DNA of 64,000 nucleotides from NCBI GenBank assembly GCA_027887045.1, contig JAPCJH010000001.1, positions 124,001 to 188,000 of the forward strand, given 5' to 3'. Under the pieces are notes generated by a model, which made no database searches, was not told the DNA's origin, and saw only the letters and a program-made list of their open reading frames with translations. The DNA is from Nitrososphaerota archaeon. Its GTDB lineage: Archaea > Thermoproteota > Nitrososphaeria > Nitrososphaerales > Gagatemarchaeaceae. Shown here piece by piece: positions 1 to 64,000 of this stretch; the stretch's first letter is position 1; every line of letters starts with the position of its first letter. The position numbers and the translations under genes were made by a program.

Positions 1-503
1 AACCTGGTTCATCAACGTTCTCAACTTCGTTCTGAGTGAATCACTCCAAGATTGTCATAGATCTTAACATGCCGATTGTATGCCTTGGAATATCTTCTGT
101 AAAGCGACCCTTCAGCATGGTAGAACCCTCTGATGAATGGGATTGTGAGTCCATGCTCCAGTATTGTTGCCGGGATAGCAGCATCCTTCTTCTTTCCAAC
201 CGGAATCCCCAGTCCGGCGAGATAGGAAACGAGCTCTTTGCAGTAGACATGATACCTCGTTGTGTTATCTTTTCGAAGATAGAGGTGACCCCTTATTCCG
301 AATTCCGATTCTAGGGTCGGCTTTACGAAATTCTCGTAATATTGGAACTCTTTCGTGCTCGCAGTAAATGCCACCGCATAGATGGCGTGGCGAGGAGATA
401 TGGATACAGAGAGACATCCGTCACCCAGAAGAACTCCAACGAGCTCGGCAAGTTCCGAGTTCAGACCGATTGGCTTATGCAATTGGCTCACTGGAATCAT
501 CAA
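1..503 (-). pseudogene. LAGLIDADG homing endonuclease, frameshifted and cut by the window edge
   Basis: The intact reading frame (21-503, 160 aa, ATG start) has two LAGLIDADG-type helices: ELVGVLLGDG near residues 19-28 and FIRGFYHAEGS near 123-133. This is the pattern of single-chain archaeal intron or intein endonucleases. After GVIH the frame runs into a TGA at 21-23. In the neighbouring frame, positions 36-1 read LRTKLRTLMNQV, which looks like the normal continuation of such proteins after the second helix. I therefore infer a one-base deletion near 33-38, or a sequencing error; the gene then continues past the left edge. It lies 95 bases downstream of a tRNA-like 5' half on the same strand, so it may be intron-encoded. 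The family assignment is solid; the frameshift is inferred. Confidence 0.7.
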
Positions 504-597
504 TCCTATTTGAACGGGCAGCCAAACTCACTGTCTCTTTGGGGGAGATATTCGAAACTAATCCGCCACAGCCCAGTTAGGCCGCTTTAGCCGCTTA

Positions 598-625
598 CGC
601 TCTAACCTGGCTGAGCCACAGGCCC
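598..625 (-). tRNA. tRNA-like 5' half (acceptor strand, D-arm), possible interrupted tRNA gene
   Basis: Read on the minus strand from 625, the sequence gives a seven-base acceptor strand GGGCCTG, then TG, the D stem GCTC, a D-loop AGCCAGGTTA with the GG of positions 18-19, and the closing GAGC. This is a canonical tRNA 5' half. The following bases do not form an anticodon stem. No T-arm or complementary acceptor CAGGCCC follows within reach before the endonuclease gene. Either the gene is interrupted by a large intron after about position 26 with its 3' half beyond the left window edge, or it is a split-tRNA half or a remnant. The amino-acid identity cannot be read. Confidence 0.5.
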
Positions 626-650
626 GCATTTCCTCGCCCGAAGGAATCCA

Positions 651-666
651 CGATATTTACTTTTGG
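651..666 (-). promoter_or_regulatory. TATA box with BRE-like bases for the tRNA-like element
   Basis: The minus strand reads CCAAAAGTAAATATCG. The AAAAG/TAAATATC part has the shape of an archaeal BRE plus TATA box. It is centred about 30 bases upstream of the first base of the tRNA-like element at 625, the spacing expected for a stable-RNA promoter. This supports the element being transcribed rather than a chance match. Confidence 0.5.
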
Positions 667-727
667 CCGAACTACCATGCCAGTTGAAATACTCCGATGA
701 AAAAAGACGCGTAAGGTCGGAATTGAG

Positions 728-1765
728 ATGGGTGAGCTGATCTTCGTCGGGTTGGGACTGGGCTCGATGGGCGTAAGTTTGGAGGGCGTCGCAGCCATCA
801 AGAGAGCCGATGTCTGCTACCTCGAATACTACACGACACCGCACGAGCCTGCTCTGTTGCACGACTTGGAATCAGCGACGGGGAAGCAGTTCACGATTGT
901 CGACAGGGCGTTCCTTGAAGACGGACGGAAGCCGCTCGAAGAGGCCGATAAGAGCGTGGTTGTGGTGGCGGTGCCTGGCGACCCGATGATAGCGACGACC
1001 CATAACGACCTGCGGGTGAGGGCCATTTCAAGGGGAATCAACACTTCGGTCGTCCACGCCGCGACCATAGCTTCGGCGGCGGCGAGCGCTTCCGGACTTC
1101 ACTATTACAAGTTCGGGAAAACCATCACGGTAACCCGCGATGCCGTTGACTTGCTCGAACAGGTCTACCACGTTGTTCACGAGAACCTGAAGGATGGGTT
1201 GCACACCCTCCTCCTACTCGAAGTCGACGTGGATTCGGGACGGGGAGTGAGCCCCGAGGGCACGATACGAGGCCTTCTGAAGGCCGAAGCTAACTTCAAG
1301 CGAGATGTCGTGTCAGACGAGACCTTCGCTATTGTCTTGAACAGGATCGGGCGCCCCAACTTCAAAGGCGATGCCGGACCTTTCTCCAAACTGAAGGGGC
1401 TTGAGCATGGAGAACCACCTAGCGTAGTTGTAATACCCGGAACCTTGCACTTCACGGAAACCGAGGCTATCGCAGCAATCTTTTCGCAAACACCGAGGGA
1501 TGTTCATGGGAATTCTGACGTGAAGAGAACAGCGCAGGTGTTGATCCCGAGATATCTGGAAAAGACGCGGAAAGCATTCGCTTCGGCTAGGCCCCAACTC
1601 GGGAAGGAGTACGATTCGCTCCTCGAAAACGTGGAACTCTACATGAGAGACGCGGAAGAGTTTCTCGGAAAGGGGGAGGACGAATTGGCTATGCTGAACA
1701 TCGGCTACGCCGAAGGTCTTTTAGACTCTGTCGGATTCACAGGCAAGGCAAAGATTGAGTGGTAG
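728..1765 (+). CDS. dphB: Diphthine synthase fused to a C-terminal DUF357-like helical domain
   Basis: This SAM-dependent methyltransferase makes diphthine on elongation factor 2, a step of diphthamide synthesis. Residues 1-260 show the tetrapyrrole-methylase-type fold of Dph5: FVGLGLGSMG near the start, YLEYYT, a PGDPMIATTH loop, and a FGKT segment. A plain archaeal enzyme has about 260 residues; this one has 345. The extra C-terminal region (about 262-345) is helical with a YAEGLLDSVG motif, as in the archaeal DUF357 family, so I read it as a fusion. The start is ATG. The next gene, a FAD synthase-like protein, begins three bases after the stop, which suggests co-transcription. Confidence 0.9.
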   Translation: MGELIFVGLGLGSMGVSLEGVAAIKRADVCYLEYYTTPHEPALLHDLESATGKQFTIVDRAFLEDGRKPLEEADKSVVVVAVPGDPMIATTHNDLRVRAISRGINTSVVHAATIASAAASASGLHYYKFGKTITVTRDAVDLLEQVYHVVHENLKDGLHTLLLLEVDVDSGRGVSPEGTIRGLLKAEANFKRDVVSDETFAIVLNRIGRPNFKGDAGPFSKLKGLEHGEPPSVVVIPGTLHFTETEAIAAIFSQTPRDVHGNSDVKRTAQVLIPRYLEKTRKAFASARPQLGKEYDSLLENVELYMRDAEEFLGKGEDELAMLNIGYAEGLLDSVGFTGKAKIEW

Positions 1766-1768
1766 AGA

Positions 1769-2368
1769 TTGAGTGAACGCGAGGTTATGAAAAGAATCTA
1801 CGCAAACAACTTGCAGAGCGGGGGCGCATCTTTGAGGGGAGTTGCTGCTGACCTTGACGTACCCGAGGCGGAAGTGGGTGGAACCGTGTCAATTTTGAAA
1901 GACTCGGGCCTAGTGAAGGGAACAGAATCACGCCTCGAAATCACGGAAGAGGGCAGGCAATCCTTGAAGGTAGTTTTCATTGGCGGCGCTTTTGAGGTGA
2001 TTCACGCTGGACACCTCTATACGATAGAGAAAGCGAAGGGTCTTGGCGATTTTCTGGTCGTCGTCGTGGCGAGGGACATCACCGTCCGGAAAAGGAAGAA
2101 GAGGGACCCCGTCGCCCCGGAGACCGAAAGGGTTCGGGTGGTGGCGGGGTTGAAGAAAGTGGACGCGGCTATCCTGGGGAGCGAGACGAACATCTACGAG
2201 ACCCTCGAGAAAGTGAAACCGGACATCGTGGCCCTCGGGTACGACCAGTATCACGGCGAGGAGGAGATTTCGAGGGAGGCAAAGAAGCGTGGCCTGACCC
2301 TGACTGTCGTTAGACTCGATTCGCCCTTCCCCGGGATAAAGACCTCCAAGATTATCGCGGAGCTTTGA
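1769..2368 (+). CDS. ribL: FAD synthase (RibL-type nucleotidyltransferase) with N-terminal winged helix
   Basis: Residues 66-199 form a cytidylyltransferase-like Rossmann domain with the HxGH nucleotide-binding motif (VIHAGHLYTI) and a late GIKTSKII motif that replaces the ISSTxxR signature. Archaeal relatives transfer AMP from ATP to FMN to give FAD. The first 60 residues look like a winged-helix domain, which ordinary RibL proteins of about 150 residues lack; its role is unknown. The start is TTG at 1769, just after the dphB stop at 1765. The gene ends 22 bases before the convergent translin-like gene. The nucleotidyltransferase call is firm; FAD specificity is inferred from family. Confidence 0.82.
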   Translation: MSEREVMKRIYANNLQSGGASLRGVAADLDVPEAEVGGTVSILKDSGLVKGTESRLEITEEGRQSLKVVFIGGAFEVIHAGHLYTIEKAKGLGDFLVVVVARDITVRKRKKRDPVAPETERVRVVAGLKKVDAAILGSETNIYETLEKVKPDIVALGYDQYHGEEEISREAKKRGLTLTVVRLDSPFPGIKTSKIIAEL

Positions 2369-2389
2369 ATGCGTGACGCTTCGGAAGGG

Positions 2390-3007
2390 TCACTCCAACT
2401 TCTTGTATAGTCGGTCCATTGAAGAGACGAGCCTGTCTCTTCTCGTTTCCTCTGTGAGCACGCCCCGGGTGTCTTCGACGAGCATCCTTGCAACGTCTAT
2501 CTTGCGTCGAGCCCCGTTTACGACGTGGTCGTAGACCGCGAACGGTGACACGAGCGAATAGAGTTCCTCCATCGACGCGAAGTGGCGTTTCGCTTTTCTT
2601 ACGTTCCCCGCCATTATCGAATCCAGGACCTGCCGCTTCAGTTCGCCGACCGAGTCCAGAAGGCCCAAGACGTACGCCTCGGGACTTGTGCCGAGCGAAG
2701 CCCTAGAGGGTGCGGCTTTTCCCCGGACGAGCGCGCTGACGACCGAGGCTTCTACGAATTCTGCTTCCGGGGAAATGAGATATCGCTCAACTGATCCGGA
2801 CCCGACCTTCCGCAGGTCGGCCAGGAGCCTGCGAGCGCTCGACAACTCCTTGTCAGCCTCCGAGAATTTCCGGTTGTGCAGGTTGACGATGGCCCTTGAA
2901 CTGGAAGATATGACATCCCGCCCCTCTTTGAGAAGCCTTTCTCGCCTGTCCACCTGGTTCTGGAGGACTTTCTCGACCTCGTGCAAGGAGGCTCTAACTC
3001 TGTCCAA
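2390..3007 (-). CDS. Translin-family protein
   Basis: This 205-residue, almost wholly helical protein matches the archaeal translin family: a long N-terminal helix rich in charged residues, an EAEFVEA segment near residues 80-86, a YVLGLLDSVGELKR segment near 112-125, and a C-terminal bundle. Translins bind single-stranded RNA or DNA as ring-shaped oligomers, and some act as RNA endonucleases with TRAX-type partners. The acidic pair in PEAEFVEA is in the place where nuclease-type members carry metal-binding residues, but activity cannot be judged from this alone. The start is TTG at 3007, with a TATA-like CTTAAGCTTAT about 35-45 bases upstream on the minus strand. Confidence 0.75.
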   Translation of the reverse strand: MDRVRASLHEVEKVLQNQVDRRERLLKEGRDVISSSSRAIVNLHNRKFSEADKELSSARRLLADLRKVGSGSVERYLISPEAEFVEASVVSALVRGKAAPSRASLGTSPEAYVLGLLDSVGELKRQVLDSIMAGNVRKAKRHFASMEELYSLVSPFAVYDHVVNGARRKIDVARMLVEDTRGVLTEETRRDRLVSSMDRLYKKLE

Positions 3008-3331
3008 GGTGCCTTTCGACCGGCGGTGGTTCGGGGCCCGTCATAAGCTTAAGGTTCTGGTGACTCTTCGGATGATGAAGGTCTACCTTCAGGGCATCAA
3101 CTCAGAGGATTACCGTCCGCGTCGGATTCCTAATCACGGCCTCACTACCCCGCACTCCTGAGCGAACCACTCAGACATCCTATTTCTATGAGACGTCACC
3201 CAAAGGGCATAGGCGCTTATGACTTCTGTTGTTCATTACATAATTAAGCACCAACACCGGATAACTACCCAGAATCAAGTTTACCAGGGTACCTCAAATC
3301 CTTAACTCACAAAAAAAGAGGCCAGCGTTGG
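3008..3331 (+). other. Intergenic region with divergent promoters
   Basis: The interval separates divergent genes. Near 3040-3052 a TTAAGCTTAT stretch can serve the minus-strand translin gene, and near 3298-3306 a TTAA-containing stretch can serve the transporter at 3332. A short AT-rich patch (ACATAATTAAG, about 3238-3248) lies between. I see no tRNA, no convincing C/D box RNA and no conserved reading frame in the remainder. Confidence 0.4.
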
Positions 3332-4273
3332 TTGAAGAGGTATGCAGCGGTGGCGTTGGCAGAAACCGCGGCCACCGGGGTGCTCTGGGGGACCTCCTTC
3401 CCGGTAATTGACTTCGGAATAAAGAGCGGGATACCACCGCTTGTGTTCGCCTCGTTGAGGTTCGGAATTGCGGGGCTTATCATGCTCATGCTTGCGGTCG
3501 CGTTCCGAAGGCAGATCCTGGGGACGCTTCGGTCCGCTCCCGTCTGGATACTCACAGCACTGAATGCTGTAGGGTTCCTCGCTCAGTTCGTCGGGCAGGC
3601 CTACACGCCGGCTTCGGTCGCCGCGATTCTCGTGAACCTTTCCATCATCATTGCGGCAGTCGGGAGCGTTATCGTTTTGCGGGAGAGGTTCACCAGTTCC
3701 AAGGTCGCGGGGACCGTGCTAGCCCTGCTCGGCATACTGCTGCTTACGACGAAGGGGAACCTCTCCGCGTTGCAGAACGCACAAGCCTTTGGAGAAGCTC
3801 TGTATCTCATATCAGCCGTCAGCTGGGGTGCATACATCATCTACAACAAGAGGTCGACCGACGCCCTGCAGTGGGATCCCGTGGCGGTCACGGCCTCAAT
3901 AGTGCTACTGACGGGTGTCTTCATGGCTCCGGTCATGGTCGTCTATTCGTCGGACGTCACGTCCCTGGGGACTCAGTCCTGGTCGATAATACTCTACACC
4001 GCCGTCGTTAACACCGCGATTCCTTACGTCCTCTACCAGAGAGGGCTGAGGTATCTTACCGCTACGGTCTCATCCGTCGTCCTTATGCTTGAAGTCGTGA
4101 CAGCGGTGGTTATCTCTGCGGTCTTTCTTGGAGAGACGTTGGACAGCTTTTCACTGATTGGTGCCGGCGCCATTCTCGTTTCCATCTATTTGGTGTCCGC
4201 CGCCGCGGAAACCACCAAGAACTTATCCGCACTAGAATCGAACATCACAGGCCAAGGAACAGCCAGCGATTGA
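3332..4273 (+). CDS. DMT-superfamily (EamA/RhaT-type) transporter
   Basis: This 313-residue membrane protein has ten predicted membrane segments arranged as two EamA repeats, roughly residues 8-140 and 155-290. The first repeat opens with a GVLWGTSFPVIDFG motif, typical of drug/metabolite exporters of the DMT superfamily. The substrate cannot be predicted; relatives export amino acids, nucleosides or sugars. The start is TTG at 3332, probably leaderless from the TATA-like bases about 30 bases upstream. The TGA stop overlaps the TTG start of the following nuclease gene (ATTGA), implying translational coupling. A second DMT transporter sits at 49588. Confidence 0.85.
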   Translation: MKRYAAVALAETAATGVLWGTSFPVIDFGIKSGIPPLVFASLRFGIAGLIMLMLAVAFRRQILGTLRSAPVWILTALNAVGFLAQFVGQAYTPASVAAILVNLSIIIAAVGSVIVLRERFTSSKVAGTVLALLGILLLTTKGNLSALQNAQAFGEALYLISAVSWGAYIIYNKRSTDALQWDPVAVTASIVLLTGVFMAPVMVVYSSDVTSLGTQSWSIILYTAVVNTAIPYVLYQRGLRYLTATVSSVVLMLEVVTAVVISAVFLGETLDSFSLIGAGAILVSIYLVSAAAETTKNLSALESNITGQGTASD

Positions 4274-4581
4274 ACAAGCTCTATCAAAAGGGGCGGGAGA
4301 GGGAGTATAAGGTGATGGAACTGCTGCGGAAGGAAGGTTACCGAGTCTCTCGAAGCGCGGGCTCACACGGCGCGGCGGACGTCATAGCGGCGAAGGACGG
4401 ACACGTCTTGCTCGTCCAGGTCAAGAGCGGCCGCGCGAGGATGAAGAAGGAGGAGCTCGAGGAGTTGATCCTATGGGGAAGAAGCTTTAACGGGGATGCC
4501 GAAGTGTGGCACTTCAAGGGAAGGGGAGTGCTCGAGAAGAGAACTGTCCACAGGGCGAGGAAGGTGGGGCCCCCCCATTGA
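4270..4581 (+). CDS. hjc: Holliday junction resolvase-like nuclease (Hjc/endonuclease family)
   Basis: This 103-residue protein follows the archaeal Hjc pattern. It has an early KGREREYKV with the first catalytic glutamate, RSAGSHGAADVIA carrying the catalytic aspartate, then LLVQVKSGRARM with the Q-x-K of the PD-(D/E)xK core. Hjc cleaves four-way DNA junctions during recombination repair. The length is slightly short of the usual 115-140 residues but contains all core motifs. It overlaps the upstream transporter and the downstream small zinc protein by the same ATTGA stop/start arrangement. A related RNA- or DNA-specific nuclease role cannot be excluded. Confidence 0.75.
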   Translation: MNKLYQKGREREYKVMELLRKEGYRVSRSAGSHGAADVIAAKDGHVLLVQVKSGRARMKKEELEELILWGRSFNGDAEVWHFKGRGVLEKRTVHRARKVGPPH

Positions 4582-4733
4582 AATCCAGATGTTATTTTTG
4601 CGACCAAGAGCTGGAGAAGAGCGTGCATACCTTCAAGTTCGGGCTGAAGGAAGAGCTGGTCTGCGAAGAATGCTACGTCAAGACTCTGAACCGACGAGAG
4701 GCTCTCGGAAAAGAAGAATCAGACAACCAATAG
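4578..4733 (+). CDS. Small zinc-finger-like protein
   Basis: This 51-residue protein has two cysteine pairs, CYFC near residues 5-8 and CEEC near 31-34, spaced as in a small zinc ribbon or treble-clef finger. I chose the TTG at 4578 because it overlaps the TGA of the preceding nuclease gene (ATTGA), the same coupling seen one gene upstream, and because the frame before it looks like a shadow of the upstream gene. Its 3' end overlaps the convergent metal-transporter gene by 15 bases. The function is unknown; the tight coupling suggests it is made together with the nuclease. Confidence 0.6.
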   Translation: MKSRCYFCDQELEKSVHTFKFGLKEELVCEECYVKTLNRREALGKEESDNQ

Positions 4734-5489
4734 CATGCTCGTGGCGAACATGAGCAGCATCCCGCAGATTATCCCGATGAACGTCGTCTCGATCTTCGGA
4801 TAGACGTTCGCGATTCTCAGGAGCTCGACTATGACGTAGAGAAGGGCACCGGCAGCCACCGCGAAGAAGAAAGTCCCCAACAAATCCGAATAGGCGATGA
4901 AGCCGATTCCGCTCCCAATCACCGTCGGAAACCCAGCAATCAAGCCGAGGACCAGCGGATCTTTGAGCTGCATCTTGACTGCCGAGAGAGGTGCTGCGAT
5001 CCCGAAACCCTCCGTCCCATTATGGAGCGCGAAGCCGATTACGAGGACGGACGTCAGGACGAATTTGTCCGCCGAGTACGCAGAGCCTATGGCGAGCCCC
5101 TCGCCGAGGTTGTGCAGACCTATCCCCATGGCCATCATGTAAGCGGTGAGGAAACCGAGTTTGCGGCGGTCTGGTTCACCAGGAGTCCTCTCCCGGAGAG
5201 CGATGTAATCCGACCTTCGTTTCCTCGCGATGAACACGGGACCGAACACGCCCAAGGCGAGCCCGAATGGGAAAAGAAAGCTGTTGACGCTCGGGACGTT
5301 CGCGAGTTTGAGACCTTCGTTCGTGACGTCCACGAACAGGAAGAGTAGGATTCCCAGAGAAAGGCTGACCATGAAGCCTCTCCAGCCCTCCGAAATCCTG
5401 CGCAGAAACAGGAGTGGAACCAGACCGAGATAGACCGGGAACAGCCCAGCGACTAGGCCCAGGAGGAGCGCGTATGGTAGAGAAGTCAA
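4719..5489 (-). CDS. ZIP-family metal transporter
   Basis: This 256-residue protein has about eight membrane segments. The metal-site motifs of ZIP transporters are present in the fourth and fifth segments: HNLGEG near residue 127 and HNGTEG near residue 157. Charged residues follow the third segment (ARKRRSDY), the usual place of the variable cytosolic loop, here without a histidine cluster. ZIP proteins import zinc, iron or other divalent metals into the cytoplasm. The start is TTG at 5489. A perfect 16-base palindrome lies between the TATA-like bases and this start, so metal-dependent repression is likely. Confidence 0.88.
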   Translation of the reverse strand: MTSLPYALLLGLVAGLFPVYLGLVPLLFLRRISEGWRGFMVSLSLGILLFLFVDVTNEGLKLANVPSVNSFLFPFGLALGVFGPVFIARKRRSDYIALRERTPGEPDRRKLGFLTAYMMAMGIGLHNLGEGLAIGSAYSADKFVLTSVLVIGFALHNGTEGFGIAAPLSAVKMQLKDPLVLGLIAGFPTVIGSGIGFIAYSDLLGTFFFAVAAGALLYVIVELLRIANVYPKIETTFIGIICGMLLMFATSMLLVV

Positions 5490-5508
5490 CGCCGATTATC
5501 GGGGCGGT

Positions 5509-5524
5509 TATAACATATGTTATA
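5509..5524. promoter_or_regulatory. 16-bp palindromic operator candidate upstream of the ZIP gene
   Basis: The bases TATAACATATGTTATA form a perfect palindrome. It lies 20 bases before the TTG of the ZIP gene and directly downstream of, and partly within, the minus-strand TATA-like TTTATATA (5522-5529). A protein bound here would block transcription start. A DtxR/MntR- or Zur-like metal regulator is the natural guess, but none is encoded in this window. Confidence 0.5.
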
Positions 5525-5580
5525 TAAAGACGGGTTGACGCGCAGGTATTTTTCGATCAGAGCGGGCAGTTTCGGAATTT

Positions 5581-5940
5581 CTAAGCCGAGGCGCAGGCCT
5601 TCCTTATTTCATTCAGCATAGAAGAGCACTCCGTCACCGCGTCCTCGTCGCTCGCGTTACGGTAGCATTCGAGCGCCTTCTCATATTCTACGACGGCGTT
5701 CAGGGCCTTGAGTTGTAGGGGGGTGCTCGGCTCGCCGAGCAGCAGCTGTCCGGCAGTCTCGTACCAGGTCCCCGCCTCATCGAATTGCTCCAGCTGGTAG
5801 AAGCAATGGGCGATCCATTCGCACAGGTCAACCCGTTGCGGCGACGACCTCATGATTTCGAACTCCTCCTTTAGCAACGTCGCGGCCGTGAAGGTGTTTC
5901 CGCTCCTCGCGAGCGAGAACGCATCCGAAGTATTCCCCAT
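5581..5940 (-). CDS. Small TPR-like helical protein
   Basis: This 119-residue protein reads as a row of helix pairs: WIAHCFYQLEQFDEAGTWYE near residues 42-61 and YEKALECYRNASDEDA near 86-101 both have the spacing of tetratricopeptide repeats. Such proteins are usually protein-binding adaptors. There are no catalytic motifs, no signal peptide and no membrane segment. The start is ATG at 5940. The flanking genes (ZIP transporter and thioesterase) lie on the same strand but are separated by about 90 bases on each side, so it may be its own unit. Confidence 0.55.
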   Translation of the reverse strand: MGNTSDAFSLARSGNTFTAATLLKEEFEIMRSSPQRVDLCEWIAHCFYQLEQFDEAGTWYETAGQLLLGEPSTPLQLKALNAVVEYEKALECYRNASDEDAVTECSSMLNEIRKACASA

Positions 5941-6038
5941 CTGCCCTTTCCAGGCCGTGAATTCAGTAAGAGGGAGAGACTGTAGAAAATTTGATTTCTT
6001 GATTAAGCCCGCTGCCTCTCGGAAGGAAATGTGACGAG

Positions 6039-6533
6039 CTAGTCGTCCCTCTTCTCCGATTCAACTTCTGCCTTCCTCGTGCGACGTCTCGCCTCCGCCT
6101 GCCCGTATCGCTTTTTCTCTTCGGGGGTCTCGGGTATGACCTTCGGAATCGGGGTCGGTTTGCCATCGGCGTCCAGTGCGACATAGGTCAGGTAGCACGA
6201 ACCTGTGTGACTCACCTCTCCCGTCTTAGGATTCTGTGCTTCGATCCTCACTCCGACCTCCATCGAAGTTTTCCCGACGTAATTCACGGCCGCTTTCATT
6301 ATGAGGAGGTCACCGATGTAAACGGGCCTGTAGAAGTTCATGCGGTCAATCGATGCGGTCACAACCTTCTTTCCTGAGTGTCTGAAAGCGACTATGCTTG
6401 CGATTTCGTCCATGTACCTCATGATCGCCCCGCCGAAGACGTTCCCGGAGACGTTCGCGTCAGTGGGCATCATCAAACGAACCGTCGAAATCTCGGATTC
6501 TGAGACCTTCTTCGCGCCAACTCCAGCCTGCAT
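6039..6533 (-). CDS. Acyl-CoA thioesterase, hotdog fold
   Basis: This 164-residue protein fits the acyl-CoA hydrolase (YciA/BACH-like) branch of hotdog thioesterases. The signature TDANVSGNVFGGAIMRYMDE (near residues 23-42) contains the conserved N-x-x-G-N/F-GG-x-x-M-x-x-D core, and MNFYRPVYIGD near residue 65 follows. It hydrolyses acyl-CoA to free acid and CoA in the cytoplasm. The reading frame is open further upstream to 6761, but the domain begins only after the ATG at 6533, and the extra part would overlap the divergent nnrE gene at 6592. The C-terminal tail is basic (EARRRTRKAEVES). Confidence 0.85.
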   Translation of the reverse strand: MQAGVGAKKVSESEISTVRLMMPTDANVSGNVFGGAIMRYMDEIASIVAFRHSGKKVVTASIDRMNFYRPVYIGDLLIMKAAVNYVGKTSMEVGVRIEAQNPKTGEVSHTGSCYLTYVALDADGKPTPIPKVIPETPEEKKRYGQAEARRRTRKAEVESEKRDD

Positions 6534-6591
6534 TCGAGGAGGGGCGAGCGCGAAGAGATGTTCATAAACGTAACATGGTCGTGAGGAACGG

Positions 6592-7230
6592 TTGCGATTC
6601 ATTACACCGCACGAGATGGCTGAGATCGAGCGAGCCGCGATGGCCCGAGGTACTACAATTGACGCGATGATGGAGAACGCCGGTCGGCAGGTCGCGTTGG
6701 CGATCCTGGAAAGATATCCCGCGTCCCAGAGAATCACGTTCGTGTGCGGGAAAGGCAACAACGGAGGAGACGGGTTCGTCGCGGCAAGGCATTTGCAAGA
6801 ACGGGGAAAGACGGTGCGAGTCGTGCTCCTCGGGACACCAGAATCGATTCGAACTCAGGAAGCGCGCGCTAACTGGCGCAGATTGGAAGAAGCAGGCGTG
6901 AGGCGGACCGTCGTGGGGACGAACAATTATCCAAGAGAGTTGGCTACCGCCATTAGCGGCGCTGACATCATAGTGGACGGCATCTTCGGGGCGGGTGTAA
7001 AGGGAGAGATAAGAGAGCCGTTCGCGACGGCCATCAACATGATCAATCGATCTCCCTCAGTGAAGGTAGCGATAGATCTGCCTTCGGGCCTTGACCCCGC
7101 GACGGGTGATGCCAAGAACCCCACGATCAGGGCTGACCTCACCTTGGCAATACACGCGGCAAAGACCGGTCTGAAGGATGGTGCCGAATACGCAGGAGAA
7201 ATCGTCGTAGTTCCGATCGGACTTGACTGA
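6592..7230 (+). CDS. nnrE: NAD(P)H-hydrate epimerase
   Basis: This 212-residue enzyme repairs hydrated NADH/NADPH by epimerising the R and S hydrates for a dehydratase. The YjeF N-terminal motifs are present: ENAGRQVA near residue 28, VCGKGNNGGDGFVAARHL near 51-68, and IVDGIFGAGVKG near 125-136 with the catalytic aspartate. AIDLPSGLDPATG completes the site. In many microbes this domain is fused to the ADP-dependent dehydratase; here it stands alone and no dehydratase is in the window. The start is TTG at 6592. Its end overlaps the next gene by eight bases, indicating an operon. Confidence 0.9.
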   Translation: MRFITPHEMAEIERAAMARGTTIDAMMENAGRQVALAILERYPASQRITFVCGKGNNGGDGFVAARHLQERGKTVRVVLLGTPESIRTQEARANWRRLEEAGVRRTVVGTNNYPRELATAISGADIIVDGIFGAGVKGEIREPFATAINMINRSPSVKVAIDLPSGLDPATGDAKNPTIRADLTLAIHAAKTGLKDGAEYAGEIVVVPIGLD

Positions 7231-7840
7231 GTTGATCGTCAGACAGCTGAAAGTAGGGACGATGGACAACTTCGTTTACATAATCGGGGACGAAAAAACC
7301 AAGGAGGCGGCCGTGATCGATTCAGGCTGGGAGATAGATCCCATCATGGATGCCGCGGTTAAGGATGGGCTGAAAATCAAGTACGCAATCGCAACCCATG
7401 AGCACTTCGACCACACCAAGACGTTGCGGGAGCTCGCGGAGCGCTCCGGGGCAAAGGTCGTTGTCCACGAGAACTCTCCCCTGAACGGAGATGTCAGAGT
7501 GGGGGACGGCGAGACGCTCGAGTTGGGAGGGGAGAAATTGAAGGTCCTGCACACGCCTGGGCACACGGAGGATGGCATCTGCATCAGCGCGGGAATGAAG
7601 CTCTTCACAGGGGACACTCTGTTCATAGGGACCTGCGGCCGTACGGATCTCCCCGGAGGCTCGGCCAGGAAACTCTTCGAGAGCCTCCACGGAGTGATAA
7701 TGAAGCTTCCCGCTCAAACGTTGATCTATCCTGGGCACGATTACGGGGATGTTTGGTTTCGAGCGCTGGAAGAAGAATCGAAGAGAAATCCCGCGTTGAT
7801 GGCGCGAAACGTCGAAGAATTCTTGGCGCTTTTCGGCTAG
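7223..7840 (+). CDS. Metallo-beta-lactamase-fold hydrolase, glyoxalase II/persulfide dioxygenase-like
   Basis: This 205-residue protein has the full metal-binding set: THEHFDH near residues 58-64, a later histidine in TPGHTEDG near 111, the aspartate in FTGDTLF near 128, and PGHDYG near 170. The GTCGRTDLPGGS segment resembles ETHE1-like persulfide dioxygenases and short glyoxalase II relatives that lack the substrate-binding C-terminal domain. The substrate is uncertain: thioesters of small thiols or persulfides are both possible. It overlaps the nnrE stop by eight bases, so the two repair-type enzymes are probably co-expressed. An alternative start, TTG at 7232, would remove three residues. 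Confidence 0.8.
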   Translation: MTELIVRQLKVGTMDNFVYIIGDEKTKEAAVIDSGWEIDPIMDAAVKDGLKIKYAIATHEHFDHTKTLRELAERSGAKVVVHENSPLNGDVRVGDGETLELGGEKLKVLHTPGHTEDGICISAGMKLFTGDTLFIGTCGRTDLPGGSARKLFESLHGVIMKLPAQTLIYPGHDYGDVWFRALEEESKRNPALMARNVEEFLALFG

Positions 7841-7853
7841 CCGGGGGGCGGGT

Positions 7854-8879
7854 TCAACCGAACCACCGCTCCAACGTCTCGGTCTGGGCTGATTCGACGT
7901 TTTTGAGCCGGTTGAGCGCAGCTTGGACGCGGTCGCGAGAGAACGAGTGCTCCTCGACTAAGAAGGAGTATATCCTCTGCTTATCGACGGGTTTCCATTC
8001 AGGCTTGATCCCCTTGATGCACGGAGGCTCAAGAAACAGGTGCCTGATCGCGTTGTAGTTGATCTTCGAGAGCTCTTCCGTCATGTCGGGAATGTCCTCG
8101 AGTCTCCCGTACTTCCTTATGTGCTTCAGAGCTGTCGCGGGCCCGATCCCCTCAAACCCATCCGGATTGAAGTCCGTCCCGAGCAGGATTGCGAGGTCGA
8201 CCAACTGCTCTCTCGTCAGCTGAAGCTCCCCGTAGACGTCGGCGAGCGTAATCCGCTCCGGCTGCACGTTCACGACGATCCCCTTGCTCGGCAGCCTTCT
8301 CTTCCCAGAAATTGTGACGTTCCTTACAAGAATTGGGGCTCCGAAAATCAGAGAGTCGTGATCCTGCGAGGCTACGGCGTTCACCGTTCCCTCCGCTGCC
8401 ATCACCGACGCCTGAGCCTCCCCCTCTGAGGGAGCGTCTACCCACGGGATCCCCATGGTCTCCAACAGGGCTTTGGATTCCTTCACCATGTCACCGCGTA
8501 GGGATGTCGAGGCTTCGGCGTACTTTCTCGCCGCGACGATGTCGCCTACCTCGATCGCCTTTGTGTACTGCACCTGTGCCTCCCGCCGTTGGGCCGACCT
8601 CCTCTGGATTTCCTGTGTCTTGAGCTCGGGGGGCTTACCATCGAAGACGAAGACGAGCTTTATCCCGAGCTCCATCAGGTTGATGTTCCTGTAGAACAGG
8701 CCGCTGAGATGGGAAGTCACTCTTCCGTGTGAATCCTTGAGATGCTCGCCGCTGGCGCCCCGGATTATCGCTAGGAACTGGTAGAGCGTGTTGTAAGCGT
8801 CCACGGCGAGCTTCCAGCCGGTAAGTTGCTGCAGCTCGATCTTCTCGCGCGTGACTATGTTGCCGAGGTCTAGGCCCAA
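7854..8879 (-). CDS. fen: Flap endonuclease 1
   Basis: FEN-1 removes 5' flaps during Okazaki fragment maturation and repair. All landmarks are visible: an N-terminal MGLDLGNIV, VDAYNTLYQF with an active-site aspartate, VFVFDGKPPELK, the acidic SEGEAQAS and SQDHDSLIFG motifs, and the helix-hairpin-helix region GTDFNPDGFEGIGP. The C-terminus ends in QTETLERWFG, a classic PCNA-interacting (PIP) box. The length of 341 residues is normal. The start is TTG at 8879. It converges with the hydrolase gene upstream on the plus strand with a 13-base gap. Confidence 0.96.
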   Translation of the reverse strand: MGLDLGNIVTREKIELQQLTGWKLAVDAYNTLYQFLAIIRGASGEHLKDSHGRVTSHLSGLFYRNINLMELGIKLVFVFDGKPPELKTQEIQRRSAQRREAQVQYTKAIEVGDIVAARKYAEASTSLRGDMVKESKALLETMGIPWVDAPSEGEAQASVMAAEGTVNAVASQDHDSLIFGAPILVRNVTISGKRRLPSKGIVVNVQPERITLADVYGELQLTREQLVDLAILLGTDFNPDGFEGIGPATALKHIRKYGRLEDIPDMTEELSKINYNAIRHLFLEPPCIKGIKPEWKPVDKQRIYSFLVEEHSFSRDRVQAALNRLKNVESAQTETLERWFG

Positions 8880-8913
8880 TTTCGCTCAGGGAGGATACTG
8901 TCCGATTAATAGA

Positions 8914-9159
8914 TTAGCCCGAATGCGCTTTTGTCTCTTCGGTCACGACCGCCTCGATGACCTCTATTCTCCGCTTGTCCTTGCCTATCCAGCGCACGCT
9001 GATCAGTCCGAGGATTTCGAGCTGCATGAGCGCCTTGTTGATCTCGTTCATCGAGGACTTGTTCCCGTTCTTGTTCATAGCCGTAAGTAGCTCATCGTCC
9101 GTGGCGCTCTTCTCCTCCTTCAACCACTCAAATGCAGCGAACTTCAAAGGAAATTTCAT
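8914..9159 (-). CDS. Small winged-helix protein
   Basis: This 81-residue protein starts with ATG at 9159. The central part (about residues 18-65) has the helix-helix-turn-helix-wing order of a small winged-helix domain: TDDELLTAMNKNG, then MNEINKALMQLEILGLISVRWIG, then a KDKRRIEVIE strand. It could be a DNA-binding regulator or a basal-transcription-type accessory factor. It lies just upstream of fen on the same strand (34-base gap). On the minus strand, GAACCTATATGAAA overlaps its start region. The target is unknown. Confidence 0.55.
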   Translation of the reverse strand: MKFPLKFAAFEWLKEEKSATDDELLTAMNKNGNKSSMNEINKALMQLEILGLISVRWIGKDKRRIEVIEAVVTEETKAHSG

Positions 9160-9304
9160 ATAGGTTCACGTTAGAAAAAATAACGCGTGTATCGCGGAGG
9201 ACACCGGACGGGTATAAAAGGTATTGGCGGCCGAGTTCTTGTTACTTGTCGAGCGACGTCCTGGTCATCCTTAGGCCTGTAAAAGCTGGCGGCGCCTCAC
9301 GTAC

Positions 9305-9604
9305 TCATTGTGGGGGTAGCTTACTGGACATCCTGCTGACGCCCATCATCTCGATCTGCCCTACCATCGGCGCGGTCGAGACGAGTCTCTCCACGTCCTC
9401 GATGCTTCCCTCCTCTTCAGGCGCGACGATGTCGAGAATAATCGCGGATAGCCCGAAGGCAATCGGTTCAATCTTTTTTCCCCTGATGTGCATGTCCTTG
9501 AGAAGTTTGGCTCTCACAGACTCGACGATCTTCTCAAGGTCATCGTTTACGTCGGCAGGGAGTACCTTAACCCTGATAACGTAGGAGCCCAACCCGATGT
9601 CCAC
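9305..9604 (-). CDS. ef1b: Translation elongation factor 1-beta
   Basis: This 99-residue protein is the archaeal GDP/GTP exchange factor for EF-1alpha. The ferredoxin-like domain is recognisable from YVIRVKVLPADVNDDLEKI at the start, the IEPIAFGLSAIILDIV strand in the middle, and EEGSIEDVERLVSTAPMVGQ, whose central part supplies the residues that act on EF-1alpha. The length is close to the usual 88-92. The gene begins where the preceding zinc-finger gene ends (9604/9605), a gene pair that is common in archaea. Confidence 0.93.
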   Translation of the reverse strand: MDIGLGSYVIRVKVLPADVNDDLEKIVESVRAKLLKDMHIRGKKIEPIAFGLSAIILDIVAPEEEGSIEDVERLVSTAPMVGQIEMMGVSRMSSKLPPQ

Positions 9605-9787
9605 CTACGGTCCTTCGAAAGCGCAGTTAACGCAGGCATAGGCGCGCGAGAACTTCCTGCACTTCTGGCACCTCCAGAGGAGGACCTCGTGGCAGTTCGG
9701 GCAATCAAACTTGGCTGCTCTCTCCCCCGGCATGATGGGTCTATTGCAAGAAACGCATGACGGGAGCGAGATGCTCTGCTGAGACAT
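9605..9787 (-). CDS. HVO_2753-type small zinc-finger protein
   Basis: This 60-residue protein has four CxxC-type pairs: CVSC near residues 11-14, CPNC near 29-32, CQKC near 40-43 and CVNC near 52-55. This is the two-zinc-finger layout of the archaeal zinc-ribbon family that is regularly encoded next to elongation factor 1-beta. Its stop directly abuts the ef1b start, so the two are co-translated. The family is thought to be an RNA- or protein-binding small factor; the exact function is not established. Confidence 0.8.
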   Translation of the reverse strand: MSQQSISLPSCVSCNRPIMPGERAAKFDCPNCHEVLLWRCQKCRKFSRAYACVNCAFEGP

Positions 9788-9823
9788 TATCGTGCGACCC
9801 CGTCTGCGACTGGGAGATATGTC

Positions 9824-10999
9824 TTACGAAAAACCTCGGAGCAGTTGTTTCGCTTCAGCAGATGCCACGACCCTCGCGAGCTTCATCACCCCGACAATCC
9901 CCAGAGACGACAGTAGCGCAGTCGCGTGAAAATCAAAGTCGGTTGAGCTGAGCTTAGAGAGGAGCTTAGGGGTGGAAAGAGTGGCGACGATGCTATCAAG
10001 CTCCTTGTTGTTGAGCTTCTCGAATACGCCTCGCAGCCTTTTCATCGACTGCATCTCCCTACCAAATCTCGATGTCCAGTCCCGCTGATAGTTGGTCAAA
10101 AGCGCAGGGTCGTCGGACCTGATAGCTTCAGCGACCCACCTCGCCGCTATCACGCTTCCGGCGATGGACGACATTATGCCACCTGCCGTGGTCGGTTTGA
10201 CCTGACCCGCGGATTCTCCTGCGAAAATTGTCCGCCCTTCGACGAACCTCTCAGATGGACCCCCAACGTATATCGGCGCCGCAATCTTCCTGATGATCTT
10301 GTGTCTTCGACCAGCCAAAAATTCATCGAGCGCCTTGAACGCGTTGATACCGAACCCTGAAGCTCCAACTTTCGCCTTCGTCCCTCCGTACGGAATGACC
10401 CACGCGAAGAACCCTGGATATTTCTCCTGGTTCAGGAATACCTCCACCTTCCCCTCTTCGACCCATTCGCCCTCGATTTCGTACTTGGCAGCGGGGATTA
10501 TCCCCTCTCTCGGACTCGATGCTGGCCCGGTCGCATCCACGAAGTAGCGACCCTCGTAAACCTCCTTTCCCTCGACCTTAACACCGTCCTTCTCTGTTAC
10601 GACGTGTTTGACTCGCTCCCCGGCGCGGAGATTTGCGCCCCTCTCGTAAGCCCTTTGCGCGATCTGCTTGTCGTACATGCTCCTGTCGAGGACGACGACC
10701 TCGAGCGCGGTCGCGTTAACCGTCAGGCTGGACCCCATCGGCGAGTGGATCACGCCCTTGTTCACGAGAGCCTGTATCGATTTCCCAATCGGGCCGTAGC
10801 CATACATCCTGAGCCCTCTCAGGCTCACCAGTCCGTCGCACTTTTCTGGTTCCCCGAATTCCTCGTGTTCCTCTAAGAGCAGGACGTTGAGCCCCCTCTT
10901 CGCTGCCTCTGAAGCGAACGTGAGGCCAGCGACGCTCCCCCCGCCCACTATTGCATCGTAACGGGACGCCAAGACGACCGGACTTGCGCAAGCCGGCAC
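9824..10999 (-). CDS. Geranylgeranyl reductase family protein
   Basis: This 391-residue flavoprotein shows the FAD-binding motif DAIVGGGSVAGLTFASEAA near residue 14, EPEKCDGLVSLRG (the conserved region after the first beta-alpha-beta), VDATGPASS, and IFAGESAGQVKPTTAGG near 260-280, as in digeranylgeranylglycerophospholipid reductases. These enzymes saturate the isoprenoid chains of archaeal membrane lipids; some relatives act on menaquinone or chlorophyll precursors. The length is normal. There is no membrane anchor. The gene is followed downstream by the zinc-finger/ef1b pair on the same strand, with a 36-base gap. Confidence 0.88.
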   Translation of the reverse strand: MPACASPVVLASRYDAIVGGGSVAGLTFASEAAKRGLNVLLLEEHEEFGEPEKCDGLVSLRGLRMYGYGPIGKSIQALVNKGVIHSPMGSSLTVNATALEVVVLDRSMYDKQIAQRAYERGANLRAGERVKHVVTEKDGVKVEGKEVYEGRYFVDATGPASSPREGIIPAAKYEIEGEWVEEGKVEVFLNQEKYPGFFAWVIPYGGTKAKVGASGFGINAFKALDEFLAGRRHKIIRKIAAPIYVGGPSERFVEGRTIFAGESAGQVKPTTAGGIMSSIAGSVIAARWVAEAIRSDDPALLTNYQRDWTSRFGREMQSMKRLRGVFEKLNNKELDSIVATLSTPKLLSKLSSTDFDFHATALLSSLGIVGVMKLARVVASAEAKQLLRGFS

Positions 11000-11057
11000 T
11001 GTTAAGTTTGCTGACGCAACAACAGGGGCGCTTTTATCTCCAGTTACGATTCATACT

Positions 11058-11345
11058 CAGGCAATCGCCGGATGAAGATGGGTCAACAGGCGACATGGGT
11101 TTACACCCGAACGCCGATCCATCCGATGTTGGATAAGAGGTTGCTTGACAAGCGTAAAATCCGAGCTGGCCATGGTCAAGCTCGCCAGTGAATAGCTGGC
11201 TCAGGACCGCTGAGGTTCGGCGGTGACGGGCTCTCAGGTGAAGCGATGGTACGGGAACCCGACGGCGACGGCAATCCCGAAAGTTGATGGGGGCAAGTTC
11301 AGAGCCTGGAGCGATGTCCGGGTAGCTTGACAGAACCCGCAAGCC
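11058..11345 (+). ncRNA. Candidate structured RNA
   Basis: No convincing reading frame exists in the 387-base gap from 11000 to 11386. A TATA-like CGCTTTTATCTCC at about 11030-11042 would start a plus-strand transcript near 11058. The interval is packed with hairpins in order: GGCG..GGGT/ACCC..CGCC (about 11089-11115), ATCCA/TTGGAT (11118-11134), GCTT/AAGC (11143-11153), CGAGCT/AGCTCG (11162-11184), GCCAG/CTGGC (11184-11200), CCGCTGA/TCGGCGG (11208-11224), and a domain closed by GGCTCT/AGAGCC (11229-11317). Near the end, GACAGAACCCG matches the conserved region V core of RNase P RNA, but I found no region I match, so that identity is only a suggestion. Confidence 0.4.
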
Positions 11346-11386
11346 TTAACCCCGCCTCTCTAAACGGTTTAGTCAAAGGAAGCTGA

Positions 11387-11734
11387 ATGAAACAGGTCAT
11401 CGCTGTCAGAACCGACCTGAAGATTGGTAAGGGGAAAATTGCAGCACAAGTCGCGCACGCCTCGCTTGCGGCTGCCGAGGAGGCGATGAGGAGCAAGCCA
11501 GGTTGGTTCGAATCATGGAAAGACGGTGGCCAGGCCAAGATAGTGGTTAAGGCAAGTGATGAGGGGCAATTGAGGGACCTGTTCAAGAAAGCCCGGAGCG
11601 CTCATCTCCCGTGCGCGATAATAGAAGATGCTGGGCTTACTCAACTTGAGCCGGGGACACCAACTTGCGTTGGCATAGGACCGGCTTCGGACGATTCGAT
11701 AGACAAGATTACGGGGAATCTCAAGCTGTTATGA
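11387..11734 (+). CDS. pth2: Peptidyl-tRNA hydrolase, Pth2 type
   Basis: Pth2 releases peptidyl groups from tRNAs dropped during translation. The 115-residue protein matches the whole family length. It starts MKQVIAVRTDLKIGKGKIAAQVAHAS, whose K-x-G-K-x-x-A-Q-x-x-H-A is the family signature, continues with IVVKASDEGQL, and ends with the EDAGLTQLEPGTPTCVGIGP motif that carries the catalytic aspartate. The start is ATG at 11387, with the AT-rich TAAACGGTTTAG just upstream. The stop overlaps the start of truD (ATGA), so the two tRNA-related enzymes are translationally coupled. Confidence 0.95.
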   Translation: MKQVIAVRTDLKIGKGKIAAQVAHASLAAAEEAMRSKPGWFESWKDGGQAKIVVKASDEGQLRDLFKKARSAHLPCAIIEDAGLTQLEPGTPTCVGIGPASDDSIDKITGNLKLL

Positions 11735-13002
11735 CCGTAATGCCCCCCGATGTCGACCTTCAGGTCGGCATGAGGACGTATGGCACCCAGACCGCTCCCT
11801 GCCCCGCTCGAATCAGGGTCAAGGAAGACGATTTCAGGGTCGAGGAGATCCTGAGAGACGGTTTCACCGCGGAAGTCGGCGAGGGCGCTTTTCCCCTCTA
11901 CAGGGTGGAGAAAAGAGGCATAGACTCATTCCACATGGCAAGAATTGTGTCGTCGGCGCTCAAGAGCCGCGTGAGCATCGCAGGGATCAAAGACAAGAAA
12001 GCGGCAACCTTGCAATACCTGACCCCCACGAGTATTCACTCTGCCCACCCTCCGCGAATTGTCGACAGGACGTTTACCGCGGAACTCGTCGGGCACCTTT
12101 CTACACCCTTCACCAGAGACATGATCATAGGGAATAGATTCGTCATCTTTCTTCGTGACCCGTGCGGGAGCATCGAAGAGACTCTTCAGGCCGTCTTCGA
12201 AACCTGTAAGGAGAGGAGGCTGCCGAACTTCTTCGGTCTCCAGAGATTTGGCGCCAGAAATCCGTTGACCCACAGGGTCGGTAGGGCCCTAATCCACGGG
12301 GACTTCAAGCGCGCGATAGAGATCCTCGTCTTCGAACCAAGGAGGAGTGAGGAGAGCTCGGCTAAGCGCGCACGGGAGCTCGCTGCGGCGGGGAAGTTCA
12401 AGGAGGCGTATGATTCTTTCAGCGGGAGGCAGGACCTCGAGCGGATAGCGCTCAGGCAAATGATCAAAGACCCCACGGATTTCAAGAAGACGTTCAGGCG
12501 CCTACCCATCGAAATCAGAAGGTTCTTCGTTCAGGCCTACCAGTCCTACATCTTCAACCTCACCTTGAGCAGGGCCCTCGAATCTGGGCTCGACATTTCC
12601 ACGGCGGAAAGCGGAGACAACTGGAACGAAATCGGTGCGGACGGACTCTCGATGGGGAAGGTCCGCGGGGTCAAAGAACCTGCAGAAGGTGGCGCGGTGC
12701 CACTAATCCAGCTCGTCGGCTACGCCTATCGAGACTATGGCTCCAGGTTCGACCATCTGCTTGCCCAGGTCATGAAAGAGGAGGATGTCACGGGGAAAAG
12801 CTTCTTCGACAAAAACGCCCAGGAGATCAGCTCGGAGGGCGGGTTTCGTCGCGCGCCTCTGATAGCAAAAGACCTGGAATCAAATATTGATGAAGGTGGT
12901 GTTAGGGTTTCGTTCTCCCTTGGAAAGGGAGGATACGCGACCACCCTAATGCGCGAAGTAATCAAGCCTCGGGACCTCGAAATTTCGGGTTTTGGGAATT
13001 AA
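11731..13002 (+). CDS. truD: tRNA pseudouridine synthase TruD
   Basis: TruD makes pseudouridine 13 in tRNAs. The 423-residue protein has the family's catalytic motif SIAGIKDKKAATLQY near residues 80-94, with the nucleophilic aspartate, plus LPNFFGLQRFGARN near 165 and QAYQSYIFN near 270, both hallmarks of TruD. The central insertion (about residues 190-260) is the TRUD-specific domain. I chose ATG 11731 because it overlaps the pth2 stop as ATGA; the frame is open 66 bases earlier but inside pth2. Family assignment is secure. Confidence 0.94.
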   Translation: MTVMPPDVDLQVGMRTYGTQTAPCPARIRVKEDDFRVEEILRDGFTAEVGEGAFPLYRVEKRGIDSFHMARIVSSALKSRVSIAGIKDKKAATLQYLTPTSIHSAHPPRIVDRTFTAELVGHLSTPFTRDMIIGNRFVIFLRDPCGSIEETLQAVFETCKERRLPNFFGLQRFGARNPLTHRVGRALIHGDFKRAIEILVFEPRRSEESSAKRARELAAAGKFKEAYDSFSGRQDLERIALRQMIKDPTDFKKTFRRLPIEIRRFFVQAYQSYIFNLTLSRALESGLDISTAESGDNWNEIGADGLSMGKVRGVKEPAEGGAVPLIQLVGYAYRDYGSRFDHLLAQVMKEEDVTGKSFFDKNAQEISSEGGFRRAPLIAKDLESNIDEGGVRVSFSLGKGGYATTLMREVIKPRDLEISGFGN

Positions 13003-13042
13003 TGCTTTAAAGCCGCTCGGGGTCGGGCAGTCTTGACCCCTA

Positions 13043-14035
13043 ATGGAGGTATACGACATGACCATTATCGGAGCGGGGCCCTCTGGACTTTTTGCAACGT
13101 TCTATTCGGGGCTAAGGAAGATGACGACTAAGCTGATCGACGCGCTGGAGCAGCCCGGAGGACAGGTCGCGGTGCTCTATCCAGAGAAGTATGTTTACGA
13201 TGTCCCTGGTTTCAGGAAGATCTTGGCGAAGGAACTGGTGAAGGACATGGTCGAACAAGCCTTCCAGTTCAACCCGACCGTGGTGCTGGGCGAGCGCGTG
13301 ACGCAGATAAGGCGACTGGATGACGGCAGTTTCGAACTGATGACGGATAAGGCCACAAAGCATATTTCGAAAACGGTGTTGATTACGGCAGGGGTAGGAG
13401 CGTTTTCACCGAACAAGCTTGACTCGCCTGGGGTCGCTGAATACGAAGGGAAGGGAGTGTTTTATTTTGTGAGGGACAAGAACATGTTCAAGGACAAGAG
13501 ACTCCTGATCGTGGGGGGCGGAGACTCGGCCGTCGATTGGGCTCTAAACCTCAACGGCTGGGCAAAGAAGATCACGATGGTGCACCGGCGTGACGTTTTC
13601 AGGGCCCACGAGGAAAGCGTGGCTGAGCTGATGAAATCGGGCGTGGACATCAAGCTCTTCTACGAAGTCAAGGAAGTTCAGGGAGATGGAAGCTGGATTA
13701 ACCGGGCCGTGGTCTTCGACAACCGAACGAAGGCGGAGACGACCTTGGACGTCGACATGATGCTGGTCAACATAGGGTTCCGGGCCGATCTGGGGCCGAT
13801 AAGGGAGTGGCCGATTGAAATCGTCGGACGTGAAATCAAGACGAACGGGAAGATGGAGACAAACGTGCCTGGCATCTACGTCGCGGGAGACATCGCTGGC
13901 CCCGTGGACAGCGTAAAGTTGAACCTGATCGCCACCGGGTTCGCACAGGCCGCATTGGCCGTCAACGTGGCGAAGAACTTTATCGACCCGAACTCGAAGG
14001 TCTTCCCCGGCCACAGCAGCGAAATGAAAATGTGA
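13043..14035 (+). CDS. Ferredoxin-NADP+ reductase, thioredoxin-reductase-like type
   Basis: This 330-residue flavoprotein has two Rossmann motifs: MTIIGAGPSGLFATFYSG near residue 6 for FAD and LLIVGGGDSAVDWALNL near 153 for NAD(P)H. PGIYVAGDIAG near 278 completes the FAD site. It lacks the CxxC pair of thioredoxin reductases; the corresponding region reads straight through. Together with LYPEKYVYDVPGF this places it with the YumC-type ferredoxin/flavodoxin-NADP reductases. It would exchange electrons between ferredoxin and NADP(H) in the cytoplasm; the zinc ferredoxin at 46684 is a possible partner. The start is ATG at 13043, preceded by a CTTTAAAG TATA-like stretch. Confidence 0.85.
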   Translation: MEVYDMTIIGAGPSGLFATFYSGLRKMTTKLIDALEQPGGQVAVLYPEKYVYDVPGFRKILAKELVKDMVEQAFQFNPTVVLGERVTQIRRLDDGSFELMTDKATKHISKTVLITAGVGAFSPNKLDSPGVAEYEGKGVFYFVRDKNMFKDKRLLIVGGGDSAVDWALNLNGWAKKITMVHRRDVFRAHEESVAELMKSGVDIKLFYEVKEVQGDGSWINRAVVFDNRTKAETTLDVDMMLVNIGFRADLGPIREWPIEIVGREIKTNGKMETNVPGIYVAGDIAGPVDSVKLNLIATGFAQAALAVNVAKNFIDPNSKVFPGHSSEMKM

Positions 14036-14037
14036 TC

Positions 14038-14499
14038 TCAGTGATTTAGACCGAGAACCCGGCTGTAGTTGTAATCGCTCCTTATTGATGGATTAATTGG
14101 GTCGACAAGAATGCACTCGTACCACGCGAAGCGGCCGTCCCTCCACACTATATACGAACCCAGGACTTTCATGTTCCGGTATTTCTCGCCGACGCGCCTC
14201 TCGGCAACCTGCTTGGAAGACACCGCCGATTTCATCTTGAGGACACCCATGTGCTTCGGCCTCCTCCCGGAGGTGGGTCTCTTCCTTCTCATGCCTCCCC
14301 GGGATACACGAATTCTTACAACTGCTACTCCATCCTTGGCCTTGTAGCCTAGCATCCTCGCCCTGTCGAGCCTCGAAGGCCTCTCGATTCTGATGACCGT
14401 CGGCTCTTTCCTGAATTGAACCGCTCGGGCCAAGATGTCGCCTCCCTTCTCGCTGAAGATCGCCTGCCACGATTTTCCGATCTGGCTTGACAGCGTCAT
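14038..14499 (-). CDS. rpl15e: 50S ribosomal protein L15e
   Basis: This 153-residue basic protein matches eL15 end to end: ERPSRLDRARMLGYKAKDG near residues 39-57, RVSRGGMRRKRPTSGRRPK near 64-82, AERRVGEKYRNMKVLGSYIV near 98-117, and the C-terminal DGRFAWYECILVDP. It binds 23S rRNA in the large subunit. The start is ATG at 14499. It converges with the ferredoxin reductase gene with only a two-base gap. Confidence 0.96.
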   Translation of the reverse strand: MTLSSQIGKSWQAIFSEKGGDILARAVQFRKEPTVIRIERPSRLDRARMLGYKAKDGVAVVRIRVSRGGMRRKRPTSGRRPKHMGVLKMKSAVSSKQVAERRVGEKYRNMKVLGSYIVWRDGRFAWYECILVDPINPSIRSDYNYSRVLGLNH

Positions 14500-14547
14500 C
14501 GTTTGGCTCGTCTGAAATAAGCAGATAAACGTTCGCTACGGAGTGGC

Positions 14548-15486
14548 CTACTTCCGTCCGACTTCCTCGGAAAAAAGCGCTTCGATCTTCCCAGATATGA
14601 CGTCCATTGCCCCTGCTTGAGCTTCGACCGTCTGTCCGCCGATGTGGGGGGTTACGATGATGTTTGGCAGGCTCAGTATTTCTCCCGAAGCTGGCTCTGT
14701 TTCGAAAACGTCCAGCGCAGCCCCACCCAGCCTTCCCTCCTTCAGCGAGGCAATGAGGGCCTTTTCGTCAATAACACCACCCCTCGATGTGTTGATCAGG
14801 TACGAACCTGGCATCATCTTCCGAAGTTTTTCTGCGTCAACGAGGTGCCTCGTTTCCTTCGTGAGGGGGACGTGAAGCGTTATGAAAATGGATGAACTGA
14901 AAAGTTCATCCATGCTCACCATCCTTATGCCCAACTTACGCGTCACTTCTCCCGGAATCTCAATCGCGTCGTACCCCTTGATGGACATGCCTAGTACCCC
15001 CGCCACTTCGGCGACCCTCCTGCCTATTCTCCCGAGACCGAGGATTCCGAGAGACTTACCCTTCAACTCCACGCCCACGAGACCGTCCTTCAACCAGCGG
15101 CCCGCCCTTAGTTCGCCGTCGGCAAGAGTCAGCCTCCTGCTCAAAGCCAGCATTAGGAGCACCACGTGCTCGGCAACTGCCTCAATCAGTGCCTCGGGGC
15201 TGTTCAGCACCGCGACTCCCCGTTGAGTCGCCGCCTCCAGGTCTAAGTTGTCCAGCCCGGTTCCCGGCCTGGCGATCACCTTTAGGCGGGTCCCCCTTTC
15301 AAGGACCGTCCTGTCAACCTGGGTGCGACCTCTGACGATCAGGACGTCGTATCCACCGACGGCAGCGAGAAGCTCTTCCCTACTGATTCTGGGGCGATAA
15401 TCCAATGCGAAGCGCGCGCCGAGTTTCAGGTGATCCAACTCGACTGGGTCGCAGACGAGAACTTTGATCGGCTCCAGTCGGCTCAC
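14548..15486 (-). CDS. serA: D-3-phosphoglycerate dehydrogenase (short form)
   Basis: This 312-residue D-isomer 2-hydroxyacid dehydrogenase has ARPGTGLDNLD near residue 72, the NAD-binding GKSLGILGLGRIGRRVAEV near 143, the catalytic arginine in INTSRGGVIDEKAL near 232, and the glutamate and histidine in the later DVFETEP and TPHIGGQT motifs. The substrate loop and pattern match SerA, which starts serine synthesis from 3-phosphoglycerate. The regulatory ACT and intervening domains of long SerA proteins are absent, as in many archaea. Its start overlaps the end of the next upstream gene by four bases (15483-15486). Another hydroxyacid such as glyoxylate remains possible. Confidence 0.82.
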   Translation of the reverse strand: MSRLEPIKVLVCDPVELDHLKLGARFALDYRPRISREELLAAVGGYDVLIVRGRTQVDRTVLERGTRLKVIARPGTGLDNLDLEAATQRGVAVLNSPEALIEAVAEHVVLLMLALSRRLTLADGELRAGRWLKDGLVGVELKGKSLGILGLGRIGRRVAEVAGVLGMSIKGYDAIEIPGEVTRKLGIRMVSMDELFSSSIFITLHVPLTKETRHLVDAEKLRKMMPGSYLINTSRGGVIDEKALIASLKEGRLGGAALDVFETEPASGEILSLPNIIVTPHIGGQTVEAQAGAMDVISGKIEALFSEEVGRK

Positions 15487-16748
15487 TTATCGAGTCCCTC
15501 GCGGGCCGCTGCGGATATTGGTGATATATCGCTTGGTTCCAGAGCGAACAAGGGATTATCCTGGAAGGCCAGGTCGACGATCCTAAGGCGATTCGACACG
15601 ATCGTAGCGGACAGCTCCCCATACGAAGGTGCCCGAGTTCCCACGATCTGCATCCCCAAAACCAGCCCGGTCTGACGCTCGAAGACTAGGGTGCAAAGCA
15701 ATTCACCTTCCGGCCCTTCCGATACCTCCTCGGATCCGGTGCTAGTCTCCGCCGCATCCAATCCATATCCTCTCGCATCGGCGAGAGTGATCCCCGCCGT
15801 GCAGACCCCTGTTCCGTAGAAGGCGTGGACGCTCGCCCCCGAGAGGCGTGCTTCGGCGCTCGACCCGGCCGCGTTCCGACCCGCGAGCTCCCCCATGAGT
15901 TCGGCGCTTGAGCGATACATCATCTGGAGAGACCCGGATCTGTACGAAATTTCGGCGCAATCTCCCGCACCGAATATCCCCATGACGCTGCACCGCATTC
16001 GCGAGTCGATGAGGATTCCTCCGGCGCTCCCCTTCCTTACTTCGATGGTGGGGGGATTGGGCCCCCAGGCAGGGAAAGAGATGAGCGCGTCGGCCGCTTG
16101 AACTGAACCCGAGGCGACGATTGCCTCTACCCTGCGAACCCCCACTACCGAATCTATCGGCGAACGGACAACCTTCAATCCCCCCATTTCGAGTTTCCTC
16201 TCAAGAAAAGCCCTTGCGGTGGTGCCGAGGGATGATGCGAGGACTCCCGCTGGGTGGACCAAGGTCACCTCAATCCCTTTCTGCCTCAGAGCGTCTCCCG
16301 TCGCCAAGGCGAGGGCCGTGCTTCCTGAAACAACGACCCGACCCAAATCCCCCAAGACCTCCGCCAAACGTTGAAAAGAAGCCAGGTCCTGCATCCGGAA
16401 GAGTCCCGCCTTTCTTTGAAAAGGGAAAGAATCTTGGACAACGCTCGAGCCGGTCGATACGACGAGAGAATCGAAGACTGTGGTTCTGCTCCCGACCGCG
16501 ACCGATTTCTTGGTCGTGTCCACGGCTGAGACTCCCTCTCCGAACCTTGCATCGACCTCCGATTCGATTCGGTGGGATGTCCCAAGGCCTTCGGGACTCG
16601 TATCTCTACATAGCGTCAGCGGCCAGAGGCACTTCTCGATAGGGAACTTCTCTGACTTCTCGAACAGGGTGACTCGGGCACCAAGTCTTGAGGCGGCGTT
16701 GGCAGCACTGACACCAGCCGGCCCCGCCCCGACTACCACGACCCTCAA
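15483..16748 (-). CDS. Pyridine nucleotide-disulfide oxidoreductase family protein (CoA-disulfide reductase/NADH oxidase-like)
   Basis: The protein has 421 residues. The N-terminal FAD motif VVVVGAGPAGVSAANAASRLG and a second nucleotide-binding region near residue 137 (GRVVVSGSTALALATGDALR) place it in the two-dinucleotide-binding flavoprotein family. FGAGDCAEI near 255 completes the FAD site. IEKCLWPLTLC near residues 37-47 supplies a cysteine about where CoA-disulfide reductases and NADH oxidases have their single catalytic cysteine, but the usual SxxxCGxPY context is altered. The second Rossmann motif is also atypical (GSTALA instead of GGGxxG). A real but divergent function is likely. The gene is coupled to serA by a four-base overlap. 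Confidence 0.7.
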   Translation of the reverse strand: MRVVVVGAGPAGVSAANAASRLGARVTLFEKSEKFPIEKCLWPLTLCRDTSPEGLGTSHRIESEVDARFGEGVSAVDTTKKSVAVGSRTTVFDSLVVSTGSSVVQDSFPFQRKAGLFRMQDLASFQRLAEVLGDLGRVVVSGSTALALATGDALRQKGIEVTLVHPAGVLASSLGTTARAFLERKLEMGGLKVVRSPIDSVVGVRRVEAIVASGSVQAADALISFPAWGPNPPTIEVRKGSAGGILIDSRMRCSVMGIFGAGDCAEISYRSGSLQMMYRSSAELMGELAGRNAAGSSAEARLSGASVHAFYGTGVCTAGITLADARGYGLDAAETSTGSEEVSEGPEGELLCTLVFERQTGLVLGMQIVGTRAPSYGELSATIVSNRLRIVDLAFQDNPLFALEPSDISPISAAAREGLDK

Positions 16749-16791
16749 TCCGGGGGCAACGCGAGCTCAAGACGTTTAAGCCTGATACGTT

Positions 16792-18009
16792 TTGGCGGCG
16801 TTCATGCTAGTGGGAGTCGTCGGTAAACCTAACACAGGGAAATCGACTTTCTTCAGCGCCGCGACGCTGCGCGACGTCCCCATAGCAGACTACCCGTTTA
16901 CAACGATCCAGCCTAACGTGGGTGTCGCGTACTTGAGGACAGAGTGCGTGCACATGGAGATGGGGGTAACGGACAACCCAAGGAACTCCGTCTGCAAGGA
17001 CGGAAACAGGTTAATCCCGGTAAAGCTCGTGGACGTCGCCGGGTTGGTAGAGGGCGCCTCGAAGGGAAGGGGGCTGGGTAATCAGTTCCTCGACGAAATC
17101 AGGCAGGCCGACGCTCTGATCCAAGTTGTGGACGCCTCAGGTTCAACCGACTCCGAAGGGAGGAAGGTGCAACCGGGGACCCACGACCCGGTGGCGGACA
17201 TAGAGATGGTCGAGAGGGAATTCGACCTCTGGGTCTACGGCATCATCAAAAGGGACTGGGAGAAGTCGGCGCGGAACGCCGAACAGACGGGCTCGAGGAT
17301 AACTCAGCACCTCGCAAACCGGTTGACGGGTCTAACGGTAGGGGAGGGCGAGATTGAGAATGTTCTGCTCCACCTGAGGCTCAAGACGGATACGCCTACC
17401 GAGTGGGCCGAGGAGCAGCTCATGCTGTTCGTGAAGACCCTTCGGGAGCAGACGAAGCCCAGCCTCATCGCAGCGAACAAGGCTGACCTTCCGACCTCCC
17501 TTTCGAATATCGACAGACTGAAGGAAACGGGCAGGAAGGTGATCCCGTGCGCGTCAGAAGCGGAACTGCTGCTGAGGAGGGCCGCGGAACACGGTTTGGT
17601 CGATTATACCCCTGGCGACTCTGCCTTCAAACTAGTTTCGGAGCAGAGGCTGACTCCCGCGCAGATGAGGGCGGTTTCCATGGTCGAAGAGAAAGTCATG
17701 AAGGTCTTTCACGGAACGGGAGTACAGGCCGCGATCAATGAAGCCTACTTCTCGCTGCTGAAAGCCATCGTGGTTTTTCCCGTGGAGGACGAGCACAAGC
17801 TGGCGGACAAGAAGGGGATGGTCCTCCCTGATGCCTACGTCATGAAGGGCGGGTCCACCGCGTTGGACCTCGCCCGGACGGTCCACTCGGAGCTCGCCGA
17901 AGGGTTCCTCTACGCGATTGACGTCAGATCCGGGATGCGACTGGGAGCGAACCACGTCCTGAAAAATCGGGATATAGTGAAAATCGTGTCGAGCAAATCC
18001 GTTAGGTAA
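16792..18009 (+). CDS. ychF: OBG/YchF-type GTPase with C-terminal TGS domain
   Basis: This 405-residue P-loop protein has VGVVGKPNTGKSTFFSA near residue 7 (G1), VKLVDVAGLVEGASKGRGLGN near 84 (G3 and switch II), and IAANKADLP near 227 (G4). The C-terminal 90 residues form a TGS domain with VLPDAYVMKGGSTALDLAR and NRDIVKIVSS. YchF-like proteins bind ribosomes and hydrolyse ATP or GTP. G4 here reads NKAD, the GTP-type motif, unlike the NxxE of bacterial ATP-preferring YchF. This is the archaeal branch. The start is TTG at 16792. Confidence 0.9.
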   Translation: MAAFMLVGVVGKPNTGKSTFFSAATLRDVPIADYPFTTIQPNVGVAYLRTECVHMEMGVTDNPRNSVCKDGNRLIPVKLVDVAGLVEGASKGRGLGNQFLDEIRQADALIQVVDASGSTDSEGRKVQPGTHDPVADIEMVEREFDLWVYGIIKRDWEKSARNAEQTGSRITQHLANRLTGLTVGEGEIENVLLHLRLKTDTPTEWAEEQLMLFVKTLREQTKPSLIAANKADLPTSLSNIDRLKETGRKVIPCASEAELLLRRAAEHGLVDYTPGDSAFKLVSEQRLTPAQMRAVSMVEEKVMKVFHGTGVQAAINEAYFSLLKAIVVFPVEDEHKLADKKGMVLPDAYVMKGGSTALDLARTVHSELAEGFLYAIDVRSGMRLGANHVLKNRDIVKIVSSKSVR

Positions 18010-18095
18010 TGCGCCAGTGAAGGATGTAAATATTCTGGGCGAAATTTCCGTTAGTTGCGAACGATCACTTTGATCGTGAAGACTTTGACGGATAA

Positions 18096-18725
18096 TCACG
18101 CGGCGAGCGGGGCCAGCGGCTTGGGAGCTTCGGCCTGTTCCGGCCTCGAGATCAACTTGCTCTTCCTGATCCCGACGTGCCTAAGATGGGTCACCTTCTT
18201 GGCCTCGTTGTACACGTCGGACGCCACCTTCTGGAGGACCATCTCCTGCGCGAACTGATCGTACGTGAGACTCGCGGCCCTCTCGGCGATGACCCTGTCC
18301 ATCACGACTCTGAGGTCGTGCTTCTTAGATGTGTTCATCCTTCCTTGTGAGAAGGCTATCGTATAGACCCTAACCATGTAACCGTCCTTCGTCTTGTATA
18401 CGTGGATGAAGTCTGCCATCGACGATCCCCGCCTGACGAGGCTCCTAAGGTACTCGCGTGAATATTCGTGCCCCTTGAGCACGGTATGCGCCGTGTCCCC
18501 ATCCACCTTGTCGACCTGGAAGTAGAGCTTGAAACTGTAATGCTGCGGGTCCTGCTTCAGTATGTCGTAGAGAGTGGTCTCCACCACTCGTCCGCCCGGC
18601 TTTTCCAAGTCGGTAAGTGGGATCTTGGCGACCGGCGCGTTGCCGAAGGACGGCGAAGCCAGTACAGTCACCCACGACTTCAGCTTCCACTTGTCCCTTA
18701 CCTTCCCGGCTACCTTCTTGGCCAA
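18096..18725 (-). CDS. rps3ae: 30S ribosomal protein S3Ae
   Basis: This 209-residue protein matches eS1 throughout: KVRDKWKLKSWVTVLASPSFG near the start, SREYLRSLVRRGSSMAD near residues 88-104, and IAFSQGRMNTSKKHDLR in the middle. It sits near the mRNA exit of the small subunit. The start is ATG at 18725. It is the last gene of a minus-strand row (S15, RecJ-like, Pcc1, SerS, S3Ae). The C-terminal EAPKPLAPLAA tail is short and non-conserved in appearance. Confidence 0.95.
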   Translation of the reverse strand: MAKKVAGKVRDKWKLKSWVTVLASPSFGNAPVAKIPLTDLEKPGGRVVETTLYDILKQDPQHYSFKLYFQVDKVDGDTAHTVLKGHEYSREYLRSLVRRGSSMADFIHVYKTKDGYMVRVYTIAFSQGRMNTSKKHDLRVVMDRVIAERAASLTYDQFAQEMVLQKVASDVYNEAKKVTHLRHVGIRKSKLISRPEQAEAPKPLAPLAA

Positions 18726-18758
18726 TAATTTGCGCCTCGTCGGCGCTGCTTTAAAACT

Positions 18759-20072
18759 TCACCGACTTGTGATTCGCTCGAGTCCACCCATGTAGGGAAC
18801 GAGCACGTCGGGAACCGCGACGGAACCGTCCTCCTGCTGATAATTCTCGATTATCGCGACGAGGGCTCTAGTAGTCACCGCGGTTGAGTTTAGAGTGTGG
18901 AGCAACCTGGTCGGGTCGTTCGTCTTGTCCCTGTATCTGATGAGGAGCCTTCGCGCCTGGAAGTCTGTGACGTTGCTCGCTGAGACCATCTCCCTGAACT
19001 TCTCCTGCGCGGGCAACCACGCCTCCAGGTCATAGGTCTTGGCGGAGACCATCCCGGTATCGCCGCTGCAGAGGGTCACCACCCTGTGTGGAAGTCCCAG
19101 GTTCTGGAAGATCTCCCGGGCGTTCGCGATCAGCTCTTCGTGTAGACTCCAGCTGTCTTCGGGGCGGCTGAAGACCACCTGCTCGACCTTGTAAAACTGG
19201 TGCGTCCTGAAGATTCCTTTGGTATCTTTCCCGTGCGCCCCCGCTTCCACCCTGAAGCACGGACTGAACCCACAGTACTTTATCGGAAGCGCGCTCCCCT
19301 CGATTATCTCGTCCGAATGCATCGCGACGAGAGGGTGCTCGGAGGTGGCTATGAGATACAGGTCTTCGCCTTCTATCTTGTAAATCACGGGTCCGAAGGA
19401 CGCGATGTCGGTCACCCCCTCGTAGGACTTCCGGTTCATCAAGAAGGGAGGCTCGACGGGGGTGAACCCCTTTGCGCTAACGGAATCAATCGCGTACCGC
19501 ATGATCGAATGCTCGAGCTTCACCATGTCTCCCTTCAGGAAGAACATCCTCGCGCCGGCGACCTTGGCAGCCCTTTCGACGTCCACCATGCCGAGGGCTT
19601 CGAGGATGTCGATGTGATGCTTCGGGGTGAATCCGAACTTCGGGATCTTCCCCCACGTCGCCACTACGATGTTATCCTTCTCGTCCGTTCCCTTCGGGAC
19701 GCTGTCGTGCAGGATGTTAGGGAGGCTCATCATGATATACTGAAGCTTCGCGTACTTTTCGACCGCTTCCGATTCGATTCTCTTGATGCGCTCTGGAAGA
19801 TCTTTGATCTCCTTCAGCTTTCCTTCAATCGGTTTCCCGGCTTTCTTTAGGGTGGCCACCTCTACGGTGAGTTGGTTCTGTTTGTGTCTGAGTTCCTCGA
19901 CCTCGGTCTTCTGCTTCCTCCAGGTCCTGTCCAGTTCAGCGGCTTCGTCTACGAGAGGGAGCTTTTCTGCAAGGTTCCGCTTCTCCAGGTTCTGTTTGAT
20001 TGCCGCCGGTTCTTCTCTTAGCAGCTTGATGTCGAGCAGGGCCTTACTACCTCGCCCCTCGGAGGAATTCAC
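18759..20072 (-). CDS. serS: Seryl-tRNA synthetase
   Basis: Class II synthetase of 437 residues that charges tRNA-Ser. The first 120 residues form the long antiparallel coiled-coil arm that holds the variable arm of tRNA-Ser. Motif 2 is FRVEAGAHGKDTKGIFRTHQF near 267-287, TSEHPLV near 233 marks the serine/ATP site, and motif 3 lies near LNSTAVTTRALVAIIENYQ. It is the standard bacterial/eukaryotic-type SerRS rather than the rare methanogen form. The ATG at 20072 overlaps the upstream pcc1 stop by four bases, so I kept it despite a 12-residue extension before the usual LLDIKLLRE start. Confidence 0.95.
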   Translation of the reverse strand: MNSSEGRGSKALLDIKLLREEPAAIKQNLEKRNLAEKLPLVDEAAELDRTWRKQKTEVEELRHKQNQLTVEVATLKKAGKPIEGKLKEIKDLPERIKRIESEAVEKYAKLQYIMMSLPNILHDSVPKGTDEKDNIVVATWGKIPKFGFTPKHHIDILEALGMVDVERAAKVAGARMFFLKGDMVKLEHSIMRYAIDSVSAKGFTPVEPPFLMNRKSYEGVTDIASFGPVIYKIEGEDLYLIATSEHPLVAMHSDEIIEGSALPIKYCGFSPCFRVEAGAHGKDTKGIFRTHQFYKVEQVVFSRPEDSWSLHEELIANAREIFQNLGLPHRVVTLCSGDTGMVSAKTYDLEAWLPAQEKFREMVSASNVTDFQARRLLIRYRDKTNDPTRLLHTLNSTAVTTRALVAIIENYQQEDGSVAVPDVLVPYMGGLERITSR

Positions 20073-20314
20073 GCATCTGTTAAAAGTGATACCTCTTGGA
20101 AGAGTCTGACGTCGGATAGAATGCTCTGCACCGAGGTGAGTGCGGACGTGAGTCTATCCGAATCAATCACGAAGTCCAGGGTGTTCGACCTACGAGCCAT
20201 GGAAAATCTCTGAGCCTTCGGGATTCCTTTGTTGTCGGGCTTCAGTACTGACTCAAGGTTCCCCGCGGTCTTCCCGTCCCGGCAAACTACTCTTAGCTCG
20301 AACCGGAGTCTCAA
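20069..20314 (-). CDS. pcc1: KEOPS complex subunit Pcc1
   Basis: Pcc1 is the dimerising subunit of KEOPS, which makes t6A at position 37 of ANN-decoding tRNAs together with Kae1 and Bud32. The 81-residue protein has VLKPDN near residues 23-28 and the helix TLDFVIDSDRLTSALTSVQS near 45-64, both typical of Pcc1. It overlaps its neighbours at both ends by four bases (recJ-like upstream, serS downstream), so it is translated as part of this operon. Bud32 and Kae1 lie about 3 kb upstream on the same strand. Confidence 0.8.
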   Translation of the reverse strand: MRLRFELRVVCRDGKTAGNLESVLKPDNKGIPKAQRFSMARRSNTLDFVIDSDRLTSALTSVQSILSDVRLFQEVSLLTDA

Positions 20315-21717
20315 ACCGCTGTCTTCTCGAGAACGATCTTGAGGAAGTCATCGCCGCGTCCGAAGGGGATCTTTGCCCCCGCTGCCATGGTGTGACCACC
20401 CCCGACCCCGCCCATCAAGGTCGCCGCTTCTCTCATGATGACTCCCAGGTTCACATCCCTGCCGAAGCTGTCACCGACCCTGCAGGAGAATTTCAGCTGT
20501 TCTTCCCCCGACCTTGTTCGCGCTATGATGACCTTATCCTTCATGCTTTCGGTAGACGCGAGGATAGACGCGACGGGGCCCAGGATTCGCTCGTCAACCA
20601 GCCCGTCCCCTTTCACCATAGCCGCTCCGTCTCTGACCTCCACTCTCCCCACTTCGTTGAGGACCCCCTGAAGAGATTTGTTGATGTTCTGCCTGTATTC
20701 TTGCAACACGCCCATTGCCTCCTTCAGAGAATCTCCGCGGTCCCCGATGCACACCGAGATCCCCACGCCCGCCTGGTCCATTCTGCCACATGCGTTGAGC
20801 ATGGTGGCGAACTCCCTTGCATCTCTCATGGGCGTGAAAGAGTCCTCCTGTTCGAGCGTGTATACCTCGCCGATCAGCTGCGAGATCACCTCATCGCCGC
20901 TCCCCGAGGGTGCGAGAAACGACACCAGGACGTCCATGACCCTCTTCTTCTCGTCGCCGGAGAGCTCCGAGAGCGTCCTCCATCTCCCCCCCTCCTTGAG
21001 GCTGACGCCCGCATTTACCAGCGCTGCGAGAGTGGCGTCCCTGCTCCCCGAGAGCCCCTTGATGTGCGGTGTCGAGGTGAGGGCGATCGCCTCGTGGACT
21101 GGTCTTGTCTCCCTCCCGTGGAACATCAGATCATTCGTGACCGTCACGAGTCCCGCCGACTGGGCGTCCTCTAGAGCCCGCTTGTTGAGACCGATGAGGG
21201 ACCTCCCCGGGCCGGTGTCCTGTCGGTCCGCGACTGCGCCAACGACGGCGAGGGGGGAGAGGTCCCGGTTCCGCCCGTCGAGCGCGGAGGCCAGGAAGTA
21301 AGCCATCGTCCCCGAACATGCCTCCGTTCCGCCGTTGTAACCGAACTGCCAAGCGTTGACCGTGAACGGGCTCTTCGCGTCCTCATCGGGGATTTGATGG
21401 TGGTCTACCGCCAGAAACTTCCCGTCGAAAGCGGTGGAGAGCTCGTTGAGGAGCGTTGAACCGAGGTCCGTGAACAGGTAGAAGTCGTATTTTTCGTCGG
21501 CGAGCTCGCCTATCCTCTTCGGGTCCAGGTCGGGCACGGTGCGCACGAGGACGTTCGCCCCCCTCCGCTTGAGTGCCTTGAAGACTATTGAACCGCTCGT
21601 CAGGCCGTCGGCGTCGATATGAGTGACTACGGCGATCTTCTTGCCCTGTAGAATTATCCCCTTTAGTAGCCTCGCGACACCGTCGTACCTTGCGAGGAGC
21701 TCGTCATGGCTTTCCAT
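20311..21717 (-). CDS. RecJ-like DHH-family phosphoesterase (archaeal GAN type)
   Basis: This 468-residue protein has the DHH core: VVTHIDADGLTSGS near residue 30, FTDLG near 82, FLAVDHHQIPD near 100-110, and VVGAVADRQD near 157. At the C-terminus is the DHHA1 motif GGVGGGHTMAAGAKIPFG, which binds the nucleic acid end. Archaeal RecJ/GAN proteins degrade single-stranded DNA 5' to 3' and associate with the GINS-MCM replication helicase; others act on RNA. It sits between ribosomal S15 and pcc1, a position often seen in archaea. The start is ATG at 21717. Confidence 0.87.
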   Translation of the reverse strand: MESHDELLARYDGVARLLKGIILQGKKIAVVTHIDADGLTSGSIVFKALKRRGANVLVRTVPDLDPKRIGELADEKYDFYLFTDLGSTLLNELSTAFDGKFLAVDHHQIPDEDAKSPFTVNAWQFGYNGGTEACSGTMAYFLASALDGRNRDLSPLAVVGAVADRQDTGPGRSLIGLNKRALEDAQSAGLVTVTNDLMFHGRETRPVHEAIALTSTPHIKGLSGSRDATLAALVNAGVSLKEGGRWRTLSELSGDEKKRVMDVLVSFLAPSGSGDEVISQLIGEVYTLEQEDSFTPMRDAREFATMLNACGRMDQAGVGISVCIGDRGDSLKEAMGVLQEYRQNINKSLQGVLNEVGRVEVRDGAAMVKGDGLVDERILGPVASILASTESMKDKVIIARTRSGEEQLKFSCRVGDSFGRDVNLGVIMREAATLMGGVGGGHTMAAGAKIPFGRGDDFLKIVLEKTAV

Positions 21718-21741
21718 GGGCGGAGAGCACTCCGAACTCGA

Positions 21742-22191
21742 TTAGGAGAGCTGTGCCACCAGCGCCGTGTACTTGAAATCGCTCGGGAGGACTCCGATTC
21801 TCTTGTAGTATTTCGAGAGTCGGTAGATACTCGCCTCAATGAGCTCCAGCGCCCGTACATTCTTCCTGTCGCTCTTGTTTTCGTTCAGATGCTTCTGGAC
21901 TCTCTGGGCCTTGTCAAGCATATTCTGAAGGTCTTCAGGAATCTTGGGGGACAGCTTGTTCTCCCTGAGCACGTCGTCAACAGACTCGCCGATCAGCTGC
22001 TTTGTGAGGGGGATGCCGTAGTCATCGCGAAGATTGATACCTATCAGACTTCGGGTCATTCCCTCCTTCGCAAGTTTTATGATAATCGCCTTGACCTCCT
22101 CGGGGCTATACGTTACCCAGCTTGGGGCGCGTTTGCTTGTGGGTCTCGTCTGGTGGGACTTCCCATGCCGATGGGAATGGATTCTTGCCAA
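21742..22191 (-). CDS. rps15: 30S ribosomal protein S15
   Basis: This 149-residue protein is the archaeal uS15 with its extra N-terminal domain: MARIHSHRHGKSHQTRP at the start, EVKAIIIKLAKEGMTRSLIG near 32-51, and the conserved LIEASIYRLSKYYKRIGVLP near the end, which binds the 16S rRNA central domain. The start is ATG at 22191. The gene begins the minus-strand cluster with recJ-like, pcc1, serS and rps3ae. Gaps are short (24 bases to recJ-like). Confidence 0.96.
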   Translation of the reverse strand: MARIHSHRHGKSHQTRPTSKRAPSWVTYSPEEVKAIIIKLAKEGMTRSLIGINLRDDYGIPLTKQLIGESVDDVLRENKLSPKIPEDLQNMLDKAQRVQKHLNENKSDRKNVRALELIEASIYRLSKYYKRIGVLPSDFKYTALVAQLS

Positions 22192-22241
22192 GCTAAATCG
22201 GTCAAGCGGTGTTTCCCGTTGGGCTCATAAAGGTTGCCCGC

Positions 22242-22805
22242 TCAACGGGCGAGGTACCATTTTGCAAACAACCCGAGAGCCTTCCCTCGATGAGACAAAC
22301 TGCATTTCTCATCCAGAGACAACTCTGCGAGCGTCTTGTCGGACCCTTCGGGGATGAAGATAGGGTCGAACCCGAATCCACCGACCCCTGCAGGGGTTTT
22401 CGCGATCGAGCCCTCCAGCGACCCGACGAAGATCTTGGCCTCCTTCTCGGGCTCGCAGAACGCGACACCGCTCTCGAACCGGGCCCCCCGGTTCGACTCA
22501 TTCTTCAGAAGCAAGAGGACGCCGCCCAACCCCATCTTCTTGTAGACGGGGGAAGCGTACGGACCGGGGAAACCGTCAAGCGAATCGATGAAGAGCCCCG
22601 TGTCCTCGACGACGAGCGGGAGACCGAGAGCGGAGGAGGTTTGTCTTGCGGCGAACGCGGCGATTGCGCCGACGTTATCGGACTGGATCTCCGTGCCCTT
22701 CTCCGCGATTCGCGTGACGCTTAAGCCGAAATCTGAGAGGATGAGAGCCGCCTCCCTGAACTTGTGCTCGTTCGAGGTGGCGAAGGAGACCGTCCTAGTC
22801 GGCAC
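22242..22805 (-). CDS. XTP/dITP diphosphatase (Ham1/RdgB family)
   Basis: This 187-residue house-cleaning enzyme hydrolyses non-canonical purine triphosphates such as dITP and XTP. Motifs are FATSNEHKFREA near residue 8, VVEDTGLFIDSLDGFPGPYAS near 65-85, and GVGGFGFDPIF near 140, then the SHRGKAL motif near the C-terminus. The start is ATG at 22805 and overlaps the end of bud32 by 11 bases. The association with KEOPS kinase genes is known in other archaea and suggests shared expression, not shared mechanism. Confidence 0.94.
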   Translation of the reverse strand: MPTRTVSFATSNEHKFREAALILSDFGLSVTRIAEKGTEIQSDNVGAIAAFAARQTSSALGLPLVVEDTGLFIDSLDGFPGPYASPVYKKMGLGGVLLLLKNESNRGARFESGVAFCEPEKEAKIFVGSLEGSIAKTPAGVGGFGFDPIFIPEGSDKTLAELSLDEKCSLSHRGKALGLFAKWYLAR

Positions 22806-23442
22806 GGGCGTATCTACCTCTCCTTTCGATCTCGGAGAGCTGCCTCTTGACCTGCTTCAGCCGTGCTCCCCCCACCACTTTTCTGTACGCCGCGAAGATT
22901 GAGTCGAGCGCAAGGTCCGCGATCATCGGGTGAGCCCCCGTGAGGGTCTCCTTGATGAGACGAAGGTCGACCGCGTGGTCTTCGATGCGCTGAGTGTGAG
23001 TCGAGAGTCCGAAGTCAATCATCGCGAGTCCACTGGAGGTTTCCAGCAGGTTCGAGGTCGTGACGTCTCCGTGCATGATTCCCGATGAGTGGAGCGTGCC
23101 GACCATTGTCCCCACTTCGCCGAAGACCGCACTTACCCCGGCTCGGCTCATCCCTGAGGCTCGGTCCTTCAAGCGAGCGCCCTTGAGGTACTCCATAATG
23201 ATCACGGCCCCCTTAGTGTCCACGTGGTACAGGTATGGGGTCCGGACTCCAACCCTCTTTGCCTCTCTCAGCATCAGCGCCTCGTGGGCAGTACGCCTCG
23301 TCCTCACCGCATCGTCGAGGACCTTTAATCTGTAGGTGAGGGGTTTCCTAGACTTGTAAATTGACTCGAGCCCGCACCAACGCCCGAGAAGCAGGTCGGC
23401 TTCCGCTCCGCGATGAATCAGCTTCGTCTGGCATCCCTCCAT
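22795..23442 (-). CDS. bud32: KEOPS kinase/ATPase Bud32
   Basis: The protein has 215 residues. It is a minimal atypical kinase: GAEADLLLG near residue 12, the RRTAHEALMLREAKRVGVRTP block near 49-69, IMEYLKGARLKD near 82, the catalytic loop MHGDVTTSNLL near 123-133, and IDFGLS near 142. Bud32 switches Kae1 on in t6A synthesis. In several archaea Kae1 and Bud32 are fused; here they are separate but overlap by 25 bases, with bud32 following kae1. The start codon at 23442 lies within the kae1 reading frame. Confidence 0.93.
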   Translation of the reverse strand: MEGCQTKLIHRGAEADLLLGRWCGLESIYKSRKPLTYRLKVLDDAVRTRRTAHEALMLREAKRVGVRTPYLYHVDTKGAVIIMEYLKGARLKDRASGMSRAGVSAVFGEVGTMVGTLHSSGIMHGDVTTSNLLETSSGLAMIDFGLSTHTQRIEDHAVDLRLIKETLTGAHPMIADLALDSIFAAYRKVVGGARLKQVKRQLSEIERRGRYARAD

Positions 23443-24422
23443 TTCGCATCGACACTATCCAGGCGCCAGGACTGGCGGGTGGTCGCGTCCACAATCGCTA
23501 TTGAGTTGCCAGTATTGTACTCGAGCCATCCGGCCCACGCTATCTGAGCCCCGCAGTCCCCGCTGTACCTAGGCGGAACCGCTCTGAAGGATGCCGAATG
23601 TCTCCTCACCATCGTCTTCAGCATTTCGGACAGGCGCAAGTTCGCGGCTACCCCGCCGACGACCATCACTTCCTTCTTCTCGGTGAACGCGAGCGCCCTC
23701 TCGGTGACTTCCACGATCATCGCGAAGGCGGTTTCCTGGAGAGAGAAGCAGACATCTTCGAACGCGACCCCCCTGTCAAGAAGGTTCTTTGCGGCCGTCA
23801 GGATCCCCGAGTAGGAGACGTCGTTCCCTTTCACAGTATACGGGAGCTCGATGTATTTCGCTGACTTCGAGGCTGCTTCCTCGACTTTCGTCCCGCACGG
23901 CGATGCAAGTCCAGCGTGCCTCCCGAACTGGTCAATGAGTTGACCGAGCGTCAGGTCGAGCGATTCGCCGAGGATCCTCCACCTGTTCCCAGAAAATGCG
24001 ACCACCATCGAGTGACCTCCGGAGACGAGAAGGACCAAGGGATCTTTCGTGCGTGTAAGGAGACACCCGAGTTCGATGTGGCCGATTGCATGGTTGACGG
24101 GGACGATTCGCTTCACCAACGTGGCAGCAAGGGATCGCGCCGCCACCGCACCTACCCGAAGACAGGGGCCGAGCCCCGGCCCCATTGAGTAGGAGACGGC
24201 ACGGATGCTCTTAATCGGGATGCCCGCTTCTAAGAGCGCCTCCCGGAGCACACCGGGGGCGTTGGCCATGTGCTGTGAAGAAGCCTCGATAGGGTGGATT
24301 CCCCCTCCCGCGGGAGCCCGGTAAACGTCCCTCACATCGGAAAGGATTCTTCCAGAAGAGGTGACGACTGAGGCCGAAAAGGTGTGGGCGGTGCTCTCTA
24401 TCCCGATTAGGCTATCGACCAT
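23418..24422 (-). CDS. kae1: tRNA N6-adenosine threonylcarbamoyltransferase Kae1
   Basis: This 334-residue catalytic subunit of KEOPS transfers threonylcarbamoyl to A37. Motifs are GIESTAHTF near residue 7, VNHAIGHIELGCL near 109-121 with the metal-binding HxxxH, VSGGHSMV near 134, and VVGGVAANLRLSEML near 252. Length is that of archaeal and eukaryotic Kae1. The start is ATG at 24422, ten bases after the end of the upstream unknown gene. Downstream bud32 overlaps its last 25 bases. Confidence 0.95.
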   Translation of the reverse strand: MVDSLIGIESTAHTFSASVVTSSGRILSDVRDVYRAPAGGGIHPIEASSQHMANAPGVLREALLEAGIPIKSIRAVSYSMGPGLGPCLRVGAVAARSLAATLVKRIVPVNHAIGHIELGCLLTRTKDPLVLLVSGGHSMVVAFSGNRWRILGESLDLTLGQLIDQFGRHAGLASPCGTKVEEAASKSAKYIELPYTVKGNDVSYSGILTAAKNLLDRGVAFEDVCFSLQETAFAMIVEVTERALAFTEKKEVMVVGGVAANLRLSEMLKTMVRRHSASFRAVPPRYSGDCGAQIAWAGWLEYNTGNSIAIVDATTRQSWRLDSVDAKWRDARRS

Positions 24423-24431
24423 CGGGAGACT

Positions 24432-24956
24432 TCACGGCTTTCTGGACTCTCTGTAAAGATCGCCCAGGAGATTGATGTAGGGCTTCGCCTCGATCAAGAA
24501 GTCGTCGAACTTCCCCCTCTCCAGGGCGAGGGTGTGCTTCTTCCCCTCGGTCACTATCTTCGCGGCGAGGACGATTCCCGGGCTCCTTTCAGGTTGGGCC
24601 TTCAGCTTCGGGAAATGAATCAACGCTCCGTAACCGATTTTCTTTTTCCCCTTTGTGAAGATCAGGTTATAGTACATGCTCATCGTCTTCCGGAATTGCT
24701 CGAGCTGCTTCTTACGGCTCTCGCTCCGTTTCACGTTGTCGAAGTCCGTCGAGGCAAGGGAGTCCACCATCTCTCTGATCAGCTTCATGTCGCCAACTTT
24801 GTTCGTGTAACCCGCGTATTCGATCGGCATCTGGTAAACGGAATGCATCACAGAGTCCCAGTCGTCGAGCACAACGAAGGTCTTGGTGTCGAGGTTCATC
24901 TCTCTCTTCAGTTCGTCGGCGAGGACGTCCTCAACTGTAAGATTCCTCTTGGTCAT
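24432..24956 (-). CDS. Conserved-looking hypothetical protein
   Basis: I do not recognise this 174-residue protein. It looks soluble: an acidic, helical N-terminal half (about residues 1-95, with VLDDWDSVMHSVYQMPIEYAG near 28-48) followed by a more beta-rich C-terminal half (FTKGKKKIGYGALIHFPK near 99-116 and GIVLAAKIVTEG near 125). No catalytic motif is apparent. I chose ATG 24956 because the longer frame upstream would run through the divergent gene; a TATA-like element about 25 bases upstream fits leaderless transcription. It is followed ten bases later by kae1, so it may serve KEOPS or tRNA modification. Confidence 0.6.
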   Translation of the reverse strand: MTKRNLTVEDVLADELKREMNLDTKTFVVLDDWDSVMHSVYQMPIEYAGYTNKVGDMKLIREMVDSLASTDFDNVKRSESRKKQLEQFRKTMSMYYNLIFTKGKKKIGYGALIHFPKLKAQPERSPGIVLAAKIVTEGKKHTLALERGKFDDFLIEAKPYINLLGDLYRESRKP

Positions 24957-24975
24957 GGGGACGGTACGTTCCGAC

Positions 24976-24986
24976 CATATAGTTAT
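24976..24986. promoter_or_regulatory. Shared divergent TATA element
   Basis: CATATAGTTAT can be read as a TATA box in both directions. On the minus strand it lies 20-30 bases from the ATG at 24956; on the plus strand it lies about 40 bases before the CTG proposed at 25024. The distance leaves no room for an additional gene. Confidence 0.45.
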
Positions 24987-25023
24987 CACTTGCGCCCCGA
25001 GGTGCGGCTTAGGAGAAAGCGGA

Positions 25024-25461
25024 CTGAAGAGCGAAATACAGTCGGTCGAAGTCAGCTTCTTTGTCCAGGCGACGGAGGATAGACCGAGGCTGGTCGACTC
25101 AGTCAAGGCTAGACTGTCGTTGGGTACAGACCCCTCCTCAGAGGAGTTGCAGGGGCACTTTGGAAACAGGATCCTGCGCGTGACGTTCCGCTTGGTGGGG
25201 GAGGAAGCGCAGCGGGTCTTCGTCTCGCTTGCCTCGTCGCTTCGGAAGGACCATCGGTCGGATATCGAGGGTAATCTCGGAGCGTTCATGGACGAGCACA
25301 AGGCGCTCTACATCAGGCTGGACAAGCAGGAACTACTTGATGGTAGGTACGTGCTCGCTACGAAAGATCCGGTGAGGATCAAGGTGAAGCCCCGAGCCTT
25401 CCTGATGAAGGGGGACGCGACCGCCTTTTACCACAGGGTCATGGGGCCGTCCGAAAGATGA
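25024..25461 (+). CDS. DUF54-type RNA-binding protein
   Basis: This protein of about 145 residues fits the archaeal RNA-binding family (ribosomal L5-like fold) usually encoded next to RNase P or exosome genes: EIQSVEVSFFVQATEDRPR at the start, LQGHFGNRILRVTFRL in the middle, and LGAFMDEHKALYIRLDKQEL near the end. Start choice: no ATG, GTG or TTG occurs in frame between the TATA element and the conserved N-terminus, but a CTG at 25024 has GGAGA eight bases upstream and gives the normal family length. The only in-frame ATG (24955) would lie upstream of the TATA box and overlap the divergent start codon. Confidence 0.65.
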   Translation: MKSEIQSVEVSFFVQATEDRPRLVDSVKARLSLGTDPSSEELQGHFGNRILRVTFRLVGEEAQRVFVSLASSLRKDHRSDIEGNLGAFMDEHKALYIRLDKQELLDGRYVLATKDPVRIKVKPRAFLMKGDATAFYHRVMGPSER

Positions 25462-25748
25462 CCCACGTTGGAAGGACGAGGAAGAGGTACCTACTGGTGT
25501 CCAGCGAATCGCCTCTGTCTGAGGCCACGCGTGCGGAGCTGATGGGCCGTCTTGACAAGAGATTTCCCCTCGCCAAAAAGCGGCTGACGGTCTGGTTCGA
25601 CCTGGGGTTCATCGTCAAGAGTGACCCGAAAGAAGTGGACGACCTGAAGAGGTGGCTGGAAGACTACTCAACCCCGGACGGGAAGCTTCGACCCGTTAGA
25701 ACCTCGGGTGCCATCGGTAAACTCAAAAAGCTCGTCAAAAAAGCGTGA
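25458..25748 (+). CDS. rnp2: RNase P protein component 2 (Pop5)
   Basis: This 96-residue protein resembles archaeal Pop5: an opening KRYLLVSSES strand, a middle stretch VWFDLGFIVKSDPKEVDDLKRW, and a C-terminal VRTSGAIGKLKKL that matches the conserved SGTI-K-LK end of the family. Pop5 pairs with Rpp30 to activate the RNase P catalytic RNA in tRNA 5' maturation. It overlaps the DUF54 gene by four bases. Rpp30, often next to Pop5, is not seen here. The protein is shorter than usual (about 110-130) and the call is by pattern. Confidence 0.65.
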   Translation: MTHVGRTRKRYLLVSSESPLSEATRAELMGRLDKRFPLAKKRLTVWFDLGFIVKSDPKEVDDLKRWLEDYSTPDGKLRPVRTSGAIGKLKKLVKKA

Positions 25749-26135
25749 GTGACGGGATTGGTCAAATTTTTCAGCGACGACTTCTTCAAGGAGGTGGAGA
25801 CTACGCTCACAGCAGACCCCAAGTGGCAGGAGGGGACAAAGGGCATGAAATCTACGATCCTTTTGAGCGCCACTGACCTCCCAGCGAGCTACCTGCTTAC
25901 CGTGGAATCTGGAAATACGAGCATACAGAAGACAGAGACCCCGACCCCCGCCGAGTTCTCTTTTGAGGGGACCTACGAAGTCTGGTCCAGGGTTGGGAAG
26001 GGGGACCTCGATCTGCAGTCCGCCGTCCTCAAGGGTTCCCTTAGGTTCAAGGGGTCGATAACCAAGATTCTCTTCTACAAGGACAGATTCTTGAGAATCG
26101 CCGACGCGATAAAGGGGATTCAGAAGGAGTACTAG
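25749..26135 (+). CDS. SCP2 sterol-carrier domain protein
   Basis: The protein has 128 residues. The order of a VKFFSDDFFKEVETTL helix, a strand STILLSATDLPASYLLTVE, and a closing FKGSITKILFYKDRFLRIADAI helix matches stand-alone SCP2 lipid-binding proteins, which hold acyl or sterol chains in a hydrophobic tunnel. It faces the acyl-CoA metabolism genes that follow on the other strand, and overlaps the DUF35 gene end by four bases. The start is GTG at 25749, directly after the pop5 stop; a TTG at 25758 is an alternative. The ligand is unknown. Confidence 0.7.
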   Translation: MTGLVKFFSDDFFKEVETTLTADPKWQEGTKGMKSTILLSATDLPASYLLTVESGNTSIQKTETPTPAEFSFEGTYEVWSRVGKGDLDLQSAVLKGSLRFKGSITKILFYKDRFLRIADAIKGIQKEY

Positions 26136-26563
26136 CTTCTTACGAAGACGTAGTACGGATTTCCTTCTTCGCTGGCCCTCGCTTCAAGATGCATCCTCTC
26201 TCCGATTTTCACGTTTTCCACCTTCCCTCCTTCGAGCCACGCGAGAACTTTGAGGCCACTTGACAGCTTTCCTATGGCTATCATGTAGGGGTCATTTTTC
26301 ACGAAGCTGGCCGGAGTTATCTGGACGAACGTGTATGTTACGAGCGTCGCATCGGTACCCAAGTCGACCCACTCGTGATCGCTGCTCATGCAATTTGGGC
26401 AATCACCCTGGGGCGGAAAGCTCACGTTCCCGCACGCCTTGCACTTGGTGGTGACGAACTTCCCGACCCTCAGCGCGTCCCAGAACTGGTGGGTCCTCGC
26501 GATAGGGATGTCGAAGCGGAGGGACAACGACCTACGCGAATGCAGGGTGGGTTGCTCTGACAT
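26132..26563 (-). CDS. DUF35 zinc-ribbon/OB-fold protein, thiolase partner
   Basis: This 143-residue protein has the rubredoxin-like zinc ribbon CKACG..CPNC near residues 41-58 followed by an OB-fold domain. It belongs to the DUF35 family that forms complexes with archaeal thiolases and with HMG-CoA synthase, passing acetoacetyl-CoA or other acyl-CoA between active sites. It is encoded directly after the thiolase on the same strand, with a six-base gap, which supports that role. No HMG-CoA synthase gene is seen beside it, so it may instead serve this acyl-CoA cluster. Confidence 0.85.
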   Translation of the reverse strand: MSEQPTLHSRRSLSLRFDIPIARTHQFWDALRVGKFVTTKCKACGNVSFPPQGDCPNCMSSDHEWVDLGTDATLVTYTFVQITPASFVKNDPYMIAIGKLSSGLKVLAWLEGGKVENVKIGERMHLEARASEEGNPYYVFVRS

Positions 26564-26569
26564 TGCGGT

Positions 26570-27730
26570 CTAATTCCTAGACAAGATGCTCACGTAAGCG
26601 TAGTGCCCGGTCCCCCCGACGTTGTGAACAAGCCCTACTCCGTTCCTTATTGGTGCCTGGTGGTTCCCTGCCTCGCCCCTGAGCTGCTTTGATATCTCCA
26701 CCATCATCGAGACGCCCGTGGCGCCTATGGGGTGCCCCTTCGCCTTCAATCCGCCGTCAAGGTTGACCGGTATCCTGCCCCCAACTTCGGTCTGGCCCTC
26801 CCTTATCATAGCGGCCGCTTCTCCTTTCTTGCAAAAGCCGAGGTCTTCATACGCCATCAACTCTGCTATCGTGAAACAATCATGGCAAGTGGCGACGTCG
26901 ATATCGCGCGGAGTGACCTTTGCAGCTTCATACGCACGTCTCGCCGCTTCGACCGACGCTGCCAGACCCACGTAATCGTCACGTTTGCTGAGGTTGGCCG
27001 AGTCCGACGAGTACCCGACGCCGCGGATCCAGATGGGCGTGTCGGTGAGTTTCTTCGCCACCTCCTCGCTGGCGAGGACCACCGTCGCGGAGCCGTCCGT
27101 CAGAGGACATGCATCGTAGAGTTTCAACGGCCATGAAACAACCTGAGAGGAGAGGACCTTCTCGAGAGTAACCTCCTTCTGGAACTGCGCGAGCGGATTC
27201 ATCGCCCCGTAGTGATGGGCTTTCACGGCCACCCTCCCCATGTCCTCCTCCGTCGTCCCGAACTTGTCCATGTGCGCCACCGCGTAAAGCGCGTAGTACG
27301 CTGGGAACGTCATCCCGTAGTTTTCGAACTCCCACATGTAGGAACCCGCCCGCCCTATCAGCTCGACAGACGTCAGGGTGTCGACTTCGGTCATCTTCTC
27401 CACACCGACCGCCATCGCGATGTCTCCCTCGCCGCTGACTATGCTGTTGTACGCGGTCTTCACGGCCGCGCTCCCGCTTGCGCACGCAGCCTCCACCCTC
27501 ATCGTGCCAACAGACGTCAGGCCCGCATACTCGTTGACTATGACGGCCGGCAGGGATTCCTCGTACCATCCTCCAGCGCTCCCGACGACGACGTTCTTGA
27601 TGTCCTTCTTGTCTACCCCGGCGTCATCGATAGCTTGCTTAATCGATTCGAAGGCCAGCTCGGCGACATCGACGTCTGTCCTCCTTCCGAACTTCGAATG
27701 TCCTAACCCCACTATTGCGACCCTGCTCAA
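26570..27730 (-). CDS. Thiolase-family acyltransferase (acetyl-CoA acetyltransferase-like)
   Basis: This 386-residue enzyme has the acyl-accepting cysteine in EAACASGSAAVK near residue 83, and GHPIGATGVSMM near 334 plus the C-terminal HNVGGTGHYAYV segment with the active-site histidines. It lacks the CxGGG-type base found in degradative thiolases; the motif is VGGTG. This is the archaeal SCP-x/acetoacetyl-CoA thiolase branch that works with a DUF35 partner, encoded next to it. The start is ATG at 27730. An inverted repeat lies 18-43 bases upstream. Confidence 0.88.
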   Translation of the reverse strand: MSRVAIVGLGHSKFGRRTDVDVAELAFESIKQAIDDAGVDKKDIKNVVVGSAGGWYEESLPAVIVNEYAGLTSVGTMRVEAACASGSAAVKTAYNSIVSGEGDIAMAVGVEKMTEVDTLTSVELIGRAGSYMWEFENYGMTFPAYYALYAVAHMDKFGTTEEDMGRVAVKAHHYGAMNPLAQFQKEVTLEKVLSSQVVSWPLKLYDACPLTDGSATVVLASEEVAKKLTDTPIWIRGVGYSSDSANLSKRDDYVGLAASVEAARRAYEAAKVTPRDIDVATCHDCFTIAELMAYEDLGFCKKGEAAAMIREGQTEVGGRIPVNLDGGLKAKGHPIGATGVSMMVEISKQLRGEAGNHQAPIRNGVGLVHNVGGTGHYAYVSILSRN

Positions 27731-27747
27731 GGTACTCTCTACTTTTG

Positions 27748-27773
27748 TGAGATACGCACTTCCCTGTATTTCA
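27748..27773. promoter_or_regulatory. Inverted repeat in the thiolase promoter
   Basis: TGAGATAC and GTATTTCA, separated by ten bases, pair at seven of eight positions. The element begins 18 bases upstream of the thiolase start and covers the place expected for its TATA region, so it could be a repressor site. Confidence 0.35.
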
Positions 27774-27803
27774 AGGATGCTGCGATCCGCATGCTTTGTA
27801 AGA

Positions 27804-29012
27804 TCAGACGATCTGAGGCTTACTGGTGATGCCCATCTCTTTCGCGACCTCCTTCATTATGGTCAGTCGCTGGATGTCGTTCGTCCCTTCGTAGGTCTTT
27901 ATGATCTGAGAATCTCGCAGAATCCTCTCGACCTGCATGTCCACGGAGACCCCGTAAGCACCCATTATCATCATGGCCGCGTGGGCATTCTTCTCGGCTG
28001 CTTCGGTGGAGACTATCTTGGCTATGGACGATGCTTTTATGAAATCCTTTCCGGTCTTCGTCAGGGTGGCTCCCCAGTATGTGAGGAGCCTCGCGGTGTG
28101 AACGGCGATTGTCATCTCCGCTATCTTGAACTGCACCTGCTGGTAGCTGAGAAGATAGTTCCCGAAGGTCTGGCGTTGAGTCGCGTACTTCAGGGCGGCC
28201 TCGAGGGCGGCCTGGGCAAGTCCCGTCCCCTGCGCTGCAACGCCTATTCGACCGTGGTCGTACGTCGTGAGGGCAACATTGACGCCCCGTCCTACCTCCC
28301 CGACTATGTTCTCTTCCGGTACCTCCAAGTTGTCGAGAACGATTTCTACGGGTTGGTCCCCCCGGAGGCCGATCACGTCTATCACGTTCCCGACATTCAG
28401 CCCGGGGGTCCCCTTCTCCACAAGGAACGCGGTGACACCTCGGTGCCTCTTCTCCGTTTCTGCAGCGCTCGTGCGAGCGAAGACGAGGAATATGTCCGCC
28501 TTGTCGCCGTTGGTGATGAACATCTTCTTGCCATTGATGACGTATTTGCCACCCTTCTTCTCGGCGGTCGTGCTTATCCCGGCAACGTCGGACCCCGCCC
28601 CGGGCTCGGTCATAGCATGGGCCGCCAGTTTTTCTCCCCTCGCTATAGGGGTCAAGTACCTCCGCTTCTGTTCCTCGTTGCCGAAGAGCGCGATAGGAGT
28701 GGACACGAGGTAGTTTGCGCCGACCACCGAGGAAAAAGCGGCCGAGAACCTGGCTATCTCTTCCGTGGCCAACACGAGCGATAGGTCGTCGCCGCCCCCG
28801 CCGCCGTATTCTTCTGGGAAGGGGACGCCGAATAGACCGAGCTTCGCCGCTTTGCGGACGAGGTCCATGTCCATGCGGTTCTCCTTGTCGATCTTCTGGG
28901 CCTTCGGAGCGAGCTCCTTCTCGGCGAATTCACGCACGATCTTTCTGAAGGCTTCGTGCTCATCGGAAATCTTGATGTTGTATTCCGTTGAGTTTGGCGA
29001 GAGAGTACTCAT
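27804..29012 (-). CDS. Acyl-CoA dehydrogenase
   Basis: The protein has 402 residues. It carries the family signatures MTEPGAGSDVAGI near residue 133 and the FAD-binding YATQRQTFG near 288, and it has the catalytic glutamate in IKTYEGTNDIQRL near 382. Such enzymes oxidise acyl-CoA to trans-2-enoyl-CoA and pass electrons to an electron-transferring flavoprotein; none of its subunits is in this window. The substrate chain length is unknown; position between thiolase and HAD/ECH genes suggests short or branched chains. The start is ATG at 29012. Confidence 0.92.
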   Translation of the reverse strand: MSTLSPNSTEYNIKISDEHEAFRKIVREFAEKELAPKAQKIDKENRMDMDLVRKAAKLGLFGVPFPEEYGGGGGDDLSLVLATEEIARFSAAFSSVVGANYLVSTPIALFGNEEQKRRYLTPIARGEKLAAHAMTEPGAGSDVAGISTTAEKKGGKYVINGKKMFITNGDKADIFLVFARTSAAETEKRHRGVTAFLVEKGTPGLNVGNVIDVIGLRGDQPVEIVLDNLEVPEENIVGEVGRGVNVALTTYDHGRIGVAAQGTGLAQAALEAALKYATQRQTFGNYLLSYQQVQFKIAEMTIAVHTARLLTYWGATLTKTGKDFIKASSIAKIVSTEAAEKNAHAAMMIMGAYGVSVDMQVERILRDSQIIKTYEGTNDIQRLTIMKEVAKEMGITSKPQIV

Positions 29013-29106
29013 GACGGGGATTCTTCTCTATCATTCGAGCCTGAGGGGCGCGCTGCCAAGGAAGCTGTGCTCCATGCGGGCGATCGTAGAACTGATAACG
29101 CTTTCC

Positions 29107-31095
29107 TCACTCCCCCTTGAATTCCGGCTCCTTCTTCGACAGGAACGCGGCGATGCCTTCGGAGAAGTCTTGAGTTGACGTAAGAAGTCCGAAGCTGCTC
29201 GCCTCGAAGAGCTGCCCTATGTCGGTCGGGACCTGCGTCGAAAGCGTTGTGGCGTATTTTGCGAACTTGAGCGCGATCGGCGGCTGCTTGGCAAGCTTCA
29301 GGGCGAATTCGGTAACCCCCTGCATGAGCTGATCCTTAGTGAAGACTCTGTTCACGAGGCCGACCTTGAGCGCATCCTGGGCGGAGAGTTTCTCGGCGAG
29401 AAAAATCATCTCCTTCGCTTTCGTGAGGCCGACGATGCGTACCAATCGCTGCGTCCCCCCCGCTCCCGGGAGCAGTCCGAGCCCGGTTTCAGTTAGCCCG
29501 ATTTGACTGTCATCGGACGCGAGTCGAAAGTCGCAGGCGAGCGCAAGCTCGCAACCTCCACCAAACGCGTATCCTGATATCCCCGCGATCACCGGCTTTG
29601 AGAGCCTCTCGATTGAGCTGAAGACCTCGAACCATCTACGCGCTTGGTCGAATATCTTGGATGGAGATGGAGACTCGAACGTCGTCAGGTCCGCTCCAGC
29701 GCTGAACGCGCGTCCCCCTTCTCCGACGATTACGACTACCCTCACGCTAGTGTCAGATTCGAGCACGCGGAGGACGGAAGCGAGCTCCTCTATCATCTTG
29801 GATGTCAGGGTGTTCAGCCGGTGCGGCCTGTTGAGCGTAATCCAAGCGAGAGGTGGGCTATTCTTCAGGATGATTTCGTCGAACTTGTTCTCGGTCAAGG
29901 CGTATTCGTAGAAACCTCGTCCCGATTTGGTCCCCAGCTTGCCCTTCGAAACCATCTCGAGGAGAAGCGGGTCGGGTTCGTACATCTGACCGCCATCTTT
30001 CTCTTTTGATCTGAGCACTTCCACGATCTGGTCTATCCCCCACCGGTCAGCAAGCCTGAAAATCCCTTCTGGGAAGCCAAGCCCGAGCTTGACAGATTTG
30101 TCGACCTCTTCAAAAGAACAGACCTCGTTTCGCACGAGCCAGGCAGCCGCGTTGACTGCTGGCGCGAATACCTGGACCGGGTCGAAGCCTTCGCCGCTGT
30201 TACGCGACAGGCTGGGTCGCTCCCACTTGCTACCCGAGTACTTGTAAAATCCTTCACCGCTCTTCCTCCCGAACTTTCCATCGTCGAACTTCTGCTTGAT
30301 GAGCGGGGCGACCATGACATTCAAGGGGTCCCTCTCTCTGACCGCTTCGGATGCTTTGTAAATCGTATCGATGCCGCTGTAGTCAGCGAGTTCGAAGAGG
30401 CCCATCGGGAGCCCGACCTGATAGGTCGCCGACGAATCAATTTGCTCGATGGTCGCCTCACCCCGGCCGACGACCCACGCCGCTTCGTTGAGGAGAGGTC
30501 CGAGAATCCGGTTCACTATGAAACCCGGGACGTCCTTCCTGCACACGACCACTTCCTTACCGAACCTCTTCCCGATCTCGATTCCGAAAGTGAGAGTCTC
30601 ATCGCTCGTCTTCTCGCCCTTGATTACCTCGACGAGAGGCATCAGGGGTGGAGGATTGAAGAAGTGCATCCCGAGGAACCTCTCGGGATTCTTCGTAGCG
30701 GAAGCGAGCTCGGTTATCGGGAGCGTGCTTGTGTTGGATGCGAAAACGGCGCGCTTCGGCGCCGCCCTGTCAACCCTGGAGAAGACCTCGCGCTTTGTCT
30801 TGATATCCTCGGGTACCGCTTCGATCACTAGATCGGCGTCGGTGACCGCGTCTTCAAGGTCGACCGTCCCCCTGGTCCTGGAGAAGATTTCGGCTGCGCC
30901 TATTTCAGTAATCACCTTCTTCTCTGCGAACTTCGACAGGCTCCACTTCATCTTTTCCAGTCCTGATTCCACCAACTCCTTCTTGATGTCGTAGAGATTG
31001 ACCTTGCAGCCGGCCAGAGCAGCGACTTCAGCAATGCCGTGTCCCATGACGCCAGCGCCGAGCACCGCGACGGTCTTCACGTCTCCCGACTTCAT
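29107..31095 (-). CDS. Fused 3-hydroxyacyl-CoA dehydrogenase / enoyl-CoA hydratase
   Basis: This 662-residue bifunctional protein begins with the dehydrogenase: NAD motif VAVLGAGVMGHGIAEVAAL near residue 9, then the conserved SNTSTLPITELA and HFFNPPPLMPLVE segments, followed by two C-terminal dehydrogenase repeats. The crotonase domain starts at about residue 410, with GRAFSAGADL near 465, GYAFGGGCELALACD near 510 and ETGLGLLPGAGGTQR near 534 holding the two catalytic glutamates. In Thaumarchaeota and Sulfolobales the same fusion acts as crotonyl-CoA hydratase/3-hydroxybutyryl-CoA dehydrogenase in the hydroxypropionate-hydroxybutyrate cycle; here fatty-acid or amino-acid oxidation is equally possible. 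The start is ATG at 31095. Confidence 0.93.
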   Translation of the reverse strand: MKSGDVKTVAVLGAGVMGHGIAEVAALAGCKVNLYDIKKELVESGLEKMKWSLSKFAEKKVITEIGAAEIFSRTRGTVDLEDAVTDADLVIEAVPEDIKTKREVFSRVDRAAPKRAVFASNTSTLPITELASATKNPERFLGMHFFNPPPLMPLVEVIKGEKTSDETLTFGIEIGKRFGKEVVVCRKDVPGFIVNRILGPLLNEAAWVVGRGEATIEQIDSSATYQVGLPMGLFELADYSGIDTIYKASEAVRERDPLNVMVAPLIKQKFDDGKFGRKSGEGFYKYSGSKWERPSLSRNSGEGFDPVQVFAPAVNAAAWLVRNEVCSFEEVDKSVKLGLGFPEGIFRLADRWGIDQIVEVLRSKEKDGGQMYEPDPLLLEMVSKGKLGTKSGRGFYEYALTENKFDEIILKNSPPLAWITLNRPHRLNTLTSKMIEELASVLRVLESDTSVRVVVIVGEGGRAFSAGADLTTFESPSPSKIFDQARRWFEVFSSIERLSKPVIAGISGYAFGGGCELALACDFRLASDDSQIGLTETGLGLLPGAGGTQRLVRIVGLTKAKEMIFLAEKLSAQDALKVGLVNRVFTKDQLMQGVTEFALKLAKQPPIALKFAKYATTLSTQVPTDIGQLFEASSFGLLTSTQDFSEGIAAFLSKKEPEFKGE

Positions 31096-31144
31096 CGCCT
31101 TTCTTTCCTTCGGAACCCGTTACACGTTAAAAGCCTTCAGACGA

Positions 31145-32293
31145 TTACTGCAAGACGCCTTGTGATTTCAGCTCCCTGATCTCTCGGGGAGAGCGTCCGA
31201 GGCGCTTCATGATGACGGATGTGTGTTCCCCGAGGGCGGGCGCTCTCTCGTAACGAGCCCTCAGTTCCGGGACGAAGTGAAGCGGCAAAGACAGGACACT
31301 CGATGATTTTCCGATGGAACGCTCGAGAATCCCTGACGCCTTTGCCCAACGCGAACTCAGTACCTCCTCGATATCCAAGACGGGGGTAGCGCAAGTCTCC
31401 TTGCCCATGAGAATCCCTGCCCATTCGTCACGGGTCTTCGTGGCAAATTTCTTTGCTAGACTTTTTCTGAGCGCCTCTTTTTCCCTGTAGGTCTCCGATC
31501 TCGCTCCTTCCAGCTCCGGCAGACCGAGTATAACGAGGAGGTTGTGCCAGAATTCGTTCTCGATCGCGGCGACCGCGACGAGCTTTTTGTCCCCGGTCCT
31601 GAAAAGGTTGTAGCGTGCGTCCGAACCAAACACAAGACTGTGGCCGTGCGTTGGCGGCGTCTTGGTGACGGTGAACGCGGCCACGGGAATCACGAGCCAC
31701 GAGATGAGCGACTGCACTATTGGAACGTCGACGAAGATTGCGGACTTCCTCCTGCTGGCAAGTGCTCCTAGAATCCCGACGGCGGCGTACATCGCGGAGC
31801 TGAGGTCTCCCAGCTGGACGAGGGGAACGTGGGGCTCTTTGAGGTCTCGGAGGACGCCGCTCATTGCCTGGAAATTGAGGTCATGCCCTGGCATCGAGCT
31901 CAGCGGGTTTGCGCTCCCGTAAGATGAGATTGAACAGTAGATGATCCTAGGATTGACCCTCTTTACATCAGCGAAGGAGAACCCGAGGCGCGACATCGCG
32001 CCGGGTCTGAAGCCCTCGATGAAGACATCGGATTTGCGGAGAAGTTCCCGCAAGATCGCTTTCCCCTCTCGACTTTTGAGGTTGAGACCGATGCTCATCT
32101 TGTTCCTGTTCACCATCGCGTGAACGGGACTTCGCCCTCGCTGGAGCGGCGGAGTCAGCCGCATGTAATCGCCGAGCCCGGGCTCCTCCACCTTGATTAC
32201 TTCCGCGCCCATGTCTGCCAAGAGCATTGTGCAGAAGCCTCCCGGCAGGAGCCTCGTGGCGTCTAACACGCGAACCCCGTCCAGCAATTGCAC
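31145..32293 (-). CDS. Class III CoA-transferase (CaiB/BaiF family)
   Basis: This 382-residue enzyme matches family III CoA-transferases: VRVLDATRLLPGGFCTMLLADMGAEVIKVE at the start, then NRNKMSIGLNLKSREGK near residue 64, GFRPGAMSRLG near 95, and SMPGHDLNFQAMSG near 133, which holds the catalytic aspartate. It exchanges CoA between carboxylic acids. It sits at the upstream end of the acyl-CoA gene row (dehydrogenase, fusion enzyme, thiolase) on the same strand. The start is ATG at 32293, and a TTTAAT/CTTTTAGG stretch near 32316-32330 can serve as a TATA box. Confidence 0.88.
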   Translation of the reverse strand: MQLLDGVRVLDATRLLPGGFCTMLLADMGAEVIKVEEPGLGDYMRLTPPLQRGRSPVHAMVNRNKMSIGLNLKSREGKAILRELLRKSDVFIEGFRPGAMSRLGFSFADVKRVNPRIIYCSISSYGSANPLSSMPGHDLNFQAMSGVLRDLKEPHVPLVQLGDLSSAMYAAVGILGALASRRKSAIFVDVPIVQSLISWLVIPVAAFTVTKTPPTHGHSLVFGSDARYNLFRTGDKKLVAVAAIENEFWHNLLVILGLPELEGARSETYREKEALRKSLAKKFATKTRDEWAGILMGKETCATPVLDIEEVLSSRWAKASGILERSIGKSSSVLSLPLHFVPELRARYERAPALGEHTSVIMKRLGRSPREIRELKSQGVLQ

Positions 32294-32339
32294 GACCGGA
32301 GCCCTTCATTCCCAGATTAAAGCCTAAAAGGAGAGTCAT

Positions 32340-32360
32340 TCATCGTCACCACGACGATGA
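32340..32360. promoter_or_regulatory. 8-bp inverted repeat upstream of the CoA-transferase gene
   Basis: TCATCGTC, five bases, then GACGATGA form a perfect inverted repeat in the divergent intergenic region (32294-32514). It is 47 bases upstream of the minus-strand CoA-transferase start, just beyond its probable TATA box, and far from the plus-strand start at 32515. The place suits a regulator of the acyl-CoA genes. Confidence 0.4.
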
Positions 32361-32514
32361 GGTGAAGCCGTCCCAGTCATAGCCCCGATTAAGCTCCGTG
32401 GGCAGATGATGAACTCGCGACGATACCGAGTCAAAAAATTACATTAACAGGAATACGGTTCAAACAACTCGCCGACAAGCTGATAAAGCCAGACACGGCT
32501 CGAGGTTCGAGAAC

Positions 32515-32973
32515 TTGGAGGTCCGGAAGGAGATTTCCGAAGAGGAGTTGGCCCGCGAGGCAGTGCAGAAATACAAGACGATTGCAGTCGTGGGTCTATC
32601 GAAGGACCCCACCAAGGACAGTTACACGGTCTCGGAATATCTCCAACAACATGGGTTCAAGGTCATTCCGGTGAATCCGACTGCAACCGAACTCCTCGGA
32701 GAGAAGGTCTACCCAAGCTTGCTTGACATCCCAGACGAGATTGCTCGCACGATCGAGATCATTGATATCTTCCGCCCGTCCGAGGCTGTCCCACCAATCG
32801 TAGAACAGGCGATAACTTTGAAGAACAAATACAGGACCAATCCTAAGATGATCTGGATGCAGCTAGGAATCCGGCACGATGGCGCTGCAGAGGCGGCGAG
32901 AAAGGCTGGACTGGAGGTCATCCAGGACATGTGCATGCGGGTGGAGCATCGAAGGGCCTCCCGGGCCCATTAG
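32515..32973 (+). CDS. CoA-binding-domain protein
   Basis: This 152-residue single-domain protein has the Rossmann-type CoA-binding fold of succinyl-CoA synthetase alpha: KTIAVVGLSKDPTKDSYTVSEYL near residues 21-43, VIPVNPTATELLG near 50-62 and the IDIFRPSEAVPPIVEQ loop near 83-98. Members such as YccU bind CoA and some have a regulatory or detoxifying role, but the reaction is unknown. The start is TTG at 32515. It is divergent from the CoA-transferase operon and followed 12 bases later by a small ribbon-helix-helix-like gene. Confidence 0.8.
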   Translation: MEVRKEISEEELAREAVQKYKTIAVVGLSKDPTKDSYTVSEYLQQHGFKVIPVNPTATELLGEKVYPSLLDIPDEIARTIEIIDIFRPSEAVPPIVEQAITLKNKYRTNPKMIWMQLGIRHDGAAEAARKAGLEVIQDMCMRVEHRRASRAH

Positions 32974-32985
32974 GGGAGGGGCCTG

Positions 32986-33168
32986 TTGGGGAAGAGCGTT
33001 TGGGTTCACGACGACACGCACAAGGTTCTGAAGGAAATCAAGAGCAAGACAAGGAGCAAGAGCATCGACGAAATCATCAGGCAGATGGTCAAGGACACTA
33101 CAGGTGTCCCGGTCGAACGGCACACCGGAAAGGGAAAGTCGGCCGACATCAGGAAGTTCATCGACTAG
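32986..33168 (+). CDS. Small ribbon-helix-helix-like protein
   Basis: The first 45 residues of this 60-residue protein have the strand-helix-helix pattern of ribbon-helix-helix DNA-binding proteins: KSVWVHDDTHKVLKEIKSK then KSIDEIIRQMVKD. Such proteins are dimeric repressors or antitoxins. No toxin-like gene sits beside it, so a transcriptional role seems likelier. Start at 32986 (TTG), 12 bases after the CoA-binding gene stop. Confidence 0.6.
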   Translation: MGKSVWVHDDTHKVLKEIKSKTRSKSIDEIIRQMVKDTTGVPVERHTGKGKSADIRKFID

Positions 33169-33221
33169 CCGAAGCGAGCAAAAGCAAAAATACATTTGAC
33201 GTGAGCTCAGCGCCAGAGCCA

Positions 33222-33368
33222 ATGGTAAAGTTTGACGGGATAGTCGGGAAAGCTCTATTGACCGTCACGGAGAAAGAGAATGAGGTCACCTTGGTCTTTG
33301 CCGACAATAGATTCTTGTTTCTGACGCTGGAGAACGGAAAGCTAAAGGCCGTCAGCGTTCCTGAATAG
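33222..33368 (+). CDS. Very small hypothetical beta-rich protein
   Basis: A 48-residue frame starts at ATG 33222 with a TATA-like AAAAATACAT about 30 bases upstream. The protein alternates short strands (ALLTVTEKENEVTLVFADNRFLF) with no cysteines and no known motif. Codon use and the in-place promoter suggest a real gene, but evidence is limited. It ends four bases before the convergent MBL-fold gene. Confidence 0.4.
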   Translation: MVKFDGIVGKALLTVTEKENEVTLVFADNRFLFLTLENGKLKAVSVPE

Positions 33369-33372
33369 AAGC

Positions 33373-34026
33373 TTATTCCTGTTCGAGGATCTCTACGGTC
33401 ATTGTTGAACCGAGGAGCTCCTTGAACCTCTCGGCGTCCGCGCGGCTTCCAACGATTCGCGAAATGTGCATGGGTATGGCGACCTTCGTCTTCACCAATT
33501 TGGCGGCCTCGACCGCTTCGTCGGCTGTCATCACGTAGGTCCCCGAGACCGGAAGGAACGCGACATCGACGTTCACCGAGCTCATTTCAGGTATCACGTC
33601 CGTGTCCCCCGCGTGATAGAATCTGACGCCGTCGAGGGTGACCACATAACCGACTCGCCCGTCTTCCTTCGGATGGAAGACGTGCCCAGGTGAGCGGAAC
33701 TTGTTTGTGTTGTAGGCGGGGACCGCCTCTACGACGACCTCTCCAATCGTAATCTTAGATCCGGGAGCGATGAACGTCTTCTCCTGTTTGAAATCTTTGA
33801 GCCCCTCCTGGCAGACCTTCGGGGCGACTATCTTCGTCGTGGCTGTGGAGAATCTCTTGATGTCGTCCGGGCTCAGGTGGTCAGAATGCTCGTGCGAGAT
33901 GAGTATGAGATCTGCCTTGAAGTCCCCCTTGGATTTGAAGGGATCAATGAGCACCGACTTCGAACCCTGAAGGAGGAACGAGTCGTGACCTAGCCAGCGA
34001 ACGTTGACGCCCTTGTACGTCCACAC
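33373..34026 (-). CDS. Metallo-beta-lactamase-fold hydrolase, UlaG/UPF0173-like
   Basis: This 217-residue protein has ISHEHSDHLSPDDI near residues 43-56, with the H-x-H-x-D-H metal motif, FYHAGDTDVIPEM near 136 with the bridging aspartate, and a late PMHIS near 185. It fits the UPF0173/L-ascorbate-lactonase-like group of predicted metal-dependent hydrolases; the substrate is unknown. It lies directly downstream of the non-catalytic proteasome beta gene (13-base gap), on the same strand. Confidence 0.78.
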   Translation of the reverse strand: MWTYKGVNVRWLGHDSFLLQGSKSVLIDPFKSKGDFKADLILISHEHSDHLSPDDIKRFSTATTKIVAPKVCQEGLKDFKQEKTFIAPGSKITIGEVVVEAVPAYNTNKFRSPGHVFHPKEDGRVGYVVTLDGVRFYHAGDTDVIPEMSSVNVDVAFLPVSGTYVMTADEAVEAAKLVKTKVAIPMHISRIVGSRADAERFKELLGSTMTVEILEQE

Positions 34027-34039
34027 GATCAGGTCGCTC

Positions 34040-34639
34040 CTAGAGATTCATTGATTCTTCTTTCAGTCCGGAGGCGTCGACCGTTAGAAGATCGATCCCG
34101 TTTCCGCTCATCGCGTCCCTCTGGATGGCGGCCTTGATCGAAGTAATCATGAGGTCCCTCGCGTCCTTGTGGCTCATCCCTGGCGAGTAATCCGACTCGA
34201 CGACTCCTATCGCCATCTCGGCGCCCGTTCCAACCGCAGCGTACTCGTCTGGGATCACGCTGCCGAGCGGATCGAGGACGAAGACCTTCGGTTGGCCATT
34301 AAGCCCACCAAGGATGACCTGGGTCAACAGGGGCGCGTACCTCTGCTCGAAGAGAATAACCGACATCAGTTTCGCCACGGAATTGGGTTTGAGTGGCCGC
34401 CGCGATTCGAGCTCCTTGAGTTTTGCGTATGTCGAGACTTGCCGAATCAGGTTCTGCATGTCCGCCACCATCCCCGCGCAGACCGCGCCGACGGTGTCCG
34501 TAACTCGGAAGACCTTCTTCCCCGTCTTGCTTATGACATAGTTTCCCAGCGTTAGACGCTTCTCAGCCCCGAGGATGACGCCGTCCTTGTAGGTGATCCC
34601 GACGGCGGTCGCGCCAGGCATAAACTGCTCATAAGACAC
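34040..34639 (-). CDS. psmB: Proteasome beta subunit without the catalytic threonine
   Basis: This 199-residue protein has the fold of 20S beta subunits: TAVGITYKDGVILGAEKR near residues 11-28, VCAGMVADMQNLIRQV, and GTGAEMAIGVVESDYSPGMS near 138-157. At the cleavage site active subunits read G-T-T-T-V-G; here residues 9-14 are G-A-T-A-V-G, so the position of the N-terminal nucleophile Thr1 is alanine, and the Asp17 position is glutamate. It should therefore be structural and not autoprocessed. The second beta subunit at 39477 keeps the threonine, so mixed catalytic/non-catalytic rings are expected. The start codon is at 34639. Confidence 0.88.
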   Translation of the reverse strand: MSYEQFMPGATAVGITYKDGVILGAEKRLTLGNYVISKTGKKVFRVTDTVGAVCAGMVADMQNLIRQVSTYAKLKELESRRPLKPNSVAKLMSVILFEQRYAPLLTQVILGGLNGQPKVFVLDPLGSVIPDEYAAVGTGAEMAIGVVESDYSPGMSHKDARDLMITSIKAAIQRDAMSGNGIDLLTVDASGLKEESMNL

Positions 34640-34683
34640 TGAAAATCACTCGAAACGACGGCTTCAGGGCGCATTATTAGACA

Positions 34684-35733
34684 TTATGGTTTCGACGAAG
34701 AAATTTCCGCCAACCAGACACCCTTGGTCTCCTCGAATTCGTATTCACAGTTCGTGAAGAGCGCCGCGATGTGCAGGCTGGTCCTAAGGTGTTCCGTCAC
34801 TTCGGAAACAAGCAACCGGGAGGTGCCTTTTGCCAGCGCGAGCAGAGGGAGGAGCGTGTCCGCAAGATGAGGGTCGACAGCCACACTTCCGCGGGAGGCC
34901 CCCAGGAACTCCCGGGCCGCCTCCGTGCCCACGGACTCGGCGGTCTTCCCCCGTGCCCCGATGGAATCGCTTCCGATGTAGCATCCGGAGCCCACCGTGG
35001 AGATGAGTATCGAAGAACCTGGGGAACTCGAATCTTCAACGGAAACGCTCACGGCGTCAGCTTTCACCCCGCCGCTTCGGAGGAAATCCTCCGCAGCCTT
35101 CGCCTGCCTCTCCGCGACGTGACGGAGAAGACCGCCGCACCTGCTGTATATCGAAACGGGGGTCGATTCGGTCCTCCCCTGAAGATCTAGAGGCTGAAGT
35201 GTCTTGCACTCCTTGATCTTTGCCCTGACTCTTCCTCCCCCTCTCGGATAGTATCCCCTCCTCTGGGCTTCGACTTCGAAGTCGATCCCAACCTTCTCGA
35301 GCACAGGTTTTGTAACGTAAGCAAGATAATCAAACGTGGGGCTCCAGGGCACATCGGTCCCTCCGACCAGCGTGAGGTCGAGAGAGGCCCGCGAAATGGA
35401 GACCGTGGGGACCACCGCCTGTAGGAGGAGCGTGATACTCGCCGCAGTCTTCAGATCAACAACCATCTCTCCTGATTGAATTTTGCCGGGCGCGAATCTA
35501 ATCTCGGTCGAGCCGACCTCGACTCCCTCAATCAGGCCGCCGGAGATGTCCCTCAGAATGTGTACGGTTGCTGCGTGTTGCGGCCGGAGTCCCGGTGGGT
35601 CCCTCCCAGCCCTAATTTTTGAGACGTGTATCGGTCTGCTCATGACGATGGAAAAGGTGAGGGCGGTTCGGAGGATCTGACCGCCTCCCTCGCCGTATGA
35701 ACCATCTACTTCCAGCTCTTCCACGACGCGCAT
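34684..35733 (-). CDS. rtcA: RNA 3'-terminal phosphate cyclase
   Basis: RtcA converts RNA 3'-phosphate ends to 2',3'-cyclic phosphates using ATP. The 349-residue protein opens with VDGSYGEGGGQILRTALTFS near residue 10, has RPQHAATVHILRDISGG near 51, LVGGTDVPWSPTFDYL near 122, YYPRGGGRVRAK near 160, and the late TEHLRTSLHIAALF with the catalytic histidine. Length is normal. The start is ATG at 35733, overlapping the promoter side of the divergent nadM gene. RtcB and archease are also present, at 52249 and 53759. Confidence 0.92.
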   Translation of the reverse strand: MRVVEELEVDGSYGEGGGQILRTALTFSIVMSRPIHVSKIRAGRDPPGLRPQHAATVHILRDISGGLIEGVEVGSTEIRFAPGKIQSGEMVVDLKTAASITLLLQAVVPTVSISRASLDLTLVGGTDVPWSPTFDYLAYVTKPVLEKVGIDFEVEAQRRGYYPRGGGRVRAKIKECKTLQPLDLQGRTESTPVSIYSRCGGLLRHVAERQAKAAEDFLRSGGVKADAVSVSVEDSSSPGSSILISTVGSGCYIGSDSIGARGKTAESVGTEAAREFLGASRGSVAVDPHLADTLLPLLALAKGTSRLLVSEVTEHLRTSLHIAALFTNCEYEFEETKGVWLAEISSSKP

Positions 35734-35807
35734 GCAAAATTAGGACAGGGAATAAGCATGTCCCATTCTTTTATAACCCAAGAGTCGGCGACGAGTCAGG
35801 ACAAGCT

Positions 35808-36335
35808 TTGCTGGTGGGGCTCTTCATTGGACGCTTCCAGCCTTTCCACAACGGCCATCTTGCCGCCGTGAAGTACGCCTTGAAACAGGTCGACTACCTT
35901 TACGTTGTGGTCGGAAGCGCCCAGAGGAGCCACGAGCGGGACAACCCATTCACCGCGGGGGAGAGGATCACTATGATCAAGGCTGCCCTCGACGCGGGCA
36001 GGGTCGATCCTTCGAAGTGGATGGCGTTGCCAATACCGGACGCAGACTCCCATTCGGTGTGGGTTTCGATGGTTGAGTCGATGGTTCCGAGGTTCGACGT
36101 TGTCTTCACAAACAATTCTCTGACCTTCCTCCTCTTCAAGGAAGAAGGTATCAGGGTGAAGGCCGTCCCCTACTTCAAAAGATCCGAGTACTCAGCTACG
36201 AACGTGCGCAACAGGATTCTCGAAAGGAAAGATTGGGAGAACCTTGTGCCCAAACAAGTCTCCGCTCTCGTAAGGAAGTTCGGGGGCGTCGAGCGCGTGA
36301 GGTCGCTCTTGAAGAAAGACTTGTCAGGTGACTAG
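35808..36335 (+). CDS. nadM: Nicotinamide-nucleotide adenylyltransferase (NadM)
   Basis: NadM joins NMN and ATP to make NAD. The archaeal-type enzyme is recognised from GLFIGRFQPFHNGHLAAVKY near residue 4, with the HxGH-type nucleotide site, VVVGSAQRSHERDNPFTAGERI near 34, and SATNVRNRIL near 133, the SxTxxR motif. The longer frame from 35697 runs through the promoter, so I chose the TTG at 35808; GTG at 35814 is close. A TATA-like CTTTTATAAC sits at about 35766-35775. The 3' end overlaps a possible GTG of the next gene; the better ATG is at 36337. Confidence 0.92.
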   Translation: MLVGLFIGRFQPFHNGHLAAVKYALKQVDYLYVVVGSAQRSHERDNPFTAGERITMIKAALDAGRVDPSKWMALPIPDADSHSVWVSMVESMVPRFDVVFTNNSLTFLLFKEEGIRVKAVPYFKRSEYSATNVRNRILERKDWENLVPKQVSALVRKFGGVERVRSLLKKDLSGD

Positions 36336-36336
36336 G

Positions 36337-37419
36337 ATGTCCGCGCAGAAGAAACTAATCATGCTCCCTGGGCCGACGAACGTTTCCGAAAGAGTGATGC
36401 GAGCCATGCAGAAACCCATAATCAACCACCGAGGCAAGGATTTCGCTTCGCTCCTCCGCGGCATTCAGGAAAAATCCAAGCACATTTTCCAGACGGAGGG
36501 TGAAGTCGTCGTGCTCTCATCGTCCGGGACGGGCGGAATGGAGGCGGCGGTCTGGAACCTTATCCGACCCGGGGACGTGGCGGTCGTACCCGTCTTCGGT
36601 GAATTCAGCCAGCGACTAGCCGAGACGGTTGAGCTGGCCGGGGGAACGGCCGTCCGCGTCGTGTCAGATTTCGGGAGCGCCCCGTCGTTCGATGACTTGG
36701 AGGGCGCGGTAATGAAGCAGGGGAAGTTCAAGGCTTTGTACCTTGTCCATAACGAGACGAGCACGGGGGTGGCCCTACAATACGTCCAGGACGCCGCAAG
36801 AATCGCGAGGGACCACGGGGCATTCGTGGTCGTGGACGCGATCTCGAGCCTTGGGGGCTACTCGATTCCGTGTGACAAGTGGGGGGTCGACGTCTGCGTC
36901 GTAGGGAGTCAAAAGTGCATCGCTGCCCCTCCGGGGGTGGCGCTCCTCTCCGTTAGCAAGCGGATCGAGGAGTTTGTCAAGGGTTCGCCGCCGAAGACGA
37001 GGTACTTCGACCTCGCTCGATATCTCGAATACGGAACCCGCGGAGAGACGCCCTTCACGCCCGCTCTCCCCATCTTTTACGCGCTCGACGAGGCGCTGAC
37101 CGAACTGGCTGAAGAGGGCCTTGCGACGAGGGTGAAGAGGCACCTGGAATGCGCCGCGGCTCTTTACGATGGAGTAGAAAAGCTCGGTCTGAAACCCGTC
37201 GCTGATAGCAAGATCCGTTCTCGGACCGTGGTGGCGGTCGCCTACCCCGAGGGGACCGACGACGGAGAATTCAGAAAGAAGCTGGACAGCGATCACGGGA
37301 TAGTCGTGGCGGGGGGGTTCGGGCCTTTCAAGGGAAAGGTGTTTCGGGTCGGGTGCATGGGGCTTGTCACAGAGGATATGGTCAAGCGGACCCTTGCTGC
37401 GGTGTCCGAGTGTATCTAA
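36337..37419 (+). CDS. Class V aminotransferase (alanine-glyoxylate / serine-pyruvate type)
   Basis: This 360-residue PLP enzyme begins with LIMLPGPTNVSERVMRAM, then SSSGTGGMEAAVWNL near residue 60, FVVVDAISSLGGYSIP near 160, and the PLP-lysine motif VVGSQKCIAAPPGVALL near 188-204. GETPFTPALPIFYALDEAL follows. The family includes alanine-glyoxylate and serine-pyruvate aminotransferases and phosphoserine-type relatives. With SerA in the window, a role in serine/glycine flow is plausible. The ATG at 36337 has a GGTGA five bases upstream and follows the nadM stop by one base. Confidence 0.88.
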   Translation: MSAQKKLIMLPGPTNVSERVMRAMQKPIINHRGKDFASLLRGIQEKSKHIFQTEGEVVVLSSSGTGGMEAAVWNLIRPGDVAVVPVFGEFSQRLAETVELAGGTAVRVVSDFGSAPSFDDLEGAVMKQGKFKALYLVHNETSTGVALQYVQDAARIARDHGAFVVVDAISSLGGYSIPCDKWGVDVCVVGSQKCIAAPPGVALLSVSKRIEEFVKGSPPKTRYFDLARYLEYGTRGETPFTPALPIFYALDEALTELAEEGLATRVKRHLECAAALYDGVEKLGLKPVADSKIRSRTVVAVAYPEGTDDGEFRKKLDSDHGIVVAGGFGPFKGKVFRVGCMGLVTEDMVKRTLAAVSECI

Positions 37420-37524
37420 TCGAGGCCCGCCCGAAATTAAGAACCGATTCCAGGACCTGTTGATTTTGTCGTTTTCGTCGAATCTTTTTTAACCTATGAG
37501 GGACGGCCGTATGCTTCACTCGCA

Positions 37525-38340
37525 ATGCCCTTAGAGAAAGGTACTCTGATTTACGCGAACTATACAGCGAAAGTAAAAGACACGGGAGAGGCGATAGAAA
37601 CCACCCTCGAGGCGGAAGCGAAGAAACTCAAGATCTACGACGCCGAGAAGAAATACGAGCCCAGGCTCGTCTCCGTCGGCGAGGGGTGGATCCTCGCTGG
37701 ACTCGACGAGGAGATCAAGAAGATGGACGTGGGCCAGAAGAAGGAGATCGAACTCCTTCCGTCCAAGGCGTTCGGAGAGAGAGACCCGGCTCAGCTGCGG
37801 ATGGTCCCGCTGAGGAAGTTCGGCGAGAAAGCCCACGAACTCGAGGTCGGGGACCAGGTCGAGATCGACAACAGGGTCGCCACGGTCCGGTTCATCGGTT
37901 CGGGACGGGCGCAGGTGGACTTCAATCACAGGCTGGCCGGGAAGACGGTCGTCTATGATTTTGAAGTCGTAAAGAAGGTTGAGACGCAGGACGACAAGAT
38001 CAAGGCGCTGATCAAACGGAGATTCGGGGCGGAGGGGGAGAAGGTGAAGTACACGGTGAAGGCGGGAGAGTTGCAGGTCGAGATCCCGGAAGATCTCTTC
38101 CTGGCGGAAGGGCTCCAGATCATAAAGCGAGGAATCTCCACCGACGTATTCCACTTCACAGAACCGATCAGGGAGGTGACATTCGTCGAGAAGTTCGCCT
38201 CTAAGAAGGAGGAGAAGAAGCTCGAGGAAAAGAAACCCGTAGAGCTGAAGACTGAAGAGAAAGAACTTGAGCCCAAGAGGACAGCGGCGAGGAAGACCCC
38301 GAGGGCGACCAAGGTCGCCGCCAAGGCGACCGTTAGATGA
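37525..38340 (+). CDS. FKBP-type peptidyl-prolyl isomerase, long archaeal SlyD-like form
   Basis: The protein has 271 residues. An FKBP domain (about 1-90) with GEGWILAGLDEEIKKMDVGQKKEI is interrupted by the IF-type chaperone insert (about 88-140), and NHRLAGKTVVYDFEVVKK closes the fold. A further alpha/beta domain (about 155-230) ends in a highly charged Lys/Glu/Arg tail (EEKKLEEKKPVELKTEEKE) and a basic tip. It assists folding in the cytoplasm. The start is ATG at 37525, with a TTTTTTAACC TATA-like element 35-45 bases upstream. Its last eight bases overlap the convergent egsA gene. Confidence 0.9.
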   Translation: MPLEKGTLIYANYTAKVKDTGEAIETTLEAEAKKLKIYDAEKKYEPRLVSVGEGWILAGLDEEIKKMDVGQKKEIELLPSKAFGERDPAQLRMVPLRKFGEKAHELEVGDQVEIDNRVATVRFIGSGRAQVDFNHRLAGKTVVYDFEVVKKVETQDDKIKALIKRRFGAEGEKVKYTVKAGELQVEIPEDLFLAEGLQIIKRGISTDVFHFTEPIREVTFVEKFASKKEEKKLEEKKPVELKTEEKELEPKRTAARKTPRATKVAAKATVR

Positions 38341-39373
38341 CCTGAGTACTCTCGGCTAGTTCTTCGGCGGCGGCCGAATCCAGCCTCACCTTCGACAAGA
38401 TCGTATACCTGTCGGGGCGTATGGAGCTTGCCTTCACGAGTGCTTCCACCACCCTGCGGCGGGGCACTCCGATTTGCGATGCTGCGGTGGGAGCTCCCGA
38501 GTCCCTGAGAGCGCGCCTGACTCCTCTCCACTCCAGCCCGTGAAGCTTCGCCATCATTATCGTCCCGATCCCGCACTTTTCGCCGTGCATCCCCGCCCCC
38601 GGTGCGATCACGTCGAGATAATGGCTGAACAGGTGCTCCGCCCCGCTGCAGGGACGGCTGCTCCCCGCTATTCCGGCCGCGACCCCGGCGCTTATCAAAG
38701 CCTCGACCAGATCCCTCACGTATTCCTTCGTGAATGTCTTGAAGCGCGCCGAGCCTTCGATAACGACTGAGGCGCTCATGAGCGCAAGATTAGCGGCATA
38801 GCTTCCGTAGTATTCACCCATCACTTCGTGCGCGAGCTGCCAATCCTTGACGGCGGTTATCTTCGAGACGAGGTCACCGCACCCGGACGCGAAGAGGGAC
38901 CTGGGAGCGGAAGCTATCACCCGGACGTCCGCCAGTATCCCGAGCGGCGGCTTGGCCATGAAGGAGTAAGGTCGGTCGAGGCCCTTTATCGACGCGAACG
39001 GGCTCGCGATCCCGTCGTGTGAAGCGCTCGTCGGCACGCTGAAGAACGGAAGCCCTCGTTTGAAGGCCGCGAGCTTCGCGACGTCCACGCTCTTCCCGCC
39101 GCCCACCCCGACGACGGCGGAGGAGTTCTTCGAGGCCTTTATCACGCGAGCGACGTTCGCCAGATCCGCCGCATCGACATCCACCCACGCTGCGGAACCC
39201 GTGAACGCCCTGCTGACCGCGGTCCTTACCTTCCTCTGCACGTTGATCCCCGCGGCGACGACGACCTTGGGGCGGACCCCCGATTCTTCGACGAAGCTCC
39301 CGAGCTTCTTCAGGACTCCGTCCCCGATGAGGATTCGAGTCGGGAGCTCCATGAGATGAAAGGGGGCCCCCAT
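38333..39373 (-). CDS. egsA: sn-Glycerol-1-phosphate dehydrogenase
   Basis: This enzyme sets the archaeal lipid stereochemistry by reducing DHAP to glycerol-1-phosphate. The 346-residue protein has VVGVGGGKSVDVAKLAAF near residue 86, TSASHDGIASPFA near 113, CSGAEHLFSHYLDVI near 237, and HGEKCGIGTIMMAKLHG near 258, which supply the zinc-binding aspartate and histidines. Start choice: a TTTTAATAAT box at about 39397-39407 puts transcription near 39375, which favours ATG 39373 over the frame's first ATG at 39388. Its presence is one of the firmest signs that the genome is archaeal. Confidence 0.94.
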   Translation of the reverse strand: MGAPFHLMELPTRILIGDGVLKKLGSFVEESGVRPKVVVAAGINVQRKVRTAVSRAFTGSAAWVDVDAADLANVARVIKASKNSSAVVGVGGGKSVDVAKLAAFKRGLPFFSVPTSASHDGIASPFASIKGLDRPYSFMAKPPLGILADVRVIASAPRSLFASGCGDLVSKITAVKDWQLAHEVMGEYYGSYAANLALMSASVVIEGSARFKTFTKEYVRDLVEALISAGVAAGIAGSSRPCSGAEHLFSHYLDVIAPGAGMHGEKCGIGTIMMAKLHGLEWRGVRRALRDSGAPTAASQIGVPRRRVVEALVKASSIRPDRYTILSKVRLDSAAAEELAESTQVI

Positions 39374-39476
39374 TAGAGACGTAGTCACCCCGATTGATTA
39401 TTAAAAGAGAAACAAACATTAAATAAGCAACGGGAACACCCGAAATTTGCCCGTTAAGGTACCTGCGTGAATTTCA

Positions 39477-40148
39477 GTGGCAAAAGAGATGGGTAAGTTC
39501 GGTAAAGAGTTTCCAGGTTCCGCCGTATATCATGGAACCACCACCGTGGGTCTTGTATGCGCGGACGGGGTCGTCCTCGCGACCGACACGAGGGTCACCG
39601 CCGGCGGTTTCATCGCGCACAGACGGGGGAAGAAGCTCCTCAAGATAGACGAAAATATCGCGATGACGATTTCAGGAGGGGTGGCGGATGCTCAGAACGT
39701 CGTCGACACCCTGAAGTATTACACGGGCCTCTACAAGCTCGACAAAACTCGCCCCATCCCCGTGAAGTCGGCGGCGCGCGTCGTTTCAAACGTCCTCTTT
39801 TCGTCGCGGCTCTACCCGTTCATCGCCGATGTGCTTGTCGGTGGCTACGACAAGAGCGGAGCTTCAATCTACAACGTCGACTTCTTCGGGTCGGTGAACC
39901 AAGAGAAGATGGTTGCCACCGGGAGCGGCTCCCCAGTGGCGTACGGCGTGCTCGAGGCGGAGTTCAAGGAGGGGATGCCGGTCTCGAAGGCCTACCCCCT
40001 GGCGGCCAAGGCGGTGATATCGGCGATGCGAAGGAACGTCGCCACCGGCGACCATTTTGACCTGGCCGTGATAGACAAGGCGGGGTTCAGGGAAATCTCC
40101 GAGCAGGAGAAGGAGAAGCTCCTCGCTCAGTTCACGAGAAGCAATTAG
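39477..40148 (+). CDS. psmB: Proteasome beta subunit, catalytic
   Basis: This 223-residue subunit has a 20-residue propeptide ending in YHG, then TTTVGLVCADGVVLATDTR, so processing would expose Thr21 as the nucleophile. The aspartate (DTR) and lysine (RRGKKLLK) of the active site are in place, as is the late GSGSPVAYGVLEAEF motif. The start is GTG at 39477. It is followed three bases later by the aCPSF1 nuclease gene, a frequent neighbour in related archaea. The companion beta subunit at 34040 lacks the threonine. Confidence 0.94.
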   Translation: MAKEMGKFGKEFPGSAVYHGTTTVGLVCADGVVLATDTRVTAGGFIAHRRGKKLLKIDENIAMTISGGVADAQNVVDTLKYYTGLYKLDKTRPIPVKSAARVVSNVLFSSRLYPFIADVLVGGYDKSGASIYNVDFFGSVNQEKMVATGSGSPVAYGVLEAEFKEGMPVSKAYPLAAKAVISAMRRNVATGDHFDLAVIDKAGFREISEQEKEKLLAQFTRSN

Positions 40149-40151
40149 GGT

Positions 40152-42065
40152 TTGGCACAGAAAGCGAATCAGATCAATCTGATGAGCACCATACTGAATA
40201 ATATCCCAGCGGAAGCTGGGATAACCAGGATAGAGTACGAGGGTCCGAGGATAGCCCTCTACACGAAGAATCCCAACTACCTGCAGAAGAACAACTACAT
40301 CATCTCCGAAATCGTGAACTCGCTGAAGAAGAGGGTCGTGACCCGCACGGAGAAGTCGATCAGGAAGCAGGAATCAGAGGCCCGGGCCATCCTAGAGAAG
40401 CTCCTCCCGCCCGGGACGGGGACGCCAGGCTATTTCTTCGACGACGCGCTCGGGGAGATCACCGTGGAGGTAGATGCACCGAGGCTACTTTCGCAGGAGG
40501 CTGGGTTCGACCTGGGGAGCGCGATGGAGCAGACGGGATGGAAGATCAAGGTGCGCAAGGCGCCCCACACCCAGTCCACGTCGATCCAAAACGTCTACTA
40601 CGCGATGAAGGCCGGGAACGACGAGAGAGAGAGGTTTTACAGGGAACTCGGAGAATCGATCTTCAGGCCTAGGCTAACTTCGACTGAACAGATAACGATC
40701 AAGACGCTCGGCGCCTTCCAGGAGGTGGGGAGGTCCTCACTGCTCCTGGAAACGGCCGAGAGCAAGGTCCTGCTTGACGCGGGAATCCACCCCGGCGCGA
40801 GGAACAGCTGGGACGCCTATCCGAGGCTCGACTGGGCGGACATCTCGCTTGACGAGTTGGACGCCGTCGTCATAAGCCACTCCCACCTCGACCACATGGG
40901 TTTCCTCCCAGCGCTCTTCAAGTTCGGGTACGAGGGCCCCGTCTACTGCACCGAGCCGACGCTCCCACTGATGACGCTGCTGCAGAATGATTTCGTGAAG
41001 ATCGCACAGATCGAAGGAGGGAGGATCATCTACGACCCGAAGGACATCAGGGACATGATCCAGCACACCATCACGCTTCCGTACGGAATGGTGACCGACA
41101 TCTCCCCGGACATAAAGCTGGTCCTGAACAACGCGGGGCACATTCTCGGGTCCGCAACGGTCCACCTGCACATCGGCGAGGGGGCGCACAACGTCGTGTA
41201 CACGGGGGACTACAAGTACGGCAGGACACAACTGCTGGACTCGGCAACGTGGAACTACCCGCGGGTGGAGACGCTGATCACAGAAGGCACCTACGGAGCC
41301 AAGGAGGACATCATGCCCATCCGTGAAGAAGTGGAGATGAACTTCGTCAACGCAATCAACGGAACGCTCAAGGAAGGTGGGAAGGTACTGATCCCGGTCC
41401 CCGCCGTGGGGAGGGCCCAGGAGATCCTCCTCGTCATAGACCAGTACATGAAGAGCAAGCTGCTCACGGAAGCTCCCGTTTTCATCGAAGGGATGATCTC
41501 GGAGGCGACGGCGATTCACGTGGCGTTCGCCGAATATCTGTCCAGAGACCTGAGGGCGAAGATCCTCGAAGAGGGTGTGAACCCGTTCCTGTCGGAGTAC
41601 TTCAACCCCATCGAGCACGCTTCCAGCCGCGACGAGGCACTGCGCGAGGGTCCGGCGGTCATCATGGCGACATCGGGTATGCTCGAAGGAGGGCCGGTGC
41701 TCGGATACTTCGAAGACATCGCACCCGTAGAGAAGAACAAGATCCTCTTCGTCTCGTATCAGGTTCAAGGGACGCTCGGGCGGAGAGTGCTCGACGGCTC
41801 GAGTCAGGCGAGTCTGATGGGGCAGGACGGAAAGATCAAGATCGTGGACGTCAGGTGCAAGACGCAGAAGGTCGAGGGGTTCAGCGGCCACAGCGACTAC
41901 AATCAGATAATCAGGTTCATCGGGAAGCTGAGGCCGAAGCTACAACAGGTAATAGTGGGACACGGGGAGAAGAGGAAGTGCGAAAACCTGGCCTATTCGA
42001 TCCAACGGATATACAGGGTCCCTACTCTACATCCGGCAGTGCAAGAAGCGATAAGGCTCTATTGA
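40152..42065 (+). CDS. aCPSF1-type KH-domain beta-CASP ribonuclease
   Basis: This 637-residue protein has an N-terminal pair of KH-like RNA-binding domains (about 1-180), then a metallo-beta-lactamase domain with VVISHSHLDHMGFLP near 238-252 and NNAGHILGSATVHLH near 330, interrupted by the beta-CASP insert (about 385-560), and the late GFSGHSDYNQIIRF near 585. The archaeal orthologue is an endonuclease and terminator that cleaves transcripts at their U-rich 3' ends. The length and domain order are those of the conserved archaeal family. The start is TTG at 40152, directly following psmB. Confidence 0.95.
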   Translation: MAQKANQINLMSTILNNIPAEAGITRIEYEGPRIALYTKNPNYLQKNNYIISEIVNSLKKRVVTRTEKSIRKQESEARAILEKLLPPGTGTPGYFFDDALGEITVEVDAPRLLSQEAGFDLGSAMEQTGWKIKVRKAPHTQSTSIQNVYYAMKAGNDERERFYRELGESIFRPRLTSTEQITIKTLGAFQEVGRSSLLLETAESKVLLDAGIHPGARNSWDAYPRLDWADISLDELDAVVISHSHLDHMGFLPALFKFGYEGPVYCTEPTLPLMTLLQNDFVKIAQIEGGRIIYDPKDIRDMIQHTITLPYGMVTDISPDIKLVLNNAGHILGSATVHLHIGEGAHNVVYTGDYKYGRTQLLDSATWNYPRVETLITEGTYGAKEDIMPIREEVEMNFVNAINGTLKEGGKVLIPVPAVGRAQEILLVIDQYMKSKLLTEAPVFIEGMISEATAIHVAFAEYLSRDLRAKILEEGVNPFLSEYFNPIEHASSRDEALREGPAVIMATSGMLEGGPVLGYFEDIAPVEKNKILFVSYQVQGTLGRRVLDGSSQASLMGQDGKIKIVDVRCKTQKVEGFSGHSDYNQIIRFIGKLRPKLQQVIVGHGEKRKCENLAYSIQRIYRVPTLHPAVQEAIRLY

Positions 42066-42084
42066 CCCTGGAAGGTGCGCGACC

Positions 42085-42390
42085 CTACTGGAGTCCGCGC
42101 CAGATCTTGACTCCTGGCGGCGTTATGACGACCCGTTCGTCGCCGAGACGGGCAATGTCTCCCCCGATCGACGTCGCGAACTCGTAGAGCTGTTCCACAG
42201 ACGACTTGAGCTCGTCGACGTTCTTCTGCGCGAGTGGTGTGACCTTAAGGATGACGATGGTCTTCTTCGCAACATCCTCCTGTATCTTCTGAATGTCCTC
42301 TATGCTCCTCAGGGCGAGGGCCTTGAGGAGGATTCCGTCCCCTTTGTCATCGAGCTTTTGTTCTTCAACGACCTTGGAAGACACTGACAA
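42085..42390 (-). CDS. sepF: SepF-like cell-division protein
   Basis: This 101-residue protein corresponds to archaeal SepF: IEDIQKIQEDVAKKTIVILKVTPL near residues 30-53, then VDELKSSVEQLYEFATSIGGDIARL and the C-terminal ERVVITPPGVKIWRG strand. SepF binds FtsZ and anchors it to the membrane in archaea that divide with FtsZ. The short N-terminal region lacks a clear amphipathic anchor, so membrane binding is unclear. The start is ATG at 42390. It converges with the aCPSF1 gene, separated by 19 bases. Confidence 0.8.
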   Translation of the reverse strand: MSVSSKVVEEQKLDDKGDGILLKALALRSIEDIQKIQEDVAKKTIVILKVTPLAQKNVDELKSSVEQLYEFATSIGGDIARLGDERVVITPPGVKIWRGLQ

Positions 42391-42453
42391 ACACCAATTC
42401 TAAGAACAATTTTGCCATTATTAAGCATGAGGCCCTGAGGATATTAGCGCCAA

Positions 42454-42468
42454 CCCCCCCCCCCCCCC
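42454..42468 (+). repeat. Run of 15 C bases
   Basis: Fifteen consecutive cytosines lie just before the stop end of the PUA-domain gene (minus strand, so a G run in its transcript). Such a long homopolymer is unusual. It may mark a sequencing-length uncertainty or a G-quadruplex-forming end. Confidence 0.7.
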
Positions 42469-42472
42469 GAGG

Positions 42473-42955
42473 TCAGACTTCCTTGTACAGCGTCCAGAAC
42501 CTGTCCCCTACATGATGGATGTTCCTCACGCAGGGACCCTTCGACAACAGGGCCATCTCCGCGCTCGTGATGAGGGTCTTCCCGACAGCTATTCCGCGTC
42601 CCTTCTTCTCCTCTCTCACCGCGACGGTCCTGTCAGCGTCCCCCCACTCGTCGTACGATCTTACCCCCGGGCGCATGACATCGGCCCCGTTCAGCATGAA
42701 CTTTATCGCGCCCTCGTCCACCCTGACGGAGGGGAATAGAGCGAGGGCATCCTGAGAACCGAGGAACGGGATGAAATGATCCCCCTTTTGGATGAAGACG
42801 TACCTTTCGTCGAGGGTTACGAAGATGACGCCCTCGGAGGGTTCGGAGCAGCTCGCCTGCGAGGAATGACCCAGCTCAAGAGTAATCGAGAGTGAGGATT
42901 GAAGCTTCGCGATGAGTTCCTGGGAGTCGTGCCTCGACATGACCCACCGCTTCAA
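42473..42955 (-). CDS. PUA-domain RNA-binding protein
   Basis: The protein has 160 residues. The last 80 residues form a PUA domain: GAIKFMLNGADVMRPGVRSYDEW near 82-104, VREEKKGRGIAVGKTLI near 112-128 and the glycine-rich turns typical of PUA. The first half resembles the pre-PUA domain of the MCT-1/Tma20 family, including VRVDEGAIKF at the junction. Those proteins act in translation re-initiation or rRNA binding. The start is TTG at 42955, leaderless from a TTTATTTAAG box at about 42976-42985; ATG 42940 is an alternative. The promoter region is shared with the divergent Lsm gene. Confidence 0.8.
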   Translation of the reverse strand: MKRWVMSRHDSQELIAKLQSSLSITLELGHSSQASCSEPSEGVIFVTLDERYVFIQKGDHFIPFLGSQDALALFPSVRVDEGAIKFMLNGADVMRPGVRSYDEWGDADRTVAVREEKKGRGIAVGKTLITSAEMALLSKGPCVRNIHHVGDRFWTLYKEV

Positions 42956-43021
42956 CTGCTCTACATCACACTATGGCTTAAATAAAGGAGTCCGCGAGCG
43001 CATGAACAAGAAGGATTCTCT

Positions 43022-43252
43022 TTGTCAGTCGACATGGCGGTCAAGGTTCTCGACGAGAGCCTTGGAAAAATCGTTCTAATCAAGATCAAAGGCGGAAAGA
43101 TGATTCGTGGAGCCCTGCAGGGTTTCGACCAGCACATGAACCTCTCGCTCGACAATGCGGAGGAAGTGAGCGAGGACGGAAAATCGAGCACCCTCGGGAC
43201 CCTGATAGTGCGCGGAGACAACATCATAATGATCTCCCCGCCCTCGTCCTGA
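43022..43252 (+). CDS. lsm: Sm-like (Lsm) RNA-binding protein
   Basis: This protein of about 76 residues carries both Sm motifs: LGKIVLIKIKGGKMIRGALQGFDQHMNLSLDNAEE (Sm1, in part) near residues 14-48 and IVRGDNIIMISP (Sm2) near 62-73. It forms heptameric rings that bind U-rich RNA. The start used here is TTG at 43022; ATG at 43034 (MAVKVLDES) would match the typical start and is also likely. The TTAAATAA patch at about 42977 serves this promoter and the divergent PUA gene. Confidence 0.94.
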   Translation: MSVDMAVKVLDESLGKIVLIKIKGGKMIRGALQGFDQHMNLSLDNAEEVSEDGKSSTLGTLIVRGDNIIMISPPSS

Positions 43253-43303
43253 CATACCTCAAGGCTAATATGCGAACTTCAACCTAGGTGTGAGCGCCGA
43301 CCC

Positions 43304-44038
43304 TTGGTCAACGCATCCGCACCGTTACTGACGACTTTTCTATCCTTTCTTGCCTTAGGTGACTCGACGGACCCGCTCACGTGGATCGTGGCGGCGGCTG
43401 GAGGAGTCGCGGTCGGGGTCGTCGGCTCGTATTTCCTTTTCTCTCGCAGGCCGCAGCAGCGTGTGGTATCCATGCCCGTGCAGCGCAGCGAGGTGCGGGC
43501 CTCGAGGAGCGAGAGCGTCCCCGCCGAGGAGCTTGACAAGTCGAAACGGGAAATGCGCTCGATCATGCTGGAGAGGGACCTCCTCTCCGCCGCCCTGATG
43601 AAGGTCTACGAAGCGGAGACCGAGGGGAGGATCACACGCGAGGAGAGGGAAATGATCGCGAAGAAGTACAGCGACCAGATCAGGGGGATGCAGGAGAAGC
43701 TCAAGGATGTGGAACTCATAGTCGAGGTGGGCGAGCTCGAGAAGCTCAGGGAGGAGCTCGTTACGATGTTCCAGGAGAAGATACACAACATCGAGACGAG
43801 GCTCGACCAGGCCAAGGACAGACTTGGCCCCGCGGCCCCAGAGCTCGCGAAGAAGCAGGCTGCCCGTATCGAGCGCGCGTCCCGTGCGGACGACCTGGAG
43901 AGGGCGGTCGAGAAACGCGCACGACCCGAAATGTCTGATTCGGAGCGCCGTGTAAAGGAGATCCGGGACGAGGTCATGGACGCTCTGACCAAGCTAGAAC
44001 AGATCGACGTAGACAAGAAACCGCAGGACAACGTCTGA
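43304..44038 (+). CDS. Membrane-anchored coiled-coil protein
   Basis: The protein has 244 residues. After a short N-terminus there is one hydrophobic segment (about residues 27-47, WIVAAAGGVAVGVVGSYFLF), followed by a basic stretch and a long charged coiled coil (about 75-240, rich in E, K and R). It looks like a protein tethered to the membrane with a cytoplasmic rod. I do not recognise the family. The start is TTG at 43304. The TGA stop overlaps the ATG of rpiA (ATGA-type coupling at 44038), so they are co-translated. Confidence 0.7.
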   Translation: MVNASAPLLTTFLSFLALGDSTDPLTWIVAAAGGVAVGVVGSYFLFSRRPQQRVVSMPVQRSEVRASRSESVPAEELDKSKREMRSIMLERDLLSAALMKVYEAETEGRITREEREMIAKKYSDQIRGMQEKLKDVELIVEVGELEKLREELVTMFQEKIHNIETRLDQAKDRLGPAAPELAKKQAARIERASRADDLERAVEKRARPEMSDSERRVKEIRDEVMDALTKLEQIDVDKKPQDNV

Positions 44039-44721
44039 TGGAGAAGCTGAGGGCCGGTCTCAGAGGAGTGGCGGAGTCCATCTCCTCCGAGATAAAGGAC
44101 AACATGGTCCTGGGGCTCGGGAGCGGATCCACAGTCGCGATGTTGCTAGAAGAACTTTCCCGCGTCTTGGTAGCAAAGGGCATCTCGGTCAGCGGGGTCC
44201 CCACCTCCACGCAGATCGAGATTGTCGCATCACGGAACGGAATATCCATCGTCCCCTTCTCGGGGAGCGTGGATTTCGTGGTGGACGGCGCGGACCAGGT
44301 GGACGCGAAATTGAACCTGATCAAGGGAGGGGGCGGGGCGCTCCTTAAGGAGAAGGTCTTGATGGGCAGCGGGAAGAAAATAGCGGTGGTCGCGGGGGAG
44401 GAGAAGTTCGCCCCTCGCCTCTGCTCGGGAGGTGTGAGGGTCCCCGTAGAAGTCGTCCCCTTCGCGAGGGCGACCGTGAAGGACAGGCTCTCAAGCCTCG
44501 GAGGTGACCCGCAGGAGAGGCTCCTGCCGAAAGGCTACCCGCAATACACTGAAAACGGAAACCTCCTCCTCGACACGGGATTCAAGCCGCTGGAGAACCC
44601 GCAGGAACTCGAGGTTGAGATCAAGAAAACCCCAGGGGTCGTGGAGGTCGGCATCTTCACGATCAAGCCCATCACCGTTTACAGGGTGAGAGACGACGGG
44701 GGGTACGCCGCACTAAAGTAA
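44038..44721 (+). CDS. rpiA: Ribose 5-phosphate isomerase A
   Basis: This 227-residue enzyme interconverts ribose 5-phosphate and ribulose 5-phosphate. Motifs are LGLGSGSTVAMLLEEL near residue 23, VDFVVDGADQVDAKLNLIKGGGGALLKEK near 82-110 with the catalytic acid cluster, and VVPFARATV, all in place. DTGFKPL near 176 completes it. It is the RpiA type rather than the unrelated RpiB. The start is ATG at 44038, overlapping the end of the preceding membrane-protein gene. The downstream interval to 44835 contains no gene. Confidence 0.95.
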   Translation: MEKLRAGLRGVAESISSEIKDNMVLGLGSGSTVAMLLEELSRVLVAKGISVSGVPTSTQIEIVASRNGISIVPFSGSVDFVVDGADQVDAKLNLIKGGGGALLKEKVLMGSGKKIAVVAGEEKFAPRLCSGGVRVPVEVVPFARATVKDRLSSLGGDPQERLLPKGYPQYTENGNLLLDTGFKPLENPQELEVEIKKTPGVVEVGIFTIKPITVYRVRDDGGYAALK

Positions 44722-44835
44722 AGCGGGGCACTGTCAACTCTTCGGAAATTCGGGCTTGATGTTCCCCTGTTGTATCCAAATAACCTGACAAAGCCTAGGG
44801 ATACTTCATCCTCGGTAACCGAGACGCCAAATGGC

Positions 44836-46407
44836 TCAAGGTTGGAGAGTGTCTGATGCTGAGTCGGTGACCTCGATCGCGCTTTTCACAACAGCAATCC
44901 TGTGTTCGACTTCCTGAACTCTCTTCTGTTGGTCTTTGACTCTATCTTCGACGTCTGAGTGCGCTTGCAGATAGAGGCCGTCTTCCTTTATTCTCTTCTT
45001 GTTGGATTCAATCTCGGCTTTAGCCTTGCCAATATTCTGAGCCACAAGTTCTCGTTCCCTAATCACGTTCTGAAATAATTCGCTTGAGAATTCAGTTGAC
45101 GGAGGAAGAGCTGGCAAGACAACATCATTCAACTGCTCTTTAAGCTCGTTGATTCTCATGTCGTGTGAAGAAGCATCAAACGTTTCTCCTGTCAGTTCTA
45201 TTTGCTTCTTCAGAGTTTGGATACCTATGTTCAATGTGTCCGCCTCTCTTCTTTCACTTTGCGCCCTTGCCGTCATTGCTTCAACGAGAGCCATAGCACC
45301 CCTAGAAATATTGAATATCGAACTGTATCTGGTAACTCCTCTACAGATAGCGAATATCTCATTTTCAATCGAAGATTTTTGAGAATTCGATTGTTCCAAG
45401 GAAGCCTCGGTAGTCTGCAGGTCTCTGTTTCTGCTGTCAAGCAAATCCGACTTTGACGCGAATCGCTCCAATGAACCAAGCTTTGATATTCCCGAAATTG
45501 CGTTAGCCAGGAATGCGGCGGAGAACGCGCCGGCGACGGCAAAAACAACTGCCAGAGTAAGAAATCCCGCCACGTACGAAATGAAGGCAAGAATGAAGGA
45601 TGCGATGGTTCCTGCGGCGAAGGGTCTGACCCTATTCTTTGACCGTCGTAATCTTTGGAGCGTCTGGGCATCCAGCCCGTGGAGTTCAGTCATGAGCAGC
45701 GAGATTTCCTTGGTGAGATCCTTCTGGCGTTGCTTGGCATCAAGGATCTTTGTCTCCACGTCTCGAATAGAATCCCTTTTCCCTTTCAGCGGCTCGAGGG
45801 CGGCTTCGACAGCGACCAACTCCGCATAATTTTCAAGATCTTTGGTATAGGCACCGATTTGATTTTCCAATGACGAGACTTGCCCTTCGAAAGTCCTAAC
45901 CTCTCTTTCAGCGAAATTTAGCTCGGTTTCTAGGTCAGTTTTCCTACGAAGTGCTGTGTCGTACAAGGTTAGTTGCTCATGAAGCTCTCTCAGCCTGTCG
46001 TGCTCCTTCTGAAAATCGAGAAGAGAAACATGATTTATTCTGTTAGCTTCTTCAAGCTGATCTATCTCTAGTCTTCTTCTTTCCGTTTCCTCTCTTAGAG
46101 CTTCGAGCCTCTGTCTCGCTAAACGAGCTTCATGAGCTTCTGCATTTGCGAATCGCTCAGAAAGTTTAGAGATGTCAGCTTTGATTATTTTCCCTTCCTC
46201 AGAAAGAAAGCCCTTTTTCTTACCGAGCTCGCTTAGAGCTGCTACAACTTCATCGATGATGTGCAACCTTCCCTTAGAGTGCCGCGAATTTTCTTCTTTT
46301 TCAGCCTTGGCAATTTTCTTTCGAATAGTTTTTTCTATCACCTCAAATCGTCTTTGTTCATCGTCTTTTACATCATATCCATCCAAAATGTTAAACATTC
46401 GATTCAC
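44836..46407 (-). CDS. Large coiled-coil membrane protein, orphan
   Basis: This 523-residue protein consists of two long coiled coils, about residues 20-245 and 305-510, flanking a hydrophobic hairpin at about 262-304. This rod-hairpin-rod order resembles the middle of bacterial YhaN-type and Rad50-like proteins, but no Walker A, Walker B or signature motif is present. It might be a scaffold or a remnant of an ATPase. The gene is clearly AT-richer than its surroundings, and its codon use differs, which suggests transfer. The start is ATG at 46407. Neither neighbour (rpiA, zinc ferredoxin) explains it. Confidence 0.6.
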   Translation of the reverse strand: MNRMFNILDGYDVKDDEQRRFEVIEKTIRKKIAKAEKEENSRHSKGRLHIIDEVVAALSELGKKKGFLSEEGKIIKADISKLSERFANAEAHEARLARQRLEALREETERRRLEIDQLEEANRINHVSLLDFQKEHDRLRELHEQLTLYDTALRRKTDLETELNFAEREVRTFEGQVSSLENQIGAYTKDLENYAELVAVEAALEPLKGKRDSIRDVETKILDAKQRQKDLTKEISLLMTELHGLDAQTLQRLRRSKNRVRPFAAGTIASFILAFISYVAGFLTLAVVFAVAGAFSAAFLANAISGISKLGSLERFASKSDLLDSRNRDLQTTEASLEQSNSQKSSIENEIFAICRGVTRYSSIFNISRGAMALVEAMTARAQSERREADTLNIGIQTLKKQIELTGETFDASSHDMRINELKEQLNDVVLPALPPSTEFSSELFQNVIRERELVAQNIGKAKAEIESNKKRIKEDGLYLQAHSDVEDRVKDQQKRVQEVEHRIAVVKSAIEVTDSASDTLQP

Positions 46408-46639
46408 CTATCACCAAAATCGCCCCAGCTTCTGCCCGACATCTCTCAGATTCAGTCCAAAAGCACGCTCGCCCCAGACCTCTTCGCCCATGGGGAGAGC
46501 CTTCAAACCAATTTTGGAAACATTTCGGGAGTTATATACTTCACGGAGGGTCTGGGGAGCCTCTGTTAAGTTATTGGGGACACGATAAAGAAACTTCAAG
46601 CGCGAATGTCCCGAGGAGTTAACAGTCCCCAAAGCGGGT

Positions 46640-46650
46640 AAATTTATAAT
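46640..46650 (+). promoter_or_regulatory. TATA element of the zinc ferredoxin gene
   Basis: AAATTTATAAT lies about 35-44 bases upstream of the TTG at 46684. The region just upstream contains GGGGAC/GTCCCC repeats (46574-46581 TTGGGGAC and 46625-46632 GTCCCCAA form an inverted pair), which might be a regulator site. Confidence 0.4.
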
Positions 46651-46683
46651 GGGGGACATCTGGACGCGTTCTGGATACTATCG

Positions 46684-47112
46684 TTGACAAAAGACGTAGG
46701 GTTCAAGTCCGCACCTATCGATCCGAACTTCCTGTCGAAGCCGGACGAGTTTCCCGTAACCGGCGAGCACAACGGACACAAGGTCCGCGCAGCGGGGAAG
46801 GTCAGGATGGACGGGGACGGGAAGCCCTATCCCACCACCCAGGGGATTCACGGCACGCAGGTAGCTGTGGACTTCGACTCGTGCATCGCCGACGGGGTGT
46901 GCATGGACGTGTGCCCGGTCTTCGTGTTCGAATGGGCGCTGAACCCGGGGCAGGCGGGGACGGGGAAGGACAAGATCGTCGAAAAGGGGACCCCGGAATG
47001 GGACGTGTGGCGGTCCGACAAGTCTGACATGGTGAGGGAGATGGATTGTATATTCTGCATGGCGTGTGAAACGTCGTGTCCCACGCTCTCCATCAAAATT
47101 ACTCAGCCTTAG
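46684..47112 (+). CDS. zfx: Zinc-containing ferredoxin
   Basis: The protein has 142 residues. The C-terminal half is a dicluster ferredoxin: FDSCIADGVCMDVCPVF near residues 64-80 and CIFCMACETSCPTLSI near 121-137, giving cysteine sets for two [3Fe-4S]/[4Fe-4S] clusters. The N-terminal 60 residues contain EHNGHKV and GIHGTQ, histidines in the place that binds the extra zinc in Sulfolobus-type zinc ferredoxins. A long insert separates the cysteine sets. It is a low-potential electron carrier, for example for oxoacid oxidoreductases and the reductase at 13043. The start is TTG at 46684. Confidence 0.9.
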   Translation: MTKDVGFKSAPIDPNFLSKPDEFPVTGEHNGHKVRAAGKVRMDGDGKPYPTTQGIHGTQVAVDFDSCIADGVCMDVCPVFVFEWALNPGQAGTGKDKIVEKGTPEWDVWRSDKSDMVREMDCIFCMACETSCPTLSIKITQP

Positions 47113-47270
47113 TCGGCGTTTTCAATCTTTCGAGTAAGAAACTCCCGTTTCTCTGAGCCCTAACTTGCTTCCAGTCGTTTGAGTCCCATGACTTTTGGTT
47201 GCCTAAAACGCGCTTCGGGTGCGATTCGTTATGCTGGCTAGTCCGGCGCAGCGGTCGTCCCGTTACCTTC

Positions 47271-48320
47271 TCAGTGGTTTGGATGATTTTCTAGGTAGAT
47301 CCTTTCTGCCTCTGCCACGTACATGTCCCGATCTTTCTTTATCTTCTGCCTGATTTCCTCCATTTTGGGTCCAACCCAACTCCACGAGTCTCTCGACGAA
47401 GGAGCCATCGCCAATTCTTTCTTGCTTACCTTCTCTGCATGCCTAAGGGGAAGTCTACGAAGCAGCTCTTGACAGCGCGCAAAACTTTGAATTCCGATCA
47501 TCCAATAGTCCTTTTTCCTCTCTATTCCATATCTCTTAGTTTTCGTACCCTTGCGCTTGCTTAGTGTTGGTCCCCTTATTTGATACCCAAGCAGACCGAG
47601 TCCACGTTTTGCAGTTTCAAGGAGGAGAAGGTCAGTATTGAAGTAGGCGAGCATCAGGGTGGTGCGTCCCTTAGAACTATAGATCGATACGCTTCCGTCA
47701 GCATCCAAGAACCCCGCCGGGTACCCCAAGAGCGTGCTTTCGGTTCGAAAGACCCAGTCACGACATGCCTCGGGGCCTTCTTTCAGAAAATTGAAACTCT
47801 CGTCTAGTATGGTGTGAAAATTCCATTCATAACTCTGAGTATCTTTCTTGAAGCGAGGATGCGCATAGACATGACCATAAGGGGAGAAGAGTTTAGTGAA
47901 TAGAGCTGCGAGGGCGGGATGGGTGGTACTCATCCCAACGGTGATGCTGCCGCGCCACTGGTGATATGCCGTCAAATCACCGTGAGTCAAGCCAAGGAAA
48001 TAGGCCCTATCTTCGACAGTCCCGTCAAAGGGGGTCCTCGGGTATTTCCTTCTCTTCTCTTTGATCGCCTTCAGCCTGGCCTCCTCGAAGGGCCTCGGCG
48101 TAATCCCAAGCTGCCTCGTCAGCCAGGACGTGTAGCCGCTTGTCTTATTCCCTATGATCTTGGCAATGTCGCTTAGCGAAACACCCTTCTCGTGATGCAA
48201 CCGGTTGATGAATTTGCGGATGACTTCCTTTTGTTCCTCGTCCATGTTTTTGATGCTGAGCCCACGAGTCCTGAGAAGCTCAACAACCGCGCGCTCATCC
48301 TCGGAAAGGTCAGCGGACAC
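47271..48320 (-). CDS. Free-standing LAGLIDADG homing endonuclease-like protein
   Basis: The protein has 349 residues. The N-terminal 90 residues contain a helix-turn-helix-like segment (EKGVSLSDIAKIIGNKTSGYTSW near 44-66). Two LAGLIDADG-type helices follow: YFLGLTHGDLTAY near 106-118 and PAGFLDADGSVSIY near 201-214, with the acidic residue in each. It is not inside an identified gene or intron; flanks are the zinc ferredoxin and ada. A DNA-binding domain plus two LAGLIDADG repeats suggests an active or recently active endonuclease, or a domesticated regulator. The start is ATG at 48320. AT-richer than most of the window. Confidence 0.75.
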   Translation of the reverse strand: MSADLSEDERAVVELLRTRGLSIKNMDEEQKEVIRKFINRLHHEKGVSLSDIAKIIGNKTSGYTSWLTRQLGITPRPFEEARLKAIKEKRRKYPRTPFDGTVEDRAYFLGLTHGDLTAYHQWRGSITVGMSTTHPALAALFTKLFSPYGHVYAHPRFKKDTQSYEWNFHTILDESFNFLKEGPEACRDWVFRTESTLLGYPAGFLDADGSVSIYSSKGRTTLMLAYFNTDLLLLETAKRGLGLLGYQIRGPTLSKRKGTKTKRYGIERKKDYWMIGIQSFARCQELLRRLPLRHAEKVSKKELAMAPSSRDSWSWVGPKMEEIRQKIKKDRDMYVAEAERIYLENHPNH

Positions 48321-48421
48321 GTATCATACTCGAGGCCTCCATTTAACACCCCCCCCTCGCATCGTCGCGCCGCTCACTCGGCTTTGAGAGCAAGATTTCG
48401 AGCCAACTGATTAAAAGGGTG

Positions 48422-48435
48422 TCATGCTGGCATGA
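48422..48435. promoter_or_regulatory. Palindromic operator candidate in the ada promoter
   Basis: TCATGC-TG-GCATGA is a perfect 6-base inverted repeat with two bases between. It lies between the TATA-like TTAAAAGG (48411-48418) and the ATG of the Ada-like gene at 48440, in the region of transcription start. It could be an autoregulatory site, since the encoded protein has an AraC-type DNA-binding domain. Confidence 0.45.
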
Positions 48436-48439
48436 TGCA

Positions 48440-49573
48440 ATGAAGAGAGTAGAGCAGCATAAGTCGCTGAGTACTAGCCTAATCTCGGACGCGTCGCCCG
48501 CGCGTACAGACCTCTCGAATAACGGGATGCTCGACGCGGTCATGAGAAGAGACCGGGCGTATGATTCGCTCTTTGTCTACGGCGTCGCCTCGACCGGGAT
48601 CTACTGCCGCCCTTCCTGCCCCTCGAGGCGACCGAGCAGGTCGAAGATTACGATCTTCAATGGCCCCGCCGAAGCGGAGCTCGCCGGGTTGCGGGCGTGC
48701 ATGCGATGCAGGCCGCGGGATGAATATCCTCGCGACGTAACCCTGTCGCGCAAAGCTAGCGTGTTCATCGGGAACAACCTTGACAGGAAGCTCACGCTGA
48801 AAGAGCTCTCCACGGCGGTGGGTGTGAGCGAATTCCATCTCCAGAGGACCTTCAAGCGCGTGGTCGGGGTGACACCCAAGCGTTTCGCTGGGACGCTCAA
48901 GCTCGAGCGGATCAGGGGCGCGCTCAAGAGGGGGGACTCGGTGAGGAGATCGCTGTACGACGCGGGTTACGATTCTCTCGGGAGCTTCAGTTCGAAGCGG
49001 GACGAGACACTCGGGATGAGGGTGAGCGAGTACAAGAAAGGCGGGGAGGGGATGGACATCCTCTACTCGATCACGAGCTGCATGCTCGGGAGGCTCCTGG
49101 TGGGGGCGACCCGCTACGGCGTATGCTCGTTGGCAATAGGGGTCTCAGACGCCCGCTTGATTTCGATTCTGAAATCAGAATATCCCAGCGCCGTCATCCA
49201 ACAAGATCGAGGATCAATCTCCGGCTGGCTCGGGATGATAGTCGAATACGTAGAGGGCGAGAGGCCTGTTTCGCTCTCCCGGATGCCGCTCGACATCCAA
49301 GCTACTGCCTTTCAAAGAAGGGTCTGGGAGGAACTTCGAGCCGTTCCGTACGGGACGACGGTGACCTACGGCGAATTGGCGAGAAGGATATCCCAGCCCC
49401 AGGCGTCTCGGGCCGTCGGCAAGGCCTGCGCGACAAATCCGGTCGCCCTCCTAATCCCGTGCCACCGGGTCGTGAGGAAGGACGGGAGCATCGGCGGATA
49501 TAGGTGGGGCGTAGAGAAGAAGCGGCTCCTCCTCGAGAAAGAAAGAGAACTCTCTCGCGAAAAGTCGAACTGA
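48440..49573 (+). CDS. ada: Ada-type alkylation response protein: zinc domain, AraC helix-turn-helix, O6-methylguanine methyltransferase
   Basis: The protein has 377 residues. Residues about 25-95 form the Ada N-terminal zinc domain with GIYCRPSCPSRRPS and ACMRCRP, giving the four cysteines of the methyl phosphotriester site (near residues 56, 60, 87 and 90). Residues about 100-190 form an AraC-family DNA-binding domain (ELSTAVGVSEFHLQRTFKRV). The last part is the alkyltransferase with IPCHRVV and its catalytic cysteine. This bacterial regulator/repair design is uncommon in archaea, so transfer from bacteria is likely, though its base composition is host-like. ATG 48440 is chosen over an upstream GTG at 48419 because the promoter palindrome lies between. 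Confidence 0.9.
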   Translation: MKRVEQHKSLSTSLISDASPARTDLSNNGMLDAVMRRDRAYDSLFVYGVASTGIYCRPSCPSRRPSRSKITIFNGPAEAELAGLRACMRCRPRDEYPRDVTLSRKASVFIGNNLDRKLTLKELSTAVGVSEFHLQRTFKRVVGVTPKRFAGTLKLERIRGALKRGDSVRRSLYDAGYDSLGSFSSKRDETLGMRVSEYKKGGEGMDILYSITSCMLGRLLVGATRYGVCSLAIGVSDARLISILKSEYPSAVIQQDRGSISGWLGMIVEYVEGERPVSLSRMPLDIQATAFQRRVWEELRAVPYGTTVTYGELARRISQPQASRAVGKACATNPVALLIPCHRVVRKDGSIGGYRWGVEKKRLLLEKERELSREKSN

Positions 49574-49587
49574 AGGATGATTTTCTG

Positions 49588-50523
49588 GTGAAGGAAAACC
49601 TGCGAGCCGGCGAGCAGAGCAACTCTGGTCCGGTCGGACAACCCTCGGTTCCTAGAAAAGGGAAGGGGCAGGGGTACATCCTCTTGACGGTGCTCAGCAT
49701 CATATGGGGCCTCGCTTTCGTCGGGATCCGTCGCGCTGATTTCGAGCTTTCCGCGGTCAACCTCACGGTCCTCCGGTGGCTGATAGCAAGCGCGGGATTT
49801 CTCGCTATCTGGCCGTTCGTGGGCAAGCCGAAGGTTCCGTTCGAGAGGAAGGACGCACCGAGGCTCATAGTCGTCGCCCTGTTCAACGTGAGTATCTATC
49901 ATCTGTCGCTCAACTACGCCGAGAAGATCGTTTCATCTTCGCTAGCGGGTCTCCTGATATCCCTGGGTCCCGTCTTCGTCGTGGTCCTCTCCGTAATTTC
50001 GCTGCACGAGAAGGTCGGGGCGAAGCTCGTCTTGGCCCTCGCGCTCGCCGTCACGGGAGCATCGGTCCTCTCCCTAGGGGACTTCAATCTCACATTCACG
50101 GACCTCAGCGGGCCGCTGGCGGTCGTCGTGACATCCTTTGCCTACGGCGTGTACGCGGTCTCTTCTAAGCCGCTCGTCAGCAAGTACGGACCCTTCCCGA
50201 CGGTGATCTGGGCCTCCTGCCTCGGCACTGTCTTTCTTCTCCCGCTCGTTTCGGGGAGCCTGATTACGCAGGTCTCCTCCCTCTCGCTTTACGGGTGGCT
50301 CTCCGTCCTGTTCCTTGCGCTGCTGAGCACGGTGCTGGCGAACTCGATCTTCTACGCGCTCGTCAGCGGGCGGACGGTCTCCCGGCTTTCGATTCAGCTC
50401 TACATAATCCCGCTCGTAAGCGTGGCCGGAGGGGTGCTACTACTCCAAGAGGCGATAAGCGTCTTCACGGTCCTCGGTGGAGTCATTCTGCTCACCGGTG
50501 TCGCTCTCGCGACGACAAAGTGA
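49588..50523 (+). CDS. DMT-superfamily (EamA) transporter
   Basis: The protein has about 311 residues. Ten membrane segments form two EamA repeats: LTVLSIIWGLAFVGIRRA near the start of repeat one and GYGVYAVSS-like residues opening repeat two (VVVTSFAYGVYAVSSKPLV). A charged N-terminal tail of about 30 residues precedes the first segment. The substrate is unknown. I chose the GTG at 49588; the frame is open further upstream, but that part overlaps the end of ada. It is the second transporter of this family in the window (the first is at 3332), with limited similarity by eye. Confidence 0.8.
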   Translation: MKENLRAGEQSNSGPVGQPSVPRKGKGQGYILLTVLSIIWGLAFVGIRRADFELSAVNLTVLRWLIASAGFLAIWPFVGKPKVPFERKDAPRLIVVALFNVSIYHLSLNYAEKIVSSSLAGLLISLGPVFVVVLSVISLHEKVGAKLVLALALAVTGASVLSLGDFNLTFTDLSGPLAVVVTSFAYGVYAVSSKPLVSKYGPFPTVIWASCLGTVFLLPLVSGSLITQVSSLSLYGWLSVLFLALLSTVLANSIFYALVSGRTVSRLSIQLYIIPLVSVAGGVLLLQEAISVFTVLGGVILLTGVALATTK

Positions 50524-50570
50524 GAAGAAACCGTTTTATTCACGACACCGTCGAGCAGCCGCGAAACGTC

Positions 50571-50954
50571 TTGGCAGAGGACAACGAACTGGATATCATC
50601 AACCGCAGGAAGCTCAAGCAGATGCAAAAAAGGGCGGAAGTCGCCGCACCCCCGCCGAGCAAAGTATCGAAATCCGACAGGGAGATCCTGTCGGCGGTCT
50701 TCTACGATAGGGCGGACGAAGTGCTGAAGTTGGCGTCCGAAGCGTATCCGGCGGAGACCGAATCGATCGTAAGGGAGCTTGCGAACCTGGTTAGAAGCCG
50801 CAGGTTCAAGGAGAAGATTTCTGGCGGGGAGCTCTACAGTCTCTTCCGCAGCGTTGGATTGAGGTTCAGCCTGAACACCACGATAAAGGTCCAGGACCGA
50901 GGGAAGTTCGTCGACCTCAGCGAGAAGCTCAAGATGAAGAAAGAGGGAGAGTAG
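50571..50954 (+). CDS. PDCD5/TFAR19-family double-stranded DNA-binding protein
   Basis: This 127-residue protein matches archaeal PDCD5: a charged N-terminus with LKQMQKRAEVA, then the three-helix core FYDRADEVLKLASEAYPAETESIVRELANL (in part) and the C-terminal RFKEKISGGELYSLFRSVGLR segment. It binds DNA and possibly chromatin or ribosome-related complexes. The TTG at 50571 is chosen because a CGTTTTATTC box lies about 30-38 bases upstream and the earlier frame is in a shadow of the transporter gene. It is followed seven bases later by the PAC2 gene. Confidence 0.85.
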   Translation: MAEDNELDIINRRKLKQMQKRAEVAAPPPSKVSKSDREILSAVFYDRADEVLKLASEAYPAETESIVRELANLVRSRRFKEKISGGELYSLFRSVGLRFSLNTTIKVQDRGKFVDLSEKLKMKKEGE

Positions 50955-50961
50955 CTGCGGG

Positions 50962-51750
50962 ATGCCCAAGACCGAGAGCGATTCTCGCAGGGGTATACGC
51001 GCGAAAGTAATCTTCAAGCCCAGGCCGCGGAACCCGGTGCTGGTCTGCGGCTTACCAGGCAGCGGGTACGTAGGAAAGCTCGGTGCGGACCACCTGGTTT
51101 CGGTTTTCAAGTCGAAGAAGGTCGCGGAGTACGAGTGCGACAGCTTCCCTCCGCAGGTGAACATAAAGGAGGACGGGCGGGTGGAGCCCCTGAAGGCGGA
51201 GCTTTACCACGCAAAGACGGGTCAGTCAAAAGACCTCTTGATATTCACCGCCGACGCACAACCCACCACTTCCGAAGGGGAGTACGAGCTCGCGGAGGCC
51301 GTGATCAAGCTCGCGAAGGCGCTCGGCGCGGACACGGTCTACACGCTGGCCGCCTACATCACGGGATCCTTTTCGAAATCACCCAAGGTCTATGGTGCCG
51401 CGTCATCAAAGGAACTGCTCGGAACACTGACGGGGAAGGGGGTCGTGCTCATGCACGAAGGGGGCATAACGGGTATGAACGGATTGTTGGTTGGGATGGG
51501 GGCACTCCACGGGATGAAGGGGGTCTGCCTTCTTGGGGAGACATCGGGATATGTAATCGACGCTGGCGCCTCCCAAGCTGTCCTGGAATCCCTGTCGAAG
51601 CTCCTGGGGATTCAGATCGACGTGTCAAAGTTGAAGGACAAGGCTGATGAGACCCAGAAGGTGATTGACCAGCTCAAGGGGATGGGGGAGCAGACGAGAG
51701 AGCAGCCCCTCCCGCCGAAACGCGAGGAGCGGCCCGGCTACATTAGCTAA
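50962..51750 (+). CDS. PAC2-family protein (proteasome assembly chaperone-like)
   Basis: The protein has 262 residues. The PAC2 fold is recognisable from NPVLVCGLPGSGYVGKLGADHLV near residues 24-46, LIFTADAQPTTSEGEYELAE near 94-113, and EGGITGMNGLLVGMGALHGMKG near 168-189. In archaea PbaA/PbaB-type PAC2 proteins bind and help assemble proteasomal rings; other members are of unknown role. The C-terminus is charged (QPLPPKREERPGY). It directly follows the PDCD5 gene (seven-base gap). Confidence 0.85.
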   Translation: MPKTESDSRRGIRAKVIFKPRPRNPVLVCGLPGSGYVGKLGADHLVSVFKSKKVAEYECDSFPPQVNIKEDGRVEPLKAELYHAKTGQSKDLLIFTADAQPTTSEGEYELAEAVIKLAKALGADTVYTLAAYITGSFSKSPKVYGAASSKELLGTLTGKGVVLMHEGGITGMNGLLVGMGALHGMKGVCLLGETSGYVIDAGASQAVLESLSKLLGIQIDVSKLKDKADETQKVIDQLKGMGEQTREQPLPPKREERPGYIS

Positions 51751-51810
51751 AGATTCACTCGGTAATCCTTGCATCTTATTGTCGAGACTGCCAAAAGAAA
51801 CGGGAGGGGT

Positions 51811-52113
51811 TCACTTCTGAACCCCCGCTTTCCTCCCCGCCTTCACTGCGACATGCCATTCCAAGACCGGCGAAACCTTCGTGGTCCCGATTCTCACGAG
51901 GAGCGGCACGACGAATTCGTAGATTTGTTCGGCCGTTCTGGCTTGCACCAAGAAGTAGAAGTGATGTGATGGTGCGTCAAGGTAGCCGTTCACCCACTTT
52001 ACTCCTGAACGCTTGACCGCCTTCTTAAGGTTCGCCGAGAATTTCGCGTCTGGCCTGATCGAGCCTGCGGGGCAGGTCTCCGCAGAGTGGACACTGTCCA
52101 CCATGAAGAGCAT
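51811..52113 (-). CDS. Small alpha/beta-barrel-like hypothetical protein
   Basis: This 100-residue protein has a strand-helix-strand pattern (LFMVDSVHSAETCPAGSIRP, then FSANLKKAVKRSGVKWVNGYLDAP, then HFYFLVQARTAEQIYEFVVPLL) that resembles dimeric ferredoxin-like alpha/beta-barrel families of small metabolic or regulatory proteins. The HSAETCP motif near residues 9-15 is notable and might bind a ligand. I do not recognise the family with confidence. The start is ATG at 52113. It is convergent with the PAC2 gene. Confidence 0.55.
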   Translation of the reverse strand: MLFMVDSVHSAETCPAGSIRPDAKFSANLKKAVKRSGVKWVNGYLDAPSHHFYFLVQARTAEQIYEFVVPLLVRIGTTKVSPVLEWHVAVKAGRKAGVQK

Positions 52114-52248
52114 GAACGGTTACGCGATAGTCTGGCTATTTATGCTCTAGAACAACCGCACGCTGGGATTGAGCACTCAGATGATTCTCCTTATTCGTTC
52201 TGGCGGCGGACCTCTCTCCCAAATGTCGGCCGACTTATTCTTACGACG

Positions 52249-53706
52249 TCAACCCTTGATGTTTCCGATCGGCCTCAGGGCGACCACCTTCTTCGAGATT
52301 CCCGCTCTGTCCATCGTCTCGACGACCTGCGATATGTCCTTGTAAGCCACCCCGGCCTCCTCCGCGAGACCGTCCATCGTCGCGGCTTTCACGTAGATCC
52401 CCCTCTCCTGCATCTGCCTTTGCAGGACGTCTCCTCGGATGTTCCTCTTCGCCGCGGTCCTGGACATCGTTCTCCCGGAGCCGTGGGCGGTCGAGCCGAA
52501 GGTCTCCTCCATCGCCTTTTGGGTGCCGATCAAAAGGTACGACCCCGTCTCCATCGACCCTCCTATGATCACGGGTTGTCCGACCTTCCTGTACGGAGCC
52601 GGGATGTCTGGATGCCCGGGGCCGAAGCTCCGGGTCGCGCCCTTTCTGTGAACCAACGCCTCGACATTCTTACCTTCGTAGGAGTGCTTCTCGACTTTAG
52701 CGATGTTGTGGCACACATCGTAGATGAGATGCATGTCCATTGCTTCCGGTTCCTTGTGGAAGACTTGCCCGAAGGCGTCCCTGACCCGGTGCACTATCAC
52801 TTGTCTGTTCGTGAACGCCATGTTGGCCGCGCATACCATCGCCCCGTAGTAGTCCCCGCCTTCCTTCGACGAGAACGGAGCGCAAGCGAGCTCCCTGTCC
52901 CTGACTTCAATGTTGTATTTTCTCATCGCGCCGTCGAAGATCCTGAGGTAATCGGAGCCGATCTGGTGCCCGAAGCCCCTGCTCCCGCAGTGGATCATGA
53001 CCAAGACCTGGTCTTCGCGCTCGATCCCGAACGCCTTCCCGAGTTTCGTGTCGAAATATCTCGAGGGGTCGACCACCTGTATCTCGAGATAGTGGTTCCC
53101 CGAACCCAGGGTACCGAGCTGTGAAATTCCCCTGCTGCTCGCCTGCCTGCTTACCTTGGTGGGGTCCGCCCCTTTAATGTAGCCTCCCTCTTCGACGTGG
53201 GAAACGTCGTCGGGCCACCCGAGGTCGTTCTCCACGCACCACTTGACCCCGTACTTCATTATTTCCTCGAACTGTGACTGGTTGACTTTAAGGAAGCCCT
53301 TCACGCCGACTCCAGCGGGAACAAGCCTGAAAAGAAGGTCTACTAGATCCTTAACCCTTGGTTTCACCTCGTCAAAGGTCAAATTCGTGCGAATCAGCCG
53401 CATTCCGCAATTAACGTCGAAACCAATTCCTCCAGGCGAAATGACCCCCGTTTCGAGGTCGAATGCTGCAACCCCCCCTATTGGGAAGCCGTATCCCCAG
53501 TGCGCGTCGGCCATCGCGTAGGAATACCTCATTATGCCGGGGAGTGATGCAACGTTCGTCACCTGCTCGAAGACCCCGTTGTCCATACCCGCGAGCAACT
53601 CCTTCGTTGCGTAGATCCTGGCCGGTACCCTCATCCCCGGTTTCGCCGATGGAGGTATCTCCCAGACGACATCGGAGATTTGCTTCGCACTCGAACTATT
53701 GATCAA
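52249..53706 (-). CDS. rtcB: RNA-splicing ligase RtcB
   Basis: This 485-residue GTP- and manganese-dependent ligase joins tRNA halves after intron removal. Motifs are ADAHWGYGFPIGGVAA near residue 66, ISPGGIGFDVNCGMRLI near 89-105 with the metal cysteine, GTLGSGNHYLEIQVV near 199, MIHCGSRGFGHQIGSDY near 234, and AHGSGRTMSRTAAKR near 406 with the guanylylated histidine. Length is normal. Archease, its activator, follows on the same strand upstream (53759-54187). The start is TTG or ATG at 53706. Confidence 0.96.
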   Translation of the reverse strand: MINSSSAKQISDVVWEIPPSAKPGMRVPARIYATKELLAGMDNGVFEQVTNVASLPGIMRYSYAMADAHWGYGFPIGGVAAFDLETGVISPGGIGFDVNCGMRLIRTNLTFDEVKPRVKDLVDLLFRLVPAGVGVKGFLKVNQSQFEEIMKYGVKWCVENDLGWPDDVSHVEEGGYIKGADPTKVSRQASSRGISQLGTLGSGNHYLEIQVVDPSRYFDTKLGKAFGIEREDQVLVMIHCGSRGFGHQIGSDYLRIFDGAMRKYNIEVRDRELACAPFSSKEGGDYYGAMVCAANMAFTNRQVIVHRVRDAFGQVFHKEPEAMDMHLIYDVCHNIAKVEKHSYEGKNVEALVHRKGATRSFGPGHPDIPAPYRKVGQPVIIGGSMETGSYLLIGTQKAMEETFGSTAHGSGRTMSRTAAKRNIRGDVLQRQMQERGIYVKAATMDGLAEEAGVAYKDISQVVETMDRAGISKKVVALRPIGNIKG

Positions 53707-53758
53707 AGAATCCCCACTATGGCGCGGCCCAAGTTCTGCACACTAAAGGGTTTTGGAA

Positions 53759-54187
53759 TCAGATGTCGAGCACGACCGTCGTGGCCCACCCCTCCGGCGT
53801 TTTCTTGATCCCGAACATGTGCATTGTCACGGCCTTGACATCGTTCCTGAGTTTGTGCCTGCTTCTGGAGATCGTTTCGCCTCCGAGCTCGCATTTCAGC
53901 GAGGGCCTGGTGGGGTCAACTCTGACGGTGACGCGCTTTGCAAGAAAAGAAATCACGTCCTTCATGATGATCATCTCGGTCAGGAAGTCGTACAGGAGTG
54001 TGTCGAGGGTCTCCGAAGATAGGGAGATTTCTTTTCTGGATCGCGGCTTCAAAGTCTTCCTGTCTACCATGACCTCAGTCAAGGCTATCGCGCAGCTTTG
54101 GAAAAGACCGTTAAGCGTCCTTGAGTTCGCCTCGAACGCGATGTCGGCCAGGGCGACGTCTGGGAGGAACTCGTAGGGCACGACCAT
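53759..54187 (-). CDS. Archease
   Basis: This 142-residue protein activates RtcB by helping its guanylylation step. Motifs are FLPDVALADIAFEANSRTLNGLF near residues 7-29, TLDTLLYDFLTEMIIMKDV near 59-77, and a C-terminal KAVTMHMFGIKKTPEGWATTVVLDI. ATG 54187 is chosen because the longer frame overlaps the divergent lipoate-ligase gene and lies outside the fold. It is adjacent to rtcB on the same strand with a 52-base gap, supporting a shared unit. Confidence 0.93.
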   Translation of the reverse strand: MVVPYEFLPDVALADIAFEANSRTLNGLFQSCAIALTEVMVDRKTLKPRSRKEISLSSETLDTLLYDFLTEMIIMKDVISFLAKRVTVRVDPTRPSLKCELGGETISRSRHKLRNDVKAVTMHMFGIKKTPEGWATTVVLDI

Positions 54188-54248
54188 GGGCTGCGCCCCA
54201 CCCCATTCAAAACTCTTAATGGCGCGGAGCCTGAAGCGCACACCATCC

Positions 54249-54998
54249 TTGCTGGCGCGGTTCATATCGACCGACATTTCTGACCCGCGCGAGAACTTTG
54301 CGCTGGAAGAATCGATCTTTCGTCTTTTGGAGAAACCGGTCTTCCGAGTCTGGAGTAATGGGACTTCGGTGATAATCGGGAGGGCTCAGCTAGCGCGTGT
54401 CGAAACCGATATGGAATATCTTACCAAGGAGCGCATTCCGGTGGTGAGGAGGTTCACTGCGGGGGGTGCGGTCTTCAACGGGCCGGGAAACTTGAACTGG
54501 TCCATCTTCGTCCCCGCAAGGGAAAGCGGTGGGATTAACCTCGGACATGATGCGAGAAGGGTGTTCGAAGGCACTGCCGACATCGTCACGAAAGCGCTGT
54601 CTCGCTGCGGGGTCGATTCGAGGTTTGACCCTCCGAACAGGATCTGGAACGGAGACGGCAAGATCAGCGGGATGGCAGCCTACCTCTCAAGAGACGGAGT
54701 TCTCTGTCATGGCACACTCCTCACGCACGCCGACCTTGACTTTGTCCGTAGAGTGACGACCCCCGTCGACGTTGAGCTCGACCGAAAGTACGTGAGGAGC
54801 AACCCCTCCCCCATGACCAACTGCGGGGCGCGACGGGGGGAATTCGAAGCCGCCGTCAGAACAGAATTGAGTGAATTGGGGTTCGACCTTGAGGCTTCGC
54901 AGTTGCGCGACGGGGAGGAGAAGTTGAAGCGAGAGCTTCTTTCGAATAAGTATCTGGACGACTCATGGAATCTTGGGGACCCATTTGCGCGGAATTAG
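54249..54998 (+). CDS. Lipoate-protein ligase A-like protein
   Basis: The protein has about 249 residues. It fits the LplA/BPL fold: a short N-terminal DPRENFALEESIFR, SVIIGRAQLARVETDMEYL, then VVRRFTAGGAVFNGPGNLNWSIF near residues 70-92, the signature RxxGGGxV loop here read as RFTAGGAVF, and the KISGMAAYLSRDGVLCHGTLL motif near 138-158. It attaches lipoate, or octanoate, to carrier lysines. No lipoate-dependent enzyme complex is seen in the window. The start TTG 54249 is chosen; ATG 54219 is an alternative that would overlap the divergent promoter. Confidence 0.82.
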   Translation: MLARFISTDISDPRENFALEESIFRLLEKPVFRVWSNGTSVIIGRAQLARVETDMEYLTKERIPVVRRFTAGGAVFNGPGNLNWSIFVPARESGGINLGHDARRVFEGTADIVTKALSRCGVDSRFDPPNRIWNGDGKISGMAAYLSRDGVLCHGTLLTHADLDFVRRVTTPVDVELDRKYVRSNPSPMTNCGARRGEFEAAVRTELSELGFDLEASQLRDGEEKLKRELLSNKYLDDSWNLGDPFARN

Positions 54999-54999
54999 C

Positions 55000-56220
55000 T
55001 TGCCAAAGGGCGGGGTATCTCTAGCGGAGATCCGGGAAGCCAAGAGAATCTTAAGAGGCGTGATCCGTAAAACCCCACTCGACAGGTCTAGAACATTCAG
55101 TGAAATGACGTCATCTGAGCTGTATCTTAAGCTCGAGAATCTCCAGAAGACTGGCTCGTTTAAGACCCGCGGAGCGTACGTCAAGATCCACTCTCTGAAT
55201 CGCGAACAGAGGGGGAAGGGTGTCGTGGCCGCTTCCGCGGGGAACCACGCCCAGGGGGTAGCCTACTCGGCGTTGTTGCTGAAAACCAAGGCCACCATCG
55301 TCATGCCAGAGCACGCCTCACCCGCGAAAATCGATGCGACCAAGGGCTACGGCGCGAAGCTGGTCCTCGAAGGTCGGACGTTCGACGACTCGTTGCGGAG
55401 GGCAATTGAGATATCTCAAGAGGAGGGGAGCACACTTGTTCACGCGTTCGACGACCCGAAGGTGGTCGCTGGACAGGGGACGATCGGCCTCGAACTCTTG
55501 GAGACGGAGCCTGGGCTCGAGATGATCGTGGTCCCGGTCGGGGGAGGAGGACTCATCTCGGGGATAGCGGTCGCGGCGAAGTCGACTAATCCGCGCCTAA
55601 AGGTGGTAGGGGTCCAATCGAAGGCGTTCCCAGCTGTTCACGAGGCACTCAGGACGGGGAAGGTCAAGCTAATCCAGACGGGAGACACGATCGCGGACGG
55701 CATCGCGGTAAGGGGCCCCGGGAAGCTGACGTTCCAGCTAATCGAAAAATACGTCGACGATGTGGTTCTCGTTGATGACGACGAAATCGCAAAAGCGATC
55801 CTCCTGCTCCTTGAGCGGGCCAAGGTCGTCGTTGAACCCGCTGGGGCGGTCGGGCTGGCCGCGATCCTCTCCGGACGCATCAAAGTGAAGGGGATCAAGT
55901 GCGCGGTCGTCCTCAGTGGCGGGAATATCGACATGTACACCCTCGACAAGATAGTCGCGAAAGGACTAGAAAAGGAAGGAAGGCTTCTCAGGTTGCGTTT
56001 CACTTTGGCGGACCGACCTGGTGCGCTGCGCGAAATAATCGACGCCCTGGCCGAGGTGAACGCCAACGTGGTGGATGTCAGGCATGAGAGAATGGGCTCC
56101 GACGTGCCTCTAGGGAGGGCCGCGGTTGTGGTGAGCGTCGAGACGCAGAATCCTCGCCATACGCAGAAGCTGCTGACGAGGCTGGCAAGAGCGGACATTC
56201 GGTACCAAAGGCTCGGCTAG
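55000..56220 (+). CDS. ilvA: Threonine dehydratase with C-terminal regulatory domain
   Basis: This 406-residue PLP enzyme deaminates threonine to 2-oxobutyrate, the isoleucine branch start. Motifs are ENLQKTGSFKTRGAYVK near residue 47, with the PLP lysine, ASAGNHAQGVA near 79, PVGGGGLISGIAVA near 180, and GAVGLAAILSG near 285. The last 75 residues (FTLADRPGALREIIDALAEV near 330) are an ACT-type domain. The start is TTG at 55000; the longer frame extends into the lipoate-ligase gene. It ends overlapping a convergent stand-alone RAM gene by four bases (56217-56220). Confidence 0.93.
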   Translation: MPKGGVSLAEIREAKRILRGVIRKTPLDRSRTFSEMTSSELYLKLENLQKTGSFKTRGAYVKIHSLNREQRGKGVVAASAGNHAQGVAYSALLLKTKATIVMPEHASPAKIDATKGYGAKLVLEGRTFDDSLRRAIEISQEEGSTLVHAFDDPKVVAGQGTIGLELLETEPGLEMIVVPVGGGGLISGIAVAAKSTNPRLKVVGVQSKAFPAVHEALRTGKVKLIQTGDTIADGIAVRGPGKLTFQLIEKYVDDVVLVDDDEIAKAILLLLERAKVVVEPAGAVGLAAILSGRIKVKGIKCAVVLSGGNIDMYTLDKIVAKGLEKEGRLLRLRFTLADRPGALREIIDALAEVNANVVDVRHERMGSDVPLGRAAVVVSVETQNPRHTQKLLTRLARADIRYQRLG

Positions 56221-56468
56221 GTAGAATTCAATACCTTCATCGTGAGCGTTGATGCGACCTTCGGGTGCCCCCTGAATCGATTCGAGATTATCGCTTTCAC
56301 CGCATGATCGTCCTCTCCTTCCACGACCGCCAAGAGATCGTATAGGCCATAGAGCTGGTAAACCTGTCGCACCGCCTTCTCGCTCCTTAGGTCCTTCAGA
56401 ACTTCGTCCTCGCCCCCCGGTGTCGCGTTGATGAGAACGATTGCCCTTTCCATTGATTGGAAGCGCAA
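56217..56468 (-). CDS. Stand-alone Lrp/AsnC ligand-binding (RAM) domain
   Basis: This 83-residue protein has the alpha/beta sandwich of the RAM domain, AIVLINATPGGEDEVLKDLRS then QVYQLYGLYDLLAVVEGEDDHAVKAI and KVASTLTMKVL, but no DNA-binding helix-turn-helix. Such proteins bind amino acids as dimers or octamers and modulate partner Lrp-type regulators or enzymes. It converges with threonine dehydratase with a four-base overlap, so a link to branched-chain amino acid sensing is plausible. The start is ATG at 56468, leaderless from the ACTTTTTAAG box. Confidence 0.82.
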   Translation of the reverse strand: MRFQSMERAIVLINATPGGEDEVLKDLRSEKAVRQVYQLYGLYDLLAVVEGEDDHAVKAIISNRFRGHPKVASTLTMKVLNST

Positions 56469-56522
56469 GACTTTGAGGATGAGTCAACTTAAAAAGTATC
56501 CGACGGTCGCGCCCCGTTCGAT

Positions 56523-57365
56523 TTGGGGAAGTTCCACGTTGGGCGTGCGCCGCTGATGGGAATCGTGGCCGTGGTGGCCGGGACCGTCCTCGTCGCGGCC
56601 GAGATGACGTTATGGTACTTCGCGCAAGACTCCATAATCCTGACGCCCCGGGTTTTTTCAGAAGTTGGCTACTTCTTCGCGCTCGAAGTGGTTTACCTCG
56701 GGATCATCCTGGGAGGACTCCTACTGCTCAGGCGGACCGTGCGGGCGGAGGGTGACGCGGGGATGTCGAGCGTATCAGGTATCATTGGTAATGCTCTGAA
56801 CTCGAGAAGGGATTTGAGGGTCGGAGCCGCGGTTGGCATCGCGTACGGAGTATTCTACGCCCTCGTTTCCAGTATCGTTGTCTATCAACCGACGGTCGAC
56901 TTTGCTGCCGCCTACGGAGCCAGCTCCCCGGGGGTTTCGGCGGTCGCCTGCTGCGGGAGCTTAGGGACTACTCCCGAGTTGATAGTTTACCTCCTGCCGA
57001 ACCTTCACCTGGGGCTGCAGATCATACCCCTTGATCTCCTCTTCCTGTTCCTTATCCCTGTGCTCATCGCAGTGAACGCCGCGATCGCGTACTACGCCTT
57101 GCGGAAGAGGCCGAAGACCACCGGAGGGGTTTGGCTCGGCGGCGTCGCCTCTGTGGTGGGACTGTTCACTGCCTGCCCCACTTGCGCCGGGTACTTCCTC
57201 GCTGGGGCTTTTGGTGGCCTCGGAGCTACGACCCTGGCGGTCGCGCTAGCACCGCTACAGCTCGCCTTCGTCTCGGTGAGCATCCCGCTCCTGATCCTGA
57301 GCCCGTTCGTGACCGCGTCGAGTCTGAAAAGGGCGTACATCGCGTCGTGCAAGATACAGAGTTAG
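56523..57365 (+). CDS. Polytopic membrane protein with cysteine motifs
   Basis: The protein has 280 residues and about six to seven membrane segments. Two cysteine-containing motifs stand out: VACCGSLGTTPE near residues 141-152 between segments, and LFTACPTCAGYFLAG near 215-229 at the start of a segment, a CxxC. These could bind a metal or act as a thiol-disulfide relay. I do not recognise the family. The start is TTG at 56523, with a TATA-like ACTTAAAAAGTATC at about 56488-56501. The TGA-side end overlaps the convergent lysK gene by four bases. Confidence 0.6.
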   Translation: MGKFHVGRAPLMGIVAVVAGTVLVAAEMTLWYFAQDSIILTPRVFSEVGYFFALEVVYLGIILGGLLLLRRTVRAEGDAGMSSVSGIIGNALNSRRDLRVGAAVGIAYGVFYALVSSIVVYQPTVDFAAAYGASSPGVSAVACCGSLGTTPELIVYLLPNLHLGLQIIPLDLLFLFLIPVLIAVNAAIAYYALRKRPKTTGGVWLGGVASVVGLFTACPTCAGYFLAGAFGGLGATTLAVALAPLQLAFVSVSIPLLILSPFVTASSLKRAYIASCKIQS

Positions 57366-58477
57366 GTGGGCCCTTTGATCTGAACGAGCTGCTTGATGGC
57401 CTCGGTCAGCGTATCGATGCTCGTGAGGTAATCGTCGACCAAGACGTACTCCCCACGAGTGTGGGCGAGGCTGGTTTCCCCTGGTCCGTAGGTTATGCAT
57501 GTGGTTCCCCGAACGGACGCCATCGTGTTCATGTCTCCCGTCCCACTCTTTCGGATCATCACCGGCTTGCTCTTGTTTTGGAGAATGATCGCCCGCCGAA
57601 AGGCCCTTACCAGGACGGATAAGACGTCAGCCTCGTACGGCTCGGTAGGCTCGTCGAATTCGACACCGGCACTCGCTGCGCCGGTCGAGGCGGCGGATTC
57701 CCGAACGATCGAAGAGAAATCGCGCTTCACGTCTTCGCTTTTCATACCCGGGGGGACGCGAACATCAAGAGTCATCCTGCAGATGCTCGGGAGCACGTTA
57801 TGGTACGTCCCGGCCCGCACCCCGGTGACGGCGATGGAGAGAGAGTGGAAACGGTCGTCCGCGACAGAGTGCTCAGACTCGTAGCCTTTCAGGCGTTCAA
57901 GCAGTTTCAGAGCAGCGTCGAACGCGCTCGGGTGCGCCCAGGGCGAACTGGCGTGGCCACCTCCGGTCCTGGTAGTTACGAGGGTGCCGATTCTCCCCCG
58001 GTACCCCACGGTGATTTTCCCCGCTCCCCCCGGTTCCCCAAAAATCGCAAAGTCATATTTCGTGCCGCTGTTGATTATGGTCTTGATGCCGAGGCTGTCT
58101 CCCTCTTCGCGGGTCGCACAGGCTACCGTGAGCGTGGCGAGCTTCATGTCTCTCAGACGGGAACCCGCGATTATCAACGCGCAAAGGGGGGCCTTTGCAT
58201 CGACGGCACCTCTCCCCGAAATCCTCCCCTTCCCGACTCTTACGGGTAGATTCCCCGGCACGGTGTCCATATGTCCGCAGAGGAGTATCCGGGTTTTTCC
58301 GCTCCCGACGTGACCTAACACGTTTCCCGCTTCATCGACCCTGACCTTTGAATAGCCGAGCTGTTCCATCCGCCTAGCGAGGAGGCGCGCGAGCTTTCCT
58401 TCTTTTTTCGTCGGAGAGTAGACTTTCAGAACCTCTGTTAGGAGCGGTACGGCTTCAACGGCCAAACTTCCTCTCAC
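57362..58477 (-). CDS. lysK: LysW-lysine/ornithine hydrolase (LysK)
   Basis: This 371-residue M20-family peptidase releases lysine or ornithine from the LysW carrier. Motifs are LCGHMDTVPGNLPV near residue 67 (metal histidine and aspartate), the bridging ATREEGDSLGIK near 121, FAIFGEPGG near 143, and the GRIGTLVTTRTGGGHASSPW region. It follows lysX on the minus strand with a four-base GTGA overlap and is the last gene of the operon. The start is GTG at 58477. The enzyme type fits the LysW pathway rather than ordinary ArgE. Confidence 0.88.
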   Translation of the reverse strand: MRGSLAVEAVPLLTEVLKVYSPTKKEGKLARLLARRMEQLGYSKVRVDEAGNVLGHVGSGKTRILLCGHMDTVPGNLPVRVGKGRISGRGAVDAKAPLCALIIAGSRLRDMKLATLTVACATREEGDSLGIKTIINSGTKYDFAIFGEPGGAGKITVGYRGRIGTLVTTRTGGGHASSPWAHPSAFDAALKLLERLKGYESEHSVADDRFHSLSIAVTGVRAGTYHNVLPSICRMTLDVRVPPGMKSEDVKRDFSSIVRESAASTGAASAGVEFDEPTEPYEADVLSVLVRAFRRAIILQNKSKPVMIRKSGTGDMNTMASVRGTTCITYGPGETSLAHTRGEYVLVDDYLTSIDTLTEAIKQLVQIKGPT

Positions 58478-59322
58478 CTTTTCGACGCTGAAATAAGGTA
58501 ATCGACAATAAGTCCGGGGATATCGATCCCCGTGGCGGGGACCGTGTTTTTGAACTCGGTGGTGTTATTGACTTCGTGCACAACCAGCCCGCCCTCTGTC
58601 TCCATGAGGTCGACCCCGACTATCTCTCCTCCAACGGCGGCTGCCGCCTTCAGGGAAAGCTCGTCAAGCTCCTTTCCGATGGGGCACCCCTCGGCTCTCC
58701 CTCCCCTCGCAGTGTTGGTTCGCCAGTCCTTCGGGCCCGAAAGTCGGTAGATGGCCGCCACCGTAGTGTCCCCGATGACGAAGGACCTTATGTCGCGCGG
58801 AGGCCGTTTCACGAATTCCTGCAGGTAATACACCTGGTAAAGCGGAAACATGTATTGCCTGTCCTCGAGCAGGGCGGTGGCGGTATCCGAGTCTTTTATC
58901 AGGGCAGACAGGCGCCCCCAGCTCCCCACGACGGGTTTTATGACTGCCGGATAGCCCAGATCTTCAATTGCTTTCTTCGCCGACTCTTCTGTGAAGGCTA
59001 GGCGTGTCTTCGGGGTGGGGATGTTCCTCCGGACGAGCGCGAGGGTGCAGAAGAGCTTGTTTCCGCAGACAGATGCGGAGGCGAAGTTGTTGACGACGCG
59101 GTGCCCCGCTCCTTCGAGAGCCGCGGTCGAGTGGAGGTTCCTGAAGATGCTGATCGTCCTCTGCAGAACGATGTCTCTCTGGGGCGAGGCTCGGGAGTTC
59201 AGGTCCAGGTTAAGGCCCTTCGAGTCCAGGAGGTGTGCGCGCACGCCCTTTCGCCCTGCCGCGGAGACGATAGCTTTCTCCTCCCAACGTACCGTATCGT
59301 AGAGTAACGTGAAGGCGGGCGT
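58474..59322 (-). CDS. LysX/ArgX-type ATP-grasp ligase, copy 1
   Basis: ATP-grasp enzyme that links the amino group of aminoadipate or glutamate to the C-terminal glutamate of LysW. Motifs are VRWEEKA near the start, DWRTNTARGGRAEGCP in the middle, and VDLMETEGGLVVHEVNNTTEFKNT near the end, the metal-binding acidic residues. The conserved N-terminus begins a few codons after the lysW TAG, in the same frame, but no ATG, GTG or TTG occurs before it; ACG at 59322 or 59310 are the best candidates. The first standard start, GTG 59244, would delete about 20-30 conserved residues. End overlaps lysK by four bases. Confidence 0.8.
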   Translation of the reverse strand, partial: TPAFTLLYDTVRWEEKAIVSAAGRKGVRAHLLDSKGLNLDLNSRASPQRDIVLQRTISIFRNLHSTAALEGAGHRVVNNFASASVCGNKLFCTLALVRRNIPTPKTRLAFTEESAKKAIEDLGYPAVIKPVVGSWGRLSALIKDSDTATALLEDRQYMFPLYQVYYLQEFVKRPPRDIRSFVIGDTTVAAIYRLSGPKDWRTNTARGGRAEGCPIGKELDELSLKAAAAVGGEIVGVDLMETEGGLVVHEVNNTTEFKNTVPATGIDIPGLIVDYLISASKR

Positions 59323-59325
59323 CCG

Positions 59326-59496
59326 CTATTCTCCCCAGTCTTCTTCTTCGAGTTCCGCGGGCCTGATGGTGAATAGATCTGAATTTGTGACTTTAACCAG
59401 TTCGTACGACGTCCCGCAGTCCTTGCAGCCGACTATTTCCCCCTGGATCGCGTCGGAAGGGATAATCAATGGACCGTCACACTCCACACAATTCAA
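59326..59496 (-). CDS. lysW: Amino-group carrier protein LysW, copy 1
   Basis: This 56-residue acidic protein carries the substrate amino group during lysine and arginine synthesis. It has cysteine pairs at CVEC (residues 3-6) and CKDC (24-27) for a zinc ribbon, and ends with the functional EEEDWGE, whose C-terminal glutamate is the attachment site. I chose TTG 59496 because GGGGTGA sits five bases upstream; GTG 59505 is an alternative. It is directly followed in frame by lysX, separated only by the TAG. Confidence 0.92.
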   Translation of the reverse strand: MNCVECDGPLIIPSDAIQGEIVGCKDCGTSYELVKVTNSDLFTIRPAELEEEDWGE

Positions 59497-59568
59497 TCTT
59501 CTCACCCCCTGCCCTTGTTTCTTCCGAATTGGCTTCCCTCGGATAGATTTAACGATATTCGTACGAAA

Positions 59569-59982
59569 TCAGCGAATTGTGCGCAGAATCATCATCGTAT
59601 TCGTGTTAATCACGCCGTCGACACGCCGAATTCCTTCAACCGATTTGTTCACCTCGACGATATTCGCTCCCTTTATCACGACGGCAATGTCGAACTGGCC
59701 CGCGGTCTCGTATACCGTTTCCACTCCCGCGACACCCCTGATCTTCCCGCTCACCTGGCTCGTCGGGACAGAAGGACTAACCGCGATCCATGTCACTGCG
59801 CTCGTCAGCTGGGGGTCGTCCACCTCGATCGTGAACTTCTTGATGATTCCGCCGAGAACGAGGTTTGCTATCCGTCTCCGCACCGCCGACTCGGATAGAT
59901 TGAGCTTCTGGGCTATCTCGGTGTTCGATCTCCGAGCGTCCTCCCGCAAGATCTGGATTATCAGTTGGTCAGTTTTGTCCAA
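59569..59982 (-). CDS. Lrp/AsnC-family regulator, LysM-like
   Basis: This 137-residue regulator has an N-terminal helix-turn-helix (NTEIAQKLNLSESAVRRRIANL near residues 20-41) and a C-terminal RAM ligand domain (TVYETAGQFDIAVVIKGAN). It lies within the lysine/arginine operon, between lysJ and lysW, like LysM of Sulfolobus, which activates the lys genes. The start is TTG 59982, with GGAGGAG nine bases upstream; a longer frame to 60027 lacks such a site. It overlaps the end of lysJ by 14 bases. Confidence 0.85.
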   Translation of the reverse strand: MDKTDQLIIQILREDARRSNTEIAQKLNLSESAVRRRIANLVLGGIIKKFTIEVDDPQLTSAVTWIAVSPSVPTSQVSGKIRGVAGVETVYETAGQFDIAVVIKGANIVEVNKSVEGIRRVDGVINTNTMMILRTIR

Positions 59983-61171
59983 AGCGGCGGGACTCCTCCA
60001 GCCTAACCGTTTCTTCGAGCACTTCAAGTGTCTTCCGCATCTGTTCCACCGATATGACGATCGGCGGCAAGAGCCTGATCACGTCTCTCCCGGCATAGGC
60101 AAGTATGACACCCCGGTCGATAGCATCAAGGAGGACGTGATGCACGTCGACCCTAAGCTCGAGGGCCCGCATGAGACCGAGCCCCCTCGCATCGCGAACG
60201 ATCTTGTGATGGTTTGCGATGCCCGCGAGCCCCGCCTTGAGCTCCTTCCCCTTGGCTTCTGCCATTTCGGGGAGCCTATTCTTCACGATGTAATCCAGGT
60301 TGGCAGAAGCGGCGGCACACGAGAGCGGATTCCCCCCGAAAGTACTCGTGTGCTCCCCCTTCTTCAACGAGTCCATTACGTCGCGACGCGTCACGGTTGC
60401 GCCAGTCGGGACGCCTCCCCCCAGCCCCTTGGAGATGGTCATTATGTCCGGGACGACCCCCCAATGCTCGCCGGCCCACATCCGACCGGTCCTCCCGAGC
60501 CCCGATTGAATCTCGTCCAGTATCAATAATGTGCCGTGCCTGTCGCAGATCTCCCTGACCTCCTTGAAGTATCCCGGCGGCGGGATGATTATCCCGGTCT
60601 CCCCCTGGATCGGCTCAGCGATGACCGCTGCGGTGTCCTGGCTGACCTTCGACTCGAGCGACCTAGGATCCCCGTATTCGGCGAAGTCGAAATCGGGGAC
60701 GAGCGGTCCGAAAGGTTCCCTGTACTTCTTGTTCCACGTGGCTGAAAGGGCGCCGTACGTCTTCCCGTGGAATCCCCCCTTCATCGAGACGATGCCCCGC
60801 CTTCCGGTATGCCGTCGCGCCAGCTTGATCGCGGCTTCCACTGTCTCGGTCCCGCTATTCGTGAGGAGTGCCGCCTCCAGTCCCTTGGGGGTCACCTTCG
60901 CGAGTTTCTCGAGAAACTCGGAGCGCGCGTCGTTGTAGAACGACCCGTGGCAAGTGATCAGCTTCTCGGTCTGCTCTTTTATGGCGTCGACGACCCAAGG
61001 GTTGCAGTGCCCCGTGATTGCGACGCCGTATCCAGCCATGCAATCGACGTACTCCTTGCCCGCTTGGTCCCAGACGAGGGCGCCAGATCCGCGCACCAGT
61101 GTGACGGGGAACTTTTGGAAAGCCCCGGAGCCATACTGCTCTTCCAGAGCTCGCGCTTGCGTGGAACTCAT
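59969..61171 (-). CDS. lysJ: LysW-aminoadipate/glutamate semialdehyde aminotransferase (LysJ/ArgD)
   Basis: This 400-residue class III PLP aminotransferase has GYGVAITGHCNPWVVDAI near residue 50, NSGTETVEAAIKLARRHTGR near 103-122, LILDEIQSGLGRTG near 213, and the PLP lysine in MTISKGLGGGVPTG near 245. It converts the LysW-bound semialdehyde to LysW-lysine or LysW-ornithine. The ATG 61171 overlaps the lysZ stop (ATGA), and its end overlaps the Lrp-type regulator by 14 bases. Substrate flexibility toward both branches is typical. Confidence 0.9.
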   Translation of the reverse strand: MSSTQARALEEQYGSGAFQKFPVTLVRGSGALVWDQAGKEYVDCMAGYGVAITGHCNPWVVDAIKEQTEKLITCHGSFYNDARSEFLEKLAKVTPKGLEAALLTNSGTETVEAAIKLARRHTGRRGIVSMKGGFHGKTYGALSATWNKKYREPFGPLVPDFDFAEYGDPRSLESKVSQDTAAVIAEPIQGETGIIIPPPGYFKEVREICDRHGTLLILDEIQSGLGRTGRMWAGEHWGVVPDIMTISKGLGGGVPTGATVTRRDVMDSLKKGEHTSTFGGNPLSCAAASANLDYIVKNRLPEMAEAKGKELKAGLAGIANHHKIVRDARGLGLMRALELRVDVHHVLLDAIDRGVILAYAGRDVIRLLPPIVISVEQMRKTLEVLEETVRLEESRRFGQN

Positions 61172-61974
61172 CTTGTTATCACCGTGCAAGATTCGTGGGC
61201 GAGCGCAGACTGAACCGGAGATGGTCTCATACCTGAAGAGATTATGGCTTCCTTCACGCCACCTTCCACAGCTTCGATTCCCGCGATCACTTTCTTTTGC
61301 ATGCCGAAGCCAATCTTTGGAATTTCTTGCTTAGCCTGTTCGACGCTCAGATTCCTTACGAGGACCCCGTCGAGAGTCAACCCGTCCACGTTCGTAAGGA
61401 AAATCACGCTGTATGCCCCGACACCTATCGCCACGGCAGCGGCCGCCCGATCTCCGTCGATGTTCAGGGGCTCGTTTTCCTCGCCGATCGCGACGGGCGA
61501 GACGAGTGGGACGTATCCGTTCTTCATGAGCAGCTCGGCCAGAGCTCCGTTGACCGAGTCGACTCTTCCCGTGAACCCACCATCGATCATCATCTTCCTT
61601 CCTCGTTCGTCGACTATGACGAGTTTCTGTTTGCGCTTGCCCACGAGCAAGCGCCCATCGGAGCCCGAGATCGAAACTGCGTTGACCCCATTCCTCGCGA
61701 GGGAGCGCAACAACTTCTTTGCAACCATACCGGTCATGACCATCTGATAGATTTCTGCTGTTTCCGCGTCAGTGTATCTGCTCCTGATTCCGTCCGGAGA
61801 GGTCACGAATCTCTGCTCCTTGCCCAGCCTGGTCGCGATCTCTGTCACGATGTCGCCCCCGCCGTGGACAATCACAACTTCGTGGGAGGAAGTCGCGGCC
61901 TTGACGTCAGAAAGTAGGGAATCTGGGAGTCCTTCTTTGACGAGACTCCCCCCGATCTTGATCACTAACCTCAA
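61168..61974 (-). CDS. lysZ: LysW-aminoadipate/glutamate kinase (LysZ/ArgB)
   Basis: This 268-residue amino acid kinase starts with LVIKIGGSLVKEG near residue 3, has VHGGGDIVTEIATRLG near 38, and GVNAVSISGSDGRLL near 105, then the ATP-site region INIDG/NIDGDRAAAAVAIGV near 190 and FLTNVDGLTLDG near 215. It phosphorylates the side-chain carboxylate of LysW-aminoadipate or LysW-glutamate. The TTG 61974 is chosen over the open frame to 62022, which runs inside lysY. The end overlaps lysJ by four bases. Confidence 0.9.
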   Translation of the reverse strand: MRLVIKIGGSLVKEGLPDSLLSDVKAATSSHEVVIVHGGGDIVTEIATRLGKEQRFVTSPDGIRSRYTDAETAEIYQMVMTGMVAKKLLRSLARNGVNAVSISGSDGRLLVGKRKQKLVIVDERGRKMMIDGGFTGRVDSVNGALAELLMKNGYVPLVSPVAIGEENEPLNIDGDRAAAAVAIGVGAYSVIFLTNVDGLTLDGVLVRNLSVEQAKQEIPKIGFGMQKKVIAGIEAVEGGVKEAIISSGMRPSPVQSALAHESCTVITR

Positions 61975-61978
61975 CTGG

Positions 61979-63040
61979 CTACACCGGATGAAGCGGGGCG
62001 TATTCAAGCCCGACTTTTTCATCCAATCCGAGCATGAGATTCATCACCTGGACCGCGTTCCCCGCCGCTCCCTTGATCAGATTATCAGTCGCGCCGAGGG
62101 CGACGATTCGTCCCGTTCTGGATTCCAGTTCAAAGCCGACGTCGCAGAAGTTAGAGCCGATGACTATCTTAGGGTCGGGTAGCCTGAAGGGACCCGACTT
62201 GTCTCTCACAAGTCTGATGAAGTAACTCCCGGCGTACATCGCCCGGTACGCCTTCCATATTTCGAGCGGCTCCGGTTGGGTCCGCGTGAAGACGTGGCAC
62301 GTCGAAAGGATCCCCCTGACCATGTTTACTGCGTGAGCGGACATTGAGATCTTTACAGGAGTGCCGGCGATCTCAGACAGCACCTGTTCGATCTCGGCAG
62401 AGTGCCGATGTCCCGCGGGCTTGTAGGGGCGCACGACGTTGTATCTCTCGGAGAAGTGCGTCGATAATGACGGCTTCCCGCCCGCTCCCGAGGAACCGAT
62501 CTTCGCGTCCACTACGATATGATCACTATCGACCCCCATGGAGCTCTGTTTCAGAAGCGGCGCGAGCGCGAGAATGGATGTTATGGCCATGCAACCGGGC
62601 GAAGAGGCGTAGTGCGCGCCCTTGAGGGCGTCTCTGTTGATCTCGGGGATCGCATAGACGAACTTGTCGAGGAGGTCGGGGGACGGATGATCAAATTTGT
62701 ACCATTCCTGGTATTTCGAGGGGTCTTTCAACCGGAAGTCGGCGCTGAGGTCGATGATCTTCAGCCCGGCGTCCGCTAGCTGCGGGACGTACTTTATGGA
62801 CTCGCCGTGCGGGAGAGCCGTGAACACCACATCGGAACTTTCGGTGAGCTTCGACAGGTCATATTGGGAGAACTTTAGCTCTGTCACGTTCCTCAGATTT
62901 GGGTGGACCCTGAAAATGAATTCCCCCGCATATTTCCTCGACGTCGCGATCGTCAAGTCCACGTTCGGATGCTGGATCAAAAGACGGAGGAGCTCACCGC
63001 CGATGTAGCCGGATGCTGCAACTACCCCTACTCTGACCAT
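61979..63040 (-). CDS. lysY: LysW-aminoadipyl/glutamyl phosphate reductase (LysY/ArgC)
   Basis: This 353-residue NADPH-dependent reductase begins VGVVAASGYIGGELLRLL, the NADP-binding motif of ArgC-type enzymes; the catalytic cysteine is in HYASSPGCMAITSILAL near residue 148. VAIKGAAGNAVQVMNLM, read here as LIKGAAGNAVQVMN near 330, and the late VNMVRGILSTCHVF near 250 also match. It makes the LysW-linked semialdehyde for lysJ. ATG 63040 is chosen, two bases after the lysX2 stop; the frame to 63115 is a shadow of that gene. Confidence 0.92.
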   Translation of the reverse strand: MVRVGVVAASGYIGGELLRLLIQHPNVDLTIATSRKYAGEFIFRVHPNLRNVTELKFSQYDLSKLTESSDVVFTALPHGESIKYVPQLADAGLKIIDLSADFRLKDPSKYQEWYKFDHPSPDLLDKFVYAIPEINRDALKGAHYASSPGCMAITSILALAPLLKQSSMGVDSDHIVVDAKIGSSGAGGKPSLSTHFSERYNVVRPYKPAGHRHSAEIEQVLSEIAGTPVKISMSAHAVNMVRGILSTCHVFTRTQPEPLEIWKAYRAMYAGSYFIRLVRDKSGPFRLPDPKIVIGSNFCDVGFELESRTGRIVALGATDNLIKGAAGNAVQVMNLMLGLDEKVGLEYAPLHPV

Positions 63041-63041
63041 T

Positions 63042-63896
63042 CTACTTCCGCGCTCTCGAAATGACGTACGCAGCGATCTTTCTTGCGATGCTCCCAGAGG
63101 TCGCAGCCTGTGCACCCGCGAACTCCACCGTGTTGTTCACCTCGTGGACCAAGTAACCCTCCTCGGACTCCATCGCGTCCACGCCGAGCACCCCTCCCCC
63201 GACCGCGTCTGCAGCCCTGAAGATTATTTCCCGGAGCTCCTTGTTAGGTTTGAGGGCTTTGGTAAGGCCGCCTCTCGCTACGTTCGTTCGCCAATCGTCC
63301 TCGGGTGCGTAGCGATATACGCACGCGGCGATTTCGTCCCCCGCCACGACCGCCCTGACGTCACGAGGGGGTCTCTTGACGAACTCCTGAAGGTAATACA
63401 TGTGTTCGATTGGATTCTGGAGCTCCTCGCGCAGCTCCACGATAGAGAGCAAAGCCTCTTTGTCCCTCGCTATGCTCACCATCCTCCCCCAGCTACCTAC
63501 GAAAGGCTTGAGGACGACGGGGAAGCCCATTTTTTGGGCAGATTCTGCGACCGTGTCTGACGATAGGCTGATCATCGTTCTGGGAGTCGGGATCTTGGCT
63601 TTCGCTAGGATAAGCGTCGTGAGGAGTTTGTTCCCACACGACTCGGTCACGAGATAAGGGTTGACGACAGATACCCCGAGGTTCTCCAGAATCCTTGTGA
63701 GGTAGAGTGTCCGGTAGAAACTGATGCACCTCTGCAGGACAACGTCCCCGAATTCCCTCGCGCGTCGCACCCGAGAGATTTCGAATACGAGCGGCTTGGC
63801 ATCGACGAGCGCGGCATTCGCGCCCAGCGCCTGGGCCTCCTTCTGCAGCGCCTTCTCTTCCCACCTTAGCCTGTCGAAGAGGATCGTGAGCTTCAT
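63042..63896 (-). CDS. LysX/ArgX-type ATP-grasp ligase, copy 2
   Basis: This 284-residue ATP-grasp enzyme has the same layout as copy 1: LTILFDRLRWEEKALQKEA at the start, SWGRMVSIARD near 131, DDWRTNVARGGLTKAL near 210, and VDAMESEEGYLVHEVNNTVEF near 245. The two copies are clearly related but differ along their length, as LysX and ArgX do; one probably acts on aminoadipate and the other on glutamate. I cannot tell which. The ATG 63896 directly follows the TAG of the second lysW, in the same frame. Confidence 0.88.
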   Translation of the reverse strand: MKLTILFDRLRWEEKALQKEAQALGANAALVDAKPLVFEISRVRRAREFGDVVLQRCISFYRTLYLTRILENLGVSVVNPYLVTESCGNKLLTTLILAKAKIPTPRTMISLSSDTVAESAQKMGFPVVLKPFVGSWGRMVSIARDKEALLSIVELREELQNPIEHMYYLQEFVKRPPRDVRAVVAGDEIAACVYRYAPEDDWRTNVARGGLTKALKPNKELREIIFRAADAVGGGVLGVDAMESEEGYLVHEVNNTVEFAGAQAATSGSIARKIAAYVISRARK

Positions 63897-64000
63897 CTAT
63901 TCGCCCCAGTCCTCCTCGATGGTTTCCGCGGGCTTCAGCATCGCTGTGCCGTTCTTTATTTCCGCCACCTCATACTCAACTCCACAATCCTTACAAGAAA
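63897..64000 (-). CDS. lysW: Amino-group carrier protein LysW, copy 2, partial
   Basis: The 3' part of a second LysW: SCKDCGVEYEVAEIKNG with one cysteine pair, then the acidic end TIEEDWGE with the carrier glutamate. The N-terminal part, with the other cysteine pair, lies beyond the right window edge. It is followed without a gap by lysX copy 2. Its sequence differs from copy 1 in the middle but shares the EDWGE tail. Confidence 0.88.
   Translation of the reverse strand, partial: SCKDCGVEYEVAEIKNGTAMLKPAETIEEDWGE

Follow-up and report, generated by a model that had tools for sequence, protein, structure and literature searches.

A tnpB-less omegaRNA element with IS6-type ends as the probable occupant of the reductase/pth2 spacer in a Nitrososphaerota archaeon

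Introduction

What occupies the interval at positions 11000-11386 of the window, the whole 64,000-nucleotide stretch of Nitrososphaerota DNA analysed here? The interval lies between a geranylgeranyl-reductase-family gene on the minus strand (9824-10999; TIGR02032, 158 bits, just below the cut-off) and pth2 on the plus side (11387-11734), and an ORF check of the window found no convincing ORF within it. Among named organisms, the nearest Pth2 neighbours belong to Nitrososphaeria (Thaumarchaeota, Nitrososphaerales) and include Ca. Gagatemarchaeum, which makes a Gagatemarchaeaceae-like thaumarchaeon the most likely host. An earlier, sequence-only reading had likewise described the interval as gene-free, and had proposed a structured RNA, either a divergent RNase P RNA or an undescribed stable RNA, from a plus-strand TATA box, a series of hairpins and a string resembling conserved region V of RNase P RNA. 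The answer presented below involves TnpB, a nuclease related to CRISPR-Cas12, and its omegaRNA, for which a tnpB gene in cis is usual but not universal. The prevailing view links prokaryotic TnpB to transposases of the Y1 (IS605) or serine (IS607) type; IS200/IS605 elements use the Y1 TnpA, and IS607 elements use a serine recombinase and are without terminal inverted repeats (TIRs) or target-site duplications (TSDs).

Results

The string GACAGAACCCG is indeed present at 11329-11339, and its resemblance to conserved region V is the evidence for a divergent RNase P RNA. However, covariance-model searches for archaeal RNase P RNA (RF00373, no match above the gathering score) and SRP RNA found neither in the interval, which had no Rfam match beyond chance level; across the whole window, Rfam gave no match at curated cut-offs and chance-level matches alone at E up to 10. 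Both RNAs were found elsewhere in the same genome, a full archaeal RNase P RNA at G000:C1:485500-485786 (188.7 bits, E 6.7e-57) and the SRP RNA at C1:449544 (E 4.1e-30). The sequence-only reading had itself said that a clear RNase P RNA elsewhere in the genome would count against it, so the RNase P interpretation fails on its own terms, and it is extremely improbable that the interval encodes a divergent RNase P RNA or SRP RNA. Folding energy, tried as evidence for a structured RNA, was not significant: the plus strand alone gave z -0.85, its stability being equalled or exceeded by 20 of 100 shuffles, and the ordered hairpins seen by eye are therefore, taken by themselves, not above chance.

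Comparison with relatives revealed an insertion. The reductase/pth2 arrangement with a short spacer was present in all 29 relatives fetched, none of which carried the insertion (0/29); these empty sites rule out a host RNA conserved next to pth2. The insertion site is the short divergent promoter region between the two genes, and its uninserted sequence reads ..TTTGCGCAAGCCTTAACCCC.. in one relative (L054) and ..GCTGCGCAAGCCTTAACCCC.. in another (L067). At the window junctions, the left flank ends with TTGCGCAAGCC and the right flank starts with CGCAAGCCTTAACCCC, and comparison with the uninserted sequences showed that 8 bp, CGCAAGCC, are duplicated and bracket 10995-11337. The duplication is perfect (10987-10994 identical to 11338-11345), and the 8-mer is single-copy in the empty sites of relatives, e.g., TTTGCGCAAGCCTTAACCCCG in L054, and also in L067. 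The left end, GGCACTGTTAAGTT, and the reverse-complemented right end, GGTTCTGTCAAGCT, are identical at 10 of 14 positions. The features of the insertion are as follows.

10984-10986, plus strand: TTG, candidate transposon-associated motif (TAM), directly 5' of the target duplication and matching the TT(T/G) preference of 23 validated tnpB elements
10987-10994, no strand: left copy of the 8-bp target-site duplication CGCAAGCC
10995-11337, plus strand: whole element, 343 bp, a miniature, tnpB-less, TIR-flanked omegaRNA transposon (TIR, TSD, empty in 29/29 relatives)
10995-11008, plus strand: left TIR GGCACTGTTAAGTT, with the GG..CTGT.AA pattern of tnpB and IS6-like elements
11025-11038, plus strand: promoter-like AGGGGCGCTTTTATC context within the element (TATA box), where sister elements have a conserved GGNGCTTAAAT
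11324-11337, plus strand: right TIR AGCTTGACAGAACC, which is also the 3' end of the scaffold; the conserved end in relatives is ACAGAACC
11338-11345, no strand: right copy of the 8-bp target-site duplication CGCAAGCC

The limits first proposed, 11000-11386, thus overlap the real unit and are slightly offset from it; bases 11338-11386 are the original pth2 promoter and leader.

The insertion might have been co-opted by the host, as part of the pth2 leader or promoter or, in gene control, as a guide RNA derived from TnpB. It lies between two divergent genes, with its end 49 bp ahead of the pth2 start, and the reductase on the opposite strand may also use its TATA-like box, both of which would suit such a role. 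However, the emptiness of the site in all 29 relatives makes co-option quite unlikely. Moreover, the putative guide region described below matches its own site only, with no second target at up to 3 mismatches in the ~1.2 Mb of the own genome (about 56% complete).

A DNA search of 60 relatives showed that the 3' part of the interval (~11205-11302) is repeated in many genomes at 73-81% identity, often in multiple copies. Re-oriented, the copies in relatives were the 3' ends of tnpB genes, and the conserved DNA extends beyond the tnpB stop codon to a sharp end at RACAGAACC, after which all sequences are divergent. The motif GACAGAACC, previously taken for RNase P region V, is in fact the right end that is conserved across a family of tnpB/omegaRNA transposons. 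An HMM trained on 16 tnpB-element ends, with the window excluded, matched the window at 11208-11337 (plus strand, E 5.1e-16) and 3174-3053 (minus strand, E 1.1e-15). A covariance model (R1) trained on 35 relatives, again with the window excluded, matched 11224-11337 and 3053-3158, with nothing else significant.

11205-11300, plus strand: remnant of the tnpB 3' coding end (..PLRF..LSGEAMV/GNPTATAIPKVDGGKF), its frame broken by a frameshift and stops
11224-11337, plus strand: omegaRNA scaffold (R1 67.6 bits, E 1.7e-13; nhmmer E 5e-16; 19/20 pairs kept; covariation)
11230-11235 with 11289-11294, plus strand: scaffold helix P1
11252-11256 with 11275-11279, plus strand: scaffold helix P2
11259-11261 with 11269-11271, plus strand: scaffold helix P3
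11297-11302 with 11326-11331, plus strand: scaffold helix P4
3053-3158, minus strand: second omegaRNA scaffold, also tnpB-less (R1 68.3 bits, E 1.2e-13; nhmmer E 1.1e-15)

The four helices were supported by an alignment of 47 sequences (A3), in which 88.8% of cells were paired (68.5% in shuffles) and 180 cells were changed on both sides (70 in shuffles). The covariation score was 0.469, versus 0.170+/-0.012 in shuffles, which do not remove relatedness, and at most 0.16 in slid versions, a control that keeps relatedness. The window copy retains 19 of the 20 pairs, including a switched pair at the base of P2 (C11252-G11279, C-G for the usual G-C). The long-range GGCTCT/AGAGCC stem drawn by the sequence-only reading is absent from this structure, in which GCTCTC (11230-11235) pairs instead with GGGGGC (11289-11294). 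That reading was nonetheless right in substance: the covariation check in relatives that it had suggested gave a strong signal, the structured RNA it expected is present, with a conserved, covarying and retained structure, and with no Rfam family match "undescribed stable RNA" was an apt description.

The scaffold ends at 11337, the right end of the element, where it adjoins the TSD and the flank then follows. By its homology and common fold with the RNA ends of tnpB elements, it is a TnpB omegaRNA. Matches to this omegaRNA were found in 32 of 300 class-level genomes, and the RNA is common in Nitrososphaerales and without an Rfam family. We conclude with high confidence that the interval is a 343-bp TIR/TSD insertion that carries an omegaRNA scaffold and is without tnpB.

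The second tnpB-less omegaRNA lies ~8 kb from the first, with no TnpB match upstream of the scaffold (L353). Its element perhaps extends to ~3276, and its left end and target duplication are degenerate (best TSD 6/8, TIR 9/14). The single-contig, near-complete genome G133, from another family of the order, has 11 omegaRNA matches.

In cis, the window element retains only the broken 3' remnant of tnpB. The own genome (~1.2 Mb, about 56% complete) contains a single intact TnpB, a 393-codon open frame (guided_TnpB, 120.4 bits versus a cut-off of 100) that keeps the conserved D168, E250 and D335/D337, and its omegaRNA subtype, according to the A3 rows, differs from that of the window copy. A scan of the genome contigs with this TnpB as query found nothing.

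The same ends and the 8-bp duplication are found on some 20 tnpB elements of relatives and on some 8 other tnpB-less miniatures. The tnpB elements include L175 (TIR 24/25, TSD TGCTGAAG, 1231 bp), L176 (TIR 24/25, TSD CGAGGTTC, 1242 bp) and L086 (TIR 23/25, TSD CTCTCTTT, 1451 bp), and further clear TIR/TSD examples are L186, L116, L139, L123, L021, L194, L202 and others. A strict criterion required a match of at least 7/8 in the TSD and at least 9/14 in the TIR, and for the null the real flank was exchanged for random 8-mers taken from the locus. Of the tnpB-linked ends, 17 of 64 qualified versus 0.2 by chance, as did 8 of 26 solo ends versus 0.15 by chance; the solo ends were chosen as being without a nearby full tnpB, and a few of them retain a short tnpB 3' remnant. 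The tnpB-less elements, of 254-374 bp, occur in G002, G004, G007, G011, G021 and G029, plus one more in the own genome (L339), which is 300 bp long with TSD TAATAAGA. Other families of the order contribute tnpB elements (L391, L394 and L400) and a solo element (L402).

In most tnpB and solo elements, GGNGCTTAAAT or a variant, an archaeal TATA-like box, is located ~25-55 bp from the left end, and the window element has GGGGCGCTTTTATC at this position. The plus-strand TATA-like sequence recognized earlier, GCGCTTTTATC at 11028-11038, is confirmed. The 5' half of the window element (11040-11200) showed no clear relation to the 5' half of other solo elements; a shared 5' domain is present among some other solo elements and absent in the window copy. 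Another non-autonomous element with the same ends, L363:1501-2015, is 515 bp long (TIR 19/20, GGTTCTGTTAACTTAGCGGT; TSD CGCAGTCC) and carries ORFs of ~100 aa only.

These comparisons bear on whether the element is simply a dead scar, i.e., a recently decayed fragment of a tnpB transposon whose RNA has gone out of use. The tnpB frame is broken, the element is single-copy, its left TIR is weak and the own TnpB belongs to another RNA subtype, all as expected of a scar. However, the ends, the promoter position and 19 of 20 scaffold pairs are kept although the coding part is gone, and similarly sized solo elements with perfect target duplications of their own occur in several relatives, a recurrence not expected from independent random decay. 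The pair-preserving changes in the window scaffold may predate the loss of tnpB. We therefore regard a dead scar as a real possibility, but the less likely one.

The element might also be an ordinary IS200/IS605 or IS607 derivative (PATE-like) with a coincidental duplication, since these families are the classical home of TnpB and omegaRNA. However, many independent insertions show perfect 8-bp duplications together with TIRs of 14-25 bp, insertion of IS605 leaves its target unduplicated (PMC8612924), and TnpB-only elements have been described as being without TIRs and TSDs (PMC3627910). The 343-bp unit has an 8-bp TSD and no transposase ORF, which does not fit IS200/IS605, and its TIR and TSD do not fit IS607. 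On the strength of the TIR and TSD, we reject an IS605/IS607 origin of the window element; this reading, with its coincidental duplication, is very improbable.

The ends correspond to those carried by IS6-family elements of this archaeal order. One such element, L381 (G043), is 676 bp long with TIR GGCTCTGTTAACTTAAG, TSD CCAAATTA and a 203-aa transposase (NF033587, E 5e-32, but 111 bits versus a cut-off of 125). In another, L146 (G011), the IS6 transposase scored 144.6 bits, over the cut-off of 125; its TIR is GATTCTGTTAACTGATTTGCACGC, and it is flanked on both sides by TTCACGGG, with one extra G on the left. The window element has TIRs of the same type as L381 and L146, its own left TIR being weak (10/14), and the 8-bp TSD of IS6-like MITEs. 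Ends and an 8-bp duplication shared by tnpB, solo and IS6 elements suggest that tnpB and its guide RNA ride IS6-like elements, not IS605/IS607, and the ends and duplication length point to movement in trans by an IS6 transposase. The own genome contains an IS6 transposase (L147, 146.9 bits versus the cut-off of 125), and a search for its matching ends found none. The 1.9-kb L146 element (L146:768-2661) contains several extra small ORFs beside the transposase, which are possible cargo.

Among the 23 validated tnpB elements, positions -3 to -1 before the duplication were T (16/23), T (18/23) and T or G (19/23), and an AT-rich, TATA-like stretch was located 7-12 bases upstream of the duplications. 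The window site has TTG and is without the AT-rich stretch on that side. In TnpB systems, cleavage is permitted by a motif located 5' of the target, with the right flank acting as the guide (PMC8612924). The corresponding region of the window is as follows.

11338-11357, plus strand: putative guide region (TSD and pth2 promoter, host flank), adjoining the scaffold on its 3' side as guides do in TnpB systems (PMC8612924); length inferred

Many insertions lie 7-12 bp downstream of a TATA-like sequence, perhaps between the host TATA box and the transcription start, which may reflect a transposase that prefers such targets or the survivorship of insertions in dense genomes. Around 10960-11040 of the window, the insertion cuts off the reductase gene from its ancestral promoter, and the element carries GATAAAAG on its minus strand, which may have taken over as the TATA box of this gene.

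Discussion

We propose, with a probability of roughly 0.8 (a compromise figure for the whole explanation, mechanism included), that the interval is a non-autonomous transposon, an internal-deletion derivative of tnpB elements with IS6-type TIRs that retains only an internal promoter and, at its right end, the omegaRNA scaffold. TnpB has been proposed to keep its transposon from being lost, in the manner of a homing endonuclease (PMC10278001), and the window element may work similarly. Transcription would start from the element's own TATA box and continue past the right end into the flanking DNA, so that the first ~20 nt of the flank (TSD and pth2 promoter) would become the guide. A TnpB made elsewhere in the genome would bind the omegaRNA in trans, and the complex would cut the re-formed empty site (TTG + CGCAAGCCTTAACCCC...), either after excision or on an uninserted sister copy, and repair of the cut site would copy the element back. 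The inserted copy would be spared because the left junction has the TAM with 8 matching bases only and the right junction has a full match without a TAM, which would leave the empty site as the target. An IS6-family transposase would move the element in trans. A stand-alone guide RNA that lets a trans-supplied TnpB re-cut the empty site and restore the insertion is the most likely function of the element, and we give it about even odds. We likewise consider it an evenly balanced proposition that these elements constitute an undescribed archaeal class, in which TnpB and guide RNA reside on IS6-type transposons with TIRs and 8-bp TSDs, including guide-only miniatures that recruit TnpB in trans to keep their insertion.

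The existence of an archaeal tnpB clade whose elements have IS6-like TIRs and 8-bp TSDs indicates that, in prokaryotes too, a DDE-type transposon can make use of TnpB, as happens with Fanzor in eukaryotes, and the guide-only miniatures offer a direct test of whether a transposon can survive on guide RNA alone, with the nuclease made elsewhere. A literature search in full text, with subscription journals and most preprints outside its scope, turned up no description of TnpB elements arranged in this way.

Like the OMEGA systems of IS200/IS605 and IS607, the window element has its RNA at the right end, where it overlaps the 3' end of the tnpB coding sequence; the adjoining flank is the putative guide, and the left junction bears a TAM-like motif. 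In contrast to them, it has TIRs and 8-bp TSDs and no linked Y1 or serine transposase, the window copy is tnpB-less, and its RNA matches no Rfam model. Stand-alone omegaRNA loci without a nuclease gene in cis are known for the IscB of Ktedonobacter, whereas the window RNA is of the TnpB type and resides on a TIR/TSD miniature element. A survey of thaumarchaeal mobile elements found IS200/IS605 to be dominant in one species and did not discuss TnpB ends (PMC6563490). According to an analysis of the IS6/IS26 family, archaeal IS6-like TIRs exceed the bacterial consensus in length and bear a loose relationship to it, and MITEs of the IS6 type have been described (PMC6807381). The insertion sequences of the archaeal IS6/IS26-like group and their MITEs share with the window element the TIR GG(C/T)TCTGTTAACTT and the 8-bp TSD, but the cargo here is tnpB/omegaRNA instead of a transposase. 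Finally, Yoon et al. described eukaryotic Fanzors in TIR/TSD elements in which the TIR is part of the guide-RNA scaffold (PMC10711439). The likeness to Fanzor lies in this arrangement, in which a TnpB relative is carried by an element that duplicates its target and whose TIR contributes to the scaffold; the window element differs in being archaeal, with IS6-like ends, an 8-bp TSD and the nuclease gene missing. If TnpB does reside on IS6-type elements, these would be a prokaryotic parallel to Fanzor in eukaryotes.
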